64,000 nt of DNA from Sporosarcina sp. FSL W8-0480 (GTDB lineage Bacteria > Bacillota > Bacilli > Bacillales_A > Planococcaceae). Below are positions 1-64,000 of this stretch, in pieces (the first letter of the stretch is position 1; each line of letters opens with the position of its first letter). The translations under genes were made by a program, and so were the position numbers. The notes beneath the pieces are model-generated. The model ran no database searches and was not told where the DNA came from. It was given only the letters and a program-made list of their open reading frames with translations. The stretch spans positions 1,152,001 through 1,216,000 of the forward strand of contig NZ_CP150166.1 of NCBI RefSeq assembly GCF_037963765.1, written 5' to 3'.

Positions 1-10
1 ATTGAAATAG

Positions 11-763
11 ATGGATCTTCATTACGAAATTAAAGGAAGTGGAAAGCCGGTTATACTACTTCATAGTGGAGCTATGGATTCACGTGACTGGGAATTCATC
101 ACCCCACATCTTTCAAAGTCGTTCAAAGTAATCACTCTTGATGTCCGGGGTGCAGGGAAGTCACCCGTTCCTAATGAACCCATTGATTATGTTGAGGATC
201 TTAGAAAACTCTTGGATCATCTTAAAATTAAGAAAGGTGCCCTCGTAGGACATTCCCTGGGGGGACAAATTGCAACTGATTTTACTCTGACCTATCCAAA
301 AAGAGTGTCTCAACTGGTATTGGTCGCTCCAGGACTGTCGGGGTTTAAATTTTCTTCCGAGCATGCGGAATTAGAGAGCCGAGTTTCTAAAGCTGCACCA
401 GATGTCGAGAAAATGATTAATATAACATTAAACGAGCCTTCCTGGAGCGTTTCTTTCGGAAAAGTATACGATTTATTACGTGAAATGATGATACATAATA
501 TTCAAAAGACTTTTGATTGGAAAACATTCAAAACTGCTTCCTCCAATTCAGCGATGGAAAGATTGGGAGAAATTAAAACAAAGACACTTTTTATCATAGG
601 AGAGAAGGACTCAGAAGATCTCTTTAAAATCGCACAATTATATAAGGAAATTCCCAATATTAACTTTGTGCGTATACCTGGTGCTAATCACATCATCACT
701 TTGACCCATCCTAAGGAGGTTTCCGACCACATCAGTCATTTTTTGAGCTTACTAGAATGGTAA
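11..763 (+). CDS. alpha/beta-fold hydrolase
   Basis: A 250-residue alpha/beta hydrolase, probably cytoplasmic as no signal peptide is visible. The nucleophile elbow GHSLGG puts the catalytic Ser at residue 82; Asp200 (GEKD) and His227 (GANH) complete the triad, and the oxyanion region is the LLHSG strand near residues 16-20. This arrangement is typical of small esterases, lactonases and C-C hydrolases, and the substrate cannot be read from the sequence. The gene starts only 10 bases into the window, so its upstream region and any operon partner are not visible. It stands alone downstream, with a gene-poor stretch before the next gene on the other strand. Confidence 0.85.
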   Translation: MDLHYEIKGSGKPVILLHSGAMDSRDWEFITPHLSKSFKVITLDVRGAGKSPVPNEPIDYVEDLRKLLDHLKIKKGALVGHSLGGQIATDFTLTYPKRVSQLVLVAPGLSGFKFSSEHAELESRVSKAAPDVEKMINITLNEPSWSVSFGKVYDLLREMMIHNIQKTFDWKTFKTASSNSAMERLGEIKTKTLFIIGEKDSEDLFKIAQLYKEIPNINFVRIPGANHIITLTHPKEVSDHISHFLSLLEW

Positions 764-1116
764 TATCGCGAAAACACAGATAAGGGATCTGTTCCAGTTA
801 GGGAAAATCGTAAGTGGAAGCAATCAACCAACCATAACGTTGTCCTGAATGTGGTTTTGATAAGAATACCGTCAGAAGTCTTTAGGGACTACTTATCATC
901 TAAAAGCGAGAATACTACCCGATGGCATTCATTGGTTTGGGCAGTCATTCTGTATTTGTTTCAGCAGATTCTCTTCAAGCTTTTTGGACATGGGATTGCT
1001 GAAAGGCATTACGCTAACTTGGGGTAGTATGGATGCACTGGTTAGGAGCTTGAAGTAAAGTAGAGAACAAGACTTTATAATTTAATATGATTTTAAAATT
1101 ATAAAGAAATATTCAC
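764..1116. other. gene-poor stretch with a possible decayed zinc-motif fragment
   Basis: No intact gene is visible here. One frame on the plus strand (838-885) reads RCPECGFDKNTVRSL and then stops. The CPECG pair looks like the end of a zinc-binding protein, and a further open stretch (about 912-1026) is hydrophobic but has no start signal. This may be a decayed gene. I could not recognise the family. Confidence 0.3.
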
Positions 1117-1158
1117 AAAGGCGATTGACCCAAATAGTTAATCGCCTTTTAATTACAT
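1117..1158 (+). terminator. rho-independent terminator
   Basis: A 10-bp stem AAAGGCGATT / AATCGCCTTT (1117-1126 and 1140-1149) with a 13-base loop, followed by a short interrupted T run. It sits 350 bases past the hydrolase and 160 bases before the end of the convergent tetR gene. The T run follows it on the plus strand. Confidence 0.6.
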
Positions 1159-1319
1159 TTTGTATAGATGTTTACTTGTCTCCAAACGGTAAAGAATACT
1201 CTTATTTCAAACCTATAAAATTGCTTAAACAATATAAAATATTATTAAGCACTTTTTAAGTGAAAAACTTCTAAAAACTAAATCTACTAACCCGTTGAAT
1301 AAAATTGATACATGATCAA

Positions 1320-1925
1320 CTAACTCAATTTACTTTCATCGCAGAGTGTTTCTAAATGATAACGGATTACTTCCTTCACCTTTTCTGGAGAGTAGACATC
1401 AGGTCTTAACAGAGCATGAATGGACAATCCATCAATTAATGCCGCTAGCCTACTCTTTTCTAATTTTACATTAGTTGAATCAGATAAAATCCCTTGTAGA
1501 ACTAATATCTCGATCATTGAACTTGCTAATTCATACATACCGTTAGTCATCTCATCTTTTTTTTCTTTTAAAGTATCACTTGTAAGTGACTGAAGTGCAA
1601 GGATCCACCAAACACTTGTTTCGATTTTCTTTTCTTCATCAATTGGTATAAGCTCTAATAAAACTTCCGCAACCGCCTGCAATGGATTGTCTGACCAACT
1701 TTTACTTTGAGAACGTTTTTTCCCTTCTTCCAGATAATAATCCATGATAAATAATAACATTTCATCCTTAGTTGAAAAATAATGTCTTAACGCTCCAGCA
1801 GACATGCCTGCTTCAATAGCAACTCTTCTTATAGATGCTTTTTCGATTCCCTCTTTCTTAATAATACTCCAAGCGGCCTCAGCAATTGACTTCCTCTTTT
1901 TTTCATGATTAACAATCCTTGGCAT
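1320..1925 (-). CDS. TetR/AcrR family transcriptional repressor
   Basis: A 201-residue TetR-type regulator. The N-terminal three-helix DNA-binding domain covers about residues 8-55 (SIRRVAIEAGMSAGALRHYF, the classic TetR recognition helix ending in YF, then STKDEML). The rest is a helical ligand-binding and dimerisation domain resembling the BetI-type C-terminus. It is transcribed away from the GAP-like membrane protein gene starting at 2022. The spacer contains two identical palindromes that should be its operators, so autoregulation and repression of the divergent operon are likely. The ligand is unknown. Confidence 0.9.
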   Translation of the reverse strand: MPRIVNHEKKRKSIAEAAWSIIKKEGIEKASIRRVAIEAGMSAGALRHYFSTKDEMLLFIMDYYLEEGKKRSQSKSWSDNPLQAVAEVLLELIPIDEEKKIETSVWWILALQSLTSDTLKEKKDEMTNGMYELASSMIEILVLQGILSDSTNVKLEKSRLAALIDGLSIHALLRPDVYSPEKVKEVIRYHLETLCDESKLS

Positions 1926-1945
1926 AAAAAATCACTTCCTTTTCT

Positions 1946-1984
1946 TAACACAGTGTGTTATTATAACTTTAACACACTGTGTTA
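1946..1984. promoter_or_regulatory. paired TetR operators, TAACACA-N-TGTGTTA twice
   Basis: Two perfect 7-1-7 palindromes, at 1946-1960 and 1970-1984, are exact reverse complements of each other and have centres 24 bp apart. They occupy the divergent spacer between the TetR gene and the membrane-protein operon. The right copy overlaps the -35 of a good promoter reading right, and the left copy lies beside a TATAAT box reading left (complement of 1960-1965). This layout would let one regulator shut off both directions. Confidence 0.8.
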
Positions 1985-1997
1985 TTTAAATTATAAC
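1969..1997 (+). promoter_or_regulatory. SigA-type promoter for the membrane-protein operon
   Basis: TTAACA (1969-1974) and TATAAC (1992-1997) are separated by 17 bp, each matching 5 of 6 consensus bases. The -35 lies inside the right-hand operator palindrome. The first codon of the downstream gene is 25 bases past the -10. Confidence 0.55.
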
Positions 1998-2021
1998 ATA
2001 TAAAAAGGAGGGACTCTATAT

Positions 2022-2735
2022 TTGATTGAAAGTATTGAAGCATTGATGCCTTCTTCATCAATAGACACATCGATAGCTTTGCTAATTATTTCTATTTGCG
2101 CATTAATTGATATATTAAGTCCTGGTGTACTTGCTGTAACAGCTTATTTATTATTGACACAGCCTAATCAATTATCTTCTCGCTTGCTTGTTTTTTTGTT
2201 TATTACGCAGTTTGGCTACTTCGTAGTGGGCTTATTCCTATACTTTGGTGGAGATTCACTATTGAAAGGAATCGGAGAATTATCTGAATTTGACTTTATC
2301 AATTGGTTTTATCTCCTTTTTGGAGCAGTTATGGCTCTAATTAGCTTCTGTAAACCAAATGATAATACAAAAAAACGTTTAATTTCATTTATACCCCAAA
2401 AAACAACGATGAAAGGGATGATCATGTTAGGTATCATTGTTTTTCTAATTGAATTTGTAACTGCTTTGCCTTACTTTTATTCAATTTTGTTAATGAATCA
2501 CCTAACAATTGAGCCTTCCTCTTCTATCTTTATTATAATTGGCTACAATCTTGTAATGGTGCTTCCTTCTCTTCTTTTGTTAGGGGTTAATATTATGTTT
2601 AAAGAGAGACTGCAACAATTTTTAAATAAAATTAGATCAAAATTAAATGAAGCTCCGATTTCCTCACTCTTGGTAGCGATAGGAGTCGTAGGTGCGGTTT
2701 TTTTCAACATCGGTCTTAGAGGCATATTAAATTAA
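2022..2735 (+). CDS. GAP-like (LysE-type) integral membrane protein
   Basis: A 237-residue protein starting with TTG behind an AAAAGGAGGG ribosome binding site. About six hydrophobic segments are visible (residues 17-45, 53-75, 92-108, 128-155, 168-188 and 212-233). The opening segment (LIISICALIDILSPGVLAV) and the general layout resemble the GAP family (sulfolipid-addressing protein-like), which is distantly related to LysE exporters. A transport or lipid-related role is only an inference from that resemblance. It is the first gene of a two-gene unit under the double TetR operator, so its substrate may also be the inducer. Confidence 0.55.
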   Translation: MIESIEALMPSSSIDTSIALLIISICALIDILSPGVLAVTAYLLLTQPNQLSSRLLVFLFITQFGYFVVGLFLYFGGDSLLKGIGELSEFDFINWFYLLFGAVMALISFCKPNDNTKKRLISFIPQKTTMKGMIMLGIIVFLIEFVTALPYFYSILLMNHLTIEPSSSIFIIIGYNLVMVLPSLLLLGVNIMFKERLQQFLNKIRSKLNEAPISSLLVAIGVVGAVFFNIGLRGILN

Positions 2736-2759
2736 AAAATTATTAATGAGGTGTTCATC

Positions 2760-2981
2760 ATGAAAGAAATTATCAGTGGACTTGGTCTACTTTTCGTTAT
2801 ACAGGGAGTAGGCGGATTAATCAATCATTTGACTAATGGTGGAAAAAGTTGGTTTTTGGTAAATTATATTAATGCGTTTCAGGGATTTGAAATTGTTATG
2901 GACATTATTTTTATTGTAGTTGGTGGGGTCATAAGTTTAGCCTCTTGGAAAATAGGCGGAACAACTAAAGGAGAAAATTAA
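2760..2981 (+). CDS. small two-helix membrane protein, unknown function
   Basis: A 73-residue protein with two likely membrane segments (about residues 4-24 and 44-63) and a short basic tail. I chose the ATG at 2760 because GAGGTG lies about 7 bases upstream; a GTG at 2751 would leave no room for a binding site. It follows the GAP-like gene by 24 bases and is probably co-transcribed under the same TetR operators. I do not recognise the family. Confidence 0.6.
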   Translation: MKEIISGLGLLFVIQGVGGLINHLTNGGKSWFLVNYINAFQGFEIVMDIIFIVVGGVISLASWKIGGTTKGEN

Positions 2982-3054
2982 AATATAGAGTAAATAGGAC
3001 GGTTTATACATAGCCGTCCAGTTTGGCGGATGCTCCGTTGAAATAAATTTTTAA

Positions 3055-4236
3055 ATGTTTATAGAGAGGAACGTAAGAATTATTATGAATTTAAGACATA
3101 TAGGGAGCTTGTCTCCCCAAAAGGAAGAACGATTATATTTTATTGATAACCTAAGAGGAGCTCTTACAGTGTTGGTTGTGCTTCATCATTTGGTGTATTT
3201 TTCCATTTATAACGAGGTATTAACACAAGGTTCTATTGGGGTTGTAATGGGTCTTCTATTCCTTGCTTTTAACCAGACTTTCTTTATGGGGACATTTTTT
3301 CTTATTTCTGGTTACTTTGTCCCTCTATCTATTGAACGAAATGGGACAACTCGGTTTATCAAAGATAGATCTATCCGATTCCTAATCCCATTTATCTTCT
3401 ATATTTTCATTCTTAGCCAAGTTCAAGCAATTGAAGCCTATATACTTAACGAAGAGCCATTTACATGGCAAACCTATTTTTCACATTTAACTTACGGGCC
3501 GATGTGGTATGTCGAACTACTTTTCGTATTCGTTTGTTTATACGCAGTCTGGGCGAAGTTTATGAGTAAAAATAAGCTATCAGTAGTTCGGCAGAGTACA
3601 CCACCCACCTACAGGATGTTTACAGTCTTTGTAATGATATTAGCAGCAGGATACTTCACCATAAGACTGTGGGTTCCTGCTCTTGATTTACCCGGTGGAT
3701 CTCCCAAGGTTCAATCATTTGTTGGACTTTTTACAGCAAGTGGCTATGATCTCCCGCAATATGTCGGGCTATTCATTTTGGGTATCATCGCTTACCAACG
3801 TAATTGGTTTCGAAATACTCCTGATTCTATGGGGAGGGCGGGTTTTGGAATTGCAATTGGAGCATCGATTCTTCTTCTTCCCTTAGTCTTGTTATTTGGG
3901 GTAGACGGATTACAGTTTTCTGGTGGCTGGAACTGGACATCTTTGGTTTATTCTCTGTGGGAAGCTCTATTTTCTGTTGGCGTCATTCTCGGATTAATCA
4001 TATTCTTTCGGAAAAGAGTTTTTCATCAAGGAAAAGGTTGGAGCTTCTTGTCAGCCCATTCTTTCGTGATTTACATCATTCATATACCGATTATCGCTAT
4101 TGTTATTGCTGGATTGAAGGTCATCCACTTTCCACCATCCTTCATGTTTCTAGCTATGATTCTGATCACGATACCACTTTGCTTCTTGTTAAGTTATATA
4201 ATTAAGCAGATTCCCTTTGCGTCAAAGATTCTTTAG
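3055..4236 (+). CDS. acyltransferase family 3 membrane protein
   Basis: A 393-residue polytopic protein with about ten membrane segments. The N-terminal signature DNLRGALTVLVVLHH (about residues 31-45), with its catalytic-type histidine pair, marks the acyltransferase-3 family (OatA/NodX-like), which moves acetyl or other acyl groups onto sugars or cell-surface molecules. There is no extra extracellular SGNH domain of the OatA type, so this is the membrane module only. The start is uncertain: a second ATG at 3085 would remove ten residues, and neither has an ideal binding site. The gene has its own spacing from the preceding operon. Confidence 0.8.
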   Translation: MFIERNVRIIMNLRHIGSLSPQKEERLYFIDNLRGALTVLVVLHHLVYFSIYNEVLTQGSIGVVMGLLFLAFNQTFFMGTFFLISGYFVPLSIERNGTTRFIKDRSIRFLIPFIFYIFILSQVQAIEAYILNEEPFTWQTYFSHLTYGPMWYVELLFVFVCLYAVWAKFMSKNKLSVVRQSTPPTYRMFTVFVMILAAGYFTIRLWVPALDLPGGSPKVQSFVGLFTASGYDLPQYVGLFILGIIAYQRNWFRNTPDSMGRAGFGIAIGASILLLPLVLLFGVDGLQFSGGWNWTSLVYSLWEALFSVGVILGLIIFFRKRVFHQGKGWSFLSAHSFVIYIIHIPIIAIVIAGLKVIHFPPSFMFLAMILITIPLCFLLSYIIKQIPFASKIL

Positions 4237-4540
4237 GATGGTGAATATTAAAGAAGAAAAGAGGATACGACGATAACCATATCTGCCCTTATGCTTCTCA
4301 AAAATAGAACTAATGAGCCTTTTTCACTTTGAATTTTTATCTGAGTGCTCAAAAGTATTAATTTTATAATAATAAGTGTTACGTGGAATACCGGAAATTT
4401 TGAGTAATGTCTTCACAGGATAATCGCGCTTTTGCTCTTATACTACTTTTACTTTTTTGTTTTGTCGTAATTTGTTTTCTTCTTGAACTAAGGCTTTCAA
4501 CTTTTTGAAATAGAATTTTCCATTTAATAATATGTATAAA
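4237..4540 (-). pseudogene. IS3-family (IS150-like) transposase relic
   Basis: Read on the minus strand, this stretch encodes the OrfA end and OrfB beginning of an IS3-type transposase with in-frame stops. Recognisable pieces are LKALVQEENKLRQNKK, then KRDYPVKTLLKISGIPRN, NTYYYKINTF and FEKHKGRYGYRR. KxLLKISG-IPRxTYYY and HKGRYGYRRI are hallmarks of the IS150 branch. The DDE catalytic domain is missing and no terminal inverted repeats are visible, so this is a dead fragment. It lies at the left border of the accessory island. Confidence 0.75.
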
Positions 4541-4548
4541 TTTTTACT

Positions 4549-4580
4549 CCCACCTGGCTTATGTTCAGTTGGGCTTTTTT
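4549..4580 (+). terminator. leader hairpin with T run before the sigma-70 gene (copy 1)
   Basis: CCCACCTG (4549-4556) pairs with CAGTTGGG (4566-4573) with one mismatch, followed by CTTTTTTG. It lies 120 bases ahead of the sigma-like gene. A matching hairpin is found at the same place in the second module (12288-12320), so this may be a leader attenuator rather than the end of a gene. Confidence 0.55.
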
Positions 4581-4703
4581 GTATTTAATGAATATTTTTT
4601 AAAATATTGCTCTTATTTTTGGCATTTCATAAAAAATCTTGTTGAAGGTTATGAAAGGGGAGATCATCACCCACCTTTGCAGTTGCGAAGGGAGAGGAAA
4701 TGC

Positions 4704-5141
4704 ATGATAGAACCAGATCGTACCGAGTGGCAAGTTCGCTGTGCATTTAATGCTTTTTGTAAACGTGTATTGAAGAATGAAGCAATCAATATTTTCAACG
4801 AAAGACAACAACGACAAGCAAAGGAGATGACATTTTCTGATCTCACACCACAAGTAGAAAATCAACTCTATACCTTAGATCAGCAATATGAAGGAGAAGA
4901 AGGACAAAGTTTTCAAGTGGCTGGAAAGAAAATCACTCCGAAATTACTCGCTGAAGCGTTGCGTACTTTGCCAATAGAAAAGCGTAAGACAGTCCTACTA
5001 TACTATTTTTTTGATAAATCAGATGTAGAAATAGCCGAACTACTAGAGATTCCTCGTAGTACGGTTCAGTATAGACGGACAAGCTCTTTTAAAAGATTAA
5101 AGCGATTTTTGGAGGAACATGCAGATGACTGGGATGATTGA
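4704..5141 (+). CDS. sigma-70-like regulator of a Tn916-type element (copy 1)
   Basis: A 145-residue small sigma-70-family protein of the kind carried by Tn916-like conjugative elements. I start it at ATG 4704 behind AAGGGAGAGG; upstream in-frame codons are leader. The C-terminal sigma-region-4 helix-turn-helix is clear (DVEIAELLEIPRSTVQYRR, about residues 111-129). In related elements this protein and the following HTH protein control excision and transfer genes. It overlaps the HTH gene, indicating translational coupling. A diverged and broken paralogue is found at 12423-12783. Confidence 0.85.
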   Translation: MIEPDRTEWQVRCAFNAFCKRVLKNEAINIFNERQQRQAKEMTFSDLTPQVENQLYTLDQQYEGEEGQSFQVAGKKITPKLLAEALRTLPIEKRKTVLLYYFFDKSDVEIAELLEIPRSTVQYRRTSSFKRLKRFLEEHADDWDD

Positions 5142-5379
5142 TGCTAACACAAAAGACAACGAATGTGGCTTATTACCGTATCCAATTATTTTAGCTGCAA
5201 ATAAGGGTGATCCAGAAGCGATGAATTACGTTATTTTGCATTACGGAAGCTATATGGCAAGTTTGTCTATGCGTAAACTTTATGATGAGCGTGGTAATAC
5301 GTATTGGGGCATTGATGTAGACACACATGATCGTTTACGTTCGAAGCTTATGCAGGGCATTTTAGCTTTCAAGATTTGA
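5125..5379 (+). CDS. helix-turn-helix protein of a Tn916-type element
   Basis: An 84-residue protein matching the HTH regulator paired with the small sigma factor in Tn916-like elements (Orf8-type). The conserved parts LLPYPIILAANKGDPEAMN, SLSMRKLYDERG and RLRSKLMQGILAFKI are all present. The start at 5125 overlaps the end of the sigma-like gene by 17 bases; ATG 5119 or 5134 are alternatives. The last third (from 5285) belongs to a 0.63 kb repeat shared with the relic copy at 12801. It appears intact here while the second copy has lost its middle. Confidence 0.8.
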   Translation: MTGMIDANTKDNECGLLPYPIILAANKGDPEAMNYVILHYGSYMASLSMRKLYDERGNTYWGIDVDTHDRLRSKLMQGILAFKI

Positions 5380-5384
5380 TTACA

Positions 5385-5730
5385 TGGTTAAGTTTTCCCT
5401 TTCACATATATTGTTCTTTTACAAAGAAAGCACGGAAGATAACCCCGTGCAGTATAGACCAAAAATCAGATACGTTCTACTGATGATGAGCCACTTGATT
5501 CATACGCCATGACTTTCGATAGAAACGAGCGATTATCTATGAGTCTAATGCAATCGTGGTGGATTGCTGGCGATAACCCATCAGCTAGGATAATGATACT
5601 CCTCTACCGTCATGGTTCGAGCGTTCAAAGCGTCGCAGGCTATGAGTAGTGCTGGAAGAAATACTTGCAGGGGTGAAATTCCCGTGGAGCTGTACCAACA
5701 GCCGTCTGATTTTAATTGATTAATTAAAAG
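5385..5730 (+). ncRNA. candidate structured non-coding segment of the element (copy 1)
   Basis: A roughly 345-base gene-free stretch between the HTH and SHOCT frames. It contains several short hairpins: GCACGG...CCGTGC near 5428-5450, GGGG...TTCCC near 5672-5683, and GCTGT-ACCA-ACAGC near 5689-5702. There is no convincing reading frame. It is conserved between both copies of the module. A large element-encoded RNA is possible, for example of the raiA-motif class reported in integrative elements, but I cannot fold or search it here. Confidence 0.35.
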
Positions 5731-5741
5731 GGGGGGTCTTT

Positions 5742-5887
5742 TTGAAACAGAACTTGATTACTTATGGTATGCAAATTACTATATTAAAACAACTGCTAAC
5801 CCGTACATAATTACCGAGTAAGAATATTACATGGTTAAAAATAAATTAATGAAAGAATATGGCATCATTTCTGATATTACAGGCTGA
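5742..5887 (+). pseudogene. broken SHOCT-type small protein (copy 1)
   Basis: A TTG start (5742) opens the frame KQNLITYGMQ...LKQLLTRT and then meets TAA, where the intact second copy reads LTRKLITEKEYYMV. The remaining codons to the TGA at 5885-5887 still align with the intact copy at 13260-13406. The stop comes from a short indel and substitutions around the CGTACATAA site. It encoded a roughly 48-residue SHOCT-like protein that sits just before the recombinase in related elements. Here the recombinase is also missing. Confidence 0.75.
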
Positions 5888-5910
5888 ATTGTGTTTCTAT
5901 TGGCGATACA

Positions 5911-6051
5911 TTTTGTATGGGAGTTATCATATTTCCAATCATTCGATTTTTTGTTGTTAGAAGATTTAAGGATGTTCAATTTGAACTTCAATAATATAAT
6001 CGGTCTAGATTCCAGAGTAATGAGGATTTTTTTAACAAAGGAATACATGAC
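5911..6051. other. short AT-rich stretch after repeat copy 1
   Basis: No gene or clear signal. The sequence departs from the second repeat copy immediately after GGCGATACA, which in copy 2 leads into the recombinase gene. This is therefore the point where recombinase sequence would be expected and has been lost. Confidence 0.4.
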
Positions 6052-6088
6052 AAAACACCTCTCGAACCGAACATTCGAGAGATGTTTC
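6052..6088 (-). terminator. terminator of the BceAB-type operon
   Basis: On the minus strand AACATCTCTCGAA pairs with TTCGAGAGGTGTT around a 7-base loop and is followed by TTG. It starts a few bases after the permease stop codon, in the right orientation to end the operon. The T run is short. Confidence 0.55.
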
Positions 6089-6092
6089 GCTC

Positions 6093-8018
6093 TTATTTGT
6101 TTACAATGCGATTGTACGTATTAACAGTTAATACGTAATAGACTGCATAGATGATAACAAAGAAGACTATAGCCATTAGAATAGGGAAGATAAGATTGAT
6201 TCCAATTAGATTAGAAATAAAGTTGCTAGTAAAGTACAATGTCACACAACTGTGCAATATTCCTACGGTTAGTGGCAATCCGAACACAAATAATGACTGT
6301 CTTTTGATTGATTTACGTATATCCTTTTTATTGACACCGATTTTTCTAAGGATTTCATATTGTCCTTTCGCCTCATTCGCTTCTGTTAACTGTTTGAAAT
6401 AAATGATACTTCCACTTGCCGCTAAAAATACAAGTCCCAAAAAACCAAAAATAAAGAGAGTAATTGCGTTTCCTTCTTTACCTTGCTTATACTCAGTATA
6501 AAATGATGAAGAAACTTGAAAATCGTTTCCAACCAGTTTATTTACTTTCCTTGAAGTGGCTTGTGCCGTTACTTCATTTTCCACTTCATACACTTTATAA
6601 GTTAATGGTGCCTCTTTTTTGGCTATCTTGGCAAACATTTCGTTACTGACTACGAGAAAGAAATCGGGATAATCGAAAGGTAGCACATTACTTTCAACCA
6701 TATGGACAAATGGCAGTTCGCTGCTTCCTTGAGGCAATTGAATCGTTATATTTTCTCCTTTAAAAACCGACTTCGTATATTCAGTAAACCTTGGCTGGAT
6801 TACTGCTGCTTGATTTCCTGATAGTGAGACTGTTTCATCCTTATTTAAAGCATTAGCTACTTTATTAAATGTACTTTCTGAGATTAATTTCACAGGATTT
6901 ATGTCATAATCCAGTTGAAATGAGAGTATTCCTTTTACCTGAATGACGGGTATGTCTAGTTTGGCTTTTATTGGATGTCGATGATCTGCTTTTATTATGC
7001 TCTCCACCTGCGAATCAAATTCTGGACCTTTTGACAAATGCGAATAGCTGAACGGAACAACTTCCTTAGCTCTTTTTTCGTTGCTGTAATACCCACTGTA
7101 AGTTGCACCTAAGAAACAGATCGTAGCAGCACTCAACAATGCAATGACTGTAAAGGTACGTGCATTCCCTCTAATACGAAACAGTAAACGAGATGTTTCA
7201 ATTATTCTAGTTCCTCTGTAATAACGCGACTTATTTTTTTGTGATAATCTTAATAAATAGACCGTTACAGATCGAAAAAATAAATGGGTGCCAATGACGA
7301 GAGCAACAAAAGCAATCCCATAATTTTTTATTAAATATTCCGTAGTAAATTCGTCAGGAAATGGTTTTAATATCAGCCAGTAACTAACGACAAGCAATAT
7401 AACTCCGATAACAGCCGAAATAAGTGAAACCTTTGGAATTTGTTCTCCTTTTTTCTCATCATAGAATAATTCGATTAATGTAAAACGATAAATCAAACGG
7501 TAACCTTGAACGGAAGTGAATAAAATAATGACCATAAAGACTATGACTGTTTGGGTAATCGCTAAAATGGAAATACCGACGTCCACCTCGGCAATTGAAC
7601 CCATAAGTTTTATTAAAATCATTGCAAATAATTTGGAAAGTAAGGTTCCAAGAATAATTCCAATAACTATTGCAATGATTCCCATAATCAAATTTTCATA
7701 AAACAACATTTTTGCAATGGTTTTCTTGCGTAAACCAAGTATGGCGTACAATCCGACTTCTTTCTTCCTTTTTCTTGTGAAGAATGAATTGGAGTACAAA
7801 ATAAAGATTGCTACGAATAAAATTAAGATAATTGATGATACCCCAAACATGAAACTCATTGTATCCGACAATTCAATGCTTTCCTGAATTTTTTCGCTAT
7901 ATTGCAAGGAAGTGAACGTATAATAAATAACCATGCTGAAGACGAGTGTAACAAAATAGACAAAATAATTATTGAAATTACCTTTAATATTTTTCCTTGC
8001 TAAACTAAATAACGTCAT
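6093..8018 (-). CDS. bceB: BceB-type ABC transporter permease
   Basis: A 641-residue permease with the layout typical of BceB: a paired hydrophobic N-terminus, FtsX-like segments, a large extracytoplasmic domain (about residues 310-510), then the last three membrane helices. These permeases detect and remove peptide antibiotics such as bacitracin from undecaprenyl-pyrophosphate targets, and signal to a partner BceS kinase. I chose ATG 8018 (MTLFSLARKN), which has GGTGGAG just upstream; the longer frame to 8048 would overlap the ATPase by 44 bases. It overlaps the ATPase by 14 bases, so the two are co-translated. The substrate peptide is not known. Confidence 0.88.
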   Translation of the reverse strand: MTLFSLARKNIKGNFNNYFVYFVTLVFSMVIYYTFTSLQYSEKIQESIELSDTMSFMFGVSSIILILFVAIFILYSNSFFTRKRKKEVGLYAILGLRKKTIAKMLFYENLIMGIIAIVIGIILGTLLSKLFAMILIKLMGSIAEVDVGISILAITQTVIVFMVIILFTSVQGYRLIYRFTLIELFYDEKKGEQIPKVSLISAVIGVILLVVSYWLILKPFPDEFTTEYLIKNYGIAFVALVIGTHLFFRSVTVYLLRLSQKNKSRYYRGTRIIETSRLLFRIRGNARTFTVIALLSAATICFLGATYSGYYSNEKRAKEVVPFSYSHLSKGPEFDSQVESIIKADHRHPIKAKLDIPVIQVKGILSFQLDYDINPVKLISESTFNKVANALNKDETVSLSGNQAAVIQPRFTEYTKSVFKGENITIQLPQGSSELPFVHMVESNVLPFDYPDFFLVVSNEMFAKIAKKEAPLTYKVYEVENEVTAQATSRKVNKLVGNDFQVSSSFYTEYKQGKEGNAITLFIFGFLGLVFLAASGSIIYFKQLTEANEAKGQYEILRKIGVNKKDIRKSIKRQSLFVFGLPLTVGILHSCVTLYFTSNFISNLIGINLIFPILMAIVFFVIIYAVYYVLTVNTYNRIVNK

Positions 8019-8772
8019 TTGCTCCACCCCCCAGTGCGGATAGAACATCCAACACCTTGTTGAAAAATTCTTTGCGGGATCTTTTCCCTTTTACAAGTTC
8101 TGTGAAGATTTTACCGTCTTTAATAAATAGGACGCGATTACAATAACTTGCCGCATAAGCATCATGGGTAACCATTAAAATTGTTGCCTTGTCTTGTTCA
8201 TTAAGATCCTTTAAACTTTCTAATAAGTCTGTTGCTGATTTCGAATCCAACGCACCTGTTGGTTCATCTGCCAATATTAGGTTTGGCTTTGAAATAATCG
8301 CGCGTGATGCTGCCGTACGTTGCTTTTGTCCCCCAGAAATTTGGTACGGGTACTTATTTAAAATGTCGCGAATGCCAAACTTATCTGCCACTTCATCTGC
8401 TCTTCGTTCCAATTCCTCAACGTTCAATTTTGCCAAGGCTAACGGCAAGATAATATTTTCTTTCACAGTTAGAGTATCTAATAAATTATAGTCTTGGAAA
8501 AGGAAACCAAGTTTGTCACGGCGAAAGGCAGATAATTGCTCTTCATTCATCTTTGTCAAATTGATTCCATCAACCACGATGTCACCAGCAGTCGGCTCGT
8601 CAATTGTTGCCAATATATTTAGTAAAGTTGATTTACCAGAACCCGAGGGACCCATAATACCGACGAATTCACCTTCCATGACGGTTAAGTCTATATCCTC
8701 CAAAGCTGAAAATACATTTCCCTTTGCACCATAGACTTTTTTTATTTGTTTTGCTTCGACAATAGTTTTCAT
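8005..8772 (-). CDS. bceA: BceA-type ABC transporter ATPase
   Basis: A 255-residue ATPase. Walker A GPSGSGKST, Q-loop FQDYN, signature ISGGQKQR, Walker B LILADEP and the D-loop GALDS are all present. The start at 8772 (MKTIVEAKQ) is set by GGAGG 8 bases upstream. A C-terminal tail of about 30 residues past the core is unusual and runs into the permease gene. It powers the permease encoded downstream. The operon diverges from the two-component genes at 8979-10672, the standard Bce arrangement, in which BceR activates the transporter promoter. Confidence 0.9.
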   Translation of the reverse strand: MKTIVEAKQIKKVYGAKGNVFSALEDIDLTVMEGEFVGIMGPSGSGKSTLLNILATIDEPTAGDIVVDGINLTKMNEEQLSAFRRDKLGFLFQDYNLLDTLTVKENIILPLALAKLNVEELERRADEVADKFGIRDILNKYPYQISGGQKQRTAASRAIISKPNLILADEPTGALDSKSATDLLESLKDLNEQDKATILMVTHDAYAASYCNRVLFIKDGKIFTELVKGKRSRKEFFNKVLDVLSALGGGANDVI

Positions 8773-8839
8773 ATTTAAATCCTCCATTCAGAATAGTTTT
8801 GTTTTATGTTTTTATTTTACAATAGTTGCCCTTTATATA

Positions 8840-8880
8840 AACTTACAGCTTGATCTCGTAACCTTACATTTTCGTCACAT
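8840..8880. promoter_or_regulatory. possible BceR binding region
   Basis: The spacer between the divergent transporter and regulator genes contains TTACA near 8843, GTAAC near 8858 and TTACA-TTTT-CGTCA at 8864-8877. These resemble the TnACA-N4-TGTAA half-sites bound by BceR-like regulators, but with mismatches. The placement fits; the match alone is weak. Confidence 0.3.
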
Positions 8881-8978
8881 TGATAAAAAATATATTAAAC
8901 ACGATGTTTTCTTTGTATGTTGGTCGATATTCAATTAATATGATGTTACAGAAGGATGATTGTTTGGAGGGAAAAGGA

Positions 8979-9650
8979 ATGAAAATCATGATTGTGGAAG
9001 ATGATTTGACCATTCGTGATATGGTAGGGGAAACATTAGAAAAGTGGGGTTTTGAAACCGTTAAGATCGAAGACTTTGACCAAATCATGCAGGTATTTCT
9101 TAATCATGATCCTCACCTAGTCATCATGGATATCAATTTGCCATCGTTTGACGGATTTTACTGGTGTAATAAAATCAGAGAAATTTCAAAGGTCCCTATG
9201 ATCTTTCTCTCTTCCCGTGATACACCAATGGATATAGTGATGTCGATGAACATGGGAGGAGATGATTATATTCAAAAACCTTTCCATATGGATGTATTGA
9301 TTGCAAAAATTAATGCACTCCTTCGCAGAACGTATTCCTATATGGAAACACAGTCTCAGACAATGGAACATGATGGAATTATATTAAATCTTGAAAACGG
9401 AGAGGTCTTACATGGAGATCGAAAATCGGAACTCACGAAAACAGAATTTCTTATTTTAAAAATTCTTATGAAAAATAAAGGAATCATCGTCAGTCGTACG
9501 AAAATGATGCGTAGCCTTTGGAAGAATGAAAATTTCGTGGACGAAAATACATTGACGGTTAATATTGCTCGCCTGCGTAAAAAACTTGTTGAACTTGGAA
9601 AAGAACACTTTATTACAACTAAGAAAGGACAAGGTTATATAATTCAATGA
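8979..9650 (+). CDS. bceR: BceR-type response regulator (OmpR family)
   Basis: A 223-residue response regulator with a receiver domain (acidic pocket Asp8/Asp9, phospho-acceptor Asp51, conserved Lys100) and a C-terminal winged-helix DNA-binding domain (about residues 128-222, TKTEFLILKILMKNKG and the DENTLTVNIARLRKKL recognition helix). I start it at ATG 8979 behind TTGGAGGG rather than at 8880. Its stop overlaps the kinase start in ATGA. It should activate the divergent transporter promoter when phosphorylated by the adjacent kinase. Confidence 0.92.
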   Translation: MKIMIVEDDLTIRDMVGETLEKWGFETVKIEDFDQIMQVFLNHDPHLVIMDINLPSFDGFYWCNKIREISKVPMIFLSSRDTPMDIVMSMNMGGDDYIQKPFHMDVLIAKINALLRRTYSYMETQSQTMEHDGIILNLENGEVLHGDRKSELTKTEFLILKILMKNKGIIVSRTKMMRSLWKNENFVDENTLTVNIARLRKKLVELGKEHFITTKKGQGYIIQ

Positions 9651-10672
9651 ATTTCTTTCATTACTTAAAAGATAAACGGAATTTCTTTATATTAAACATG
9701 ATCATTATGTTCTTTGTTTCTTTGATGATGATTGTGAGCACAGATTCCAGAAACGCTGTAAGTAATATCGTATATACCAATATGGTTATCTTTTTTATTG
9801 TAGCTATATACGTAATCATCGAATACTATTACAATAGAGAATTTTATCGGGAATTAAATGATTTGGTTGAAAGTAATCATGAAGAATTTCTCGCAACTCT
9901 GCCTAAACCGCGAAACGATGAACAACTGTTATATCTTGAGTTATTAAAAAAAGTAAATAGTGTGCATGGCGATCAATTACAAAAGTTGTATAACGAAAAA
10001 ATGGATCATCAAGACTTTATTACATCTTGGATTCATGAAGTCAAGGTTCCGATTGCGGCAGGTCGCTTGCTTATGGAAAACAGTAATGGAAGAACTGTTG
10101 AATACCTTGTGGACAAGTTTGAAGATGAGTTGGATAGAATAGAAAATTACGTAGAGCAGGCTCTTTATTATTCTCGCATCGATTCTTTTTCCAAAGATTA
10201 TTTTATTTCCGAGGTAGTGTTGGATCAAGTCGCTAAAAACAGTGTAAAGAAATATGCTAAATCTTTTATTAACAAGCAAATTCGTTTTCATATGGACAAT
10301 ATTGAACAGGTTGTCCATACCGACAGTAAATGGCTTGGTTTTATTATCGATCAAGTTTTTTCAAATTCTTTAAAATATACAGGTGAAGGCGGTGAAATCT
10401 CCGTACAATTTGAGGAAGATCGAAAAGAAAAGCGGCTACAGATTCAAGATACAGGCATTGGAATTAAGCCAGAGGATATCAGCCGCGTATTTGAAAAAGG
10501 ATTTACAGGATTTATTGGGAGAAGTCATGCCAAATCTACCGGTTTAGGTCTCTACCTTGCAAAAGAAATGGCTCTTAAATTAGGCCATGACCTTTCCATT
10601 CATTCAGAAGATGGGAAATATACGAAGGTCATCATCCACTTTCCAAAAATCAGAAATTATTATCATCTATAA
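9647..10672 (+). CDS. bceS: BceS-type intramembrane-sensing histidine kinase
   Basis: A 341-residue kinase with two N-terminal membrane helices (about residues 13-31 and 42-60) and almost no extracytoplasmic loop, so it cannot bind a peptide itself and must read the BceAB transporter, as known for this family. The phospho-acceptor is His130 (SWIHEVKVPI). The ATPase domain shows the N box (NSLKYTG), G1 (DTGIGI) and G2 (GLGLYLAKE). It overlaps the response regulator by 4 bases. No clear terminator follows. Confidence 0.92.
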   Translation: MNFFHYLKDKRNFFILNMIIMFFVSLMMIVSTDSRNAVSNIVYTNMVIFFIVAIYVIIEYYYNREFYRELNDLVESNHEEFLATLPKPRNDEQLLYLELLKKVNSVHGDQLQKLYNEKMDHQDFITSWIHEVKVPIAAGRLLMENSNGRTVEYLVDKFEDELDRIENYVEQALYYSRIDSFSKDYFISEVVLDQVAKNSVKKYAKSFINKQIRFHMDNIEQVVHTDSKWLGFIIDQVFSNSLKYTGEGGEISVQFEEDRKEKRLQIQDTGIGIKPEDISRVFEKGFTGFIGRSHAKSTGLGLYLAKEMALKLGHDLSIHSEDGKYTKVIIHFPKIRNYYHL

Positions 10673-11063
10673 GTATAATGGTGGGGTTAAAGAAATTGGT
10701 TAATCGGAAAATAAGTATCAAATTAAAGGTGTTCAAGTAGAATAATGTTTTTCGTAAGGCTTAATAAATATTAAATAATATAGTCAATAGTAAGTGAATT
10801 AGGGTAACAAAAGGTTAACGCAATCAAAAATAAGGTAATAAAAGACGTAAAAAATATTCATTTATCTGGAGCTAGAATGGAAGAAGACCGGCGGATTTTT
10901 TGTTTATAAGAGCTATTAAATTAAATAAGGTTTAGTGAATTGTTTCCAACAGTAGATGTCGATAGTAGGGTCGATCTTAATTTAAAAACAATAAGTGAAC
11001 TGAAACTATAGACTTAATACGTAGTTTAAATCAATATTACATTAATAAAAAAGGAGCATTCAA
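10673..11063. other. AT-rich stretch without genes
   Basis: No supported gene. The stretch is rich in short frames interrupted by stops. It ends with an AAAAAAGGAGCA ribosome binding site that belongs to the broken protease gene starting at 11064. Confidence 0.5.
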
Positions 11064-11878
11064 TTGGATTCGTCGAAATTCAGTATTAGTCGGTTACTTT
11101 TGTATTTTATACCCGTTTCATTATTTCTCTTTGTATTCGGTAATGTTTGACATATTTGATAGAAATTCTAGGTATGGTTCGCAAATAGGTATGCTTTTAC
11201 AAGGTACTCTATATGTTTAAAAGTAAAAATCCATCCATGTCTAAAAATAGGATTGAAGGGTGTAAATTCACGATCTAAATTGATCGTGGTAATTACGTTA
11301 CCTTTTACATTACTTGTATCAGGTATTTTAACAGTTTTTTTATTTATTGGCATTGAAAATGTCAGGTTAAACTTAACAGCAAGTGTTTTAACTACAGTTT
11401 TAATCAATACAGTGACAGCATTTATCTATGAGGCATTTCCAGAGGAAGTCTTTATTCATGGATTAATATTTGAAGAGTTACATAAGAAATTTCGTTTCAT
11501 CATCTAGCTGATTTACAACCATTAATTTTCATCTGTGTGCCGATTATGGTGATGGCATTGGAGCCAATATTCTTTAGTGAGCTAATTGAAATTACTATAG
11601 TTTATTTTATATTGCTCTTCACTTTTTGAATTGCTTTACAGCTATATAGAAAGTATGCAGGAACACTATGGATGAGTATTATCTTTCATATTATTTATCT
11701 TGAAGTTGCTAGATATATTTCCATGGGTGCGATGTATGATCCGGATTTTACTCTTTTGGAGTTTGATAAGACATTTGAAGGATTGATGACGTTATACTTG
11801 TTATTTCTGTTTATAGTGGTATTTAGTGTGGTTATGTTGACAGTATTATTACTAATTGATAAAAAAATGAGTAATTGA
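11064..11878 (+). pseudogene. broken CPBP-family intramembrane protease gene
   Basis: A TTG start behind AAAAAAGGAGCA opens a hydrophobic frame that stops after 28 codons. Later pieces resume: LIVVITLPFTLLVSG...YEAFPEEVFIHGLIFEEL (about 11250-11506), a stretch in a shifted frame with PLIFICVPIMVMALEPIFF, and MSIIFHIIYLEVARY to the stop at 11878. EEVFIHG matches the EExxxRG motif of CPBP (CAAX-type) metalloproteases with Arg replaced by His, and FHIIYL is the second metal-binding motif. Several stops and at least one frameshift make it non-functional. Relatives often give immunity to, or process, antimicrobial peptides, which fits its Bce neighbours. Confidence 0.75.
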
Positions 11879-12287
11879 AAATAGCTATAACAGGTTTTTA
11901 TTATTTTTTGATCGAACTTTTCAAAAATGGTTCTATTAATACCACGATAAATCAAAGTTATATGTCCTCTTTTTATCTCCAGTTCCAAGTATGGGAAATA
12001 TTATCCATGGTTTCAACATGCATATGCAATGACTTTTGAAAATCGACTGAGGCTCAAATACTTTATTTAAGATTTTTATTTGGTTATATTTTTATGTTCT
12101 TACTATTTTATTTAGCTGGACCTTTCAAGTTTCATTACGTTTAACAGATAAGAAATGATTTTAAAAAAACTTTATTTTTGTATTATTCATTATTATGTTC
12201 GATTAGTTTTTATGTGAATTGTAATAAAATAGAGTTTGACATTTAAAGTATTTCTTGTTTTGGTTCTTAATAATAAAAATGATTCTA
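11879..12287. other. stretch with a decayed membrane-protein end
   Basis: No intact gene. One frame (12067-12144) reads LRFLFGYIFMFLLFYLAG and a few more residues to a stop. This looks like the C-terminus of a lost membrane protein, family not recognised. Confidence 0.35.
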
Positions 12288-12320
12288 CCTAACTGTTAAT
12301 ATTCAGTTGGGTTATTTTTT
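12288..12320 (+). terminator. leader hairpin with T run before the sigma-70 relic (copy 2)
   Basis: CCTAACTG (12288-12295) pairs with CAGTTGGG (12304-12311, one G-T pair), followed by TTATTTTTT. It matches the hairpin at 4549-4580 in sequence and in distance from the sigma-like frame, suggesting a conserved leader element of this module. Confidence 0.55.
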
Positions 12321-12422
12321 AAAACTTTTTCTCTGATTTTTGGCATTTTACAAAAAAATTGTTGAAGATAATGAAAGGGGAAATCATCACACATCTTTAC
12401 AGTTTCGAAGGGAGATGAGTGT

Positions 12423-12783
12423 ATGGAGCCTTCTCGTACTGAACGGCAGAAACAGCTATCTAAGGGGATAACATTTTCAATTTTAACACTGCAAGAAGAA
12501 AATCAGCTCTATACCTTAGACATACACTACGAGGGAGAAGGAATAGAAGAACAATCAAGTAGCTGGTAAGAGAACTACTCCTACACTTCTTGCAAAAGCG
12601 ATGCATAGCTTGCCAGTTTAGAAGCGTATTATCATCCTACTATACTACTTTTTTAATCTTTCTGATGTAAAAATTGGTCAATTGTTCAACATTTCACGTA
12701 GTACTGTACAGTATAGGCGAACGAGTTCTTTTAAACCGTTAAGACGCTTTTTTGAGAAGCATGCAGATGAATGGGATGATTAA
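12423..12783 (+). pseudogene. decayed sigma-70-like regulator (copy 2)
   Basis: Starts at ATG 12423 behind GAAGGGAGATGAG with MEPSRTERQ. It lacks about 28 residues present in the copy at 4704 (the block VRCAFNAFCKRV onward) and hits a stop after QSSSW. The sigma-region-4 part is still readable downstream (NISRSTVQYRRTSSFK, then HADEWDD). Similarity to copy 1 is clearly lower than in the adjacent 0.63 kb repeat, so the two sigma genes diverged earlier. Confidence 0.8.
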
Positions 12784-12895
12784 TACTATTATGGAAAACA
12801 ATGAGCGTGGTAATACGTATTGGGGCATTGATGTAGACACACATGATCGTTTACGTTCGAAGCTTATGCAGGGCATTTTAGCTTTCAAGATTTGA
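12767..12895 (+). pseudogene. HTH protein with internal deletion (copy 2)
   Basis: The frame begins MNGMINTIMENN and jumps directly to ERGNTYWGIDVDTHDR, ending ILAFKI. Compared with the gene at 5125, about 126 bases are missing, including most of the DNA-binding part. The reading frame stays open, giving a 42-residue remnant. The deletion junction (12800/12801) is also the left edge of the near-identical repeat. Confidence 0.8.
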
Positions 12896-12899
12896 TTAC

Positions 12900-13250
12900 A
12901 TGGTTAAGTTTTCCCTTTCACATATATTGTTCTTTTACAAAGAAAGCACGGAAGATAACCCCGTGCAGTATAGACCAAAAATCAGATACGTTCTACTGAT
13001 GATGAGCCACTTGATTCATACGCCATGACTTTCGATAGAAACGAGCGATTATCTATGAGTCTAATGCAATCGTGGTGGATTGCTGGCGATAACCCATCAG
13101 TATGGATAATGATACTCCTCTACCGTCATGGTTCGAACGTTCAAAGCGTCGCAAGCTATGAGTAGGGCTGGAAGGAATACTTGCAGGGGTGAAATTCCCG
13201 TGGAGCTGTACCAACAGCCGTCTGATTTTTAATTGATTAATTATAAGGGG
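12900..13250 (+). ncRNA. candidate structured non-coding segment of the element (copy 2)
   Basis: Counterpart of 5385-5730. All the hairpins noted in copy 1 are kept (GCACGG...CCGTGC, GGGG...TTCCC, GCTGT-ACCA-ACAGC). A minus-strand frame crosses it but has no binding site and a composition unlike the neighbouring genes, so I do not call it. Function unknown. Confidence 0.35.
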
Positions 13251-13259
13251 GCGTGTTTT

Positions 13260-13406
13260 TTGAAACAGAATTTGATTCTTTATAGTATGCAAATTGCTAT
13301 GTTAAAACAACTGCTAACCCGTAAATTGATTACTGAGAAAGAATATTACATGGTTAAAAATAAATTAATGAAAGAATATGGCATCATTTCTGATATTACA
13401 GGCTGA
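13260..13406 (+). CDS. SHOCT-domain small protein of the element
   Basis: A 48-residue protein starting with TTG behind AAGGGGGCG. The C-terminal half LKQLLTRKLITEKEYYMVKN is a SHOCT motif (short C-terminal type, a small oligomerisation helix pair). Such frames commonly sit between the regulators and the serine recombinase of Tn916-like mobilisable elements, where their role is unclear and may be directionality or regulation. It ends 61 bases before the recombinase. The copy at 5742 is broken by a stop. Confidence 0.75.
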   Translation: MKQNLILYSMQIAMLKQLLTRKLITEKEYYMVKNKLMKEYGIISDITG

Positions 13407-13467
13407 ATTGTGTTTCTATTGGCGATACAATAGAAAGTAAATAGGGAACACAAAAGGAGGAACTGTT

Positions 13468-15315
13468 ATGTCAAAAGTAGAAGTGATTCGTGCCAATAGT
13501 GACTTAGCCAGCCGGAAGCGTGGAAAAGAAATAAAACAGCTTAGGGTAGCAGCCTATTGTAGGGTAAGTACAGATTCGGAAGATCAGTTAAATAGCTATA
13601 AATCACAAGTCTCTTATTATTCTGATTTAATTCAGAAAAATGTTGAATGGGTGTTAGTTGATATCTATGCAGATGAAGCCATTACAGGCACACAAGTAAC
13701 GAAACGTGAAGACTTTCAACGAATGATCAATGATTGTATGAATGGAGATATTGATATGGTGATTACGAAATCAATATCTAGATTTGCAAGGAATACATTA
13801 GATACGCTGAAATATGTTCGGATGTTAAAAGAAAGAGATATAGCCGTTTATTTTGAAGATGAAAAAATCAATACATTGACAATGGATGGAGAATTGTTGC
13901 TTGTCGTATTAAGTTCAGTCGCACAACAGGAAGTTGAGAATATATCCGCTAATGTTAAAAAAGGTTTAAAGATGAAAATGCAACGTGGAGAGTTAGTTGG
14001 TTTTCAAGGATGCCTTGGTTATGACTATCATCCAGAAGATAAAAGTATTTCAATTAATGAAAAAGAAGCGGAAATTGTTCGTTATATTTTTCAAAGATAT
14101 ATTGAGGGAGCCGGAGGGAGTATTATCTCAAGGGAGCTAGAGAATTTAGGCTACAAAACAAAGAGAGGTACTCCAACATGGGCTGAAACAACTGTACTCG
14201 GAATTATCAAGAATGAAAAATATAAAGGCGATATTTTAATGGGAAAAACTTTTACATTAGATCCCATTTCAAAACGTCGATTAGAAAACTTGGGTGAGGA
14301 AGATCAGTATTATTTACGAAATCACCATGAACCAATTGTCAGTGCTGAAATATTTGATAAAGCACAGGAAATCAGAATGAGAAGAAATCGGGGACGAAAT
14401 ACAGTAGAAAATTACGGCGGGAAGCGAGAGAAGTATAGTCGTAAATATGCGTTTAGTTGTATGATTGATTGTGCCTATTGTGGAGGTACACTAACAAGAC
14501 GTAGATGGCATAGTTCAACGAAATATAGCAAAACGATTTGGCAGTGCGTTACAAGTACAAAGAAGGGAAAAAAGTTCTGTCCACACAGTAAAGGAATACC
14601 CGAAGAAGCTATTGAAAAAGCTTTTCTAGAAAGTTACCGAATTATGTGTAATAATAACAAAGACGTATTGGAAGAATTTTTGCAACGAATGGAAGAAGCA
14701 TTAAGTTCCAATACGATTCATAAAGAAATAGCTAAAATAGAAAAAGAAATTCAAGGATTAGAAAACAAAAAGAATAAATTAGTGGATATGAGACTGGAGA
14801 ATATTATCGATAAAGATACGTATGAAGATAAATATAATTCACTTATGCAAGAGATTAATGAGAAAGTACAAACAAGAGAAAAGTCCTTATCGAATTTAGA
14901 AGAAGAAAAGGATATTAAAAAACGCTTGTTAGCTTTCAAAAAAGTATTGGAACAAAATGAAGTGATTGATACGTTTGATCGGTATGTATTTGAAAGTGTC
15001 GTTGACAAGGTAATTGTAGGTGGAGTAGATGAAAATGGAAACAAAGATCCTGCCATGATTACATTTGTTTATAAAACAGGTTTAAGTAATTGTCTAGATG
15101 GCGAAAAATTTAAACCTGCCCGAAGAAATGCGAAAAAAGATAATACAAAAACATCTAACGAATTGTGTTCACATACAGACAACGAGGATAATAAATTGTG
15201 TTCACATAGTAGTGACGACACACGTGGAATCTGTAGCGTGGTTGGAAATATAATGCCGATTTCAAATAAAAATATATCGGGAATGAAAACTATTAGTAAA
15301 ATATTGAGTCGTTGA
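13468..15315 (+). CDS. large serine recombinase (integrase) of the mobile element
   Basis: A 615-residue site-specific recombinase. The resolvase-type catalytic domain is at residues 25-170 with the nucleophile Ser34 (AAYCRVSTDSEDQ) and the arginine motif near SRFARNTLDTLK. A recombinase domain follows (about 190-310), then a zinc ribbon (CMIDCAYCGGT...WQCV...CPH, about 330-375) and a coiled coil (about 430-500). This is the TndX/TnpX class that integrates and excises circular elements. AAAGGAGGAACTGTT gives a strong start. The C-terminal 60 residues are polar and contain two LCSH repeats. It is the only intact recombination gene on the island and presumably mobilised it. Confidence 0.95.
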   Translation: MSKVEVIRANSDLASRKRGKEIKQLRVAAYCRVSTDSEDQLNSYKSQVSYYSDLIQKNVEWVLVDIYADEAITGTQVTKREDFQRMINDCMNGDIDMVITKSISRFARNTLDTLKYVRMLKERDIAVYFEDEKINTLTMDGELLLVVLSSVAQQEVENISANVKKGLKMKMQRGELVGFQGCLGYDYHPEDKSISINEKEAEIVRYIFQRYIEGAGGSIISRELENLGYKTKRGTPTWAETTVLGIIKNEKYKGDILMGKTFTLDPISKRRLENLGEEDQYYLRNHHEPIVSAEIFDKAQEIRMRRNRGRNTVENYGGKREKYSRKYAFSCMIDCAYCGGTLTRRRWHSSTKYSKTIWQCVTSTKKGKKFCPHSKGIPEEAIEKAFLESYRIMCNNNKDVLEEFLQRMEEALSSNTIHKEIAKIEKEIQGLENKKNKLVDMRLENIIDKDTYEDKYNSLMQEINEKVQTREKSLSNLEEEKDIKKRLLAFKKVLEQNEVIDTFDRYVFESVVDKVIVGGVDENGNKDPAMITFVYKTGLSNCLDGEKFKPARRNAKKDNTKTSNELCSHTDNEDNKLCSHSSDDTRGICSVVGNIMPISNKNISGMKTISKILSR

Positions 15316-15316
15316 A

Positions 15317-15350
15317 AAAACTTTGGCCTATCTGTGGTCAAAGTTTTTTT
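15317..15350 (+). terminator. terminator after the recombinase gene
   Basis: AACTTTGGCC (15319-15328) pairs with GGTCAAAGTT (15336-15345, one G-T pair), followed by five further T bases. It begins at the recombinase stop codon. Confidence 0.85.
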
Positions 15351-15444
15351 GGTATCTTTGGTATGATAAAATGAATTGGCTGTATAACTAACCTTGGAAT
15401 TATTCCCGCTCATTCTTTAATTTAGCAGAAGAGGAGATTACAAT

Positions 15445-16740
15445 ATGAGGGACTTTTTTAAATTTACAGAACGGAAAACTTCCTTTAAACAGGAAACATT
15501 AGCAGGGCTGACAACCTTCCTATCCGTGGCATATATATTAATCGTTAATCCACTGATCCTCAGCCAAGCCGGGATGGATAGCGGTGCTGTGTTTACTGCG
15601 ACAGCTCTTACTGCAATCATCGGCACACTACTTATTGGTCTTCTTGCCAACTATCCAATTGCAATTGCACCAAGCATGGGATTGAATTCATTTTTCACTT
15701 TTTCTGTCTGTATTGGTATGGGTATCAAATGGCAAGTCGCCTTAGCTGGTGTCTTTATTGCGGGTATCATTTTTATGTTATTAAGTCTAATGAAAATCCG
15801 GGAGAAAATCATTAATATCATTCCACTGGATTTAAAGTATGCAATAGCTTCAGGGATTGGATTTTTCATCACATTTATCGGTTTGAAAAATGGAGGGATT
15901 ATTACTTCCAATCCAGATACATTCGTTTCGATCGGAAACTTAACCTCACCTACGACCCTACTAGCTATTTTGGGCCTCATTCTTACAATCATTATGCTAA
16001 TACGTGGAGTAAATGGAGGGATTTTTTATGGAATCGTAATTACAACGGTTATAGGAATGTTTTTCGGATTAATTAAAGTTCCTTCAACCGTTGTTGGAAG
16101 TATACCGAGCCTGGAACCAACGTTTGGTGTCGTGTTTTCCCATTTGGATGAGATTTTCACCCCTGAATTATTGGCAGTAATCTTCACTTTTTTAATTGTT
16201 GCCTTTTTTGATACCGCTGGTGCACTAATTGCACTTACCAGTCAAGCGGGAATGATGAAAGATAATGTTATTCCAAACATAGGGAGAGCGTTACTTGCCG
16301 ATTCTTCTGCTGGTGCAGTTGGAGCTGTATTGGGAACATCCACACCCGCTACAAGTGTTGAATCATCAGCTGGTATTGCCGTCGGAGGAAGAACAGGCTT
16401 TACGTCTGTCATTATTGCCGTTTGTTTTATGATTTCCTTATTTTTTTCTCCAATTCTTTCCGTTATTACATTGGAAGTAACGGCACCTGCATTAATTATT
16501 GTAGGGACATTCATGGTAATGGAAATAAGTAAAATAAATTGGAGCAAGTTGGAAGTATCCATTCCATCCTTTTTAACGATTATCATGATGCCGCTTACTT
16601 CTAGTGTGGCGATTGGACTTGCATTTGGTTTTGTTCTTTATCCATTGTGTTTAATGGTACAAAAACGTTTTAAAGAAATTCATCCGATTATGTATATGCT
16701 TTGTATATTATTCATTCTATACTTTGCATTTATAGTGTAG
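15445..16740 (+). CDS. NCS2-family purine (hypoxanthine/guanine) permease
   Basis: A 431-residue transporter with 12-14 membrane segments. The opening TLAGLTTFLSVAYILIVNP, the APSMGLNSFF stretch and FDTAGALIAL are typical of the AzgA-like branch of NCS2 permeases, which includes Bacillus PbuG and PbuO for hypoxanthine, guanine and adenine uptake. I cannot separate PbuG from PbuO. A purine riboswitch often precedes such genes but none is seen in the 95 bases between the recombinase terminator and the start. The island may therefore have inserted just upstream and cut off the original control region. Confidence 0.88.
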   Translation: MRDFFKFTERKTSFKQETLAGLTTFLSVAYILIVNPLILSQAGMDSGAVFTATALTAIIGTLLIGLLANYPIAIAPSMGLNSFFTFSVCIGMGIKWQVALAGVFIAGIIFMLLSLMKIREKIINIIPLDLKYAIASGIGFFITFIGLKNGGIITSNPDTFVSIGNLTSPTTLLAILGLILTIIMLIRGVNGGIFYGIVITTVIGMFFGLIKVPSTVVGSIPSLEPTFGVVFSHLDEIFTPELLAVIFTFLIVAFFDTAGALIALTSQAGMMKDNVIPNIGRALLADSSAGAVGAVLGTSTPATSVESSAGIAVGGRTGFTSVIIAVCFMISLFFSPILSVITLEVTAPALIIVGTFMVMEISKINWSKLEVSIPSFLTIIMMPLTSSVAIGLAFGFVLYPLCLMVQKRFKEIHPIMYMLCILFILYFAFIV

Positions 16741-16785
16741 CTTTAGGAAAATAATTTAATAGACCAAACCTGCAATAACAAAAAA

Positions 16786-16828
16786 GGACAATACCCCACT
16801 TGAACATAATGGGGTATTGTCCTTTTTT
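16786..16828 (+). terminator. strong terminator after the purine permease
   Basis: A perfect 13-bp stem GGACAATACCCCA / TGGGGTATTGTCC with an 11-base loop and six T bases. It lies 45 bases after the permease stop. Confidence 0.95.
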
Positions 16829-16995
16829 GCTTTTTACAAACATTAATCCTGATTAGTATATAGCCACTTTAACAGGGGAACTTAACTAAGAGTAGACTAA
16901 CAGGAAGTGTTGAAAAATACGTTGTGTAGTTTTAGGCATCAATCTTCTTAATTGATTAAAACGTCTTCCCGGACATTAATTATGAAGGAATTTAT

Positions 16996-17205
16996 AGTGG
17001 ATTGGAGTGGAAGGCAGCGAAGTGCAAAGATGTGCTCTCAACGCTTCGCTTTTGTTCGCAAAAGCCGTTCTTTGTGACGGCTTTTCCTGCGGGAACAGCG
17101 CGAGCTGAAAGCCCCGCAGGAACGCAGTGACGAGGAGATTGAAGCGGTGCCCGCGGAAAGCGTCTGCCTGGAACGGAAATCCACGGCTTCCAAGATGAAA
17201 AAAGC
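16996..17205 (+). repeat. dispersed mosaic repeat, copy A
   Basis: A GC-richer block unlike its surroundings. The core 17086-17180 (CTGCGGGAACAGCGCGAGCT, CCCCGCAGGAACGCAGTGA, CGAGGAGATTGAAG, CCCGCGGAAAGCGTCTGCCT, GGAACGGAAA) matches 55796-55889 almost base for base. Ahead of the core, copy A has extra hairpin sequence (GAAGTGCAAAGATG, then CAAAAGCCGTTCTTTGTGAC). The family resembles the palindromic repeats scattered through Bacillaceae and Planococcaceae genomes. No coding function. Confidence 0.8.
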
Positions 17206-17310
17206 GAGAATGGAAAATGACAAGTCGTTTCCATTCCCGCGATAATCTTTTGAGGACTTTTTCAGTGCCCTCAGAAAAACATGCTAATTTTCTCCACCTG
17301 TTTTATTTGG

Positions 17311-18675
17311 TCATTTATTCGGTGATACAAGCGCATATCTTTCCCATCGTCTACTTTTCCAGCGGAAGTACATAATGGTAGCGCGTACCCATTCATCTGC
17401 CGCAATGGCTAACCATACACCAACAAGTCCAAGATCCAATTGGAAAACTAATAAATAACCTAATGGCAAACTCATGGCGACCATCGAAAAAGCGCCGATG
17501 ATAACGGGGTATTTCGCATCCCCGGCCGCACGCAATGAATTGATAATGACAATATTCATCGTCCGTCCAGTTTCAAGGACAATGCTAAGCAATAAGACGG
17601 CGGCCCCTATTTCAATAACATCCGGATTATCTGTAAATAGTTTTAATAACGGATAGCGGAAGATCATGACGAGTGCGACCATACATAATGTGAACAACAA
17701 TGCCCACTTCACACTCGTCCAGACGCTTTTGTATGCATCATCCTTTTTATCACCGCCCACCATACGTCCGACAATAATGGCAGTACCCATTCCGATTGCA
17801 ATTGCAAATAAATACGTAAACATGGAGATATTCACGGCATACTGCCTTGCTGCCAACGATTCCGCCCCTAAATAAGTGACGTAATACAAAAAGACAATTT
17901 GACAGCCTTGATACATAATTTGTTCGAACGCGGACGGGATGCCAATCTGCAATATTTTCCCGATATATTCTTTAGAAAGCGTAATGTAATAGCGGAATTC
18001 CACGCGGTACTCCATCACCCGATAAAGCAACCAGAAAAACACAATCATCGCAAGTAAACGGCTAACGACCGAAGATATTGCAGCCCCTTGAACACCTAAT
18101 TCAGGAAAACCGAACTTCCCGAAAATGAGCAAATAATTCCCAACTACGTGAAAAATATTCATCCCCAACGAAACAAACATCGTCTGCTTCGTAAAGCCAT
18201 GCACCCGTATGATTGCTGCCAATGAATTGATAATGGCTTGCAGGAAAATAGCCCCTCCTACAATGACCAAATATTTAGTGGCGTAGTCAAGTACATCTCC
18301 TTGTAAATTCATTGCAATCATAATATGTCTCGAAAATAGAACGAATAATACACTCATAATCATTCCAACGATCAGGTTCAACGTAACCGCCAGAGCTGAA
18401 ATTTTGGATGCCTCTAAGTATCTCTTCGACCCAAGATATTGTGAGACGACAATCGCGGCTCCATTCCCGACCACTTCAAGCACGAGAATGGCAATATGAA
18501 TATACTGATTCGCAGCCCCCACGCCAGACACTGCATTATCTGACAACGCACTCAACATAAACGTATCCGCAATGCCCATTAACATAAAAAGAAAAACTTC
18601 TAAAAAGATCGGCCACGTTAAATGAAATAAATTCAGCTGTTTGCCCATATCTTTTTTTCCTGTAATTGCTGCCAT
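17311..18675 (-). CDS. MATE-family multidrug efflux transporter
   Basis: A 454-residue polytopic protein with about 12 membrane segments in two homologous halves. The opening FHLTWPIFLEVFLFMLMGIADTFMLSALSD and the inter-half QYAVNISMFTYLFAIAIG are typical of DinF/NorM-like MATE exporters, which expel cationic drugs or metabolites using a Na+ or proton gradient. The start at 18675 (MAAITGKK) follows GGAAGGAG closely; a start at 18690 would precede it without a binding site. It stands alone between a dispersed repeat and the lipM riboswitch region. Confidence 0.9.
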   Translation of the reverse strand: MAAITGKKDMGKQLNLFHLTWPIFLEVFLFMLMGIADTFMLSALSDNAVSGVGAANQYIHIAILVLEVVGNGAAIVVSQYLGSKRYLEASKISALAVTLNLIVGMIMSVLFVLFSRHIMIAMNLQGDVLDYATKYLVIVGGAIFLQAIINSLAAIIRVHGFTKQTMFVSLGMNIFHVVGNYLLIFGKFGFPELGVQGAAISSVVSRLLAMIVFFWLLYRVMEYRVEFRYYITLSKEYIGKILQIGIPSAFEQIMYQGCQIVFLYYVTYLGAESLAARQYAVNISMFTYLFAIAIGMGTAIIVGRMVGGDKKDDAYKSVWTSVKWALLFTLCMVALVMIFRYPLLKLFTDNPDVIEIGAAVLLLSIVLETGRTMNIVIINSLRAAGDAKYPVIIGAFSMVAMSLPLGYLLVFQLDLGLVGVWLAIAADEWVRATIMYFRWKSRRWERYALVSPNK

Positions 18676-18982
18676 AATAACTCCTTCCAATCCCGTTCCG
18701 TTTTCAAATAAAATTATCTTATCATAGAAATCGGGAATGAACTATCTATAATTCACATGAGTTATTGTGAAGGATGGTGCCTGGACTTAAGGAGGGCGCG
18801 ACGATCATCGACTTACAGGACCCGATTACAGATGCTAAATGTGAAGGACCAATACGAGGGCAGCTCGTAGTGATTGGAATGCTGCAGTTGGTATTTTATT
18901 AACTGGTTCCTATATCATCTTGACAACCATTTTAGTAATGTTAAGATAATATCGAAGTGATATTGGAAAACTTAATACTTTT
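18676..18982. other. spacer with a decayed coding fragment
   Basis: No intact gene. An AAGGAGGG-like motif lies near 18790 and two short open stretches follow, one reading GATIIDLQDPITDAKCEG and another (18865-18949) ending in LLTGSYIILTTILVMLR. They look like a broken membrane-protein C-terminus. Family not recognised. The promoter for the downstream riboswitch should lie in the last 80 bases. Confidence 0.35.
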
Positions 18983-19076
18983 TACCATTAGGGGTGCCAT
19001 TTGAATGGCTGAGATTAAAGTGTGACTTTGGGACCCTTAGAACCTGATCTGGTTAAATCAGCGTAGGGAAGTGGTA
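18983..19076 (+). promoter_or_regulatory. TPP riboswitch ahead of lipM-lipA
   Basis: All conserved THI-element parts are present in order: GGGGTGCC, GGCTGAGA, GGACCCTTAGAACCTGATCT, then GGTTAAATCAGCGTAGGGAAG. The closing stem P1 is TACCAT / GTGGTA (18983-18988 and 19071-19076). The aptamer is followed by an intrinsic terminator at 19115-19152 and then directly by lipM. Thiamine pyrophosphate binding should therefore lower lipM-lipA transcription. This gene context is unusual for a TPP riboswitch. Confidence 0.93.
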
Positions 19077-19114
19077 CATCGGGAATTTTTCTGTTTACTT
19101 TAATTTTCGAATAT

Positions 19115-19152
19115 AACCACTTTCTTTATGCAAAAAGAAAGTGGTTTTTTAG
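19115..19152 (+). terminator. riboswitch-controlled terminator before lipM
   Basis: AACCACTTTCTT (19115-19126) pairs with AAGAAAGTGGTT (19134-19145), followed by a T run. It lies 38 bases after the aptamer and ends 14 bases before the lipM ribosome binding site. An ATG in its loop (19128) is not a real start. Confidence 0.9.
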
Positions 19153-19178
19153 TGCGCGTTTTATGGAGGGGAAACGAA

Positions 19179-20006
19179 TTGAGTGAAACATGGGGTATTT
19201 TGGATAGCGGGTTTAATGATGCAGCCATCAATATGGCGCTCGATGAAATGCTACTTCACTGGCATAGCCAAGGGAAAATCCCGCCAACTATACGCTTCTA
19301 TGGTTGGTCATCTCCGAGCCTTACGGTTGGACGCTTTCAACCAGTCGACGGGGTGATTGACTTCAATGCGTTGGAGCATCATCGCTGTCAATTTGTGCGA
19401 CGTATGACGGGAGGTAGTGCGGTCCTACATGACGATGAATTGACTTACAGTATTGTCGTATCAGAAGATCATCCGAAAATTCCCGAGTCCATCGTGGAAG
19501 CCTATTATGTCCTATCTCACGGGCTTCTTGAGGGATACAAACAACTTGGAATTCAAGCGGATTATGCGATTCCGCATGAAAAACAGAGTAAAAAGAATCA
19601 GACTGCGGTTTGTTTCGAAAAAACTGCCTACTATGAAATGATTGTAGATGGTAAGAAAATTTCAGGAAATGCACAAACAAGAAAAAAAGGCGTTTTACTG
19701 CAACACGGATCTATCCCGATGAGCATTGATGAGGATATGCTCTTTGATGTATTCATTTATTCATCAAAAGAAAAAAGGCAACAGAAGCAAAATGCATTTA
19801 AGGAAAAAGTTATCACGATCAACCAGATTACAAATAGAAAACATTCTTATGAAGAGTTGAAACAAGCATTCATATCAGGTTTTCAATCCGGGCTCGGCAT
19901 TACGCTGAAACCTTTTAAACTTACTGAAGAACAGTGGGAAGAAGTCAGGCAACTTGCAAGCAGCAAGTATGAACAAGGAATACATTCTGTACAATCCATA
20001 GACTGA
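19179..20006 (+). CDS. lipM: octanoyltransferase LipM
   Basis: A 275-residue enzyme of the lipoate-protein ligase A fold that moves the octanoyl group from acyl carrier protein to GcvH, the first step of lipoate assembly in Bacillus. Recognisable stretches are MALDEMLLHWHSQGKIPPTI, RFYGWSSPSLTVG, FVRRMTGGSAVLHDDELTYS and the catalytic Cys145 in TAVCFEK. I place the start at TTG 19179 behind GGAGGGG; a longer frame begins inside the riboswitch terminator. LipA follows after 15 bases. The operon is controlled by the TPP riboswitch at 18983. Confidence 0.93.
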   Translation: MSETWGILDSGFNDAAINMALDEMLLHWHSQGKIPPTIRFYGWSSPSLTVGRFQPVDGVIDFNALEHHRCQFVRRMTGGSAVLHDDELTYSIVVSEDHPKIPESIVEAYYVLSHGLLEGYKQLGIQADYAIPHEKQSKKNQTAVCFEKTAYYEMIVDGKKISGNAQTRKKGVLLQHGSIPMSIDEDMLFDVFIYSSKEKRQQKQNAFKEKVITINQITNRKHSYEELKQAFISGFQSGLGITLKPFKLTEEQWEEVRQLASSKYEQGIHSVQSID

Positions 20007-20021
20007 AGGGGTAGATGATCC

Positions 20022-20972
20022 GTGACAAAACAGCAGGAATACATACGTAAGCCTGAATGGCTGAAAACGAAGATTAATACAAACGAATCCTATCAAAGCA
20101 TTAAAAAAATGATGCGGGAAAATCGACTGAATACAGTTTGCGAAGAGGCAAGATGCCCGAACATCCATGAATGCTGGAGTGAACGTAAAACGGCAACTTT
20201 CATGATTTTAGGGGATACATGCACAAGGGCTTGTCGTTTTTGCGCGGTTAAAACTGGGCTTCCGAACGAATTAGACTGGAATGAGCCGGAGCGTGTTGCT
20301 GATTCCGTAGCAATCATGGGATTAAAACATGTCGTGGTTACGGCTGTCGCAAGGGATGATCTCAATGATGGCGGTGCCGCTGTATTTGCAGAAACTGTTA
20401 GGGCGATACGCAGAAAAAATCCAGGGTGTACGATAGAAATCTTGCCTTCAGATATGAAGGGTGATTATGAAAGCCTTTTCGCATTGATGGATAGCAAACC
20501 GGATATATTCAACCATAATATCGAAACCGTCAGCCGTTTGACGAAGCGGGTTCGTGCTCGGGCAACCTATGACAGATCATTGCAGTTATTGAAACGCGTT
20601 AAGGAGATTGCACCTGACACTCCTACTAAGTCAAGCATTATGGTCGGTTTAGGGGAAACAAAAGAAGAAATCATTCAGGCAATGGATGATCTATTGGCGC
20701 ATAATGTCGATATCATGACGATTGGCCAATATTTGCAACCAACTAAAAAACATTTGTCGGTCGAACGGTATTATCATCCCGATGAATTTGCTGAACTGAA
20801 AAAGATAGCTCTTGAAAAAGGATTCAGCCATTGTGAAGCGGGTCCACTCGTTCGCTCATCCTATCATGCAGATGAACAAGTGAGTGCAACTGCAGCCCAA
20901 CGAAGGATTAAATATATGCAAGGGTATGAAAAGCAGGAAGATAAGCAAATCGATATAACATTTTTCGAATGA
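20022..20972 (+). CDS. lipA: lipoyl synthase LipA
   Basis: A 316-residue radical-SAM enzyme that inserts two sulfur atoms into protein-bound octanoate. The auxiliary cluster cysteines are Cys40, Cys45 and Cys51 ([15 protein letters not shown]). The radical-SAM cysteines are Cys67, Cys71 and Cys74 (CTRACRFC). The C-terminal RSSYHA supplies the serine ligand of the auxiliary cluster. The GTG start has GAAGGGG 10 bases upstream. It is cotranscribed with lipM, and together they provide lipoate for the pyruvate, 2-oxoglutarate and branched-chain dehydrogenases and the glycine cleavage system. Confidence 0.97.
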
Positions 20973-20981
20973 TAATTTGCA

Positions 20982-21016
20982 GGCACGGAAAAGGTAATTT
21001 AATCCGTGCCTTTTTA
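20982..21016 (+). terminator. terminator of the lipM-lipA operon
   Basis: GGCACGGA (20982-20989) pairs with TCCGTGCC (21003-21010), followed by TTTTTATT. It begins 9 bases after the lipA stop. Confidence 0.88.
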
Positions 21017-21092
21017 TTATTGATGAAATTCCCCACTCTTGTTTAGCAACCCTTTTTACAGGGGAAATTGACGATGATAAGGAGGGCTGAAA

Positions 21093-22286
21093 TTGCTATT
21101 AGATGAATTAATGAAAAGGCTTGATGAAAAAAAAGACCGCATTATTGAGATTCGACGTTATCTGCATCAATACCCTGAACTCTCTTTTGAGGAAGAAGAG
21201 ACGGCCAAGTACATAAGTGATTTTTATACGGATGTCCAAGTGGATTCAATTGAGACGAATTTCGGTGGACAGCGTGGAATCGTTGTAACGATAAAAGGTT
21301 CGAAACCTGGAAAAACAATTGCCATCCGTGCTGATTTCGATGCTTTACCTATTAAGGAAGAAACGGGTCTACCTTTTGCGTCGAAAAATGAAGGGGCCAT
21401 GCATGCTTGCGGTCATGATGGCCATACCGCATATATGTTAGTATTGGCGGAAACACTAGCTGAATTTAAAGATCGGCTTACTGGAATCATTAAAGTGATT
21501 CACCAACCTGCGGAAGAAAAGCCACCGGGTGGGGCACTTGCGATGATTGAAGCAGGCGTTCTTAAAGGTGTAGATGCGATTTTAGGGATTCATGTCATGA
21601 GTACGATGAAAACAGGTACTATTCATTATCGCAGTGGGAATACCCAGACGGGAAGATCCTATTTTAAATTAGTCATTCAGGGGAAAGGTGGGCATGGTTC
21701 ATCCCCACATCTTGCGAATGATGCGATTGTGGCGGCAAGTTCCTTCGTTATGAATATGCAAACGATTGTAAGTCGTAGGATTAATCCGTTTGACACAGCT
21801 TCAATAACGATTGGCAATTTTGATGGCAAAGGTACATTTAATGTCATTAAAGATTCAGTTACATTGGAGGGTGATGTACGGACGATGTCTCCAGAAACTC
21901 GGGAAATTGTAGCAAATGGGTTACGCAATTTTTCAGATGGATTGGAAACATCATTCCGGGTGAAAACCAAATTTGAGTACACAAATGATTATCCAGTTCT
22001 CTATAATGATCCGGATGTGACTGAGCAAGTGCGGCAAGCTCTTTTCCATGCCTCCATACCGGAAGTGAAGGCTATAGAGGAAACGCCACCGCAGCCGCCT
22101 TCGGAAGACTTTGCATATTATCTTGAAAAAGTACCTGGATGTTTCTTCTATGTCGGTGCTATGCCGGAATCCGGCGAAGTTTATCCACATCATCACCCTA
22201 AATTTAATATTAATGAAAAAAGCCTAATCATTTCTGCCAAAGCGATGGCAGCTGTAGTAGTGTCCTTCTGTGGTGGTGATAATTAA
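21093..22286 (+). CDS. M20-family amidohydrolase (N-acyl-amino-acid hydrolase type)
   Basis: A 397-residue zinc-type amidohydrolase like hippurate hydrolase and Bacillus YxeP/AmhX. The metal-binding stretch HACGHDGHTA gives His104, Cys106 and His108, and the catalytic glutamates are in HQPAEEKPPGG. HVMSTMKTG and the C-terminal HHHPKFNINE supply further ligands. The inserted dimerisation domain covers about residues 180-290. The TTG start is set by AAGGAGGG 6 bases upstream. The enzyme probably cleaves N-acyl or N-acetyl amino acids in the cytoplasm; the exact substrate is unknown. Confidence 0.87.
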   Translation: MLLDELMKRLDEKKDRIIEIRRYLHQYPELSFEEEETAKYISDFYTDVQVDSIETNFGGQRGIVVTIKGSKPGKTIAIRADFDALPIKEETGLPFASKNEGAMHACGHDGHTAYMLVLAETLAEFKDRLTGIIKVIHQPAEEKPPGGALAMIEAGVLKGVDAILGIHVMSTMKTGTIHYRSGNTQTGRSYFKLVIQGKGGHGSSPHLANDAIVAASSFVMNMQTIVSRRINPFDTASITIGNFDGKGTFNVIKDSVTLEGDVRTMSPETREIVANGLRNFSDGLETSFRVKTKFEYTNDYPVLYNDPDVTEQVRQALFHASIPEVKAIEETPPQPPSEDFAYYLEKVPGCFFYVGAMPESGEVYPHHHPKFNINEKSLIISAKAMAAVVVSFCGGDN

Positions 22287-22289
22287 GTT

Positions 22290-22330
22290 CAAAAAAGGCT
22301 GCATGATTGCAACTCACATGCAATCATGCA
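22290..22330 (-). terminator. terminator of the 141-residue hypothetical gene
   Basis: TGCATGATTGCA and TGCAATCATGCA form a perfect 12-bp stem with a 7-base loop. On the minus strand it is followed by GCCTTTTTT, so it ends the gene at 22350-22775. On the plus strand no T run follows directly. Confidence 0.75.
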
Positions 22331-22349
22331 CCCTAAAGTTTACTGCCTA

Positions 22350-22775
22350 TTAATTAAGGCTAAGTTCTTCGGCAGTAAAATCAACTGATCTAATCGATTC
22401 AGTTTGTACTGGAACAGTCGAACGAAGAATACGTCCGAATAGGTTATAAGTAAACGTTCCTGCGCCAGGTGTGTCAAAAGCTGTAAAAGTAGTAGTCAGC
22501 TCATCGAAATCTGTATCTTCGACGACTCTGATTGACGCATTATCCGAGGTACGAATGATATAATACGTCATTGTATTACCCCGAAGAGGTGTTGAGTTTA
22601 CTGTTGATGACTGAATTTCCGACCAAATTGAAGCCATTAATCTTACAACATCATCAGCATCATCTACAGTAATCGTCACCGTAGAAATAAGCTGTTCCGT
22701 GCTGTCTGGAGATAAGACAGGAAGAGGACTAGCATTAACCCCAATCGCAATTCCACAACATCCCATTAAACCCAT
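22350..22775 (-). CDS. conserved-looking hypothetical protein, beta-rich
   Basis: A 141-residue protein with a strong AAAGGAGGGAAATCAT binding site and its own terminator. The N-terminus MGLMGCCGIAIG carries adjacent cysteines and is glycine-rich. The rest alternates hydrophobic and Thr/Val/Asp residues (TVTITVDDADDVVRL), suggesting an all-beta fold. There is no signal peptide or membrane segment. The composition resembles spore-surface or exosporium-type small proteins of Bacillales, but this is only a guess. I do not recognise the family. Confidence 0.7.
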   Translation of the reverse strand: MGLMGCCGIAIGVNASPLPVLSPDSTEQLISTVTITVDDADDVVRLMASIWSEIQSSTVNSTPLRGNTMTYYIIRTSDNASIRVVEDTDFDELTTTFTAFDTPGAGTFTYNLFGRILRSTVPVQTESIRSVDFTAEELSLN

Positions 22776-22882
22776 ATGATTTCCCTCCTTTCGATTTGGA
22801 CTACCCTATAAATATGTTTAAAAGGAAAGGTGGCTTGGACAAGTGTAATGAGTTAAATGGTGCTCGAGATAATTTGCTTACT

Positions 22883-22908
22883 AAAAAAACCCCCGATTAA
22901 CGAGGGTT
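22883..22908 (-). terminator. terminator of the S9 peptidase gene
   Basis: On the minus strand AACCCTCG pairs with CGGGGGTT (one T-G pair) around TTAAT, followed by seven T bases. It overlaps the peptidase stop codon. Confidence 0.8.
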
Positions 22909-24969
22909 CGATACTCCTTCTTCAGCTTGTACACCAAGACGATCAAGTACAAATGCATAGCATTCAGCAGCTTCCTTTAAATGATTGAAGCGTCCGGACT
23001 TACCAAAATGGCCGGCACCCATATTCGTTTTCATCACAATGACATTATCATCAGTCTTTAACAATCTTAGCCTCGCAACCCACTTCGCTGGTTCAAAATA
23101 ACCGACGCGTGGATCGTTAATACCGGTCGTGATATACAAATGCGGGTAATCTTTTGCTTCAACATTGTCGTACGGGCTATACGACTTCATGTAAAAATAG
23201 TCTTCCGGTTTACGTGGGTCGCCCCATTCATCCCATTCAAGTGTTGTAAGAGGAATTGTAGTATCTAACATCGTCGTCACAACATCGACGAAAGGAACTG
23301 CTGGAATGATCACCTTAAACAAATCGCCTGCCATATTAGCAACCGCACCGACTAACAAGCCTCCAGCACTGCCTCCGCGGGCCGCCATCTTTTCAGAAGT
23401 TGTATAGTTTTTATCGATAAGATGTTTCGCCGCCGCGATAAAGTCAGTGAATGTGTTACGTTTCTTTTGCATTTTGCCATCCTCATACCAACCACGTCCC
23501 ATTTCTGATCCACCACGAACTTGTGCAGTGATAAACACTACACCCTTTTCAAGAATCGGAAGTCGATATGGGTCAAAGCGTGGATCACTATTTGAACCAT
23601 ACGAACCATACCCATAAAGAATCAACGGAGCAGGTCCATTATCAAGAGCACCTTCCAAGTAAACAGCCGTCAACGGAACTTTCACGCCATCTTCCGCTGT
23701 GGCCCAAAGTTGTTCTTGGCGGAAACGAGAGCGGTCATAGTGACCGCTAACAGGTGCAACCTGCAAGCACTTCCTCTCTCCAGTTTTAAGATTCAATCCG
23801 TAAGTCGTTTTAGGTGTAAGCAACGATTCGTATTGAATTAAAACTTCATCCGCCTCATAACTTTGATTGGATAATACTGCTACAGTGTATAGCGGCTCAT
23901 CCCAATCGATTTGATCCAATTTACCATCCTGTAAATTCCAAATTTGAGTGAGTCCATTCTCTCTTCCTGCGATAAGAAGCGAATTATTGAATGGATACAT
24001 GGCTTGAAGATAGCGTGCCTCGCTATGTTCGACAACAGTCGTTCGAGACCCGCAATCATCAAGAGGGCAACGGAGCAATTTGAAATTCAGTGCATTTTCA
24101 TTTGTCAGGACTAACAATTCATTGCCCCAATGCTCGACATCATATAGAATGCCGGGACGTCGTGCATCAAAAAGCTGCAACGGGGATAGTGGTGAATCCA
24201 TATCGATCATGCGAGTCTCATTCGATGTTTTCGAATGTGAATGAACAAATATGAACTTTTGACTTTGCGACTTGCTGATGAATAGCGTGAAAGTCGTATC
24301 GACTTCTTCGTAGACCAACTCATCCTGATCTACTTCAGTTCCTAAACGATGACGCCACAATCTATAAGGACGTTGGTGCTCATCGACCGTCGTGTAAAAA
24401 ATATACTCACCGGACCTGCTCCACTCCATGCTGCCGAATAAATAGACATTAGGAATCCGGTCGGGTAGCAGTTCGCCTGTCTTCATATTCTTAATATGGA
24501 TGGTGCATCGGTCTGTGCCATCACGATTCTCCAAATACGCAAGAAGGTTATGATCCGTGCTCATTCTTTGTGCCGTGACACTTAAATACCCATCTTCAAC
24601 TGCTAATTCGTTCAGATCGAGTACAATTTCCTCCTGTACATTTTCAAGTAGATCGCGGCTTGCCGCCTGCTTACGTGCATAGATTGGATATTGTTTGCTT
24701 TTATCCAAACGTGAATAATAGAAAAATTGTCCATGCTGCACAGGAACATTTACTTCTGAATCAGGAACACGGTCAATCATGCTCTGATAGATTCGATTTG
24801 TTTCATCCTCAAGTGGTAGCATGATTTCTTCAAAATACTTGTTTTCTTCCTCTAAATACTGGATGACTTCAGGATTTTCTTTCTCATTCAGCCAATAATA
24901 ATCATCTTCCCGTACATCGCCATGCAATTCATGAGGATGGGGAATGCGCTTTGCTATAGGTGGTTTCAA
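22897..24969 (-). CDS. S9A prolyl oligopeptidase family, oligopeptidase B-like
   Basis: A 690-residue serine peptidase: an N-terminal beta-propeller (about residues 70-400) that restricts entry to small peptides, and a C-terminal alpha/beta hydrolase domain. Ser534 lies in GGSAGG, the Asp is probably in TTGINDPRV and the His in GAGHFGKSGR. This matches the length and motif spacing of oligopeptidase B, which cuts after Arg/Lys. I start it at TTG 24969 (LKPPIAKRIPHPHE) because AAAGGAG lies 10 bases upstream; the longer frame to 25089 has no binding site and an implausible N-terminus. Confidence 0.88.
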   Translation of the reverse strand: MKPPIAKRIPHPHELHGDVREDDYYWLNEKENPEVIQYLEEENKYFEEIMLPLEDETNRIYQSMIDRVPDSEVNVPVQHGQFFYYSRLDKSKQYPIYARKQAASRDLLENVQEEIVLDLNELAVEDGYLSVTAQRMSTDHNLLAYLENRDGTDRCTIHIKNMKTGELLPDRIPNVYLFGSMEWSRSGEYIFYTTVDEHQRPYRLWRHRLGTEVDQDELVYEEVDTTFTLFISKSQSQKFIFVHSHSKTSNETRMIDMDSPLSPLQLFDARRPGILYDVEHWGNELLVLTNENALNFKLLRCPLDDCGSRTTVVEHSEARYLQAMYPFNNSLLIAGRENGLTQIWNLQDGKLDQIDWDEPLYTVAVLSNQSYEADEVLIQYESLLTPKTTYGLNLKTGERKCLQVAPVSGHYDRSRFRQEQLWATAEDGVKVPLTAVYLEGALDNGPAPLILYGYGSYGSNSDPRFDPYRLPILEKGVVFITAQVRGGSEMGRGWYEDGKMQKKRNTFTDFIAAAKHLIDKNYTTSEKMAARGGSAGGLLVGAVANMAGDLFKVIIPAVPFVDVVTTMLDTTIPLTTLEWDEWGDPRKPEDYFYMKSYSPYDNVEAKDYPHLYITTGINDPRVGYFEPAKWVARLRLLKTDDNVIVMKTNMGAGHFGKSGRFNHLKEAAECYAFVLDRLGVQAEEGVSNPR

Positions 24970-25106
24970 GTTGAAGCAACTCCTTTCGATATACGTAATA
25001 ATTCGGTATAAGCTATCTGAAATCCTTCTTAATTCGACAATTTGGTGTACTATTTGCATTTTCTGTACTAAAATTACGATAACTGTCAAATAAGGAGCGA
25101 CATAGT

Positions 25107-25664
25107 ATGACGAACATTTTACCTGAAGACCAACGTGAAGAATTGCTTAATGTATTGGAAGCGCGTTTTGAAAAATTTATGGATCGACATAGGGGGATTG
25201 AGTGGGCGAAAGTAAAAGAAAAGCTTGAAGCGAATCCAGAGAAACTTTGGGCGCTTAGTGAAATGGAAAGGACCGAAGGGGAACCGGATGTTATAGAGTA
25301 TGATGAAAAGACGGATGAATATATTTTCTATGACTGCTCAACGGAAAGTCCAAAAGGCCGTAGAAGTATTTGTTATGACCATGAAGCTCTTGAAGCAAGA
25401 AAAAAGCATAAACCGGAAAATAGTGCGATGAATATGGCAGCCGAAATGGGGATTGAAATCTTAACAGAAGAACAATACTGGAAGTTGCAGAAAGTGGGGG
25501 ATTTCGATTTGAAAACATCCAGTTGGGTGAAGACCCCTGCAGATATTAGAAAGCTTGGAGGAGCCCTTTTCTGCGACAGGCGTTATGATACTGTGTTTAC
25601 ATACCATAACGGCGCAGATTCTTATTATGCGGCAAGGGGCTTCCGTGGATCATTAAGAATTTGA
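25107..25664 (+). CDS. DUF4256 family protein
   Basis: A 185-residue soluble protein resembling the DUF4256 family of Firmicutes. Characteristic stretches are LEARFEKFMDRHRGIEW, SPKGRRSICYDHEALEARKK and TEEQYWKLQ...SWVKTPADIRKLGGALFCDRRYDTVF-like order. The conserved C-terminal HNGADSYYAARGFRGSL is intact. Function is unknown. It starts 18 bases from the far end of the divergent long frame of the S9 gene, with AAGGAGCGA ahead of its ATG. It is monocistronic. Confidence 0.8.
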   Translation: MTNILPEDQREELLNVLEARFEKFMDRHRGIEWAKVKEKLEANPEKLWALSEMERTEGEPDVIEYDEKTDEYIFYDCSTESPKGRRSICYDHEALEARKKHKPENSAMNMAAEMGIEILTEEQYWKLQKVGDFDLKTSSWVKTPADIRKLGGALFCDRRYDTVFTYHNGADSYYAARGFRGSLRI

Positions 25665-25775
25665 TTCGATAGTAAATTTAAAATGCTTAGTATAACGTTC
25701 TTGTCCCTCTCTACTTATCTATTATATACTTTGTTGAAATGATTTTTAAGGGTAAAGGGTAAAGGAGAGGTAACG

Positions 25776-26714
25776 ATGAGTAAAAAAATCGTTTTAGCTA
25801 TCGGCGGAAATGCGATTATTAAAGAAGGTCAAAAAGGTACACTTGAGGAGCAAATTCAAAACATCGGTGAAAGTAGCGGTCCAGTTCTTGACTTGATCGA
25901 AGAAGGCAATACAGTTGTCATCACTCATGGGAATGGCCCTCAAGTCGGTAATACGCTAATTAAAAACCAAATGGCAGAATCAGTTATTCCTGCTTATCCT
26001 TTGAATGTTTTGAATGCTGAAACACAAGGAAATCTTGGATATCTGATCCAACAAGTGTTCAAAAACAAAATGGTGGAACGTAATATTAACAGACCTATCG
26101 CAACGGTTGTTACACAATCCGTCGTAGATAAAGAAGATCCAGCCTTCGCGAACCCGACGAAACCGATTGGTCCATTCTACACAAAAGAAGAATTGGACAA
26201 AATCCTTGAAACAGAAAAGATCTCATACATCGAGGATAGCGGTCGCGGATATAGACGTGTCGTTGCTTCTCCAAAACCGGTAAAAATTGTTGAGAAGGAA
26301 GTAATCGAAGCGCTTCTTGACAAAGAAATCACTGTTATTACAGCTGGTGGTGGCGGAATCCCCGTCACTGAAGAAAACGGCATTCTAAAAGGTGCAGATG
26401 CGGTAATCGATAAAGACTTCGCAAGCGCATTGCTTGCAGCAAAAGTAAAAGCAGATTACCTATTTATCTTAACAGGTGTTGAACAAGTGGCAATCCATTT
26501 CGGAACGTCACAACAACAAAACCTGTTTGAATTGACAGTAGAAGAAGCTCTTCGTTATATGGAAGAAGGCCATTTCGCGAAAGGAAGCATGGGTCCGAAA
26601 ATCGAAGCAGCTATTCTATTCTTGCAAGAAGGCGGCAAAAACGTCGTCATTACTTCAATCGACAAGCTAAAAGATGCACTTGAAGGCAAAACAGGTACAC
26701 GTGTAACTCTATAA
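25776..26714 (+). CDS. arcC: carbamate kinase
   Basis: A 312-residue amino-acid-kinase-fold enzyme that transfers phosphate between carbamoyl phosphate and ADP. The opening IVLAIGGNAI, VVITHGNGPQVGN, the GYLIQQ stretch and the C-terminal GSMGPKIEAAILFLQ are diagnostic for carbamate kinase. It has a good AAAGGAGAGG site. No arcA (arginine deiminase) or arcB (carbamoyltransferase) is adjacent, so it may serve fermentative ATP recovery from carbamoyl phosphate made elsewhere, or another catabolic route. No regulator site recognised. Confidence 0.95.
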   Translation: MSKKIVLAIGGNAIIKEGQKGTLEEQIQNIGESSGPVLDLIEEGNTVVITHGNGPQVGNTLIKNQMAESVIPAYPLNVLNAETQGNLGYLIQQVFKNKMVERNINRPIATVVTQSVVDKEDPAFANPTKPIGPFYTKEELDKILETEKISYIEDSGRGYRRVVASPKPVKIVEKEVIEALLDKEITVITAGGGGIPVTEENGILKGADAVIDKDFASALLAAKVKADYLFILTGVEQVAIHFGTSQQQNLFELTVEEALRYMEEGHFAKGSMGPKIEAAILFLQEGGKNVVITSIDKLKDALEGKTGTRVTL

Positions 26715-26773
26715 TCATAATTGTGACAGCCAGGTACGTAGCTATACAAGAAATATTTTAAAGGGATTCTCAC

Positions 26774-26830
26774 ATTTGTTGCAACTGAAGAACAGCGTCA
26801 AAACCTCATGAATGCATTAAACAGAAAGTG
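26774..26830 (+). pseudogene. possible C-terminal gene scrap
   Basis: The frame FVATEEQRQNLMNALNRK ends in TGA in the spacer after arcC. It has no start or binding site. It looks like the last 18 codons of a lost gene; origin not recognised. Confidence 0.3.
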
Positions 26831-26865
26831 ATAATCTACGCCAACGCGCGCGGTTGGTAAAGATT

Positions 26866-26900
26866 GCGAAAACGGGTTCTCATTGAGAACCCGTTTTTGT
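26866..26900. terminator. bidirectional terminator between arcC and the propeller gene
   Basis: ACGGGTTCTCA pairs with TGAGAACCCGT with almost no loop. T bases follow on the plus side and A bases precede it, so it can act both ways. It contains the stop codon of the minus-strand gene ending at 26880. Confidence 0.75.
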
Positions 26901-28151
26901 ATGTTGTTGATAAATAGAGTATAACTCTACATCTTTAATCCAAAGTTCCGCATTTTCCCCGTTTCGCTCCGCTTTCCATAAATCTCCGTGTCCCTCTGCA
27001 AAATCACTTTTTCTAAGCCATGACAGGTTTCCAATTGAAGGCAAGAACTGTGGCTGATAATCTCCTTCACCATTTGGAGGATTTGTCACTTGGAGTTGCC
27101 GTACTCCAGTTAATGAAACAAAACACAATACAGGTTTCGGACGTTTTTTCGGATCATTCGACCATTCGGTTTCACGAACTCTCGAAACAACAAGTGAATT
27201 ATCATCAATCCATGTAAATCCCAAATCCGCATAATTCTTTGGTGTCAGGTTTACAGTTGAATCAGCGGGTATCTCCGTTACTTTCATATCCTTATTTTTA
27301 AAGCCGAAGACAATCCGTCCTCCGCCTGCTATGTATCCAAGCAGGTTTTTCGTATATGCCCATTTGGGAGTGAACTCCAAAATCACTTCGTCAATCACTT
27401 CAAAGTCTTTTCCGTCAGCAGAAATGACCGCAAGCATATCGCTGTCCATCGACCATGAGGCAGTGGGAGAAATGACAAAGGAAATCCATTTTCCATCGGG
27501 GGAGAAGGTGAGTTTTTCAGCACCGATAGAAATGACGCTGACATCATCTTTTTTGACCTCTTTCGGGATGGCGAATAGTTTTTTACCGTTATTCATCACG
27601 TCGGGAATGTTTTTATACCCATCCTCTATTGAAATTGTATAAAGGATGGTATGGGTCCAACCGTCTGGTCGAAGAGTAGCTCCGGAAGAAGCAATGAAAC
27701 CTTTACCGTCGGGCTGCCATATATAATCATCTACCCCTAATGCAATATTGTAGAAGTTTTTCAAATCGGAAATATTTAAAACACCCCCCGCATTGAAGGA
27801 AACAATATTCTCGGTTGGTGACCATTGAGGATTATTGCCGTTATAAAATATTTTTTGATGCTTTTTAGTTTTTACATCATATACCCATAACTCATTTGAC
27901 ATTTTATCGGGATCATCAGGAGAATCGGTCACAAGTTTTTGGTATAGCAACAATTTGCCATCATACGACCATTCCGGTGGGTAGGGATACACAGCTTTTT
28001 CCTTGGTTATTTTTTCTTCCTTACCTTCTGTTTTAACAAAAAGATAGCCACTGCGTGTAAAAGCAACTTTCACCTGATCTGTGGATATGTCGGCATGAAA
28101 GACCTGTGGTGTTACAAGAAATAAAACGAACAGTATTTGAAATAGCTTCAT
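26880..28151 (-). CDS. exported TolB-like beta-propeller protein
   Basis: A 423-residue protein with a signal peptide (MKLFQILFVLFLVTPQVFHA). I start it at ATG 28151 behind AAAGGTG; the longer frame is upstream noise. Repeated blades of the type W-SYDGKLLLYQK, PQWSPTENIVSFNAGG, WQPDGKGFIAS and TFSPDGKWISFV show a TolB/WD40-like propeller of about six blades. No catalytic residues are evident. It probably acts outside the membrane as a binding or scaffold protein. The gene is monocistronic and divergent from qox. Function unknown. Confidence 0.65.
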   Translation of the reverse strand: MKLFQILFVLFLVTPQVFHADISTDQVKVAFTRSGYLFVKTEGKEEKITKEKAVYPYPPEWSYDGKLLLYQKLVTDSPDDPDKMSNELWVYDVKTKKHQKIFYNGNNPQWSPTENIVSFNAGGVLNISDLKNFYNIALGVDDYIWQPDGKGFIASSGATLRPDGWTHTILYTISIEDGYKNIPDVMNNGKKLFAIPKEVKKDDVSVISIGAEKLTFSPDGKWISFVISPTASWSMDSDMLAVISADGKDFEVIDEVILEFTPKWAYTKNLLGYIAGGGRIVFGFKNKDMKVTEIPADSTVNLTPKNYADLGFTWIDDNSLVVSRVRETEWSNDPKKRPKPVLCFVSLTGVRQLQVTNPPNGEGDYQPQFLPSIGNLSWLRKSDFAEGHGDLWKAERNGENAELWIKDVELYSIYQQHTKTGSQ

Positions 28152-28479
28152 ATTTATCAACACCTTTCCTACTATAGGATTTCCGTTAACCAACGAAGTA
28201 AGCATGTGAAAAACTGGCAAGAATCTCTATATATTTTATGATTATCTTTTATTTTTAAACAAAATAAAAAACGGTAACAAAAATGAAATGTGTCCGTTAT
28301 ATTACTGAATAATGAACGTTTGGTGACAGTGTTTTTCGTTATCTGGTGAAGTTTATGTGAAGTGTGGTTCATCTAATTGTTTTTCGTTTTTCATTCTATT
28401 AATATAAAAACCATGATGTTATGTCACTCATTAATTCGGTTGTTTAACAGCTTATATATTAATAGGAAGGGGATTCTTC
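28152..28479. other. divergent spacer ahead of qoxABCD
   Basis: About 330 AT-rich bases with no gene. It must hold the promoters for the propeller gene (left) and the quinol oxidase operon (right). I see no clear operator or terminator. Confidence 0.4.
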
Positions 28480-29388
28480 ATGATAAAGAAATGGTCTTTT
28501 TTAAGTTTGGTTTTTGCCCTGCTATCAGTATTGGCGGGATGTGAACCACTAATGGTTTTAGACCCAAAAGGTCCGCAAGCTGAAACGACTGCCAATGTCA
28601 TTTGGATCTCAATTGCGACGATGGCTATCGTAGTATTTGCCGTTTTCGGACTGATGGCTTATGTCGTATTTAAGTACCGCGCTTCAAAGCAAAGTGAGGA
28701 TTATGAGCCACCACATATTGAAGGAAATCCGATTGTTGAAACAATCATTGTTGCTATTCCAGTAATAATTATTATTTTCCTTTCAATTGTTACGGTCAAA
28801 TCCACTTATGAAGTTGAGGCGACTCCAAAAGGATATGAGGATCAAAAACCGCTGGTTGTCTATGCTTCATCCTCTGACTGGAAGTGGCATTTCAGTTATC
28901 CCGAAGAAGATATTGAAACAGTGAACTACTTATATATCCCAACAGATCGTGCGTTGGAGTTCAGACTTTACTCTTACGGTCCGATTACAAGTTTCTGGAT
29001 TCCGCAATTAGGCGGACAAAAGTACGCGATGTCAGACATGATCACTACTCTGCACCTCGCTGCGGAAGTACCAGGTGAGTATATGGGAAGAAACGCAAAC
29101 TTTAGTGGGAAGGGCTTTGCGGAAAACATTTTCCACGTAGAGGCAATGCCTCCTGAGGAATTTGATAAATGGGTTGAGGATGTAAAAGCGAATGCTGAAC
29201 CCCTTACTGAAGAAAAGTTCGAAGAATTATTAGAACCAGGTCACCTTGGCCAATTAACATTCAGCGGAACTCATTTAGGGTTCTTACCACCACCTGAAGG
29301 ACATCATCACGGATCGAACGAACACGATTCTGAACATGATTCTGAACATGCACATAAAGATGAAGACACAAACCATTCAGGTCATTAA
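28480..29388 (+). CDS. qoxA: cytochrome aa3 quinol oxidase subunit II
   Basis: A 302-residue lipoprotein subunit. The signal ends at the lipobox LAGC with Cys21. Two membrane helices follow (about residues 38-62 and 83-105), then the cupredoxin-like outer domain. The Cys/His ligands of a CuA centre are absent, which marks a quinol rather than cytochrome c oxidase. The C-terminus is unusually rich in His, Asp, Glu and Ser, with a doubled HDSEHDSEH motif and HHH, and may bind metal. It starts with ATG behind GGAAGGGG and leads the four-gene qox operon. Confidence 0.95.
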   Translation: MIKKWSFLSLVFALLSVLAGCEPLMVLDPKGPQAETTANVIWISIATMAIVVFAVFGLMAYVVFKYRASKQSEDYEPPHIEGNPIVETIIVAIPVIIIIFLSIVTVKSTYEVEATPKGYEDQKPLVVYASSSDWKWHFSYPEEDIETVNYLYIPTDRALEFRLYSYGPITSFWIPQLGGQKYAMSDMITTLHLAAEVPGEYMGRNANFSGKGFAENIFHVEAMPPEEFDKWVEDVKANAEPLTEEKFEELLEPGHLGQLTFSGTHLGFLPPPEGHHHGSNEHDSEHDSEHAHKDEDTNHSGH

Positions 29389-29432
29389 TAGCTTTCATCT
29401 ATTTATAGATTTTCGAAAGGAGTACAACAAGA

Positions 29433-31391
29433 ATGGATTACTTTGATCGATTTGCCATACCTCATCCAAGCCCCGCAATCTACGCATCAATGGTTGCGAT
29501 CGGTCTAACGATGATTGCAATAGTCATAGGCTTAACCTATTTCAAAAAATGGGGATATCTATGGGATGAATGGTTAACAACGGTTGACCATAAACGGATC
29601 GGTATCATGTACCTCATCTCCGCATTACTCATGCTCTTCCGCGGAGGCGTCGACGCACTCATGATGCGTGCGCAAACTGCCGTCCCTGATAACACTCTAT
29701 TAGACGCACAACATTACAATGAGGTATTTACAACACACGGAGTTGTCATGATCATCTTCATGGCAATGCCATTCATATACGCATTAATGAACTTTGTCGT
29801 ACCTCTGCAAATCGGAGCACGTGATGTAGCATTCCCACGTTTAAACGCACTTAGTTTCTGGCTGTTCTTCATGGGAGCAATGCTATTCAACATCTCCTTC
29901 GTCATCGGAGGTTCTCCTGATGCTGGTTGGACTTCATACTTCCCACTCGCAGGGAATGACTTCAGTCAATCAGTTGGTACAAACTACTACATGCTATCTA
30001 TCCAGATTGCAGGTATTGGTACATTAATATCTGGTATTAACTTTATCGTTACCATCTTCAAAATGAGAGCACCTAATATGAAATTGATGAAAATGCCAAT
30101 GTTCACATGGACTGCTTTAATCACAAATGCAATCGTCGTTTTTGCATTCCCTGTCTTGACAATCGCTCTTTTACTTGGAACGATGGACCGGCTATTCGGC
30201 ACACATATCTTCTCGATGACGAATGGCGGAATGGACATGCTCTGGGCGAACCTATTCTGGGTTTGGGGGCATCCGGAAGTATATATACTTATATTGCCGG
30301 CATTCGGTATATATAGTGAAGTTATTTCCACTTTCTCACGCAGAAATCTTTACGGTTATACATCAATGGTCGCTTCAATCGTGATCATTTCGTTTTTCTC
30401 ATTCCTTGTATGGATGCACCATTTCTTCACGATGGGACAAGGACCGCTTTCTAACAGTATTTTCTCCATCACGACAATGGCGATTGCGATTCCAACCGGT
30501 ATCAAAATCTTCAACTGGTTGTTGACGATGCGAAAAGGGAAAATCAGATTTACTGTTCCTATGCTCTACTCAGTAGGATTCATCCCGATCTTCACAATCG
30601 GTGGGGTGACAGGGGTTATGCTTGGGATGGCGAGTGCCGATTATCAATACCATAATACGATGTTCTTGGTCGCGCATTTCCACTACACAATCATTCCAGG
30701 CGTTGTTTTCGCGATGCTTGCGGGTCTAACGTATTGGTGGCCGAAAATGTTCGGCTTCATGTTGAACGAACGTATCGGAAAATGGGCATTCTGGTTTGTT
30801 GCAATTGGCTTTAACGTTACATTCTTCCCGATGTTCTTCACTGGACTCGATGGACAAGCACGTCGTATGTACACATATTCTGAAGCAACTGGATTTGGTC
30901 CATTGAACATGCTTTCTTTTGTTGGCGCAATCGGACTTGCGATTGGATTTGCATTGATCGTTTACAACGTTTACTATAGCGTGCGCCATTCTTCAAGGGA
31001 CATCGGTTCGGATCCATGGGATGCTCGTACACTTGAGTGGGCGACGCAAACTCCAGTCCAATCTTATAACTTTGCAAGGACTCCACAAGTCGATTCAATC
31101 GAAGCGCTTTGGGACCTTAAAAGAAAAGGGAAGCCGATCTTTAAAGGTGACATCGAAAAGATTCATATGCCAAATAATAGCGGTATGCCGTTTATCATGA
31201 GCTGTATTTTCTTCGTCTGGGGCTTCTCGCTCGTATTTAGCATGTGGATCCCGGCAATTATTACAACGATAGCAATATTCGCTTGTATGGCTTATCGTTC
31301 ATTTGAAAAAGACGATGGACATTATATTTCTGTTGAAGATATTAAAGCTACGGAAAAAGATTGGGAGGTGTTGGCTGATGAAAATAGATAA
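29433..31391 (+). CDS. qoxB: cytochrome aa3 quinol oxidase subunit I
   Basis: A 652-residue haem-copper oxidase core subunit with about 14-15 membrane helices. Haem and copper ligands are visible in order: TTHGVVMIIF (haem a), WVWGHPEVYILILP (CuB His and the cross-linked Tyr), WMHHFFT (two CuB His) and AHFHYTIIPG (haem a3 and haem a). The D- and K-channel type stretches fit the A-type oxidases. It reduces oxygen to water with electrons from menaquinol and pumps protons. It begins 44 bases after qoxA with AAAGGAG and overlaps qoxC by 14 bases. Confidence 0.97.
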   Translation: MDYFDRFAIPHPSPAIYASMVAIGLTMIAIVIGLTYFKKWGYLWDEWLTTVDHKRIGIMYLISALLMLFRGGVDALMMRAQTAVPDNTLLDAQHYNEVFTTHGVVMIIFMAMPFIYALMNFVVPLQIGARDVAFPRLNALSFWLFFMGAMLFNISFVIGGSPDAGWTSYFPLAGNDFSQSVGTNYYMLSIQIAGIGTLISGINFIVTIFKMRAPNMKLMKMPMFTWTALITNAIVVFAFPVLTIALLLGTMDRLFGTHIFSMTNGGMDMLWANLFWVWGHPEVYILILPAFGIYSEVISTFSRRNLYGYTSMVASIVIISFFSFLVWMHHFFTMGQGPLSNSIFSITTMAIAIPTGIKIFNWLLTMRKGKIRFTVPMLYSVGFIPIFTIGGVTGVMLGMASADYQYHNTMFLVAHFHYTIIPGVVFAMLAGLTYWWPKMFGFMLNERIGKWAFWFVAIGFNVTFFPMFFTGLDGQARRMYTYSEATGFGPLNMLSFVGAIGLAIGFALIVYNVYYSVRHSSRDIGSDPWDARTLEWATQTPVQSYNFARTPQVDSIEALWDLKRKGKPIFKGDIEKIHMPNNSGMPFIMSCIFFVWGFSLVFSMWIPAIITTIAIFACMAYRSFEKDDGHYISVEDIKATEKDWEVLADENR

Positions 31392-31974
31392 CTCGCTTCC
31401 TCTTGAATATGCAACTGAACAAAATAAGATGAATATATTCGGTTTCTGGGTTTTCATTGGCGCCGAAGTAATGCTTTTTGCAACCCTCTTCGCGACGTAC
31501 TTCACATTGGAAAACCGTATTGGAAATGGGCCGGCAGGAGCAGAGATATTTGAGCTCACTCCTGTTCTTATTGAAACGTTAGTGCTGTTAACAAGTAGTT
31601 TCATGATTGGTCTTGGTATCCATGCAATGAGAATCGGACGAAAGAATGCCATGTTGACTTTCTTTGGAATTACATTGCTACTTGGTCTTACGTTCCTTGG
31701 TGTTGAGATTTATGAGTTCATGCATTATGCGCATGTTGGTGCGGGTCTTCAGGTTAGTGCCTTCACTGGTATTTTATTAACGACTTTGGGGACGCACGGG
31801 GCTCACGTAACAGTTGGTCTTTTCTGGGGATTATTCATCATGATGCAGGTGAAGAAGAAGGGCATTACGCCTCAAACGGCGAATAAGTCGTTTATCTTCT
31901 CGCTTTACTGGCACTTCTTAGATGTTGTTTGGATTTTCATTTTCAGCTTCATCTATTTGAAAGGATTGATGTAA
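31378..31974 (+). CDS. qoxC: cytochrome aa3 quinol oxidase subunit III
   Basis: A 198-residue membrane subunit with five helices. I start it at ATG 31378 (MKIDNSLPLEYATEQNKMN) because GGGAGGTG lies directly upstream; a start at 31303 would add 25 non-native residues. FWVFIGAEVMLFATLFATYF and GTHGAHVTVGLFWG are typical of QoxC/CyoC. It overlaps the end of qoxB by 14 bases, so translation is coupled. Confidence 0.95.
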   Translation: MKIDNSLPLEYATEQNKMNIFGFWVFIGAEVMLFATLFATYFTLENRIGNGPAGAEIFELTPVLIETLVLLTSSFMIGLGIHAMRIGRKNAMLTFFGITLLLGLTFLGVEIYEFMHYAHVGAGLQVSAFTGILLTTLGTHGAHVTVGLFWGLFIMMQVKKKGITPQTANKSFIFSLYWHFLDVVWIFIFSFIYLKGLM

Positions 31975-31975
31975 G

Positions 31976-32257
31976 ATGAGTGAGTTATTCCCACGTAAAC
32001 AAGTGATGGGCTTCGTCTTTTCGTTGGTTCTGACGGCGGCAGCGTTGACTGTCTATTTCATGGATGTGTCTTTTGTTGTTGGGATTACGATTCTTTTGGT
32101 TACTGCTTTTGTGCAAGCGGCTGTGCAGTTGGTCGGTTTTATGCATGTAGGGGAGTCAGAGGATAAGACGATGATTTATATGAACATCTATTATGGGATT
32201 GCTATAGCGTTGTTCACGATTTTTGGAACGTTATTGATATTGGTATGGGATATGTAA
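31976..32257 (+). CDS. qoxD: cytochrome aa3 quinol oxidase subunit IV
   Basis: A 93-residue subunit with three membrane helices (about residues 10-29, 33-56 and 68-90). The central QAAVQLVGFMHVGE is the characteristic subunit IV stretch. It begins one base after the qoxC stop, with its binding site inside the end of qoxC. Last gene of the operon. Confidence 0.93.
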   Translation: MSELFPRKQVMGFVFSLVLTAAALTVYFMDVSFVVGITILLVTAFVQAAVQLVGFMHVGESEDKTMIYMNIYYGIAIALFTIFGTLLILVWDM

Positions 32258-32269
32258 TAATTGGATTTG

Positions 32270-32396
32270 CGCTACAGGCGGACGGTTTCCAATCGAACCA
32301 CGAAGAGTTCGATTTGCCGTATTTCTGCGCGCCTTTTGCAGAAATTAAGGCAGGGGTTGCTGGAGTCGCCGCCTTTCGCTTCAATCCTTAGAGATT
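32270..32396 (-). repeat. dispersed mosaic repeat, copy D (reversed, diverged interior)
   Basis: The ends match the family in reverse orientation: ACAGGCGGACGGTTTCCAA at the left corresponds to the right end of copies A-C, and GGAGTCGCCGCCTTTCGCTT at the right to the left end of copy B. The interior is different and carries its own hairpins (GAACCACGAAGAGTTC and TTTCTGCGCGCC...GCAGAAAT). No gene. Confidence 0.6.
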
Positions 32397-32428
32397 ATTT
32401 TCCAATATATAAAATGAAAGAAAATAGA

Positions 32429-32466
32429 AAAAAAGGGAGTGCCCACATGGGTTCTCCCTTTTTTGA
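32429..32466. terminator. bidirectional terminator between qoxD and a convergent small gene
   Basis: AAAAAGGGAG and CTCCCTTTTT form a 10-bp stem around a 14-base loop, flanked by A and T runs so it works both ways. It serves the small membrane protein on the minus strand and probably read-through from qox. Confidence 0.8.
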
Positions 32467-32469
32467 ATT

Positions 32470-32697
32470 TTATTGGATGAGTTGTCTTTTCACTTTTTCT
32501 TGCATTTCTTCTGTTGCTACGAAGAAGATGCCCATTAGGAAAATGAAAATGGCTCCCATTACTGTACCAATTCCTACGCCTGTAATGGCGCTGTAATCGC
32601 TTACGAAAAAACCGTATAAGAATATGGCGATTCCGATGGTAAGGATGGTGAACCCGACTATTTTTACTGCATTCAACATTTTTAACTTGGAATCCAT
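32470..32697 (-). CDS. small two-helix membrane protein
   Basis: A 75-residue protein with two membrane helices (about residues 11-32 and 37-63) and a charged C-terminal tail (ATEEMQEKVKRQLIQ). I start it at ATG 32697 (MDSKLKM), behind AAAGGGGTG, instead of 32706. It has its own terminator. No family recognised; similar small membrane proteins of unknown function are common in Bacillales. Confidence 0.65.
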   Translation of the reverse strand: MDSKLKMLNAVKIVGFTILTIGIAIFLYGFFVSDYSAITGVGIGTVMGAIFIFLMGIFFVATEEMQEKVKRQLIQ

Positions 32698-32843
32698 TAC
32701 CAACACCCCTTTTCTATATTATTTACCTTGTTCACAAAGTTGTCAAACACTATTTTGGATTTTGTCACATTCAGGCCTTGGATGCCCTTTTAGGGTTTGG
32801 TATATGACATTAAATCTAAAATGTATGTATATACAAAAAGTAG

Positions 32844-32882
32844 GAGGTCAATCGTAAATGATTGGCCTCCTACTTGATTATT
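32844..32882 (-). terminator. terminator of the 20-residue cysteine-rich gene
   Basis: A near-perfect 15-bp hairpin, AGTAGGAGGTCAATC with GATTGGCCTCCTACT, followed on the minus strand by TTTTTG. It lies 15-20 bases past the stop of the tiny gene at 32896-32958. Confidence 0.8.
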
Positions 32883-32895
32883 AAGTATTTTGTTT

Positions 32896-32958
32896 TCAGC
32901 ACTTCTTGCAATTATTACATTTGGATTTATCAGCACCACATTTTTTGCACTTCGCCAT
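32896..32958 (-). CDS. 20-residue protein with five cysteines
   Basis: The frame MAKCKKCGADKSKCNNCKKC has Cys at 4, 7, 14, 17 and 20 and six lysines. A strong AAAGGAGTGA site lies 6-7 bases ahead of the ATG, and a perfect terminator follows, so it has all parts of a real transcription unit despite its size. Two CxxC pairs suggest binding of zinc, iron or copper. I do not recognise it. A structural or metal-buffering role is an inference only. Confidence 0.65.
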   Translation of the reverse strand: MAKCKKCGADKSKCNNCKKC

Positions 32959-33148
32959 TCAATCACTCCTTTGCATGATATATTCAACTTTATTCTACAG
33001 TGGGTAGGGTTATGCACCACGATAACTTGGCCTATTAAATATTCTTCTTAGCGCTGTTGGTTAAGCCAGTAACTGTCATTTGGGACAAGTATAGTTCCTG
33101 AAGTCAAGGGAATCTTAAAGCCAACATATTAAAGGTGGAGGACTTGCT

Positions 33149-34075
33149 ATGACAAAAAAAGGTTGGCTACTTCTTGTTTTCATTTTCATAGTGGGGTTTG
33201 GAAGTTTTTCGGCATCAGGTAATGCTGCGTTTCTTAACTCCAAGATTCAGGAGGATGCATTATATAAAGAGATTCAGTCAAAAAGTGAACAGCATGAAGT
33301 AAAACCGATTGATGCAAAAATTGATAGGGTTTGGAAGGCAATCCCAGGATATAACGGACTCCAAGTTGATGTTGAAAAGAGTTATAAAAAGATGAAGAAG
33401 GTAGGCAAATATGATGAATCAATGCTCGTTTTTGTGGAAATACCGCCTGCCGTTCATTTAGACGATTTGGAGCCTCAACCGATTTTCAGAGGGAATCCAG
33501 AAAAGCCAATGGTTTCACTACTCATTAATGTAGCTTGGGGCGATGAATTTATCCCACCTATCCTCAAAATATTAGATGATCAAGAAGTGAAAGCGACATT
33601 TTTCTTTGATGGCAGTTGGACGAAAAAGAATCCGGATCTCGCTAAGATGATTTATAACAAAGGCCATGAAATTGGCAACCATGCGTACAGCCATCCTGAT
33701 CTTCAGAAACGTTCAAGGTCCGAGACAATGGAAGAAATCACAAAAACAAATGATATCATTTTTGAAACGCTGAACGTTCAAACGAAATGGTTTGGACCTC
33801 CAAGCGGAAGTTTCAATCAACAAACAATAGATGTAGCGCATGAGTTAAAGATGAAAACGATATTATGGACGGTTGATACAGTTGATTGGAGAAAACCTGA
33901 TCCTACTGAAATGGTTAATCGAGTTGTCTCCAAAGTGGAAAACGGCTCGATGATACTAATGCATCCGACTGATCCTGTAGCTAAAGGCTTGGACAGGATG
34001 ATTAGGGAAATAAAATCAAAAGGACTACACATAGGCACGGTAAGTGATCTCATGAGTGAAAAAAGGATAGATTGA
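33149..34075 (+). CDS. YlxY-family polysaccharide deacetylase-like protein
   Basis: A 308-residue exported protein with a signal peptide or N-terminal anchor (residues 5-27) and a NodB-type domain (about residues 115-300). The YlxY branch is linked to sporulation in Bacillus. The usual TFDDG motif is replaced by NVAWGDE, while the metal-binding GHEIGNHAYSH is kept, so deacetylase activity is doubtful. AAAGGTGGAGG gives a strong start. It is monocistronic with its own terminator. Confidence 0.85.
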   Translation: MTKKGWLLLVFIFIVGFGSFSASGNAAFLNSKIQEDALYKEIQSKSEQHEVKPIDAKIDRVWKAIPGYNGLQVDVEKSYKKMKKVGKYDESMLVFVEIPPAVHLDDLEPQPIFRGNPEKPMVSLLINVAWGDEFIPPILKILDDQEVKATFFFDGSWTKKNPDLAKMIYNKGHEIGNHAYSHPDLQKRSRSETMEEITKTNDIIFETLNVQTKWFGPPSGSFNQQTIDVAHELKMKTILWTVDTVDWRKPDPTEMVNRVVSKVENGSMILMHPTDPVAKGLDRMIREIKSKGLHIGTVSDLMSEKRID

Positions 34076-34088
34076 TGTCACACAACAA

Positions 34089-34121
34089 GCCCACATTTGA
34101 TGTAGGGCTTTTCTTTTTGTA
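34089..34121 (+). terminator. terminator of the YlxY-like gene
   Basis: AGCCC-ACAT pairs with ATGT-AGGGCT around a short TTG loop, followed by TTTCTTTTT. Located 14 bases after the stop codon. Confidence 0.8.
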
Positions 34122-34208
34122 ATCCTACCCCGAATAGGCAATGCACCCAATCCTTAAGTCATACATAAAATAGAAGAGCATGATTTTTAGGGTAGAAAGG
34201 GTGTAGAA

Positions 34209-36008
34209 TTGGCGCAAGAATCTATAAATCAGTCCGATGGCGTGAAACGACAAAAGAAGAAACCGAATTTCCTTTTCATCATTGTTGATGAAGAGCGTTA
34301 CCCACTTGTCTATGAGAACGAAGAACTCAGCCAATGGAGGAAGACGCATTTGAAAACACATGAACTTCTTCGTGATAATGGAATGTGGTTTTCCAATCAT
34401 TATATTGGAAGTACAGCTTGTGCCCCAAGTAGGGCGACATTGTTTACTGGCCAGTACCCGTCCCTTCACGGCGTGACTCAAACACCGGGTGCTGCGAAAG
34501 GTTCGTTTGATGCTGATCTGTTTTGGCTCGACCCGAATACCGTGCCGACCCTTGGTGATTACTTCCGTACCGCGGGTTACCGTACTTTTTGGAAAGGGAA
34601 ATGGCATATATCCGAAGAAGACATATTGATACCAGGTACACATGATTCATTGTCAAGTTATGATCCGAATACGGGTGCACCGAACCGTGAGAATACCCGG
34701 ATGTATGAACGAGCCAATCGCCTTGAACCATTTGGATTTTCAGGATGGATAGGTCCCGAACCACATGGCAGCGATCCAAGGAATTCCGGATCATCCGCAG
34801 GGAGTGGGGTAAGTGGGCGTGACGTAATCTATGCTGAAGAAGTCGTGTCACTATTGAATGATCTCGAGAAGGGGCATACAGAAGAAAGCAAGCCTTGGCT
34901 AATCGTCTCATCCTTCGTCAATCCCCACGACATTGTTTTACTTGGATTATTCACTCGTATGCTTCCAACGTTCAACTTTAAAGTAGATCCTTCCGTGCCG
35001 GTAATTCCTCCCGCTCCAACTGCCGGTGAAAGTCTTCATACAAAACCGACTGCCCAGAAGAGTTATCGAGATACGTACCAATTGGCTTTGCAACCGACAT
35101 TCGATACGGATTTTCTCAGACGATTCTATTTTTCACTTCAAAAAGAAGTGGATGATGAAATGTTTAAAGTGTTTGAGGCACTTCGAAAATCAATCTTTTA
35201 TGAGGATACGATTGTTGTTTTCACATCCGATCACGGTGATTTATTAGGCTCGCATGGTGGCTTGTTTCAAAAATGGCATAATGCATACGAGGAATCTTTA
35301 CATGTCCCATTAATCGTCCACAGCCCCAAACTCTTCTCAGGAAGAGAGGAAACTAACATATTAACAAGTCATGTTGATATTATTCCTACCTTATTAGCGC
35401 TTGCTGATATTCCAAGTGATTATGTTCAGGATAAACTAAGGCGGGATCATACTGAGGTGCATCCGCTTGTTGGGCGCGATTTAACACCAATTTTAAAAGG
35501 AAAGAGAACGTTTTCGCGATCCAAAGAACCACTTTATTTCATGACGGATGATGAGTTTTCAAGAGGGTTAAATCAAGTTACGCTAACTGGTAAACCATAT
35601 GAGTCTGTTACGCAACCAAATCATTTAGAGACCGTTATTACGACATTGAAAACAGGAGAGAATAATAGCGAGGAAAAATGGAAACTATCTCGTTACTACG
35701 ACAATCCACAGTTTTGGAGCGAGCCGAACGTAGAGGATAAAATTACGGTAACGAAAGGGACTTTCCCAATTTCCGATACAAGCGAGGCAGTCCTTTCCGT
35801 CGTTACGACTAAAACGGAACCCGTGTTAGTACAATATGAAATGTACAATGTTACCGCAGATCCATATGAGGAAAAAAACCTTGCACACCCCAAATATGCA
35901 ACACCGGAAACAAAGTTCATCCAACATACATTACTAAAAATTCTTGAGGAACAGGCCAAACAGAAAAGACTTTATCCGACAAGCGGGAATGCTAAAGGCG
36001 AGTGTTAG
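34209..36008 (+). CDS. sulfatase / alkaline-phosphatase-superfamily hydrolase
   Basis: A 599-residue cytoplasmic hydrolase of the sulfatase family. The activation motif CAPSR puts the residue converted to formylglycine at Cys71, followed by TLFTGQYPSLHG. Metal ligands appear in FIIVDEER near residue 27 and TSDHGDLLGSHG (about 335-350). No signal peptide is present, so the substrate is internal or imported. The start is TTG behind AAAGGGTGTAG. No sulfatase-maturing enzyme gene is nearby. The C-terminal domain mentions no further motif I recognise. Substrate unknown; phosphonate or choline-sulfate type enzymes are alternatives. Confidence 0.85.
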   Translation: MAQESINQSDGVKRQKKKPNFLFIIVDEERYPLVYENEELSQWRKTHLKTHELLRDNGMWFSNHYIGSTACAPSRATLFTGQYPSLHGVTQTPGAAKGSFDADLFWLDPNTVPTLGDYFRTAGYRTFWKGKWHISEEDILIPGTHDSLSSYDPNTGAPNRENTRMYERANRLEPFGFSGWIGPEPHGSDPRNSGSSAGSGVSGRDVIYAEEVVSLLNDLEKGHTEESKPWLIVSSFVNPHDIVLLGLFTRMLPTFNFKVDPSVPVIPPAPTAGESLHTKPTAQKSYRDTYQLALQPTFDTDFLRRFYFSLQKEVDDEMFKVFEALRKSIFYEDTIVVFTSDHGDLLGSHGGLFQKWHNAYEESLHVPLIVHSPKLFSGREETNILTSHVDIIPTLLALADIPSDYVQDKLRRDHTEVHPLVGRDLTPILKGKRTFSRSKEPLYFMTDDEFSRGLNQVTLTGKPYESVTQPNHLETVITTLKTGENNSEEKWKLSRYYDNPQFWSEPNVEDKITVTKGTFPISDTSEAVLSVVTTKTEPVLVQYEMYNVTADPYEEKNLAHPKYATPETKFIQHTLLKILEEQAKQKRLYPTSGNAKGEC

Positions 36009-36014
36009 AATAAA

Positions 36015-36056
36015 AAAGGCCTTGCAAGCGTATTTGCATGCAAGGCTTCTTTATTT
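36015..36056. terminator. shared terminator between the sulfatase and XRE genes
   Basis: GCCTTGCA pairs with TGCAAGGC around the AGCGTATTTGCA-type loop, with A bases before and TTCTTTATTTTTT after. It lies between two convergent genes and can serve both. Confidence 0.75.
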
Positions 36057-36431
36057 TTTACCATACCCCGTCTTTTTATCCATAAGCTTCAGAACGGTTT
36101 CTGTATTATCGATTACATATTGGATTTCACTTAACTCGCGTTCCATAAGCCTTGCCCGATGAATTTCAATCAATAGCTTCTTGTCTGTTATATCAGTTGT
36201 GTTGGACAAGTTCTGGAAGTTGAATATTTCCATTGGTGCAATCTCCAAAGCTTCCATTACTTTAGCCAGTGTTCCTAACGTGGCATTGCCTTTTCCATTC
36301 TCAATTTCTGAAATTCGAGCTCTCGCAATTCCCGCATTTTCCGCCAATTCTTCCTGGTTTATGCCTTTTAGTTCCCTGATCATCCGTAGATGTTCTCCGA
36401 CAAGCCGTATGAAGTTTGTAGTAGCTGCCAC
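36051..36431 (-). CDS. XRE-family transcriptional regulator
   Basis: A 126-residue regulator with an N-terminal Cro/CI-type helix-turn-helix (about residues 10-65: LRMIRELKGINQEELAENAG, then ISEIENGKGNATLGTL) and a helical C-terminal tail (about 80-120), probably for dimerisation. The start is GTG 36431 behind AGAGGTGATACG. It is transcribed toward the sulfatase gene. Target genes are unknown; a self-regulated single gene is the simplest reading. Confidence 0.85.
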   Translation of the reverse strand: MAATTNFIRLVGEHLRMIRELKGINQEELAENAGIARARISEIENGKGNATLGTLAKVMEALEIAPMEIFNFQNLSNTTDITDKKLLIEIHRARLMERELSEIQYVIDNTETVLKLMDKKTGYGKK

Positions 36432-36635
36432 GACGTATCACCTCTATCTAAGAGGTTAGAGTAAAATATGTAAAAAGATTATCCTTATAGATGTTACAAA
36501 AGTTGGTTTATGTACGATATAACGTACATGAATATCGGATGCTTGCATGCAAAAACTGTTAAATGAAACAGTGTCAAAACCTCATAAAAATGTTAAACTT
36601 ATAGAGTTGAAATTATTAAAGGAAGTGTGTATCAA

Positions 36636-37625
36636 ATGATCGGAAGAAATGACCCATGCCCTTGTGGTAGCGGCAAGAAATATAAGAAATGTTGCCAATC
36701 AAAAGAAGCCGTCTCTGTTGAAACGGTTCAAAAGGAAGAACTGGAGCGAGTACTTCAATCATTTTATGACGAATATCCGGAACGGAAAGATATACCTGAT
36801 TACATGAAGATAGCTAATGAATGGAAAAGTTCATTAATGAAGTATTTACCAGAGGAAATGATCGAAGCGATTGTGTTGGATGAATTCTTTTTCCATCATC
36901 GTTCCGACATCTGGATTGGATATTTGGATAAACAGAAAAGAAGATTAGTTCGTCCGTCAGTATTACGTGTAGTCGACTCTTGGCAGCAACCTCGTGCATT
37001 TATCGGGGAAGTGAAAGAAGTGGATGATGCTTACATAACCGTTCAAATGATCTTTACGGATGAAGTAATCCGGTTACGGCGTGAAGGTGAGAAGCCTATA
37101 CCAGAAGGGGTTCACTTATATTGCTTCATCCTGCCTGACGGAACTGGAAATGAAGATCACTATTTAGCAGTATCAAGTCTAATCTTCTTCCCGACAGACC
37201 ATGCGGATGTCATTAAGGAGTTCGCGAAACGATATTCATCAGAGCAACCGGTTTATACATTTATAAAGGAAAATTCATTGGAGTTCTGGCGGAGCCTTGG
37301 CGCTGCCGGCTATGCGGGTGGAGAGTTTACAAATTTTGAATCGGGTGTTTTATTATCAGCTATGGAGTTCTTACAAAAACACGATCGGGATCCGAATAAA
37401 CTGCTTGATGTGATTGAAGACTTTTTAGTGGAGCAACAACCGAATGCAAGGAAGGAAGTGGCGATTGCGGCAGGTGCTATCCGTTTTGGACAGGAAAATG
37501 CGTTTTTCGAGCCGCTGTCGATGACGTTAAAAGAGATTGCTGAATGGTTTGAAGTATCTCCCTCATCGATGACCAAGTATTATAAGGAATTGGATGCTTA
37601 TTATAGCAGTCTAATAAAGGCTTAA
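36636..37625 (+). CDS. SEC-C zinc-motif protein
   Basis: A 329-residue protein with an N-terminal SEC-C motif (RNDPCPCGSGKKYKKCC; Cys8, Cys10, Cys19 and Cys20 bind zinc), also found at the SecA C-terminus and in YecA-like proteins. The remainder is unrecognised and mostly helical, ending in EIAEWFEVSPSSMTKYY, which looks like a helix-turn-helix. I start it at ATG 36636, since AAAGGAAG is too close to the GTG at 36627. It may be a nucleic-acid or ribosome-associated regulator. Monocistronic with a terminator. Confidence 0.75.
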   Translation: MIGRNDPCPCGSGKKYKKCCQSKEAVSVETVQKEELERVLQSFYDEYPERKDIPDYMKIANEWKSSLMKYLPEEMIEAIVLDEFFFHHRSDIWIGYLDKQKRRLVRPSVLRVVDSWQQPRAFIGEVKEVDDAYITVQMIFTDEVIRLRREGEKPIPEGVHLYCFILPDGTGNEDHYLAVSSLIFFPTDHADVIKEFAKRYSSEQPVYTFIKENSLEFWRSLGAAGYAGGEFTNFESGVLLSAMEFLQKHDRDPNKLLDVIEDFLVEQQPNARKEVAIAAGAIRFGQENAFFEPLSMTLKEIAEWFEVSPSSMTKYYKELDAYYSSLIKA

Positions 37626-37634
37626 CATCTTTAT

Positions 37635-37671
37635 GCTTTTGATTCGAATGTTCGAATCAGAAGCTTTTTTT
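37635..37671 (+). terminator. terminator of the SEC-C gene
   Basis: GCTTTTGATTCGAA pairs with TTCGAATCAGAAGC (one mismatch) around TG, followed by seven T bases. It lies 10 bases after the stop. Confidence 0.88.
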
Positions 37672-37734
37672 AGTTGGGAAAGATTGTTAAGATTATAACT
37701 GTGTGAAGATTATAAAAGAAATGGGGATGGGAAA

Positions 37735-38217
37735 ATGGCAATGCCGACTCATATTGTAGCTTGTGGAGGACTTGTGGAAGATGGGGAAGGGAATTTATTG
37801 ATCGTTAAAACACATCATGGAGGCTGGGTGTTTCCTGGGGGGCAGGTCGAAGTAGGAGAAAACTTGATGGACGGCGTTATCCGGGAAGTGAAAGAAGAAA
37901 GCGGAATCGATGTGGAAGTCAGTCATTTGATAGGGGTATATACGAATTCTGCGATTTACAAATGGTATGACGGAGTGACGGATGTTCCGACGAAAGTCAT
38001 GTTCGATTTTGCATGCAAACCGATTGGCGGAGAGTTGAGTACATCGGATGAGACATCGGATTGCAAATGGGTTCATAGGGATGAAGTGTTGGACTATATC
38101 AAGAATCCTGCCTATACGGCAAGAGTAAAAGCCTATTTTGAATTCGATGGGAACGTTAACTATTTGGAGTATGTAACAAAACCTGAATTTGAAGTGAAAT
38201 TGAGTAGGAAGATGTAA
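37735..38217 (+). CDS. Nudix hydrolase
   Basis: A 160-residue pyrophosphohydrolase. The Nudix box GGQVEVGENLMDGVIREV... EESGIDV (about residues 35-60) carries the full GX5EX7REUXEEXGU pattern with its metal-binding glutamates. The substrate could be a nucleotide sugar, oxidised nucleotide or capped RNA and cannot be read here. ATG 37735 has GGGGATGGG ahead; an ATG two codons later is equally possible. It is followed by an unusual tandem array rather than a terminator. Confidence 0.88.
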   Translation: MAMPTHIVACGGLVEDGEGNLLIVKTHHGGWVFPGGQVEVGENLMDGVIREVKEESGIDVEVSHLIGVYTNSAIYKWYDGVTDVPTKVMFDFACKPIGGELSTSDETSDCKWVHRDEVLDYIKNPAYTARVKAYFEFDGNVNYLEYVTKPEFEVKLSRKM

Positions 38218-38237
38218 CTTCTACTTTTCAAAAATAC

Positions 38238-38372
38238 TTTATGCGTCTTTGCGGCGGTTTATGAGCAATTAATTACGTTTATGCGCGAGTTTTAGGATTT
38301 ATGCGCAAGTATCCGAAATTATGAGGGAAAGATTGTATTTATGCGGGAATGCATGATTATATGCGTATCTAC
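38238..38372 (+). repeat. tandem array with a 20-bp period (TTTATGCGN units)
   Basis: Seven units start exactly 20 bases apart, at 38241, 38261, 38281, 38301, 38321, 38341 and 38361, with ATGCGT, ATGAGC, ATGCGC, ATGCGC, ATGAGG, ATGCGG and ATGCGT. Each is preceded by TTT, ATT or TAT. The other 11-12 bases of each unit vary freely. The unit is not a multiple of three and has no frame. The array lies between the Nudix gene and the ykoF riboswitch. Confidence 0.88.
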
Positions 38373-38484
38373 CGACTAATTGTTATATACGGACGAAAGA
38401 ACGAGTTTGCAAGATTTTATTTACAATGAAAAATTCTTCGTCTATACTGGTGGCAACATAAACTATAACTACATACCGTTTCTG

Positions 38485-38577
38485 CACTAGGGGTGCCTAT
38501 TACTGGCTGAGATGAAAGCTGATGCTTCGATCCCTTATAACCCGATCAGGATAATGCCTGCGTGGGGAAGTGTAGTG
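38485..38577 (+). promoter_or_regulatory. TPP riboswitch of the ykoFEDC operon
   Basis: GGGGTGCC, GGCTGAGATGAAAG, CCCTTATAACCCGATC and AGGATAATGCCTGCGTGGGG-AAG follow in order, closed by CACTA / TAGTG. The core deviates slightly from consensus (ACCCGATC for ACCTGATC; CGTGGGGAA for CGTAGGGAA). A terminator hairpin follows at 38608-38634. It should shut the operon off when thiamine pyrophosphate is plentiful. Confidence 0.95.
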
Positions 38578-38607
38578 GCTTTCCGATTTTTTCATATTGG
38601 AGAAGTG

Positions 38608-38634
38608 CTACATCTTCCGGGATGTAGTTTTTTT
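38608..38634 (+). terminator. riboswitch-controlled terminator before ykoF
   Basis: CTACATC pairs with GATGTAG around TTCCGG, followed by seven T bases. The ykoF start codon is 29 bases further on. Confidence 0.88.
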
Positions 38635-38662
38635 ATGGAAAATTTTTGGGAGGTCGAAGGAA

Positions 38663-39244
38663 ATGGAATGTGGATTAAGTCCCATCGTCGGATTTCGTTT
38701 TTCGTTATATCCGATGGCAGATGATTTTGTGAGTGTGATTAAAGGAGCGCTGAAGGAGACGGACACGTCAAATGTGTGGATGCATACGGATGATGTGTCC
38801 ACGGTTATTCGTGGCAAGCAAGTACATGTGTTTAACGTGGCGAAGGCGATTGCACTTCATGCTGCAAAAACAGGGAAGCATATCGCGTTATCCGGCACCT
38901 TCTCGGCAGGATGCCCAGGAGATACTGCTGGCGATGTGTATTTGGAGAAAGGTGAGAAGATCGCGAATACGGATGCGACGAAGCAATATGTCTCCTCTCA
39001 ATTTGCACTATATCCGATGAATAATCCGGGATATATGGAAATCATATATCGCGAAGTGGATCGGGCAAAGAAGCAAGGTGTGTTCAATGAATCAATGCAT
39101 TATGCAAGTGGTATTCACGGGGATATCCATGATGTGTTTGCATTTTATGAAGAAGCTTTCAGCAATGCACGTTCTGAAGAACATAAGCATTTGGTCATGA
39201 CAGTTACGATGAGCATCAATAGTCCGTCACATGGGGGATGTTAA
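38663..39244 (+). CDS. ykoF: thiamine/HMP-binding protein YkoF
   Basis: A 193-residue cytoplasmic protein of two tandem ACT-like repeats that binds thiamine or its hydroxymethylpyrimidine part and serves the YkoEDC transporter. The two halves open alike (VGFRFSLYPMADDFV and SSQFALYPMNNPGYM). The ATG at 38663 follows GGGAGGTC and AAGGA; a longer frame begins in the terminator hairpin and is rejected. First gene of the riboswitch-controlled operon. Confidence 0.93.
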   Translation: MECGLSPIVGFRFSLYPMADDFVSVIKGALKETDTSNVWMHTDDVSTVIRGKQVHVFNVAKAIALHAAKTGKHIALSGTFSAGCPGDTAGDVYLEKGEKIANTDATKQYVSSQFALYPMNNPGYMEIIYREVDRAKKQGVFNESMHYASGIHGDIHDVFAFYEEAFSNARSEEHKHLVMTVTMSINSPSHGGC

Positions 39245-39245
39245 C

Positions 39246-39827
39246 ATGTTGAAGGCATGGAAGCTGAAAGAGGTTGTCCTCATGTCGTTGTTTTCAGTCG
39301 TGTTCGGAATCGTCTACCTGCTGTTTTTACATGTCGGGAATATTTGGTCGGGTTTTATTGGCCCAATTGCGTATGAATGGATTTTCGGTATCTGGTTCAT
39401 TGTTTCGATCATCTGTATGTATATTATCCGAAAACCCGGGGCGGCTGTTATTTCGGAAACAATTGCCGCAGCCATTGAGGTGTTGTTGGGAAATGCGGTC
39501 GGTCCGCGTTTGATACTTGCAGGAGTAATTCAGGGATTAGGTGCCGAGGCGGCATTTGCTGCGACGCGCTATAGAAGGTTTGATGTATGGGTGCTGATGT
39601 TGGCGGGTGTTGGTGCCTCTGTGTTCAGTTTCACGTATGGTTATTTCTTAGGTGGTTTTACAGTTTTCAGCACAGGATATGTACTGCTCATGCTTGGCAT
39701 CCGGATTATGAGTGGAGCGGTGATTGCGGGAATTGGTGGGAAGGCAGTCGTCGATGGATTGCTTGCTACTGGCTCGCTTAAGGGATATGCCATCACGCGT
39801 GCGAAAAAAGGTGAGGCTCGTGCGTGA
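39246..39827 (+). CDS. ykoE: thiamine-precursor ECF-type substrate subunit YkoE
   Basis: A 193-residue membrane protein with about six helices, the substrate-binding subunit of the YkoEDC transporter for hydroxymethylpyrimidine or thiamine. FIGPIAYEWIFGIWF and PGAAVISETIAAAIEVLLGN are typical. It starts one base after ykoF (MLKAWKLKE), with GGGGGAT upstream, and overlaps ykoD by 8 bases. Confidence 0.92.
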   Translation: MLKAWKLKEVVLMSLFSVVFGIVYLLFLHVGNIWSGFIGPIAYEWIFGIWFIVSIICMYIIRKPGAAVISETIAAAIEVLLGNAVGPRLILAGVIQGLGAEAAFAATRYRRFDVWVLMLAGVGASVFSFTYGYFLGGFTVFSTGYVLLMLGIRIMSGAVIAGIGGKAVVDGLLATGSLKGYAITRAKKGEARA

Positions 39828-41190
39828 AGTAATCCAGTTTGATAACGTAAGTTTCCGCTATCCAGATGAAGAGGAGTGGATTTTTGAAAATCTATCATTC
39901 TCTGTCGAAAGAGGGGAAAAGGTTGTTATTACGGGGCCAAGCGGTAGTGGCAAATCGACGCTTCTTTATCTTTGCAACCGGCTGTATCCAGAAAACTGTG
40001 ATGGAATCGTAAAGGGCTCTGTTACGTTATTTGATAAAGAAAGCAAGTCCTATTCTCCTGGTGAAGTGAATCACCGGATGGCGACTGTTTTCCAAGATCC
40101 TGATGCGCAGTTCTGCATGCCAACTGTCGAAGAGGAGCTTGCGTTCACACTCGAAAACCTAAATGTAGATCGTGAAGAAATGGAGTCGCGGATTCAGGAT
40201 GTTTTAGAGCTGACAGGGTTGACCAAGTTTCGTCATTCCGTCATTCAGCAGTTATCAGGCGGGGAAAAACAACGGATTGCAATCGGATGTGCACTGGTCA
40301 TGGAGCCGGAAGTACTTCTCCTTGATGAACCGATTTCCCATTTGGATCCGTATACTGCAAAGCAGTTTATTTGGTGGCTTGATGACCTCAAACGGAAACG
40401 ATCTTTGACGATATTGGCGATTGAGCATCGGCTCGATTTATGGGGTGATTTTTTCGATCGTGAAATTCAGTTAGAGCGAATAAATGATTTCAATCCAATT
40501 TCCAAGAGGGTCAGCAGTAGGCAGGAGCACCAATCATTGGTTGTAAGCAATGTCAGTACGGATACATTCCTGAAAGACGTTTCCTTCACTTTGAGTCGGG
40601 GGGAGGTGGCGGTACTTGCAGGACCGAATGGAAGTGGCAAATCAACGATGTTGAAAGCACTATGCCGAATGATTCCTGCAGGTGGAATTGTTCGTCCCTC
40701 CAATTTAGGGTATGTCCCACAATCGCCGGAATTTTTATTCGTAACGAATACGGTCCGGGAGGAAATTGCGTACGGCGGCGGTGCAAATGTGAAGGAATTA
40801 ATTGATAGGCTGAACTTGTCGGCGATTTCGGATGCCAATCCTTTTGCTGTGAGCCATGGCCAAAAGAGGCGAGTTGCAATTGCTTCGATGCTGTGTGACG
40901 GCAGGGAAATCATCTTGATGGATGAACCGACATCCGGGCAAGACGCCGCTTCGCTTGTCGAGTTGTTCCGCTTAATTGACGAGCGAGCAAGGGAAGGGAC
41001 CACCTTTTTGATCGTCACTCATGATATGGAATTTGCGTTCAAAGTGGCGGATTCGATTTTATTGATGAAAGAGGGTTCGCTGACAGGCAAGTTCGAGGCC
41101 GAGCGCGTATGGTGTGACAAGCAAATAATCGAAGCACATCACTTGCTTCAGCCGAAAGGGTGGTTAGAACGTGAAGTCTGCTTTGCATAA
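39820..41190 (+). CDS. ykoD: ECF-type transporter double ATPase YkoD
   Basis: A 456-residue protein with two fused ABC ATPase domains. Domain 1 has GPSGSGKST, QLSGGEKQRIAIG and LLLDEPISHLD; domain 2 has GPNGSGKST, a degenerate signature VSHGQKRRVAIA and ILMDEPTSGQD. I start it at GTG 39820 (REVIQFDNVSFRYPD) with AGGTG 6 bases upstream. It energises uptake by YkoE with YkoC as coupling subunit. The second signature departs from LSGGQ, as often seen in one half of asymmetric pairs. Confidence 0.92.
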   Translation: MREVIQFDNVSFRYPDEEEWIFENLSFSVERGEKVVITGPSGSGKSTLLYLCNRLYPENCDGIVKGSVTLFDKESKSYSPGEVNHRMATVFQDPDAQFCMPTVEEELAFTLENLNVDREEMESRIQDVLELTGLTKFRHSVIQQLSGGEKQRIAIGCALVMEPEVLLLDEPISHLDPYTAKQFIWWLDDLKRKRSLTILAIEHRLDLWGDFFDREIQLERINDFNPISKRVSSRQEHQSLVVSNVSTDTFLKDVSFTLSRGEVAVLAGPNGSGKSTMLKALCRMIPAGGIVRPSNLGYVPQSPEFLFVTNTVREEIAYGGGANVKELIDRLNLSAISDANPFAVSHGQKRRVAIASMLCDGREIILMDEPTSGQDAASLVELFRLIDERAREGTTFLIVTHDMEFAFKVADSILLMKEGSLTGKFEAERVWCDKQIIEAHHLLQPKGWLEREVCFA

Positions 41191-41914
41191 TATGAACCCA
41201 TCGGTGAAATTTCTGCTTGTCACGATTTGCATGTTCACGCTTGCCTTCTTTTTCAATCCGTGGACGCCGCTATTCGTCTGGATCGGTGTGCTTCTGATCC
41301 AGCTGTTTTTCAGTCGGATCAATTGGAAAGTGTGGATTGTATTTATGATTCCATTTTTCATTATGGCCTTCGGTTACTTTTGGACGACGCTTGTGTTTGC
41401 GGAAGACAAATCAGGACCAGTTGTACTATCGATTTGGTCAATTAACATTACGGAAGTCCAGTTGAACCATGCTTTGTCTTTAAGCTTTCGTGTCTTGGCG
41501 TTTTCCGGTTTGTCTTTGCTATTTGCATTAACGACAAACCCAGTCTCATTCATTTTAAGCTTAATGCAGCAATTGAAGCTCTCACCGAAAATCGCTTATA
41601 GCGTATTGGTCGGTTATCAGTTTCTCCCTGTCTTGAAGGATGAATTTGTGCAAATCCAGCAAGCTCATCGTCTTAGAGGGGCAATACAAAAGAAAAATGT
41701 AATTCATCGACTTTGGCATTTGAGGAAGATTCTTCTCCCGATGCTTGCAGGGGCGGTACGGAAAGCGGAACGGGCAGCATTTGCAATGGAAGCAAGGGGA
41801 TTTAAGGGCGAAAGAAGGGGGAGCTTTTACAAAGTTATACCAATCGGTAAGGTGGATGGCTATATGGGTAGTCTTTTCATGTTGTTGCTCATAGTAAGTT
41901 GTTTAAGTGCTTAA
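41171..41914 (+). CDS. ykoC: ECF-type transmembrane coupling subunit YkoC
   Basis: A 247-residue membrane protein with five or six helices, equivalent to the EcfT subunit. The coupling-helix motif ARGF(K) appears in AMEARGFKGERRG near residues 212-224, with AVRKAERAA ahead. A GTG start overlaps ykoD by 20 bases. Last gene of the operon, followed by a terminator. Confidence 0.92.
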   Translation: MKSALHNMNPSVKFLLVTICMFTLAFFFNPWTPLFVWIGVLLIQLFFSRINWKVWIVFMIPFFIMAFGYFWTTLVFAEDKSGPVVLSIWSINITEVQLNHALSLSFRVLAFSGLSLLFALTTNPVSFILSLMQQLKLSPKIAYSVLVGYQFLPVLKDEFVQIQQAHRLRGAIQKKNVIHRLWHLRKILLPMLAGAVRKAERAAFAMEARGFKGERRGSFYKVIPIGKVDGYMGSLFMLLLIVSCLSA

Positions 41915-41933
41915 TATATAAATTAATTTATGA

Positions 41934-41960
41934 GGGTCCCGTTCGCAGTGGGACCCTTTT
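41934..41960 (+). terminator. terminator of ykoFEDC
   Basis: GGGTCCC pairs with GGGACCC around GTTCGCAGT, followed by TTTT. It lies 19 bases after ykoC. Confidence 0.85.
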
Positions 41961-42034
41961 GTCGTTCATTTCCATATGGTATAGTCATTCTTATAGAAAT
42001 TCTGATAACTGTTCAGAAAAGGGGAAATCGCAAT

Positions 42035-43108
42035 ATGATCGATGTAAGGGAATTGAAGTTGGAGAGGGACAGACGGGTTATCATAACGTCAGATGTTCAC
42101 GCAAATCTGCCGTTGTTTCAGAGATTGCTTGAGAAAGTGAACTATACGTCAAATGATTATTTGTTCATAAATGGAGATCTTTGTGAGAAAGGAACGGATA
42201 GTCTTTCGACGGTGGAGTTTGCAAGAAAGCTTTGCGCCGAATCGGATCGTGTTTTCATCACGAAAGGGAATTGTGATGTTGTACATAATTATGTATTTAA
42301 TAATGTTGAGGGAATTAAAAACTATATGCGGAAGCGCAAGAATTCGGTTTTGAATGAAATGCTTGACCAGCATGGAAAAACACTAAGCGATTTTGAAACA
42401 CTTCAGGAACTTGGTGAGTTTTATCGAGAGCATTTTGGAGGGCTGATTGACTGGCTGGACCAGTTGCCAATTGCCTATGAAACGGAAGATTTTATTATCA
42501 TTCATGCGGGGATTGAAGATATTCCCGATTGGAAAGAGACGAGCCATGAGTTTGCTTTATACGCACCATCGTTTTATGAAAAAGGGCATCAAGCGGATAA
42601 AACGGTTATCGTCGGGCATTGGCCAGTCGTCAACTACCGTGCGAATGAGCCAAGTTCCAACTCTCCCATTATTGATTTGGATAAAAAGATAATCGCTCTT
42701 GACGGCGGCAACCAAATTAAAAGAGACGGGCAGTTAAATGCGCTCATAATGAACGGGGAAGAAATTACTTATACATATGTGGATGAATTGAAAAAAGAAA
42801 TTATTACACGTAGTCATGTGGATGAAACAAACCGTGTTGGAACAGTCACCTATCCGAACTATGAAATACGAGTAGTTGAGGAAGGGGAGTTTTTCACCCT
42901 TTGTGAAAATAAGAACCTTGGTATTCAACAGTGGATTAAGAATGAGTTTATTCACGAGGGTATGTGTAAAAACGATTTGTGCACTACTTTCTTATCAGTT
43001 CAGGCTGGAGAAACTGTATCGATCATTGATGATCAACAAGCTGGGTATTCATTAGTGAAATTGAGCAGTGGTGAAGTGGGATGGATTCCGAAGGATTGTT
43101 TGTTATAA
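42035..43108 (+). CDS. calcineurin-like metallophosphoesterase with C-terminal SH3-like domain
   Basis: A 357-residue protein. The metallophosphatase motifs are TSDVHAN, FINGDLCEKG, TKGNCDV (Cys in place of the usual His of GNHD), IIHAGIED and VGHWP. The last 65 residues (FLSVQAGETVSIIDD...GWIPKDCLL) look like a bacterial SH3 domain fused to the enzyme. I start it at ATG 42035 behind AAAAGGGG, rejecting a longer frame that runs back into the ykoC terminator. Substrate unknown; a Ser/Thr phosphatase or nucleotide phosphodiesterase are both possible. Confidence 0.82.
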   Translation: MIDVRELKLERDRRVIITSDVHANLPLFQRLLEKVNYTSNDYLFINGDLCEKGTDSLSTVEFARKLCAESDRVFITKGNCDVVHNYVFNNVEGIKNYMRKRKNSVLNEMLDQHGKTLSDFETLQELGEFYREHFGGLIDWLDQLPIAYETEDFIIIHAGIEDIPDWKETSHEFALYAPSFYEKGHQADKTVIVGHWPVVNYRANEPSSNSPIIDLDKKIIALDGGNQIKRDGQLNALIMNGEEITYTYVDELKKEIITRSHVDETNRVGTVTYPNYEIRVVEEGEFFTLCENKNLGIQQWIKNEFIHEGMCKNDLCTTFLSVQAGETVSIIDDQQAGYSLVKLSSGEVGWIPKDCLL

Positions 43109-43111
43109 TTT

Positions 43112-43150
43112 GAAAAACTTCGATGGCATTGGCCTATCGAAGTTTTCTAC
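43112..43150 (+). terminator. terminator of the phosphoesterase gene
   Basis: AAAACTTCGAT pairs with ATCGAAGTTTT around GGCATTGGCCT, which itself contains GGC/GCC. It lies 3 bases after the stop codon. Confidence 0.85.
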
Positions 43151-43164
43151 TATGAGTCAAAAGT

Positions 43165-43290
43165 CACAAAATGACAATAAAACCCGGGAAATGACCGATA
43201 ACTTCCGGGAAATGATCGATAAGTCGTCGTAAGTGATCGATAAAGTTTGGGAAATGATCGATAAACTTCGGGAAATGACCGATAACTTTC
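43165..43290 (+). repeat. tandem array with a 21-bp period (GGGAAATGATCGATAAACTTC units)
   Basis: About six units begin with ATGA or GTGA at 43171, 43191, 43212, 43233, 43254 and 43275, spaced 20, 21, 21, 21 and 21 bases. The unit consensus is about GGGAAATGATCGATAA plus five variable bases. Each unit contains stop codons in the frames with start codons, so it is not coding. It fills the spacer before the vanZ-like gene. It differs in sequence from the array at 38238 but has almost the same period. Confidence 0.88.
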
Positions 43291-43367
43291 ACAAGACCAA
43301 ATGAAACTCGCTTACGATTGAAAACGTCAAGGTCTTTTAGAAGAAATCGGAGTCTAAAGGAGAAGCT

Positions 43368-43973
43368 ATGTGGTTAATTAGTATGTATGTCATCGAGATG
43401 CTTTTATATATGATCGTCGCGTTCCCTATCTATGCGATTGTGCGAATGCTCATCGTCAAAAGAAGGAAGCTTCCCATAAACAAGTGGCATGAAGTGCTGC
43501 TTGCCTTATTCGTCCTTTACTTAGTCGGGCTCGCCACCCAGACAATTATCCCGAAGTGGAATATGGGCGTGGACGTCCATACGGGAAAGTTCTATTTAGA
43601 TGTTTATGGAATTAATCGCATATCAAGTGTCAATCTCATACCGTTTCAAACGATTTTAAATTACTTTCATGTTAATGAACATGTCAGCGGCTGGAGCAGC
43701 GTTTCACTTGTGAATCTCCTTGGTAACATTTTCGTGTTTTCTCCGATAGGATTTTACATTCCATTGTTGTGGAGAAGGATGGATTCATTTAAAGCGATTT
43801 TATTCATAGGATTAGGTGTCACTTGCTTCATCGAAGGTACTCAATATTTCATTGGCCGTAGCACAGATATTGATGACATTATCTTGAACACAATCGGCGT
43901 AATGATTGGATATGGCGTCTTTCTTGTTTGGGAAATCTTTTCTCGACGTGAAAAAACTGTTGACCGTAAATAA
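43368..43973 (+). CDS. VanZ-family membrane protein
   Basis: A 201-residue protein with about five membrane helices. The core NLIPFQTI...GWSSVSLVNLLGNIFVFSPIGFYIPLL and TDIDDIILNTIGVMIGYG is the VanZ-like domain, named after the teicoplanin-resistance accessory protein. Chromosomal members have varied and mostly unknown roles, and some affect glycopeptide tolerance or sugar-related metabolism. It starts with ATG behind AAAGGAGAAG. No van genes are nearby. Confidence 0.9.
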   Translation: MWLISMYVIEMLLYMIVAFPIYAIVRMLIVKRRKLPINKWHEVLLALFVLYLVGLATQTIIPKWNMGVDVHTGKFYLDVYGINRISSVNLIPFQTILNYFHVNEHVSGWSSVSLVNLLGNIFVFSPIGFYIPLLWRRMDSFKAILFIGLGVTCFIEGTQYFIGRSTDIDDIILNTIGVMIGYGVFLVWEIFSRREKTVDRK

Positions 43974-44020
43974 TCATTTTGTTATGATAAAAACAACTTT
44001 CAGAAAGTAGGTGATGTTTT

Positions 44021-44092
44021 ATGGCGAAAATCAATATGGCTAATGTGCAAATGATCGGACCCATTCTATCACCTGCGAGACTTGCCAATTAG
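44021..44092 (+). CDS. 23-residue peptide frame, unknown
   Basis: A small frame beginning MAKINMANVQMIGPIL and ending SPARLAN. GTAGGTGATG lies just ahead of the ATG, and a strong terminator follows 25 bases after the stop, so it sits in a plausible own transcript or leader. The peptide is mildly hydrophobic and amphipathic. No family recognised. It may be a leader peptide, a small gene or chance. Confidence 0.4.
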   Translation: MAKINMANVQMIGPILSPARLAN

Positions 44093-44117
44093 GCATGTCT
44101 ATTCTGTTATGCGCGTG

Positions 44118-44154
44118 AAAGCATGGTGTCCGATCCGGAACCATGCTTTTTTAT
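44118..44154 (+). terminator. terminator before rsgA
   Basis: AAAGCATGGT pairs with ACCATGCTTT around GTCCGATCCGGA, followed by T bases. It follows the small frame and precedes rsgA by about 30 bases. Confidence 0.88.
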
Positions 44155-44183
44155 ATTCACGAACATAACTGGAGGAATTACAT

Positions 44184-45266
44184 TTGATTAACTTGAAAGA
44201 ATACGGTTGGAACGAAACACATGAAAAGAACTTCAATGCAATCCAAGAAGAATTGAAAGCAAACAACTGCGTGGCAGGCAGAGTCACGCTTGAACATAAA
44301 CGGATGTATCGGGTAATGACAGAAGAAGGTGAATGGCTCTCTGTCTGTTCGGGAGCATTTCAGCATGCAGCGTTTGAAAGACGTGATTTCCCGGCGGTCG
44401 GGGACTGGGTGTTAGTCGAGAGGATGCCTGGGGAAGAAAGAGGAATCATTCACGGAATCCTTCCACGGACATCATTGTTTTCAAGGAAGTCGGCAGGTTC
44501 AACAATTTCCGAGCAAATCATCGCGGTGAACGTAGATATCGTTTTCCTTGTCATGTCGATGAATTATGATTTCAACGCAAGAAGACTTGAACGATATCTT
44601 GTAGCGGCATATGATTCAGGCGCAACACCAGTTGTTGTGCTGACGAAGAAGGATCTTTGTGATAACCCTGAGTATTATATCGAACAGGCAGAAATTATCG
44701 CACCCGGTGCGGATATTTATTCAGTGAGCAATACAACCGGTGACGGGATCGAGCTGCTCACTGAATTATTAAAGGGCGGCAAGACCGCGGCGTTGTTAGG
44801 TTCTTCCGGAGTCGGAAAATCATCGCTTGTCAATGCGATTTGCGGGGATGGAACGATGGCGGTGCAAGGCATTCGGGAAGATGATGCAAAAGGCCGTCAT
44901 ACGACGACCCACCGGGAACTTCTGAAAATACCTACGGGTGGCGTTCTGATTGATACACCGGGGATGAGGGAGTTCCAATTATGGAATGAAAGCGAAAGCT
45001 TGGACTCCGGATTCAAAGATATTGAGTCACTTTCCGAGACATGCAAATTCAATGATTGCCGACATGTAGGGGAACCGGGCTGTGCAATTCAGGAAGCACT
45101 TGATACGGGTGAATTGTCCACGGAGCGTTATGCAAACTATGTTAAATTGCAAAAAGAAATTGCTTTTCTCGATCGGAAAATGAATCGCCAAGCGCAGGCG
45201 GCTGAACGTGATAAATGGAAAAAAGTCACGAAGAGCATGCGGAAGCATCCTTCCAAAAAGAAATAA
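44184..45266 (+). CDS. rsgA: ribosome-maturation GTPase RsgA
   Basis: A 360-residue circularly permuted GTPase that checks maturation of the 30S subunit. The motif order shows the permutation: G4 TKKD (154-157), then G1 GSSGVGKSS (206-214), then G3 DTPG (257-260). An N-terminal OB fold precedes them, and zinc ligands Cys287, Cys292, His294 and Cys300 follow. The start is TTG behind TGGAGGA. The gene is alone and not in the usual prpC-prkC-rpe cluster; together with its length (about 60 residues above the standard form) this suggests a second RsgA paralogue. Confidence 0.93.
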   Translation: MINLKEYGWNETHEKNFNAIQEELKANNCVAGRVTLEHKRMYRVMTEEGEWLSVCSGAFQHAAFERRDFPAVGDWVLVERMPGEERGIIHGILPRTSLFSRKSAGSTISEQIIAVNVDIVFLVMSMNYDFNARRLERYLVAAYDSGATPVVVLTKKDLCDNPEYYIEQAEIIAPGADIYSVSNTTGDGIELLTELLKGGKTAALLGSSGVGKSSLVNAICGDGTMAVQGIREDDAKGRHTTTHRELLKIPTGGVLIDTPGMREFQLWNESESLDSGFKDIESLSETCKFNDCRHVGEPGCAIQEALDTGELSTERYANYVKLQKEIAFLDRKMNRQAQAAERDKWKKVTKSMRKHPSKKK

Positions 45267-45278
45267 AAATTTGCAAAT

Positions 45279-45316
45279 GCAGGAGAAAAGGAAAAAATCC
45301 TATCTCCTGTTTTTTT
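45279..45316 (+). terminator. terminator of rsgA
   Basis: CAGGAGA pairs with TCTCCTG around an inner GGA...TCC-containing loop, followed by seven T bases. Confidence 0.85.
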
Positions 45317-45410
45317 ATTGATGAATATTTAGCATACTCGATACGTATAAGGGGAATCTATAGTTATCAAAAGTCTTTACTGACAAAAGGTAATGGATTG
45401 GGGTGTGTAG

Positions 45411-46187
45411 ATGGAGTCAATATGGTTGGAATATGCCTGGACATTATTAATTCTAATTGCATTGGAAGGTTTATTATCAGCAGACAATGCATTAGTACTT
45501 GCTGTTATTGCAAAGCATCTACCAGAGGACCAGAAAAAGAAAGCGATTAATTATGGAATCATTATGGCTTTCGCTTTTAGGTTTGTTGCGCTTTTTGCGA
45601 TTTCTTTTATCGCGAATGTCTGGCAGATACAGGCCATAGGAGCTGCCTATCTTCTTTACTTAGGCTTAAAGCATATTATAAGGGCGCGTTTAGCAAAAGG
45701 TGATAAAAATGTTCATAAGAACGATGATAAGCAATCAGCTGGTAAAGGTTTCCGTGCAACTGTAGGGAAAATTGCGTTAGCTGACCTTGCATTTGCAATT
45801 GATTCGATCTTAGCCGCGGTTGCGCTTGCCCTTGGTCTTCCTGATTCACCATTAGGTAATTTTGGCGGTATGGATGGAGGGCAATTTATTGTCGTTGTTC
45901 TTGGAGGTATTGCCGGACTTATTTTGATAAAGTTTGCAGCAACTTGGTTTGTACAGCTATTGAGCAAACGTCCTGCATTGGAAGCAACAGCATATGCAAT
46001 CGTTGCCTGGGTTGGTGTCAAACTTGCGGTCATCACTCTTGCCCACAAGGATATCGGTCTCATAGACCATGATTTCCCTCACAGTACTGTATGGACACTT
46101 ATTTTTTATGGCGTATTAGTAGGTATTGCACTGCTTGGTTGGTTTGCACCAAGTAATAAAACTGGAACAAAAAATCAAAGCGTGTAA
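45411..46187 (+). CDS. TerC-family membrane protein (YkoY-like)
   Basis: A 258-residue protein with about eight membrane helices. The acidic signature EGLLSADNALVLAV and ADLAFAIDSILAAVA mark the TerC family, whose Bacillus members export manganese or help metallate secreted proteins. The usual Mn-sensing yybP-ykoY leader is not seen in the 140 bases upstream. The ATG at 45411 is preceded by TTGGGGTG. Monocistronic with a strong terminator. Confidence 0.9.
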   Translation: MESIWLEYAWTLLILIALEGLLSADNALVLAVIAKHLPEDQKKKAINYGIIMAFAFRFVALFAISFIANVWQIQAIGAAYLLYLGLKHIIRARLAKGDKNVHKNDDKQSAGKGFRATVGKIALADLAFAIDSILAAVALALGLPDSPLGNFGGMDGGQFIVVVLGGIAGLILIKFAATWFVQLLSKRPALEATAYAIVAWVGVKLAVITLAHKDIGLIDHDFPHSTVWTLIFYGVLVGIALLGWFAPSNKTGTKNQSV

Positions 46188-46212
46188 ACATCACTGGATG
46201 TTTACACGCTTT
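46175..46212. terminator. terminator between terC and a convergent small gene
   Basis: AAGCGTGTAAACATC pairs with GATGTTTACACGCTT around four bases, followed by T bases. It overlaps the terC stop codon and faces the convergent 66-residue gene. Confidence 0.92.
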
Positions 46213-46218
46213 TTTCAT

Positions 46219-46419
46219 TCATCGCGGATTTTTATGAATCCGCTCTTTACGTAAGTCTTCCTTCTGATCATCCAAGTTAATGGTATCTACTGTTTGCATG
46301 TCCTCGTGCATATCAAATAAACTCACCCCTTCAGAAGGGATTCCTTCCGGATGCGCCAAATAGCGAAAGTCGATATCCTTTCGGTCTTCTTTGGACATAT
46401 TGCGTCTTGATTCTGACAT
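46219..46419 (-). CDS. small charged protein, unknown
   Basis: A 66-residue hydrophilic protein (MSESRRNMSKEDRKDIDFRY start) rich in Asp, Glu, Arg and Lys, with no membrane segment or cysteine. GAGGAGGCAGTAAG precedes the ATG. It ends beside the terC terminator. Such short charged proteins in sporeformers are often spore- or stress-related, but I do not recognise it. Confidence 0.65.
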   Translation of the reverse strand: MSESRRNMSKEDRKDIDFRYLAHPEGIPSEGVSLFDMHEDMQTVDTINLDDQKEDLRKERIHKNPR

Positions 46420-46811
46420 CTTACTGCCTCCTCATTGAGTACTCCCCAATAGGATGGCGATATTAGCAATAAATATCCAAATACGAGAACAGTAAATGTC
46501 TATCGTCTACGCGGCGCTATAGTCGTTTTTTCTTTGGAGAGCACTTTGCGTACAATTGGATATACGATTGGAGCCCATTTAATAGCCGTTTTAATCAGTC
46601 TTCCTATTTTCATTTTATTACGCTCCTTTTATGTATTAATTTGCCCTCTCTTACAGAATTATAAACAAAACTTTCTCCTCTATAACTGTTGCAGAATGCC
46701 AATCAATCTCTTGTTTGGCATTTTTTATACTTTCTTTTTTAAAAATATGTTTGATTTTAAAAGTTTTGGGGCAGGATGGGGGAAATTGTAAGAGAGGAGA
46801 ACTACTTTTTT
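46420..46811. other. spacer with an internal terminator-like hairpin
   Basis: No supported gene. A hydrophobic frame from 46534 runs across a clear hairpin (AATGCCA ... TGGCATTTTTT, 46694-46728), so I do not call it. The hairpin may end a short untranslated leader or attenuate the LysM-3D gene. Confidence 0.45.
46694..46728 (+). terminator. terminator-like hairpin upstream of the LysM-3D gene
   Basis: AATGCCA pairs with TGGCATT around a 14-base loop, followed by TTTTATACTTT. It lies 85 bases before the LysM-3D start. Confidence 0.55.
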
Positions 46812-47648
46812 ATGAAAATGAAAATGATTTTATTGACTGTTGTTCTGACATTTTCTTATAGTGTTTTAGCCGAAGCAGCCCCGGTCGGCTCAACAGAACA
46901 GGCGGAATTTAAAGGGGAAATTGCAAGTGTTACTATTGAAACAAAAGAATTTAGTGAAGACATAGAAACTATCCAAAGTGACATTCCATTCATGGAGTTA
47001 TTGGCGGGGGAAATACCACATATTTATCCGCCGCCTGAGATTTTGGAAAATGTGCCCCAAACGTATACGGTAATGAAGGGGGACAACCTGTTTAGAATAG
47101 CGATGAATCATAACGTCTCTCTATCCGAGTTAATGAGTTGGAATAACTTAACTGGCGATCTAATCCATCCGGGTGAAGTTTTAGTGATTAAAGGTGGGGA
47201 TCTAACTGAAGATGTGGGTCTTGTACAAGTCGCATCGATTACACCTGAAACAGTCCCAGAATCTGATGAACCGAAAGAACCGAAAGATTTAAAAGAGCCA
47301 AAAGAACCTAAGCAACCTGCATTCCAAGTTGCCATTTCAACACCTCCCGCCTCTGAAGGGGACGAATTTATTGTAACAGCCACAGCATATACAGCGTATT
47401 GCACTGGTTGTTCTGGAACAACAGCATATGGAATTGACCTACGATCCAATCCGGATCAAAAAGTAATCGCGGTCGACCCAAAACTCATTCCACTTGGAAC
47501 GAAAGTATGGGTTGAAGGTTATGGTGAGGCGATTGCTGGAGATACTGGAGGAGCTATCAAAGGACATAGAATTGATGTCTTCATCCCTTCTTATGATAGT
47601 GCGATGGAATGGGGAGTAAAGAAAGTAAAGATAAAAGTTTTGAATTAA
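46812..47648 (+). CDS. secreted LysM and 3D-domain cell-wall enzyme (YocH-like)
   Basis: A 278-residue exported protein. The signal peptide ends near residue 23 (SVLAEAAP). A LysM peptidoglycan-binding domain (about 81-130: [20 protein letters not shown]) is joined by a Lys/Glu/Pro linker with repeated KEPK units to a C-terminal 3D domain (about 189-278: [14 protein letters not shown] ... [16 protein letters not shown]). The 3D domain with its catalytic Asp is found in YocH and in resuscitation-type muralytic enzymes. I start it at ATG 46812 behind GAGAGGAGA. YocH is controlled by WalRK in Bacillus; I could not confirm a WalR box. Confidence 0.9.
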
Positions 47649-47651
47649 GTA

Positions 47652-47694
47652 GAATCGCATTGGGAGTCAATTGTCTCCCAGTGCGGTTTTTTTT
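47652..47694 (+). terminator. terminator of the LysM-3D gene
   Basis: CGCATTGGGAG pairs with CTCCCAGTGCG (one G-T pair) around TCAATTGT, followed by eight T bases. Confidence 0.92.
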
Positions 47695-47771
47695 ATTGGT
47701 TTGTGAAAACTGATTCAAGTTTCACAGTATGGTACAATTAATGAAAAGGGCATAAAGTTGGGGGAAGTATA

Positions 47772-48623
47772 ATGATAGACATGAATCGTGAGCTTTATAA
47801 TTTCTTATGTGAGAATACGAACTCGATAACTGAGAAATGGCTATTGGATCGTGAGGAATTAAAAGGGTCCATTTACTCCAAAAACGCCGGTGAATGGGCT
47901 GATAAGTTATTAAGTGAACAAAATACGTTGACCAATCTGACTGTCGCAAGCAGTCTGTTAAATGATTGTAGCGTGTTTCAGGAAAATAAAAGAAATTGGG
48001 CTATTGTGGTTACAGAAAGTCGAGTCAATTCTAATACTCCCATTTTTGAAGTATTAGATGCACTTTCCAAGCTCCGGTCGACATATTGGTTTTTTATTGA
48101 GCAGTTTGTTGAAAGAGAAGGGGAGAGGGTTCTTCGCTCGGACATCATGGGCTGGGGCATTACCATCCATAGGGCGTTGGACGAACTGATGGTGGATTTC
48201 TCAAAGAGATATGATGACTTGATGAATAACAGATTGGATGCACAACAAACTCTTATTGAAGAATTGAATGCGCCAATTATTAAGCTGAATTCTTCAATCG
48301 GTGTGCTACCGCTTATAGGAGACGTCGATACGGCACGGGTTCAGTCCATATCGGATTATGTTCCCCATAAATGCACAAAGCTTGACTTGAGCCACCTCTT
48401 CATCGACTTATCAGGGGTATCCATTCTTGATACAATGGTGGCAAATCATATCTATCAACTTACCCAAGTTCTTGGTTTGCTTGGTATTGAATCGACAATT
48501 ACAGGAATCAGACCGGAAATCGCACAAACTTCTGTCCAATTAGGTTTGGATTTCTCTAAGATTCATACAACGAGTTCATTGCAATTAGCCTTAAAAACAA
48601 TTTTCAGAGAACCAGCTATATAA
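47772..48623 (+). CDS. RsbR-like stressosome protein with STAS domain
   Basis: A 283-residue protein with an N-terminal non-haem-globin-like sensor domain (about 1-150) and a C-terminal STAS domain (about 165-278). The STAS core LPLIGDVDTARVQSI and FIDLSGVSILDTMVANHIY matches RsbR paralogues, including the threonine in DTMVA that RsbT phosphorylates in known members. Stressosomes built from such proteins release RsbT to activate the SigB cascade. It is an isolated paralogue; rsbS and rsbT are not nearby. ATG 47772 has TTGGGGGAAG upstream. Confidence 0.88.
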   Translation: MIDMNRELYNFLCENTNSITEKWLLDREELKGSIYSKNAGEWADKLLSEQNTLTNLTVASSLLNDCSVFQENKRNWAIVVTESRVNSNTPIFEVLDALSKLRSTYWFFIEQFVEREGERVLRSDIMGWGITIHRALDELMVDFSKRYDDLMNNRLDAQQTLIEELNAPIIKLNSSIGVLPLIGDVDTARVQSISDYVPHKCTKLDLSHLFIDLSGVSILDTMVANHIYQLTQVLGLLGIESTITGIRPEIAQTSVQLGLDFSKIHTTSSLQLALKTIFREPAI

Positions 48624-48634
48624 AAACAAACAAG

Positions 48635-48668
48635 AAAGCATCCGGCATAACGACCGGATGCTTTTTTA
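48635..48668. terminator. shared terminator between the RsbR-like and nat genes
   Basis: AAAGCATCCGG pairs with CCGGATGCTTT around CATAACGA, flanked by A and T runs, between convergent genes. Confidence 0.9.
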
Positions 48669-49412
48669 GATGATTTCAATGCCAAACAGCTCTACCATGA
48701 CAGAAGTTCTCTCAGTAGGTGTAAGTACTCTATTTGTCTTGATTCCTTTTTCATAAATGGATAGTTCATCATCATATAATGAAATCCGACCTGTTTCAGT
48801 CGCCTTCGTAATGATATCCACATGAGTGAATGTTGAATCCGCAGAAACTTGATTGAACACACAGCCCTCATGGAAATCTTCAAGGCGCTTCTGTGTTGCT
48901 TCGAACTTATAAATCATACGGGATTCCCCATTTCTTGTCCGGTTAAGTACATACATTACATCATCGAGTTTCGTAACGCCGTAACTTCCACTTACATCAG
49001 TACATATGCCACCATTTAACGGAATTGGAAGAACTGTTGAATCTCCGAAACCGACATCTACGAGATAAGTCTCATCCAAATGAACGAGAATAGCCGCATG
49101 TGTCTCCGGCTTTGCCCATTTCCCATTAGGTCTGAAGACAGTCGCTGCGACCAAGGTTGCATCATATCCAAGTTTGACCAACAACCAATGGAAAAGGCCG
49201 TTTAACTCGTAACAATATCCCCCGCGCATTCGGGTGACGATTTTCTCATAGATCGTATTCAAGTTCAGATAAATAGGAACTTTGCGGATGACATCTAAAT
49301 TTTCAAATGGAATGTTCGTCATATGCAAAAACTGTAGTTCTTTCAAGTTGTTTAATGAAGGATCCGTCAAATGACTTGCATTAAAACGCTTTAGGTACTT
49401 TTCAATATTCAT
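48666..49412 (-). CDS. arylamine N-acetyltransferase
   Basis: A 248-residue NAT that transfers acetyl from acetyl-CoA to aromatic amines. The catalytic triad is Cys67 (RMRGGYCYELN), His105 (THAAILV) and Asp119 (LVDVGFGD). The FENLDV stretch near residue 36 is also typical. The length is near the family norm of about 260. ATG 49412 follows AAGGAGGTCAGGGGC. Xenobiotic detoxification is the usual role; some bacterial members make natural products, but no such genes are adjacent. Confidence 0.92.
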   Translation of the reverse strand: MNIEKYLKRFNASHLTDPSLNNLKELQFLHMTNIPFENLDVIRKVPIYLNLNTIYEKIVTRMRGGYCYELNGLFHWLLVKLGYDATLVAATVFRPNGKWAKPETHAAILVHLDETYLVDVGFGDSTVLPIPLNGGICTDVSGSYGVTKLDDVMYVLNRTRNGESRMIYKFEATQKRLEDFHEGCVFNQVSADSTFTHVDIITKATETGRISLYDDELSIYEKGIKTNRVLTPTERTSVMVELFGIEII

Positions 49413-49611
49413 GCCCCTGACCTCCTTGCCTACTTATTCCTATCCTATCATCTAAGTAAAATATTGTGAATGACATAAATCGCAGCTTACTGGGACATTT
49501 TTCTTATTAGATAAATGGATAAAAGGGGTATTCAAGTCTCATGAAATATGTTATTATAATAGAAAGATAATTCGGATTATACTAATCTGATGAGAGATAT
49601 GGGGTATTCAT

Positions 49612-50445
49612 ATGAGAAAACATAATCTTGTTTGGCTTACAATTGTAGGGGCCTGTTTATTACTTCTAGTTGGGTACAGCGATCAGACAAAGCGGGTGCA
49701 TCAACCGAATATGATGAGTATTGCTCATAGGGGCGCTTCTGGTTTTGCGCCGGAAAATACCCGATCGGCATTTCAAAAAGGTGTAGAACTTCAAGCGGAC
49801 TACTTGGAGTGCGACGTTCATCTATCAAAAGATGGAGAGCTTATAATCATGCACGATGAAAAGATTGACCGTACAACAAATGGAAGCGGTTTCATAAAGG
49901 ATTACACATTGGCCGAATTAAGGGAGTTTGATGCTGGGATCACATTTAGTAAGGAATTCGAGGGTGAGACGATCATGACCCTTAATGAGTTATTAGATGA
50001 ATTTTTTGACCAAATCGGTTTATTAATAGAATTAAAAAATCCCGAAAACTATCCGGGTATTGAAGAAAGTGTAGTATCGGTATTAAGTAAATATGAAGAT
50101 TTAAGTTCAATCATCGTCCAGTCATTTGACGTCGAATCTATGAGAAAAATGCAATCCTTGCTGCCGGAATTAAGCGTAGCAGTCCTGATACGTCCCGCAG
50201 AATCATTTTTATCCGAAAGTAAATTGGATGATTTAACCTCCTTTGCCTCTTTCGTTAATTTCAACGTTTCCTTTGTAAATAAAAGCATGGTGAATAAAGT
50301 TCAACAGCGGGGAAGCAAAGTCCTTGTTTGGTCGAAAAACGACAAGAAACTCGTCTCAAAAGCCCATAAATACGGAGTCGACGGAATCATTTCCGATTAT
50401 CCTACTTGGCGCATAAGCGAACCAATCTATCTCGTACAAGAATAA
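49612..50445 (+). CDS. glycerophosphodiester phosphodiesterase
   Basis: A 277-residue enzyme with an N-terminal membrane anchor or signal (residues 7-22), so it probably acts outside the membrane. The GDPD motifs are AHRGASGFAPENT (His39, Arg40), LECDVHLSKDG (Glu66, Asp68) and IMHDE (His81). It splits deacylated phospholipids, or possibly teichoic-acid-type glycerol phosphodiesters, to glycerol phosphate. No phosphate or glpT genes are adjacent. ATG 49612 follows AGAGATATGGGG. Followed by its own terminator. Confidence 0.92.
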   Translation: MRKHNLVWLTIVGACLLLLVGYSDQTKRVHQPNMMSIAHRGASGFAPENTRSAFQKGVELQADYLECDVHLSKDGELIIMHDEKIDRTTNGSGFIKDYTLAELREFDAGITFSKEFEGETIMTLNELLDEFFDQIGLLIELKNPENYPGIEESVVSVLSKYEDLSSIIVQSFDVESMRKMQSLLPELSVAVLIRPAESFLSESKLDDLTSFASFVNFNVSFVNKSMVNKVQQRGSKVLVWSKNDKKLVSKAHKYGVDGIISDYPTWRISEPIYLVQE

Positions 50446-50455
50446 GTGATCAAAA

Positions 50456-50480
50456 CCGGAATTCCGCATTCCGGTTTTTT
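50456..50480 (+). terminator. terminator of the GDPD gene
   Basis: AACCGGA pairs with TTCCGGTT around ATTCCGCA, followed by T bases and preceded by A bases. Confidence 0.85.
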
Positions 50481-50557
50481 ACTTGCAAAAAAACACTTTA
50501 TTCCAAGGGATTATCCGAAAATTTATAGTATGATAGACGGAATGGAGGAGAAGCATT

Positions 50558-50644
50558 ATGAAATATGACAGAGATAATAGAAATGTACATCATAAATGTA
50601 AATTGAAGGGAGCCGTAAAAAATGTCGACACGCATTTTATATGA
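50558..50644 (+). CDS. 28-residue upstream frame overlapping the pseudouridine synthase start
   Basis: ATG 50558 has ATGGAGGAGAAG directly upstream, a better site than the following gene has. The frame (MKYDRDNRNVHHKCKLKG and on) is basic and ends 22 bases inside the synthase gene. It could couple or dampen translation of the synthase, or be chance. No family recognised. Confidence 0.35.
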   Translation: MKYDRDNRNVHHKCKLKGAVKNVDTHFI

Positions 50645-51296
50645 AGACAATCATTTGCTTGTTGTTGAAAAACCTGTGAATATACCGGTACAAGCCGATG
50701 AAAGCGGCGATGCAGATCTACTTACTCTATTGAAAGAGGATTTGAAGGAACGCTATCAAAAGCCCGGCAATGTTTATCTTGGATTGGTTCATCGACTGGA
50801 TCGTCCAGTAGGGGGAGTCATGGTATTTGCTAAAACATCCAAAGCCGCTTCCCGCTTATCCGATGTATTACGAAAAAGGGAAATGGAAAGGACTTACTTA
50901 ACCGTTGTGCGTGGAAATCTAAAGCATTCAGGTGTATTGGAACATCATTTATGGAAAGATACGAAGAAGAATATAGTACATACGGTTAAAGCAGGCCATC
51001 CGGGAGGCAAAAAGGCCATCCTCCAGTATGAAACAGTTGAGCAAAAGGACGGCATGAGCCTATTGAACGTCCGACTTCACACAGGAAGATCCCATCAAAT
51101 CCGAGTTCAGTTGGCTGCAGTCGGTTCCCCCCTTTACGGAGATCAAAAATACGGGCAACATGTGAATAAACCCGGACAGCAAATTGCATTATGGGCAAAC
51201 ACCCTCGAATTTCCTCATCCGACAACAAAGGAATTACTGAAATTCGAATCGAACCCACCTTCCGCCCATCCGTGGAACATTTGGGAGGATAAGTGA
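50622..51296 (+). CDS. RluA-family pseudouridine synthase
   Basis: A 224-residue RNA-modifying enzyme lacking the N-terminal S4 domain of RluD-type members. The catalytic aspartate is Asp60 in VHRLDRPVGGVMVFAK. TGRSHQIRVQLA and SPLYGDQKYG are the other family blocks. It isomerises specific uridines in rRNA or tRNA; the target is not readable. GAAGGGAG lies ahead of ATG 50622. The short length is common among Bacillus YjbO/YhcT relatives. Confidence 0.9.
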   Translation: MSTRILYEDNHLLVVEKPVNIPVQADESGDADLLTLLKEDLKERYQKPGNVYLGLVHRLDRPVGGVMVFAKTSKAASRLSDVLRKREMERTYLTVVRGNLKHSGVLEHHLWKDTKKNIVHTVKAGHPGGKKAILQYETVEQKDGMSLLNVRLHTGRSHQIRVQLAAVGSPLYGDQKYGQHVNKPGQQIALWANTLEFPHPTTKELLKFESNPPSAHPWNIWEDK

Positions 51297-51398
51297 GGGA
51301 CTTTCACCGAAAAACTTCAAAGCAGGTCATCCGGTTGATTGACATAGAAATTCCATAACCCTACACTTTATACAGAACGACTTTGTGAATTTCAGTGT

Positions 51399-51433
51399 TT
51401 GGAGCGGAAAGCGTCCGCCTGGAACGGAAAGCA
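51399..51433 (+). repeat. dispersed mosaic repeat, copy C (right end only)
   Basis: TTGGAGCGGAAAGCGTCCGC followed by CTGGAACGGAAAGCAA matches the right end of copies A and B. The rest of the unit is missing. Confidence 0.6.
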
Positions 51434-51483
51434 ATTATCCTTAGTTCGTATCTATAGAATGAGAAAATCAGTTGGAGGAAATT

Positions 51484-52698
51484 ATGACAAATCCGTTTAT
51501 CCCTATTATTGTAGGAACCGATATTAATGCATACAATATGGCAATCTCCTTTCATGAGGCATATGGCATACACCCAATCCTTGTAGGAAAAGAACCCTTA
51601 TCCTTTACAAGCCTAAGCACAATCCCCGGAGCAATCGAACTGTTCCCGAAGCTTGGAGAAAAGAAAGAATTTGCAGCTATCCTAAAAAAAGTCGCAACCA
51701 AATACAAAACTCCGGAGAAAAAATTACTCCTTGTCGGTACGAATGACTTATATGTCCGCCTCATCATCGAGAACCGCGATGCCCTCTCCGAAGACTTTGT
51801 ATTCAACTATATCGACGAAACACTAATGAATAATCTCTTAGTGAAGAAGAACTTTTATAAACTTTGCGAAGAACATGGAATCGATACACCGGCAACTTAC
51901 TTCTATTCCTGTAAAAGTGACGACCACTTTACTGAAGAAGTCATGTTCCCGGTAATCATTAAGCCAAGTAACGGGGTAGAATATTATAAACACCCGTTTC
52001 CGGGCATGCAAAAAGTCTATAAAGTCGACTCGTATGAGGAAATCAAAAAAGTCATTGGAACGATTAAGAAAAGCGGCTATAAAGATGACCTGATCATCCA
52101 AGATTTCATCCCTGGCGACGATACATACATGTGGGACTCGGTTTTTTACATTAACAGCAAAGGAAATACCGAGTTAGTCACATTTGGACAAGTTGTGCTC
52201 CAAGAGCATACTCCTACCGCTATCGGAAATTACACAGCAGTCATTACGAGATACAATGAAGAAATGATGTTGAAGCTGAAGGGCTTCCTTGAAGCGCTAA
52301 ATTATGTGGGCTATGCCAATTTCGACTTGAAATATGATCATCGCGACGGCAAATTCAAAGTTTTTGAAGTGAATATCCGTCAAGGACGATCAAGCTACTA
52401 TATAACATCATGTGGTCATAATATGGCGAAGAACTTTGTCGACGACCTCATCTATAATGTCGAAAAATCCCTAACCTTATTGGATGAAAAGTTCCTATTT
52501 ACTGTCGTTCCTAAGATAGTCCTTAAGAAGTTTGTTGACAATAAAGAAGTACGGGAAGAGATTAAGAAGTTGTTACGGGCAGGTAAATACGCCAATCCAT
52601 TATTCTATAAAAGGGACAGAAGCTTCAAAAGAAAACTATACCTTTTGTTAAGACAAATTAATTACTACCGTAAGTATAAAAATAATAGTTGGCAATAA
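51484..52698 (+). CDS. ATP-grasp ligase, probable D-amino-acid ligase for peptidoglycan
   Basis: A 404-residue ATP-grasp enzyme (fold about residues 110-330). The opening FIPIIVGTDINAYNMAISFH and the general layout resemble the D-aspartate ligase family that adds a D-amino acid to the lysine of peptidoglycan precursors. ATP-grasp stretches seen are MFPVIIKPSN, IIQDFIPGDD and YANFDLKYD...FEVNIRQGRS. Planococcaceae often have Lys-D-Glu or Lys-D-Asp bridges, which fits, but substrate specificity is an inference. Start at ATG 51484 behind TTGGAGGA. Confidence 0.72.
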   Translation: MTNPFIPIIVGTDINAYNMAISFHEAYGIHPILVGKEPLSFTSLSTIPGAIELFPKLGEKKEFAAILKKVATKYKTPEKKLLLVGTNDLYVRLIIENRDALSEDFVFNYIDETLMNNLLVKKNFYKLCEEHGIDTPATYFYSCKSDDHFTEEVMFPVIIKPSNGVEYYKHPFPGMQKVYKVDSYEEIKKVIGTIKKSGYKDDLIIQDFIPGDDTYMWDSVFYINSKGNTELVTFGQVVLQEHTPTAIGNYTAVITRYNEEMMLKLKGFLEALNYVGYANFDLKYDHRDGKFKVFEVNIRQGRSSYYITSCGHNMAKNFVDDLIYNVEKSLTLLDEKFLFTVVPKIVLKKFVDNKEVREEIKKLLRAGKYANPLFYKRDRSFKRKLYLLLRQINYYRKYKNNSWQ

Positions 52699-52710
52699 AT
52701 AATATATCCT

Positions 52711-52743
52711 AAACCTAATTGCACCTGCAATTGGGTTTTTTTA
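52711..52743 (+). terminator. terminator of the ATP-grasp gene
   Basis: CCTAATTGC pairs with GCAATTGGG around ACCT, followed by seven T bases. Confidence 0.9.
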
Positions 52744-52811
52744 GTTAAGTTTACAGTGTGGGTGGTGGTGGAATAGATAGGCGAATAGCTCAAGGAGGAA
52801 TTTTTAACATC

Positions 52812-52964
52812 ATGAGAAAACAACAAAATAAACAAATGGATTCAAAAAGAAATACAATCATTGAGAAACTTGTAAGCAATGGCATATATAAAATAAATGG
52901 CAAACAATTATATGAGCTTACTTTATATGAATTGTTAAAACAGTATACAATGAGAGTAGATTGA
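52812..52964 (+). CDS. Fur-regulated basic protein (FbpA)-like small protein
   Basis: A 50-residue basic protein. The motif IIEKLVSNGIYKINGKQLYE and LTLYELL matches the FbpA-type family, first described as Fur-controlled small proteins that help iron sparing in Bacillus. I start it at ATG 52812 behind CAAGGAGGA rather than at 52758. I do not see a clear Fur box, so iron control here is unproven. It lies 18 bases ahead of the amidase gene and is likely co-transcribed. Confidence 0.65.
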   Translation: MRKQQNKQMDSKRNTIIEKLVSNGIYKINGKQLYELTLYELLKQYTMRVD

Positions 52965-52982
52965 ATCATTGGGGGGATAAGC

Positions 52983-54437
52983 TTGAACGGGAAATTGGAG
53001 AGACTTCGCAAAGAATGGTTGGAGGAAGCGACCATTCGCCAAATGCAGCAAAAGATGGGGAACAATGAAATCAATTCTGAAGAACTTGTGATCATGTACT
53101 TACAAAGAATTTCAGAGGTAGATCAAACGGTAAACGCTATCTTAGAGATTAATCCAGAAGCACTCCAAATAGCGCGTTCACTTGATGAGGAACGACGTTC
53201 TGGAAAAGTGCGCTCTCTTTTGCACGGAATACCGGTGCTGCTAAAAGATAATATGGATACTGGTGATAAAATGCATACAAGCTGTGGTTCATTGGCAATG
53301 AAAGATTACTTTGCAGATGAAGATGCATTTTTAGTGAAGAAATTACGTGATGCAGGCGCTGTCATTCTTGGCAAGACGAATATGACTGAATGGGCGAACT
53401 TCATGTCTGACCGGATGAGGAATGGCTGGAGTTCCCGCGGGGGGCAAGTGAATAATCCATACGGACCATTCGACGTTGGAGGTTCGAGTTCGGGTGCTGC
53501 AGCCGCTGTCACTGCCAACATGGCAGCGGTATCAATTGGAACAGAGACAAGTGGATCGATTATTAATCCATCCGTACAGAACGCACTTGTCGGGATAAAG
53601 CCGACAGTAGGTGCAATAAGCCGAAGCGGCATCATCCCGCTATCCTTCACTCAGGATACCCCGGGACCAATGGCGCGTACAGTTGAAGATGCAACGATAA
53701 CGTTCAGTCTGATGATAGGGTACGATCCTGACGATCCGGTTACGAAAGGATCCAAATGTTTTGCCGGGATTGACTGGCTTTCCTTATTGAACCCTAATGC
53801 GCTTAATGGTAAAAGAATCGGTATTGCCCGTTCAATTTTCGAACGTGAAATTTCGACAGAAAGAAAGACGCAGTTCGATGCAGTCCTTACTCAAATGCAA
53901 TCATTAGGCGCTGAAATTATCGATTCAATCGACTTAGGAACGATGGAGGATGATTTAGGCTATGATGTCCTACTCTATGAATTCAAGTCTGCATTGAATG
54001 CGTATCTTGGAAAAACACCTATGACAAACCCGATGCGAACGTTGTCCGACATCATTCAATTCAATAAAGAGCATTCAGAAGAAACTCTCAAATTTGGTCA
54101 AGTGATGTTGGAGAAAGTGGACCGAACAAGTGGAAGGTTGAAGGAACCGGCCTATATCGATGCTTTGATCAAAAACCGACATTTGGCGGGGGAAGTAGCC
54201 CTTGACAAGGCATTTAACGAACATCAAATTGATTTCCTATTATTTCCACAAGACCATGGATGTAGCTTCAGCGCAGCGGCGGGTTATCCGGCAATCACAG
54301 CTCCCGCATCCTTTTCGGAAAATGGAGAGCCGTTTTGTATTACTATGTGCGGCCGGGCATTTTCCGAGCCGGAATTAATAGGTTATGCATATGCATTCGA
54401 ACAACAGACATTGGCCAGAACCAAGCCAAATGTATAA
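52983..54437 (+). CDS. amidase-signature family protein
   Basis: A 484-residue amidase with the Ser-Ser-Lys triad: Lys88 (PVLLKDNMDT), Ser168 (VGGSSSGAAAAV) and Ser192 (GTETSGSIINPS). The usual arginine after the nucleophile (GGSIR) is replaced by Asn. It probably hydrolyses small amides; it is not GatA, since gatC/gatB are absent and the length and motif differ. TTG start behind GGGGGGAT. It follows the FbpA-like gene. Substrate unknown. Confidence 0.88.
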   Translation: MNGKLERLRKEWLEEATIRQMQQKMGNNEINSEELVIMYLQRISEVDQTVNAILEINPEALQIARSLDEERRSGKVRSLLHGIPVLLKDNMDTGDKMHTSCGSLAMKDYFADEDAFLVKKLRDAGAVILGKTNMTEWANFMSDRMRNGWSSRGGQVNNPYGPFDVGGSSSGAAAAVTANMAAVSIGTETSGSIINPSVQNALVGIKPTVGAISRSGIIPLSFTQDTPGPMARTVEDATITFSLMIGYDPDDPVTKGSKCFAGIDWLSLLNPNALNGKRIGIARSIFEREISTERKTQFDAVLTQMQSLGAEIIDSIDLGTMEDDLGYDVLLYEFKSALNAYLGKTPMTNPMRTLSDIIQFNKEHSEETLKFGQVMLEKVDRTSGRLKEPAYIDALIKNRHLAGEVALDKAFNEHQIDFLLFPQDHGCSFSAAAGYPAITAPASFSENGEPFCITMCGRAFSEPELIGYAYAFEQQTLARTKPNV

Positions 54438-54496
54438 AAATGTTGAAATGAAATGGAATCCAGTCCATTATGAGATGAGGTATAAGGAAAGCAGGG

Positions 54497-55684
54497 ATGA
54501 GAATGTCCTTCTTGGAAAAAATGGACGAAGTATTTAAGAAGAAGTGGAAATTTGAACACGAGACGCCAATCCAATCACAAATGATTCCTGAATTGTTGAA
54601 TGGCAAGGATGTCGTAGCAGAATCCCCAACAGGAACAGGAAAGACGTTGGCATACGTATTGCCGATGCTGCAAAAGGTAGATGGCGATAAAATGCAGACA
54701 CAGGCATTGATCATGGCACCGTCACAAGAATTAGCGATGCAGATCGTCAATGTCATTCGTGATTGGGTGGAAGGAACAAGCATATCCGTCACGCAGCTAA
54801 TTGGCGGTGCGAATATGCAACGGCAAATTGAGCGGCTGAAGAAAAAGCCGACCATCGTCGTTGGAACCCCTGGTCGATTGGTCGAACTTGTTAAAGCAAG
54901 ACGATTAAAAATGAGTGATATTCGGTATATCGTCTTAGATGAAGGTGATCAGCTTCTTTCTCGTGAGTACCGAGTCATTGTTAAAGATTTGATTGAAGCT
55001 GCTAATACTGATCGCCAAGTGGCGGTTGTATCTGCAACCATTACAGATGAAATTGAAATTGTCGCGAAGAATCTTATGAATGACCCAATTCGACTAAAAG
55101 TGTCGCCAGAAGATATGCCGTTATCCGGAAAGGTGGTGCATTCGTTTGTCAAAACGGATGCCCGTGACAAAACGGATTTACTACGAGGTCTATCACATCT
55201 ACCCGATATTAGAGCCCTTGCATTCATGAACAATGTCGATCAGCTTCGGATGAAAGAATTGAAATTACAATACAATGAAGCACCAATCGCTGTGTTATAT
55301 TCATCTATGAAAAAATTCGAACGACAAGAAACGCTTGACCGTTTCCGTAAAGGTGAAATCCATATACTGATTGCCACCGACCTTGCTGCGAGAGGTTTGG
55401 ATATCCAAGGATTGACCCACGTCATCCATGTCGACGTCCCTCATACAATCGAGCAATATCTACACCGCTCAGGACGCACCGGACGAGCTGGCGAGGACGG
55501 AGAAGTCCTAACACTACTCTCCTACCCAGAAGAACGAACGTATCGAAAACTCGCAAAGGGCTTCAAACCTGTCCAAAAAGTATGGTACAAAGGCAAACTG
55601 ACAGAAGGAAACTCCAAAACAGTAGGCGGCCAAAAACCGGCAGCTAAAAAAACAACATCCAAAAAACCAAATAAAAAAAGATAA
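54497..55684 (+). CDS. DEAD-box-like RNA helicase (YfmL-like)
   Basis: A 395-residue two-domain helicase without long extensions. Motifs: Q motif FEHETPIQSQMIP, Walker A SPTGTGKT (43-50), motif Ib TPGR, motif II DEGD in place of DEAD, motif III SAT, and motif VI HRSGRTGRAG. The basic tail (KKTTSKKPNKKR) probably binds RNA. The compact form resembles Bacillus YfmL, implicated in ribosome assembly and cold growth. ATG 54497 has AAGGAAAG ahead. Confidence 0.9.
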   Translation: MRMSFLEKMDEVFKKKWKFEHETPIQSQMIPELLNGKDVVAESPTGTGKTLAYVLPMLQKVDGDKMQTQALIMAPSQELAMQIVNVIRDWVEGTSISVTQLIGGANMQRQIERLKKKPTIVVGTPGRLVELVKARRLKMSDIRYIVLDEGDQLLSREYRVIVKDLIEAANTDRQVAVVSATITDEIEIVAKNLMNDPIRLKVSPEDMPLSGKVVHSFVKTDARDKTDLLRGLSHLPDIRALAFMNNVDQLRMKELKLQYNEAPIAVLYSSMKKFERQETLDRFRKGEIHILIATDLAARGLDIQGLTHVIHVDVPHTIEQYLHRSGRTGRAGEDGEVLTLLSYPEERTYRKLAKGFKPVQKVWYKGKLTEGNSKTVGGQKPAAKKTTSKKPNKKR

Positions 55685-55733
55685 AAAGGGCAACGCCAAC
55701 TCCATGAAAAAGTGGATTGGCTCGCCCTTTTTG
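55685..55733 (+). terminator. terminator of the helicase gene
   Basis: AAAAAGGGC and GCCCTTTTT form the outer stem, with an inner stem GCCAACTCCA / TGGATTGGC. It begins at the stop codon. Confidence 0.9.
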
Positions 55734-55770
55734 TTATTTTTAAAAATACTCTTAGTAACAGGCATTTCCG

Positions 55771-55890
55771 TTGCTTGAAGTGCAAGGCGGCGACTCCAGC
55801 GGGAACAGCGCGAGCTGAAAGCCCCGCAGGAGCGAAGCGACGAGGAGATTGAAGCCGTGCCCGCGGAATGCGTCCACCTGGAACGTAAAG
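55771..55890 (+). repeat. dispersed mosaic repeat, copy B
   Basis: The most complete standard form: TTGAAGTGCAAGGCGGCGAC at the left end, the core with GCGGGAACAGCGCGAGCTGA and CCCCGCAGGAGCGAAGCGA, and the right end GCGTCCACCTGGAACGTAAA. It fills the spacer between the helicase and map genes and ends at the map stop codon. Confidence 0.8.
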
Positions 55891-55894
55891 CAAC

Positions 55895-56644
<750 letters not shown>

Positions 56645-56724
56645 TTACAGGTCCCTTCTTCGCAACATACTTTTCCATCTGATTATAACATAACTATTCT
56701 AACCAAAAGGTCCGTATGCCTAAA

Positions 56725-57066
56725 TCACTTCAGTACTTTTACACCTTGGAAGACATTCCAAATAACGACAAATAAAAAAAGGAGACCATACAAAAGCATG
56801 AAAAGGAAAGGAGCCAACCCCCAAAAGTCAAACTGTCCACTCATCATCGTATATAATCTGGATTCATATGAAATGATTGAGAATGAAAAAAGGATAAACC
56901 CGGCTATCAGCAGTACAACCGGTGCCAAATGAGAAATTAGCGAGCGTTTGGCATGTCCTTTTACTTCATGATCATCTGTGATGAAAAAAACGATGGCAGG
57001 TAAGAGAAGGGGTGAAAAGAATATACTGAAATAACATAATGCAGATAGTATTTTACTGTTGGACAT
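56725..57066 (-). CDS. DUF4870-type small membrane protein
   Basis: A 113-residue protein with three membrane helices (about 8-26, 44-66 and 80-104). ALCYFSIFFSPLLLPAIVFF followed by HAKRSLISHLAPVV and the C-terminal VIWNVFQGVKVLK is the usual DUF4870/Tic20-like layout. Start at ATG 57066 behind TAGGAGG. Function unknown. Monocistronic. Confidence 0.75.
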   Translation of the reverse strand: MSNSKILSALCYFSIFFSPLLLPAIVFFITDDHEVKGHAKRSLISHLAPVVLLIAGFILFSFSIISYESRLYTMMSGQFDFWGLAPFLFMLLYGLLFLFVVIWNVFQGVKVLK

Positions 57067-57160
57067 TGGCAAACCTCCTATAGTTTTCAAAACCTTATAG
57101 AATCATCTTGCTATTATGTACTTTAACATATACAATGTATACGACAATTGAATTACACGA

Positions 57161-57245
57161 CCACAAGGGGTGCCTTCACTGGCTGAGATTGGACATCTGT
57201 CCTAACCCTTCGAACCTGTAAGTTCATGCTTGCGTAGGGATGTGG
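57161..57245 (+). promoter_or_regulatory. TPP riboswitch of thiT
   Basis: GGGGTGCC, GGCTGAGATTGG, ACCCTTCGAACCTG and GCTTGCGTAGGGATGTGG follow in the correct order, closed by CCACA / TGTGG. A 13-bp terminator follows at 57265-57302. Confidence 0.95.
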
Positions 57246-57264
57246 ATGGAAACTGACATTATTT

Positions 57265-57302
57265 AACGATGTCTCGGTTCTATCCGGGACGTCGTTTTTT
57301 GT
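57265..57302 (+). terminator. riboswitch-controlled terminator before thiT
   Basis: AACGATGTCTCGG pairs with CCGGGACGTCGTT through 13 positions (two G-T pairs) around TTCTAT, followed by six T bases. 165 bases of unassigned leader separate it from thiT. Confidence 0.9.
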
Positions 57303-57466
57303 TTGTAAAAAAGGTGACTCTGCTTTAAACGTAACCTTGATTGGCCAAAATTAAACTTTTAGTCCCGTAATATTTGCCAAACTGGTATAAGCGGCCGTCA
57401 TGTGGAAGCAGTTGAAGTCTTTTCTTCTCCCGTATCCCTCCGACAAAAAAAGAGGAGGATTTTCAA

Positions 57467-58027
57467 TTGGATCGTAAACGTCTACAATTTTTATTAGAGG
57501 TTGCTATTTTTGGTGCACTATCATTCGTCTTGGATTTGCTCGTTTTGTTCAAAATGCCTCAAGGCGGATCAATCACATTATCGATGCTGCCGATCATCGT
57601 CATCGCGTTCAGATGGGGAATACTTGGCGGAATGTTAACAGGATTAATTACCGGATTGTTACAGGTAATTAGCGGGGCATATGTGTTGAATATCTACCAA
57701 GCGGCACTCGATTATTTTGTTGCTTATTCGGTGGTAGGGCTCGCAGCAGTTACATTAGGCTGGTTGCTTAGTAGTAGAAAATCGGGGAATAAACGATCGA
57801 TGGTTTCGGCAATCGTTATTGGAACTGTAATTGGAGGAGTATTACGATTCCTTGCCCATTTTATCGGAGGAGTTGTTTTCTTCGCCGAATTCGCAGGAGA
57901 TCAGCCAGTATGGTTGTATTCACTTGTGTATAACGCTTCGTATATGATTCCTTCAATCATCCTTTGTGCGATTGTAGCAGTACCTTTATTCACAACTGCT
58001 CCAAGACTTATTCAAAGGGCGGCATAA
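57467..58027 (+). CDS. thiT: energy-coupling-factor thiamine transporter subunit ThiT
   Basis: A 186-residue membrane protein with six helices, the thiamine-binding S component of an ECF transporter. LDLLVLFKMPQGGSITLSML and LPIIVIAFRWG are characteristic, as is the aromatic-rich QAALDYFVAY. It uses the shared EcfAAT module encoded elsewhere. The start is TTG behind AGAGGAGGA. Controlled by the TPP riboswitch upstream. Confidence 0.95.
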   Translation: MDRKRLQFLLEVAIFGALSFVLDLLVLFKMPQGGSITLSMLPIIVIAFRWGILGGMLTGLITGLLQVISGAYVLNIYQAALDYFVAYSVVGLAAVTLGWLLSSRKSGNKRSMVSAIVIGTVIGGVLRFLAHFIGGVVFFAEFAGDQPVWLYSLVYNASYMIPSIILCAIVAVPLFTTAPRLIQRAA

Positions 58028-58029
58028 AA

Positions 58030-58072
58030 AAATGAGTAGGCGCTTGAAAAAATCAGGCACCTACTCTATTTT
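58030..58072. terminator. shared terminator after thiT
   Basis: GAGTAGGCGC pairs with GCACCTACTC (one mismatch) around a 14-base loop, flanked by A and T runs. It also ends the convergent membrane-protein gene. Confidence 0.85.
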
Positions 58073-58802
58073 TATTATCCGTATTTTTTCCTGAGAATAA
58101 GAAGATGCATGTAATGATTGTTGCACATAAGAAGCTTGCAGCTGCCGATATGAACAACTCCTCGGTCCCGTTTCTAAAGGCAATTCCGATGAAAGCCCAA
58201 ACGAAAACAAGATTCATTACATAATCTCGGTGGTGGTACATAAAATGTAGTGCGAACGCAGTAGAGATGGTTAAATAGATGACCGTCCAAAGTGGATCAC
58301 TTAAGCCCATTCCGGACCAGTCGTTAATCATAAGTGTATAACTGACGTTTGCAATGGTCGAAATGACGCCCCAACCAACTAACAGGCTGAACGGAATTCT
58401 TCCAAGTAATCGGTTTTCCCTTTTCGGATAGGAAAAGTAAAAGGCAAGCAATAAAGATAGAAGTGCAAGCTTTACAACGACCGTCCAGTTGAACAATCCG
58501 TAATGCCATAAAAAAATCCAAGCAATGTGCAATAGGCAACATAGTATAAAAAGTGAAGCCACACGGTTTTGGTACGTATTACTTAACTTTCGCCCCGCTT
58601 TATTGAAATTGAAAATCCAGTAAAAAAGCAGGACAACTATTACGCCCAAAATGAGCAGCACATAATCAGCAGGGATAAAGAGAATAGGCAACCTATTCGC
58701 AATTTCACTCGTTGTAGCCCCATTCAATGAAAAAAATCTTGCTATTACATTCACAATAATGACTGCGAATAAACTTATAGTCATCATGATGATTCTAGAC
58801 AT
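58053..58802 (-). CDS. TspO/MBR-related membrane protein
   Basis: A 249-residue protein with seven or more membrane helices. LPILFIPADYVLLILGVIVVLLFYW followed by SLFILCCLLHIAWIFLWHYG resembles the tryptophan-rich TspO-like family found in Firmicutes, in an extended form. Start at ATG 58802 (MSRIIMMTI) behind AAAGGGAGGA. No clear ligand or partner. It converges on thiT and shares its terminator. Confidence 0.6.
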   Translation of the reverse strand: MSRIIMMTISLFAVIIVNVIARFFSLNGATTSEIANRLPILFIPADYVLLILGVIVVLLFYWIFNFNKAGRKLSNTYQNRVASLFILCCLLHIAWIFLWHYGLFNWTVVVKLALLSLLLAFYFSYPKRENRLLGRIPFSLLVGWGVISTIANVSYTLMINDWSGMGLSDPLWTVIYLTISTAFALHFMYHHRDYVMNLVFVWAFIGIAFRNGTEELFISAAASFLCATIITCIFLFSGKNTDNKNRVGA

Positions 58803-58963
58803 AATAAATCCTCCCTTTGAACAGTATACATAGGATTTGTAGAGCATGCGAAGGAAAGTATGAAGTTTTAGTCACAAATCTAATATTTCGAATCCCGAAG
58901 ATTCATGTTATAATTGAAAAAGCACTAATTACAAATTTTTAGACGATTAGGGGGAATCAATCA

Positions 58964-60769
58964 ATGCAGACAAAAGAAGAATATTCACAGGTATGGGATT
59001 TAGATGTTTTTTTCAAAGGGGGAAGTGATTCCGAGGAACTTCGTCAACACCTTGATGCGGTAAAAGTACAAATTGGTACATTGGAAGAGCTTGCAAAAAC
59101 TACAGAGACACCGGTATCCAAAAACGATGCGGCTCAAGTATTAAACGTACTTGAGGAAATCACGAACACAGGTAAAAATTTAAGAGAAGCAGGAGCTGTT
59201 ATTGGCTGCTTCACTGCTGCAGATATAAAAGACAAAAAAGCACTTGTGCTCCAGTCAGAAATGGGCTCATTGGGTGCACGATATTCAACAGTCATTTTGA
59301 AATTCCAACAAACGATTACTAAAGCTGAAGAGAATGTGTGGAATGAATTATTAGAATCAGAACAGTTATCTCCATTTGCATTTGTATTAAACGAATGGCG
59401 CGAACAAGTAAAGTTGAAGTTATCTGAGAAAGAGGAAAGTCTGATAACGGCGTTAAGCGTTGATGGATACAATGCATGGGGACAACTATACAACCAATTG
59501 GTCGGAGACATCAAAATTGAAATGACTGTTGACGGTGTTGAGAAAAAGCTTTCCGTTGGGCAAGCAAATAACTTAGGCTCTCATCCGGATGCAGCAGTTC
59601 GTAAGGAAGTATTTGAAAAGCTTGAAGATGCATGGAAAGCGAAAGAGGACTTCTTTGCATCGACATTGAATCATTTGGCTGGCTTCCGTTTGGCGGTTTA
59701 TGAAAAACGCGGATGGGATAATGTCTTAGCCGAGCCGCTAATGCGCAACAGAATGAGCCAAGAGACATTGGATGCAATGTGGGGTGCAATCAGTGCCAAT
59801 AAAGCTCCATTCGCCGACTTTTTGAAATACAAAGCGAAAATGCTTGGTGATGAGAAGATTAATTGGTACGATATGAGCGCTCCTGTTACATCTTCTACAA
59901 AAGAAATGTCCTATCAGGAGGGCGCAGAATTTATTCTTGAGCATTTCGGGAAATTCGGTCCTGAACTTGAGGCGTTTTCTCGTAAAGCATTCGAAGACAG
60001 CTGGATTGAGGCGGAAGATCGTGCGGATAAACGTCCAGGGGGCTTCTGTACAGGAATGCCGGTTTCTGAACAATCCCGTATTTTCATGACATATAGTGGT
60101 TCTATGTCGAATGTTGCTACACTTGCTCATGAATTAGGACATGCTTTCCATTCATACGCATTACGACCTGTGCATTATATGAACCGACAATATGCGATGG
60201 GAGTAGCGGAGACGGCTTCAACATTTGCTGAAATGATTGTTGCAGACGCATCTGTGAAAGCTGCTGAAACAGAAGAGGAAAAACTTGCTTTGCTTGAGGA
60301 TAAAATACAACGAAGTGTGGCATTCTTCATGAATATCCATGCGCGTTTCCTATTTGAAACTCGTTTCTATGAAGAGCGTAAAAATGGGGTCGTACCAGCC
60401 TCACGCTTAAACGAATTAATGGAAGAAGCACAACATGAGGCTTATGCAGGTGCACTTGATTCAACTCATCCGCATTTCTGGGCTTCCAAGCTTCATTTCT
60501 ATATTACAGGTACGCCTTTCTATAACTTCCCATATACATTTGGCTACCTATTCTCCTTAAGCATTTATGCGAAGGCGTTAACAGAAGGGGAATCATTTGA
60601 ACAGAAGTATATGGCGTTATTGCGTGATACGGCTGTAATGTCCGTTGAGGACCTCGCCATGAAGCATCTTGGTGAAGACATCACTAAAGAAGAATTCTGG
60701 GCTAAAGGAGTAGCTCTTTGCGTGCAAGATGTCGAAGAGTTTTTGAAAATAGCTTCCGAAGAAAGGTGA
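58964..60769 (+). CDS. pepF: oligoendopeptidase F (M3 family)
   Basis: A 601-residue zinc metallopeptidase that degrades peptides of about 7-17 residues in the cytoplasm. The zinc motif is LAHELGHAFH (about residues 387-396) with the third ligand in AETASTFAEM. The C-terminal half also keeps TPFYNFPYTFGYLFS. No signal peptide. ATG 58964 has TTAGGGGG ahead. The acetyltransferase gene starts 7 bases after it and is probably co-transcribed. Confidence 0.95.
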   Translation: MQTKEEYSQVWDLDVFFKGGSDSEELRQHLDAVKVQIGTLEELAKTTETPVSKNDAAQVLNVLEEITNTGKNLREAGAVIGCFTAADIKDKKALVLQSEMGSLGARYSTVILKFQQTITKAEENVWNELLESEQLSPFAFVLNEWREQVKLKLSEKEESLITALSVDGYNAWGQLYNQLVGDIKIEMTVDGVEKKLSVGQANNLGSHPDAAVRKEVFEKLEDAWKAKEDFFASTLNHLAGFRLAVYEKRGWDNVLAEPLMRNRMSQETLDAMWGAISANKAPFADFLKYKAKMLGDEKINWYDMSAPVTSSTKEMSYQEGAEFILEHFGKFGPELEAFSRKAFEDSWIEAEDRADKRPGGFCTGMPVSEQSRIFMTYSGSMSNVATLAHELGHAFHSYALRPVHYMNRQYAMGVAETASTFAEMIVADASVKAAETEEEKLALLEDKIQRSVAFFMNIHARFLFETRFYEERKNGVVPASRLNELMEEAQHEAYAGALDSTHPHFWASKLHFYITGTPFYNFPYTFGYLFSLSIYAKALTEGESFEQKYMALLRDTAVMSVEDLAMKHLGEDITKEEFWAKGVALCVQDVEEFLKIASEER

Positions 60770-60776
60770 AGAAGTA

Positions 60777-61322
60777 TTGATTCTGCTTGAAGGGCGAACT
60801 TGTTATTTACGTATTTTGACAGAAGAAGACGCCGTCATTTTTACTGAACTCCTTATTGCGAATAAAGAGTTTTGGACGGTATTCGAGCCGCGACATGATC
60901 CGGGCTATTACACGGTTTCTGTCCAGCGAAATAAAATTAGGGAATCCCTCTATCAAATGAGAGATCGGCGCGAATATAACTTTGGTATTTTTGACGCCGA
61001 AACAAGCAGGTTAATAGGCCATATTTCTCTATACAGTATTAAAAGGCTTCCATTCTCAAGCGGTTTTGTCGGATATTCGATTGACGAACGGGAAACGGGT
61101 AGGGGACTTGCAACTGAAGCGGTACAAATTGTGACAAAATTCGCGTTTGAAACGGTTTCATTGCATCGGGTTGAAGCTTTCGTTTCCCCGAATAATATTG
61201 GCTCCGTCAGAGTCCTTGAAAATGCAGGGTATGTCCGTGAAGGCTTGCTTAGGAAGCTATTGTACATTAATGGATCCTGGGAGGATCACTATATGTACGC
61301 AAGTCTATCAGATGATCATTGA
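60777..61322 (+). CDS. GNAT-family N-acetyltransferase (RimJ-like)
   Basis: A 181-residue acetyltransferase. The acetyl-CoA-binding stretch is FVGYSIDERETGRGLATEAV (about residues 90-109), and the C-terminal NIGSVRVLENAGYVREGLLR is the typical RimJ/RimL tail. It probably acetylates an N-terminal or lysine amine of a protein, or a small molecule. TTG 60777 follows AAAGGTGAAG at the end of pepF. Confidence 0.88.
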   Translation: MILLEGRTCYLRILTEEDAVIFTELLIANKEFWTVFEPRHDPGYYTVSVQRNKIRESLYQMRDRREYNFGIFDAETSRLIGHISLYSIKRLPFSSGFVGYSIDERETGRGLATEAVQIVTKFAFETVSLHRVEAFVSPNNIGSVRVLENAGYVREGLLRKLLYINGSWEDHYMYASLSDDH

Positions 61323-61356
61323 AAGGGTAAGGCCGCCTGGCGGAAACTATTAGCTA

Positions 61357-61404
61357 AGATGAAAAGCCGATTCTTCTTATGAAGAATCGGCTTTTGTCAT
61401 CTTA
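61357..61404. terminator. long bidirectional terminator
   Basis: AAGCCGATTCTTC pairs with GAAGAATCGGCTT around TTAT, extended by GATGA / TCATC. It lies between the acetyltransferase and the convergent carbonic anhydrase gene. Confidence 0.92.
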
Positions 61405-61452
61405 GGGCATATTTCCCCTCACTTTTGTCTATTCCCCAGGAAATATAGATCG

Positions 61453-62028
61453 TCAATTTTCGACAAGATAATCATAACCATTTGTTATGATATCCAGTTG
61501 ACCCGTGTGGGGATCGACGACAAGTCCATGAACAGGAACATTGCGGTCCATTAGCGGGTGATTCCGTACTTGATCTACACTGCTTTTCACACTTTGCGTA
61601 ACGTCGTTAAAGCCTCGAAGCCACTCTTTCATATCGATTCCGGAATACTTCAATGTAGTAAATAGATTTTTATCAATTCCTCTTTCCACCATACTTTCAA
61701 CAATTGAAGTAGTATCGACCGAACTCATTCCACAGTCATGGTGTCCTATAATATATACTTCGTCCGCCTTTAATTGATAGATGGCGACAAGGATACTTCT
61801 CATTACGCTACCGAATGGGTGTGTGACAATGGCACCAGCACTTTTAATGATTTTGGCGTCGCCATTCTTCAAGTTCATGGCCTTTGGAAGTAGTTCTGTC
61901 AACCTTGTGTCCATGCAAGTCAGCATAACAATCCGTTTGTCGGGGAATTTTGTTGTTTCATATTCTTTGAATTTCTCATCTTGTACAAAGTCTTTATTGA
62001 AATCGATGATTTCGGATAAAATTGTCAT
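61453..62028 (-). CDS. beta-class carbonic anhydrase
   Basis: A 191-residue enzyme interconverting CO2 and bicarbonate. Zinc ligands are Cys38 (CMDTRL, with Asp40 and Arg42), His96 and Cys99 (HHDCG). The length matches the small type common in Bacillales (YtiB-like). ATG 62028 has TTGGAGGTG ahead. Monocistronic. Confidence 0.93.
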   Translation of the reverse strand: MTILSEIIDFNKDFVQDEKFKEYETTKFPDKRIVMLTCMDTRLTELLPKAMNLKNGDAKIIKSAGAIVTHPFGSVMRSILVAIYQLKADEVYIIGHHDCGMSSVDTTSIVESMVERGIDKNLFTTLKYSGIDMKEWLRGFNDVTQSVKSSVDQVRNHPLMDRNVPVHGLVVDPHTGQLDIITNGYDYLVEN

Positions 62029-62069
62029 ATATGCACCTCCAAATAGTTGCCTTTAAGATAGTTTACATA

Positions 62070-62105
62070 AAAAAAAAAGGACTGCCAAGCGGCAACCCTT
62101 TTCAT
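62070..62105 (-). terminator. terminator of the 45-residue gene
   Basis: On the minus strand AAAAGG-GTTGCC pairs with GGCAGT-CCTTTT around GCTT (with internal mismatch), followed by a run of T bases. Confidence 0.75.
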
Positions 62106-62108
62106 AGA

Positions 62109-62246
62109 TTATTTTACTTCCGGTTTCGGATCGATTCTTTCTGAATCGGAAGAATGAAGAGCTTTACTCAAATAGTGCATTGTGAAATAAGCTGAAATAC
62201 CAAGCATAACGGCATAACCGATAACTGTAGTGTACATTAAGCCCAT
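62109..62246 (-). CDS. 45-residue single-helix membrane protein
   Basis: Begins MGLMYTTVIGYAVMLGISAY: one membrane helix (about residues 5-24), then a charged tail with SSDSERIDPKPEVK. GAGAGGGGTCTCGC precedes the ATG and a terminator follows the stop, so it looks like a real gene. No family recognised. Upstream of carbonic anhydrase but separately terminated. Confidence 0.65.
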   Translation of the reverse strand: MGLMYTTVIGYAVMLGISAYFTMHYLSKALHSSDSERIDPKPEVK

Positions 62247-62351
62247 AGCGAGACCCCTCTCTACGTCGATTGTTTAATATACACCCATTATACTATAAAA
62301 CAGAAATAATTAAAGGGTAGATTGAAATGTTATTAGTAAATGTGACGGAAA

Positions 62352-63584
62352 TTAGAATGCCCAGTTTCCATTTCTGAAGACAGGTTCAACAGTTCCATCA
62401 GGTAAAATACCGTCAATATCCATTTCTGCTGAGCCAATCATGAAGTCGACATGTGTAATACTTTGGTTCAGACCGTGTTTCTCCAAATCCTCTGTCGACA
62501 TTGTTTTTCCGCCTTCCAAACAGAATGAATAAGCACTTCCGATAGCAAGGTGATTTGATGCATTTTCATCGAACAATGTATTGTAGAAGAGTAGACCGGA
62601 CTCGGAAATTGGAGAAGCATGTGGAACAAGAGCCACTTCGCCAAGATGCTTAGCACCTTCATCCGTATCGATTAGACGTTGCAGAACCTCTTCACCTTGT
62701 CCAGCACTAATTTCCGTAATTCGACCATTTTCAAACGTTATTGTGAAATCATCAATAATATTCCCACCATAGCTTAGCGGTTTTGTGTTTTTCACATAGC
62801 CATTGACACCATCTTTATGTGGGACTGTAAATACTTCCTCGGTAGGCATGTTTGCCATGAACGCATTTCCGTCAACATTGACGCTTCCGCCGCCGGCCCA
62901 GATATGGCCTTTTGGCAAATCGATTGTTAAATTAGTTCCCGGTGCTCTGTACTGCAAAGTTGCATACGCCTTTTTATTCAAGTAATCAGCTTTTTCGTTT
63001 AACGTTTTGTCAAGCTCTTTCCATGCTGTAACCGGATCAGCCTGATCTGCACGAACCGCCTTAAAGATGGCTTCCCATAGTGCTAATACTTGCTCAGATT
63101 CCCCAAGTTCAGGGAACATCTTTGCTGCCCATGCTTTTGAAGGTGCAGCAATGACCGACCAGCTGAATCGGTCGGCTTGCAACATTTTACGGTAATTGCT
63201 AAGTGCTTTTCCAGCAGCTTTTTGTGCATCCGCAATGCGGGAAGGTTCGATACCTTTCAGTAAATCTGGGCTTTGGGATACGATGCTAACGAATGCAGCA
63301 CCACCTTCAGCCAATTTTTCACGTTCCATTACTTTCCACTCAGGAAAATCGGAGAATGATTCAGCAGGTGCCTTTTCATACCGTAGTTTCACTAACTCAT
63401 CATCGGACCAATCCACGATGACTTGACGTGCGCCTAAAGAGTATGCTTTTTCAGCCACTTTCCTAACAAATTCCACAGTTTCAATGGATGCACTAATGAA
63501 TAATGTTTGATCCTTTTGGATATTCGCTCCAACTTCAGCAACGAGACTTGCATAATTCTCCAATTTTTGTTCGAAAGACAACAA
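62352..63584 (-). CDS. ampS: M29-family aminopeptidase (AmpS-like)
   Basis: A 410-residue metallo-aminopeptidase of the AmpS/aminopeptidase T type. The metal-site region is in the C-terminal third: GAKHLGEVALVPHASPIS, TLFDENASNHLAIGSAY and QSITHVDFMIGSAEMDIDG. The enzyme removes N-terminal residues from peptides in the cytoplasm. I start it at TTG 63584 because AAGGAGG lies 8 bases upstream; an ATG at 63602 would use the binding site itself as coding sequence. Confidence 0.92.
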   Translation of the reverse strand: MLSFEQKLENYASLVAEVGANIQKDQTLFISASIETVEFVRKVAEKAYSLGARQVIVDWSDDELVKLRYEKAPAESFSDFPEWKVMEREKLAEGGAAFVSIVSQSPDLLKGIEPSRIADAQKAAGKALSNYRKMLQADRFSWSVIAAPSKAWAAKMFPELGESEQVLALWEAIFKAVRADQADPVTAWKELDKTLNEKADYLNKKAYATLQYRAPGTNLTIDLPKGHIWAGGGSVNVDGNAFMANMPTEEVFTVPHKDGVNGYVKNTKPLSYGGNIIDDFTITFENGRITEISAGQGEEVLQRLIDTDEGAKHLGEVALVPHASPISESGLLFYNTLFDENASNHLAIGSAYSFCLEGGKTMSTEDLEKHGLNQSITHVDFMIGSAEMDIDGILPDGTVEPVFRNGNWAF

Positions 63585-63726
63585 ATAAAAAACCTCCTTC
63601 ATCCTTATGTATTAATAGTACTCCAGTGCAATAAAACAGGCAAAGATAAATTAACAAAAATTTTGCTTAAAGTGGAGTAACTTTTATTCTTTTTTTCATT
63701 AATAATGGGATTTATTTTTAATAAAC

Positions 63727-63753
63727 TAAAGTATTGTATGTTTATGTCGAAAT
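63727..63753 (+). promoter_or_regulatory. possible SigD-type promoter for motA
   Basis: TAAA (63727-63730) followed after 15 bases by GTCGAAAT (63746-63753) resembles the SigD pattern TAAA-N15-GCCGATAT, with 6 of 8 matches in the second box. It is 32 bases ahead of the motA start, which fits a flagellar gene. Confidence 0.5.
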
Positions 63754-63785
63754 AAGAAGAAGAAGAGAAGACGGGGGTACTTTAT

Positions 63786-64000
63786 ATGGATTTATCAACC
63801 ATTGTTGGACTTATTCTTGGCATAGTTGCGTTATTTGTCGGTATGGCGATGAAGGGCGTAACACCAGATAATTTACTTAATCCAGCTGCTATTCTTATAA
63901 TCATTGCAGGTACGATTGCAGCTGTTGTCATTGCGTTTCCATTGAAGGAAATTAAACGGGTACCTAAGTTATTTGGGATTCTTTTCAAGGAACAAAATTT
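63786..64000 (+). CDS. motA: flagellar motor stator protein MotA (5' part, cut by the window)
   Basis: The first 71 codons of MotA, starting MDLSTIVGLILGIVALFVGM. Two membrane segments are visible (about 3-21 and 33-50), and PAAILIIIAGTIAAVVIAFP matches the MotA rather than the MotP form. MotA conducts protons with MotB to drive the flagellum. The 3' part and motB lie beyond the window. Confidence 0.9.
   Translation, partial: MDLSTIVGLILGIVALFVGMAMKGVTPDNLLNPAAILIIIAGTIAAVVIAFPLKEIKRVPKLFGILFKEQN

Follow-up and report, generated by a model that had tools for sequence, protein, structure and literature searches.

What kind of element is a short, fixed DNA word that recurs at exact 20-bp steps between two genes while the letters between its copies vary? 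The question is raised by an array in a stretch of 64,000 nucleotides (here called the window; positions 1,152,001-1,216,000 of a genome assembled as a single 3.25-Mb contig), in which seven forward-strand units (38238..38377), each made of the motif TTTATGCG and a 12-bp filler, start at 38238, 38258, 38278, 38298, 38318, 38338 and 38358. The preliminary description had the seven units, their exact step and the first position right, and had ended the array at 38372, short of its last position at 38377. TTTATGCG is exact in four of the seven units, the other three carrying TTTATGAG, ATTATGAG and TATATGCG, which are one or two bases off, and a four-unit pattern produced four overlapping matches in the window compared with none in 100 dinucleotide shuffles.

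The array is non-coding, as had been supposed. It lies between the open reading frame (ORF) of a Nudix-type hydrolase (37735..38217, forward strand; named from sequence only), whose stop codon is 20 bp 5′ of the array, and a TPP riboswitch aptamer (38479..38585, forward strand; RF00059, 72.9 bits, E 5e-14), which is found ∼100 bp 3′ of the array and precedes a YkoF/ECF thiamine operon. A coding repeat was ruled out for this array, whose 20-bp step is not divisible by three and which overlaps no gene in the window. Rfam covariance models run over the array gave no match, the TPP riboswitch downstream being the only one returned. The YkoF-like gene (38663..39244, forward strand), which is 95% identical to its counterpart in Sporosarcina koreensis Q1, served as the anchor for comparing the locus across species; that identity places the organism in Sporosarcina or very near it. 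A second array in the window (43168..43293, forward strand) has a 21-bp period and the motif AAATGAYCGATAA; it belongs to a separate family within this class, one that has 31 two-unit matches across the genome.

A dispersed family at gene 3′ ends

A genome-wide search, which the preliminary description had proposed together with a comparison of loci between strains, revealed many copies: the three-unit TTTATGCG pattern matched 98 times in the genome and its reversed control not once. The arrays themselves were studied in 35 stretches surrounding them, and these contain about 42 TTTATGCG arrays holding 259 units. The consensus of these units is TTTATGCGTGATTnnnnGGGA, with positions 2-6 fixed at 97-99%; the filler is partly constrained, position 13 being T in 94% of units and position 11 being A or T in 96%, and almost no information resides in positions 14-17, which are close to random. 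Consecutive motifs are separated by 20 bp in 148 cases, by 40 bp in 27 and by 18, 19, 21 or 22 bp in five.

Judged by gene neighbours taken from simple ORF calls, 40 of the 42 arrays adjoin the 3′ end of a gene, usually 10-60 bp beyond its stop codon, and just two are flanked by divergent gene pairs, divergent promoter regions being avoided. That many arrays start so soon after a stop codon would fit an element acting as RNA, in which the array forms a structured or protein-binding part of the 3′ UTR that affects stability or termination, as would the slightly better folding of the sense strand relative to a column-shuffled control (mean z -0.68). Arrays between tandem genes, however, run with transcription in 16 cases and against it in 13, folding is not in excess of controls whose units were taken from different arrays (z -0.27, se 0.28) or whose unit order was shuffled, no clear Watson-Crick covariation was seen, and intrinsic terminators are as frequent at gene ends with an array (18/42) as at other gene ends (27/69). 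We therefore regard an RNA-level role as improbable. The absence of a direction preference in tandem pairs, together with the absence of RNA pairing between units, instead favours action at the DNA level.

Two more specific candidates were rejected. Hairpins between adjacent fillers are suggested by some single arrays with apparent pairing, yet no consistent signal emerged from covariation or from controls with shuffled columns, swapped units or shuffled unit order; replacement of intrinsic terminators is at odds with the equal terminator frequencies given above, and arrays stand 5′ of the terminator at some loci and 3′ of it at others.

Array orientation matches the local skew in third-position GC (GC3) in 32 of 42 arrays. 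In six stretches (L047, L050-L053 and L043) GC3 skew opposes gene direction, and there the arrays mostly track the skew, not the genes. We also observed a region of ∼110 kb in which arrays are several-fold denser (L050-L053 and L019-L021, at 3.19-3.25 Mb and 0-0.06 Mb of G000; L168-L172 in G032), and whose orthology between species is at least partial.

Other families with 20- and 21-bp steps

A motif-blind scan of 80 loci for periods of 15-60, run with shuffled controls, recovered 7 arrays with a 20-bp period and 17 with a 21-bp period, some of the latter crossing open frames and hence possibly coding in part; the shuffles gave none. Other periods were few, for the most part multiples of the step (40, 41, 60) or coding-type periods (33, 36, 54), with one at 15. 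The sampled stretches of the window's genome hold at least six families, namely TTTATGCG/20, AAATGAYCGATAA/21, AGTTCTC/21, GCGCTCAAGAA/20, ATCGGTGGTAAA/21 and CGnATCnCAACGTA/21. Arrays with other motifs at 20- or 21-bp steps thus occur in the same genome, and they extend to sister species and to further Bacillales: AGTTCTC/21 has 223 three-unit matches in the genome of G004, CGCCTG/21 has 36 genome-wide matches in Pontibacillus marinus and TATGNGCG/21 has 12 in a Bhargavaea, with zero for the reversed control in each case. No such arrays were present in 20-kb samples drawn at random from 18 other genera of Planococcaceae, or in a segment of E. coli; the class is consequently not universal in the family.

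Two further loci are worth recording. In G055, from another family of Bacilli, a 16-unit alternating 21-bp array with the motif CAAGTTTA lies in an open frame (L234, 6142) and could be either a coding repeat or a remote member of the class. In Salinicoccus cyprini a 41-bp tandem repeat (L120, 6968) resembles a dimer of such units (21+20).

In the literature that we searched (subscription papers and preprints lying outside the search) there is no description of 20/21-bp motif arrays in Bacillales. These results point to a class of repeat not previously described in bacteria, in which each lineage prefers its own word, a novelty that we regard as provisional.

The same site in related species

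Between the Nudix and ykoF genes, TTTATGCG arrays of 6-9 units with recognisably orthologous filler are present in S. koreensis Q1, S. luteola MER 9 and MER 47 and Sporosarcina sp. ACRSL. The same site holds 20-bp-step arrays of a different motif, GAACGCCA, in S. cyprini, S. luteola S00266 and Sporosarcina sp. NCCP-2222, and no array in S. luteola NBRC 105378; in Psychrobacillus psychrotolerans, Bacillus litorisediminis and Pontibacillus marinus the region carries 21-bp arrays of further motifs. The genome G004, whose anchor locus matches that of S. luteola NBRC 105378, sits among sisters that bear TTTATGCG, a group with 86-89% DNA identity to the window at that locus. It has a single four-unit TTATGNG match but hundreds of AGTTCTC units, and at two sites its AGTTCTC arrays are replaced in G033 by GCGCTCAAGAA/20 and CCGCGTCCAAAG/21 arrays. 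Orthologous sites can hold unrelated families, and related species would draw on a common motif library from which each amplifies different motifs.

One stretch of G004 (L241, 2642-5674) contains very long alternating AGTTCTC arrays on both sides of a gene for a NERD-domain-like protein. A non-array stretch is repeated between these arrays, and the sister genome has in their place a short array of another family.

Conservation of motif and filler

The comparison of loci, which we made between species, was based on 20 orthologous arrays of the congeners G032 and G033, anchored on flanking sequence and giving 117 whole aligned units. Motif positions (2-6 and 8) were substituted in 2.4% of comparisons vs 19% for filler, a ratio of 0.09-0.18 (95% bootstrap over the 20 arrays), with the caveat that arrays are detected via the motif and some motif changes stay hidden. 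When only clearly orthologous filler was considered (identity of at least 9/11), 1.4% of motif and 9.7% of filler positions had changed. Units with a perfect TTATG were still perfect in the sister in 101 of 105 cases in one direction and 101 of 109 in the other. Large indels were often of 20, 40, 60 or 80 bp, the others being gains or losses of neighbouring sequence; small indels numbered 9 inside arrays vs 38 in the flanks, a deficit that is partly a matter of ascertainment, as arrays that fall out of phase escape detection. Orthologous arrays keep their motif but not their filler, which points to protection of the short word by selection.

The same comparison bears on whether the arrays are neutral minisatellites produced by slippage, the motif being a mere founder sequence. 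Copy number does shift in unit steps, and tandem repeats are common in bacteria. Neutral slippage nevertheless sits poorly with a motif that changes ∼8 times less than the filler within the same orthologous units, with the prevalence of one motif at dozens of unlinked loci whose filler differs, and with 20 and 21 bp being nearly the sole basic steps. We consider it very unlikely, in agreement with the preliminary description, which had set a fixed motif with variable filler apart from ordinary slippage repeats.

Array growth and a possible selfish-satellite explanation

Among 89 arrays of at least 8 units, filler identity was 0.27 at a lag of one unit, 0.49 at two, 0.29 at three and 0.45 at four, and lag-two similarity exceeded lag-one similarity in 125 of 178 distinct arrays; the definition of variable positions inflates the contrast between lags, and its direction is general. 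Since filler usually repeats at every second unit, the copying unit is usually 40-42 bp, with the motif recurring at half that length. At one locus of G033 (L192, ∼C11:402337-402871) a ∼204-bp block that contains an array is itself tandemly repeated, forming a higher-order repeat.

Copying of this kind would also fit selfish satellites, in which the motif would be an amplification signal (a putative motif-specific nick, recombination or template-switch point) devoid of host function, and arrays would survive at gene 3′ ends as tolerated insertions. Several observations agree with such an origin: many unrelated motif families have one step length in common, families are swapped at orthologous sites of sister species, distribution within the genus is patchy, filler is more alike at every second unit, and promoter regions are avoided. 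On the other hand, orthologous units persist with filler that is ∼81% identical and a motif that is nearly fixed, when pure copying should homogenise the filler too. The suggestion of a mobile repeat made in the preliminary description holds only as far as dispersal and turnover are concerned; a plasmid or phage element was rejected, searches having returned no match among plasmids and just one contig among viruses. Selfish amplification is in our judgement a less probable explanation of the arrays than the one we prefer, and ranks close behind it.

A proposed phased binding array

The reading that we favour, tentatively and at somewhat less than an even chance, is that these are phased binding arrays for sequence-specific DNA-binding factors, which evolve as a turnover-prone library of satellites. 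A short motif of ∼6-12 bp recurs strictly every 20 or 21 bp, a distance close to two turns of the helix, and the filler is mostly free to vary; each motif would be the site of a putative factor that may load cooperatively along the array, and whose role might lie in nucleoid architecture or in the insulation of gene ends. Arrays would gain and lose units through recombination or slippage, chiefly two units (40-42 bp) at a time, and would persist just after genes, where they are least harmful, while families turn over and related species amplify different motifs of the common library. What the data establish is the existence of the arrays, with their dispersal, period and location, conservation confined to the motif, copy change by whole units and the turnover of families; the bound factor, its cooperativity and any effect on the cell are what we infer.

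Motif-limited conservation combined with a fixed two-turn step favours recognition at the level of DNA, and the data are compatible with the binding array that the preliminary description had put forward. Its claim that all motifs lie on one side of the helix does not stand as worded, being true only approximately: 20 bp corresponds to ∼1.9 turns at 10.5 bp per turn, and because successive motifs drift by ∼34 degrees on relaxed DNA, strict same-face binding is not automatic. Further points weigh against binding. At least six families in one genome would require several factors or one that is loosely specific, and the orientation of arrays with GC3 skew is unpredicted by a simple binding model. 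Individual motifs resemble DnaA boxes, Noc sites or SinR boxes, likenesses that were considered and set aside because motifs differ between sisters whose master regulators should be conserved.

A bolder version, which we think doubtful as a whole, is that Bacillales possess a library of satellite families, each with a motif that is under selection and repeats every two helical turns, and each bound by a fast-evolving factor of its own that would coat gene ends and shape the nucleoid; species would swap these families as eukaryotes do their satellites. If the class holds, bacteria have on their chromosomes an analogue of eukaryotic satellite libraries: its families are numerous but built on a single structural step, they turn over quickly between sisters, and only their short word is under selection. 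Such a library, if real, would offer an ordinary bacterial model in which to study what makes one satellite family give way to another and what factors recognise them. Several contigs of sister genomes start or stop inside arrays (L242, L244, L247 and L248 of G004, L016 of G007), which suggests that assemblies break on arrays and that array sizes are underestimated. Arrays may therefore account for assembly breaks, and they could also serve as strain-typing markers.

Comparison with known repeat systems

The known kind to which these arrays belong is that of interspersed direct-repeat arrays. Plasmid iterons and partition-site repeats are phased direct repeats of ∼20 bp, cooperatively bound by one protein, that form single loci beside rep or par (ParB/ParR-type) genes. 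The arrays described here share their phasing and unit length, but occupy about 42 dispersed chromosomal loci instead of single sites, and no rep or par genes were noticed beside them. A CRISPR array likewise combines a fixed repeat, of ∼24-47 bp, with unique variable spacers of similar length, whereas the whole unit here is 20-21 bp and the filler recurs at every second unit.

The TAACTGA heptamer repeats of Beggiatoaceae, Cyanobacteria and Bacteroidetes are direct repeats of unknown function which, in the main genome, consist of 7-bp units toward, and mostly just before, start codons (PMC4679880). They resemble the present arrays in their short motif, their many intergenic direct-repeat sets and their patchy phylogeny, and differ in the motif, in lacking the 20/21-bp units with filler, and in lying toward start codons and not at gene 3′ ends. 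STAR elements of Staphylococcus aureus have a 14-bp GC-rich motif, T(G/A/T)TGTTG(G/T)GGCCC(C/A), and spacers of at least 40 bp; they occupy many intergenic loci, vary in abundance between species, expand and contract, and are of unknown function (PMC3532100). Common to STAR elements and the present arrays are intergenic position, many loci, a fixed motif, locus-specific spacers and changes in copy number. The words of TTTATGCG and the other families differ from the STAR motif, and a 12-bp filler at a 20-bp step takes the place of the long spacers. STAR is thus built on one motif, in contrast to the many motifs, the strict 20- or 21-bp step and the motif-limited conservation of the arrays reported here.
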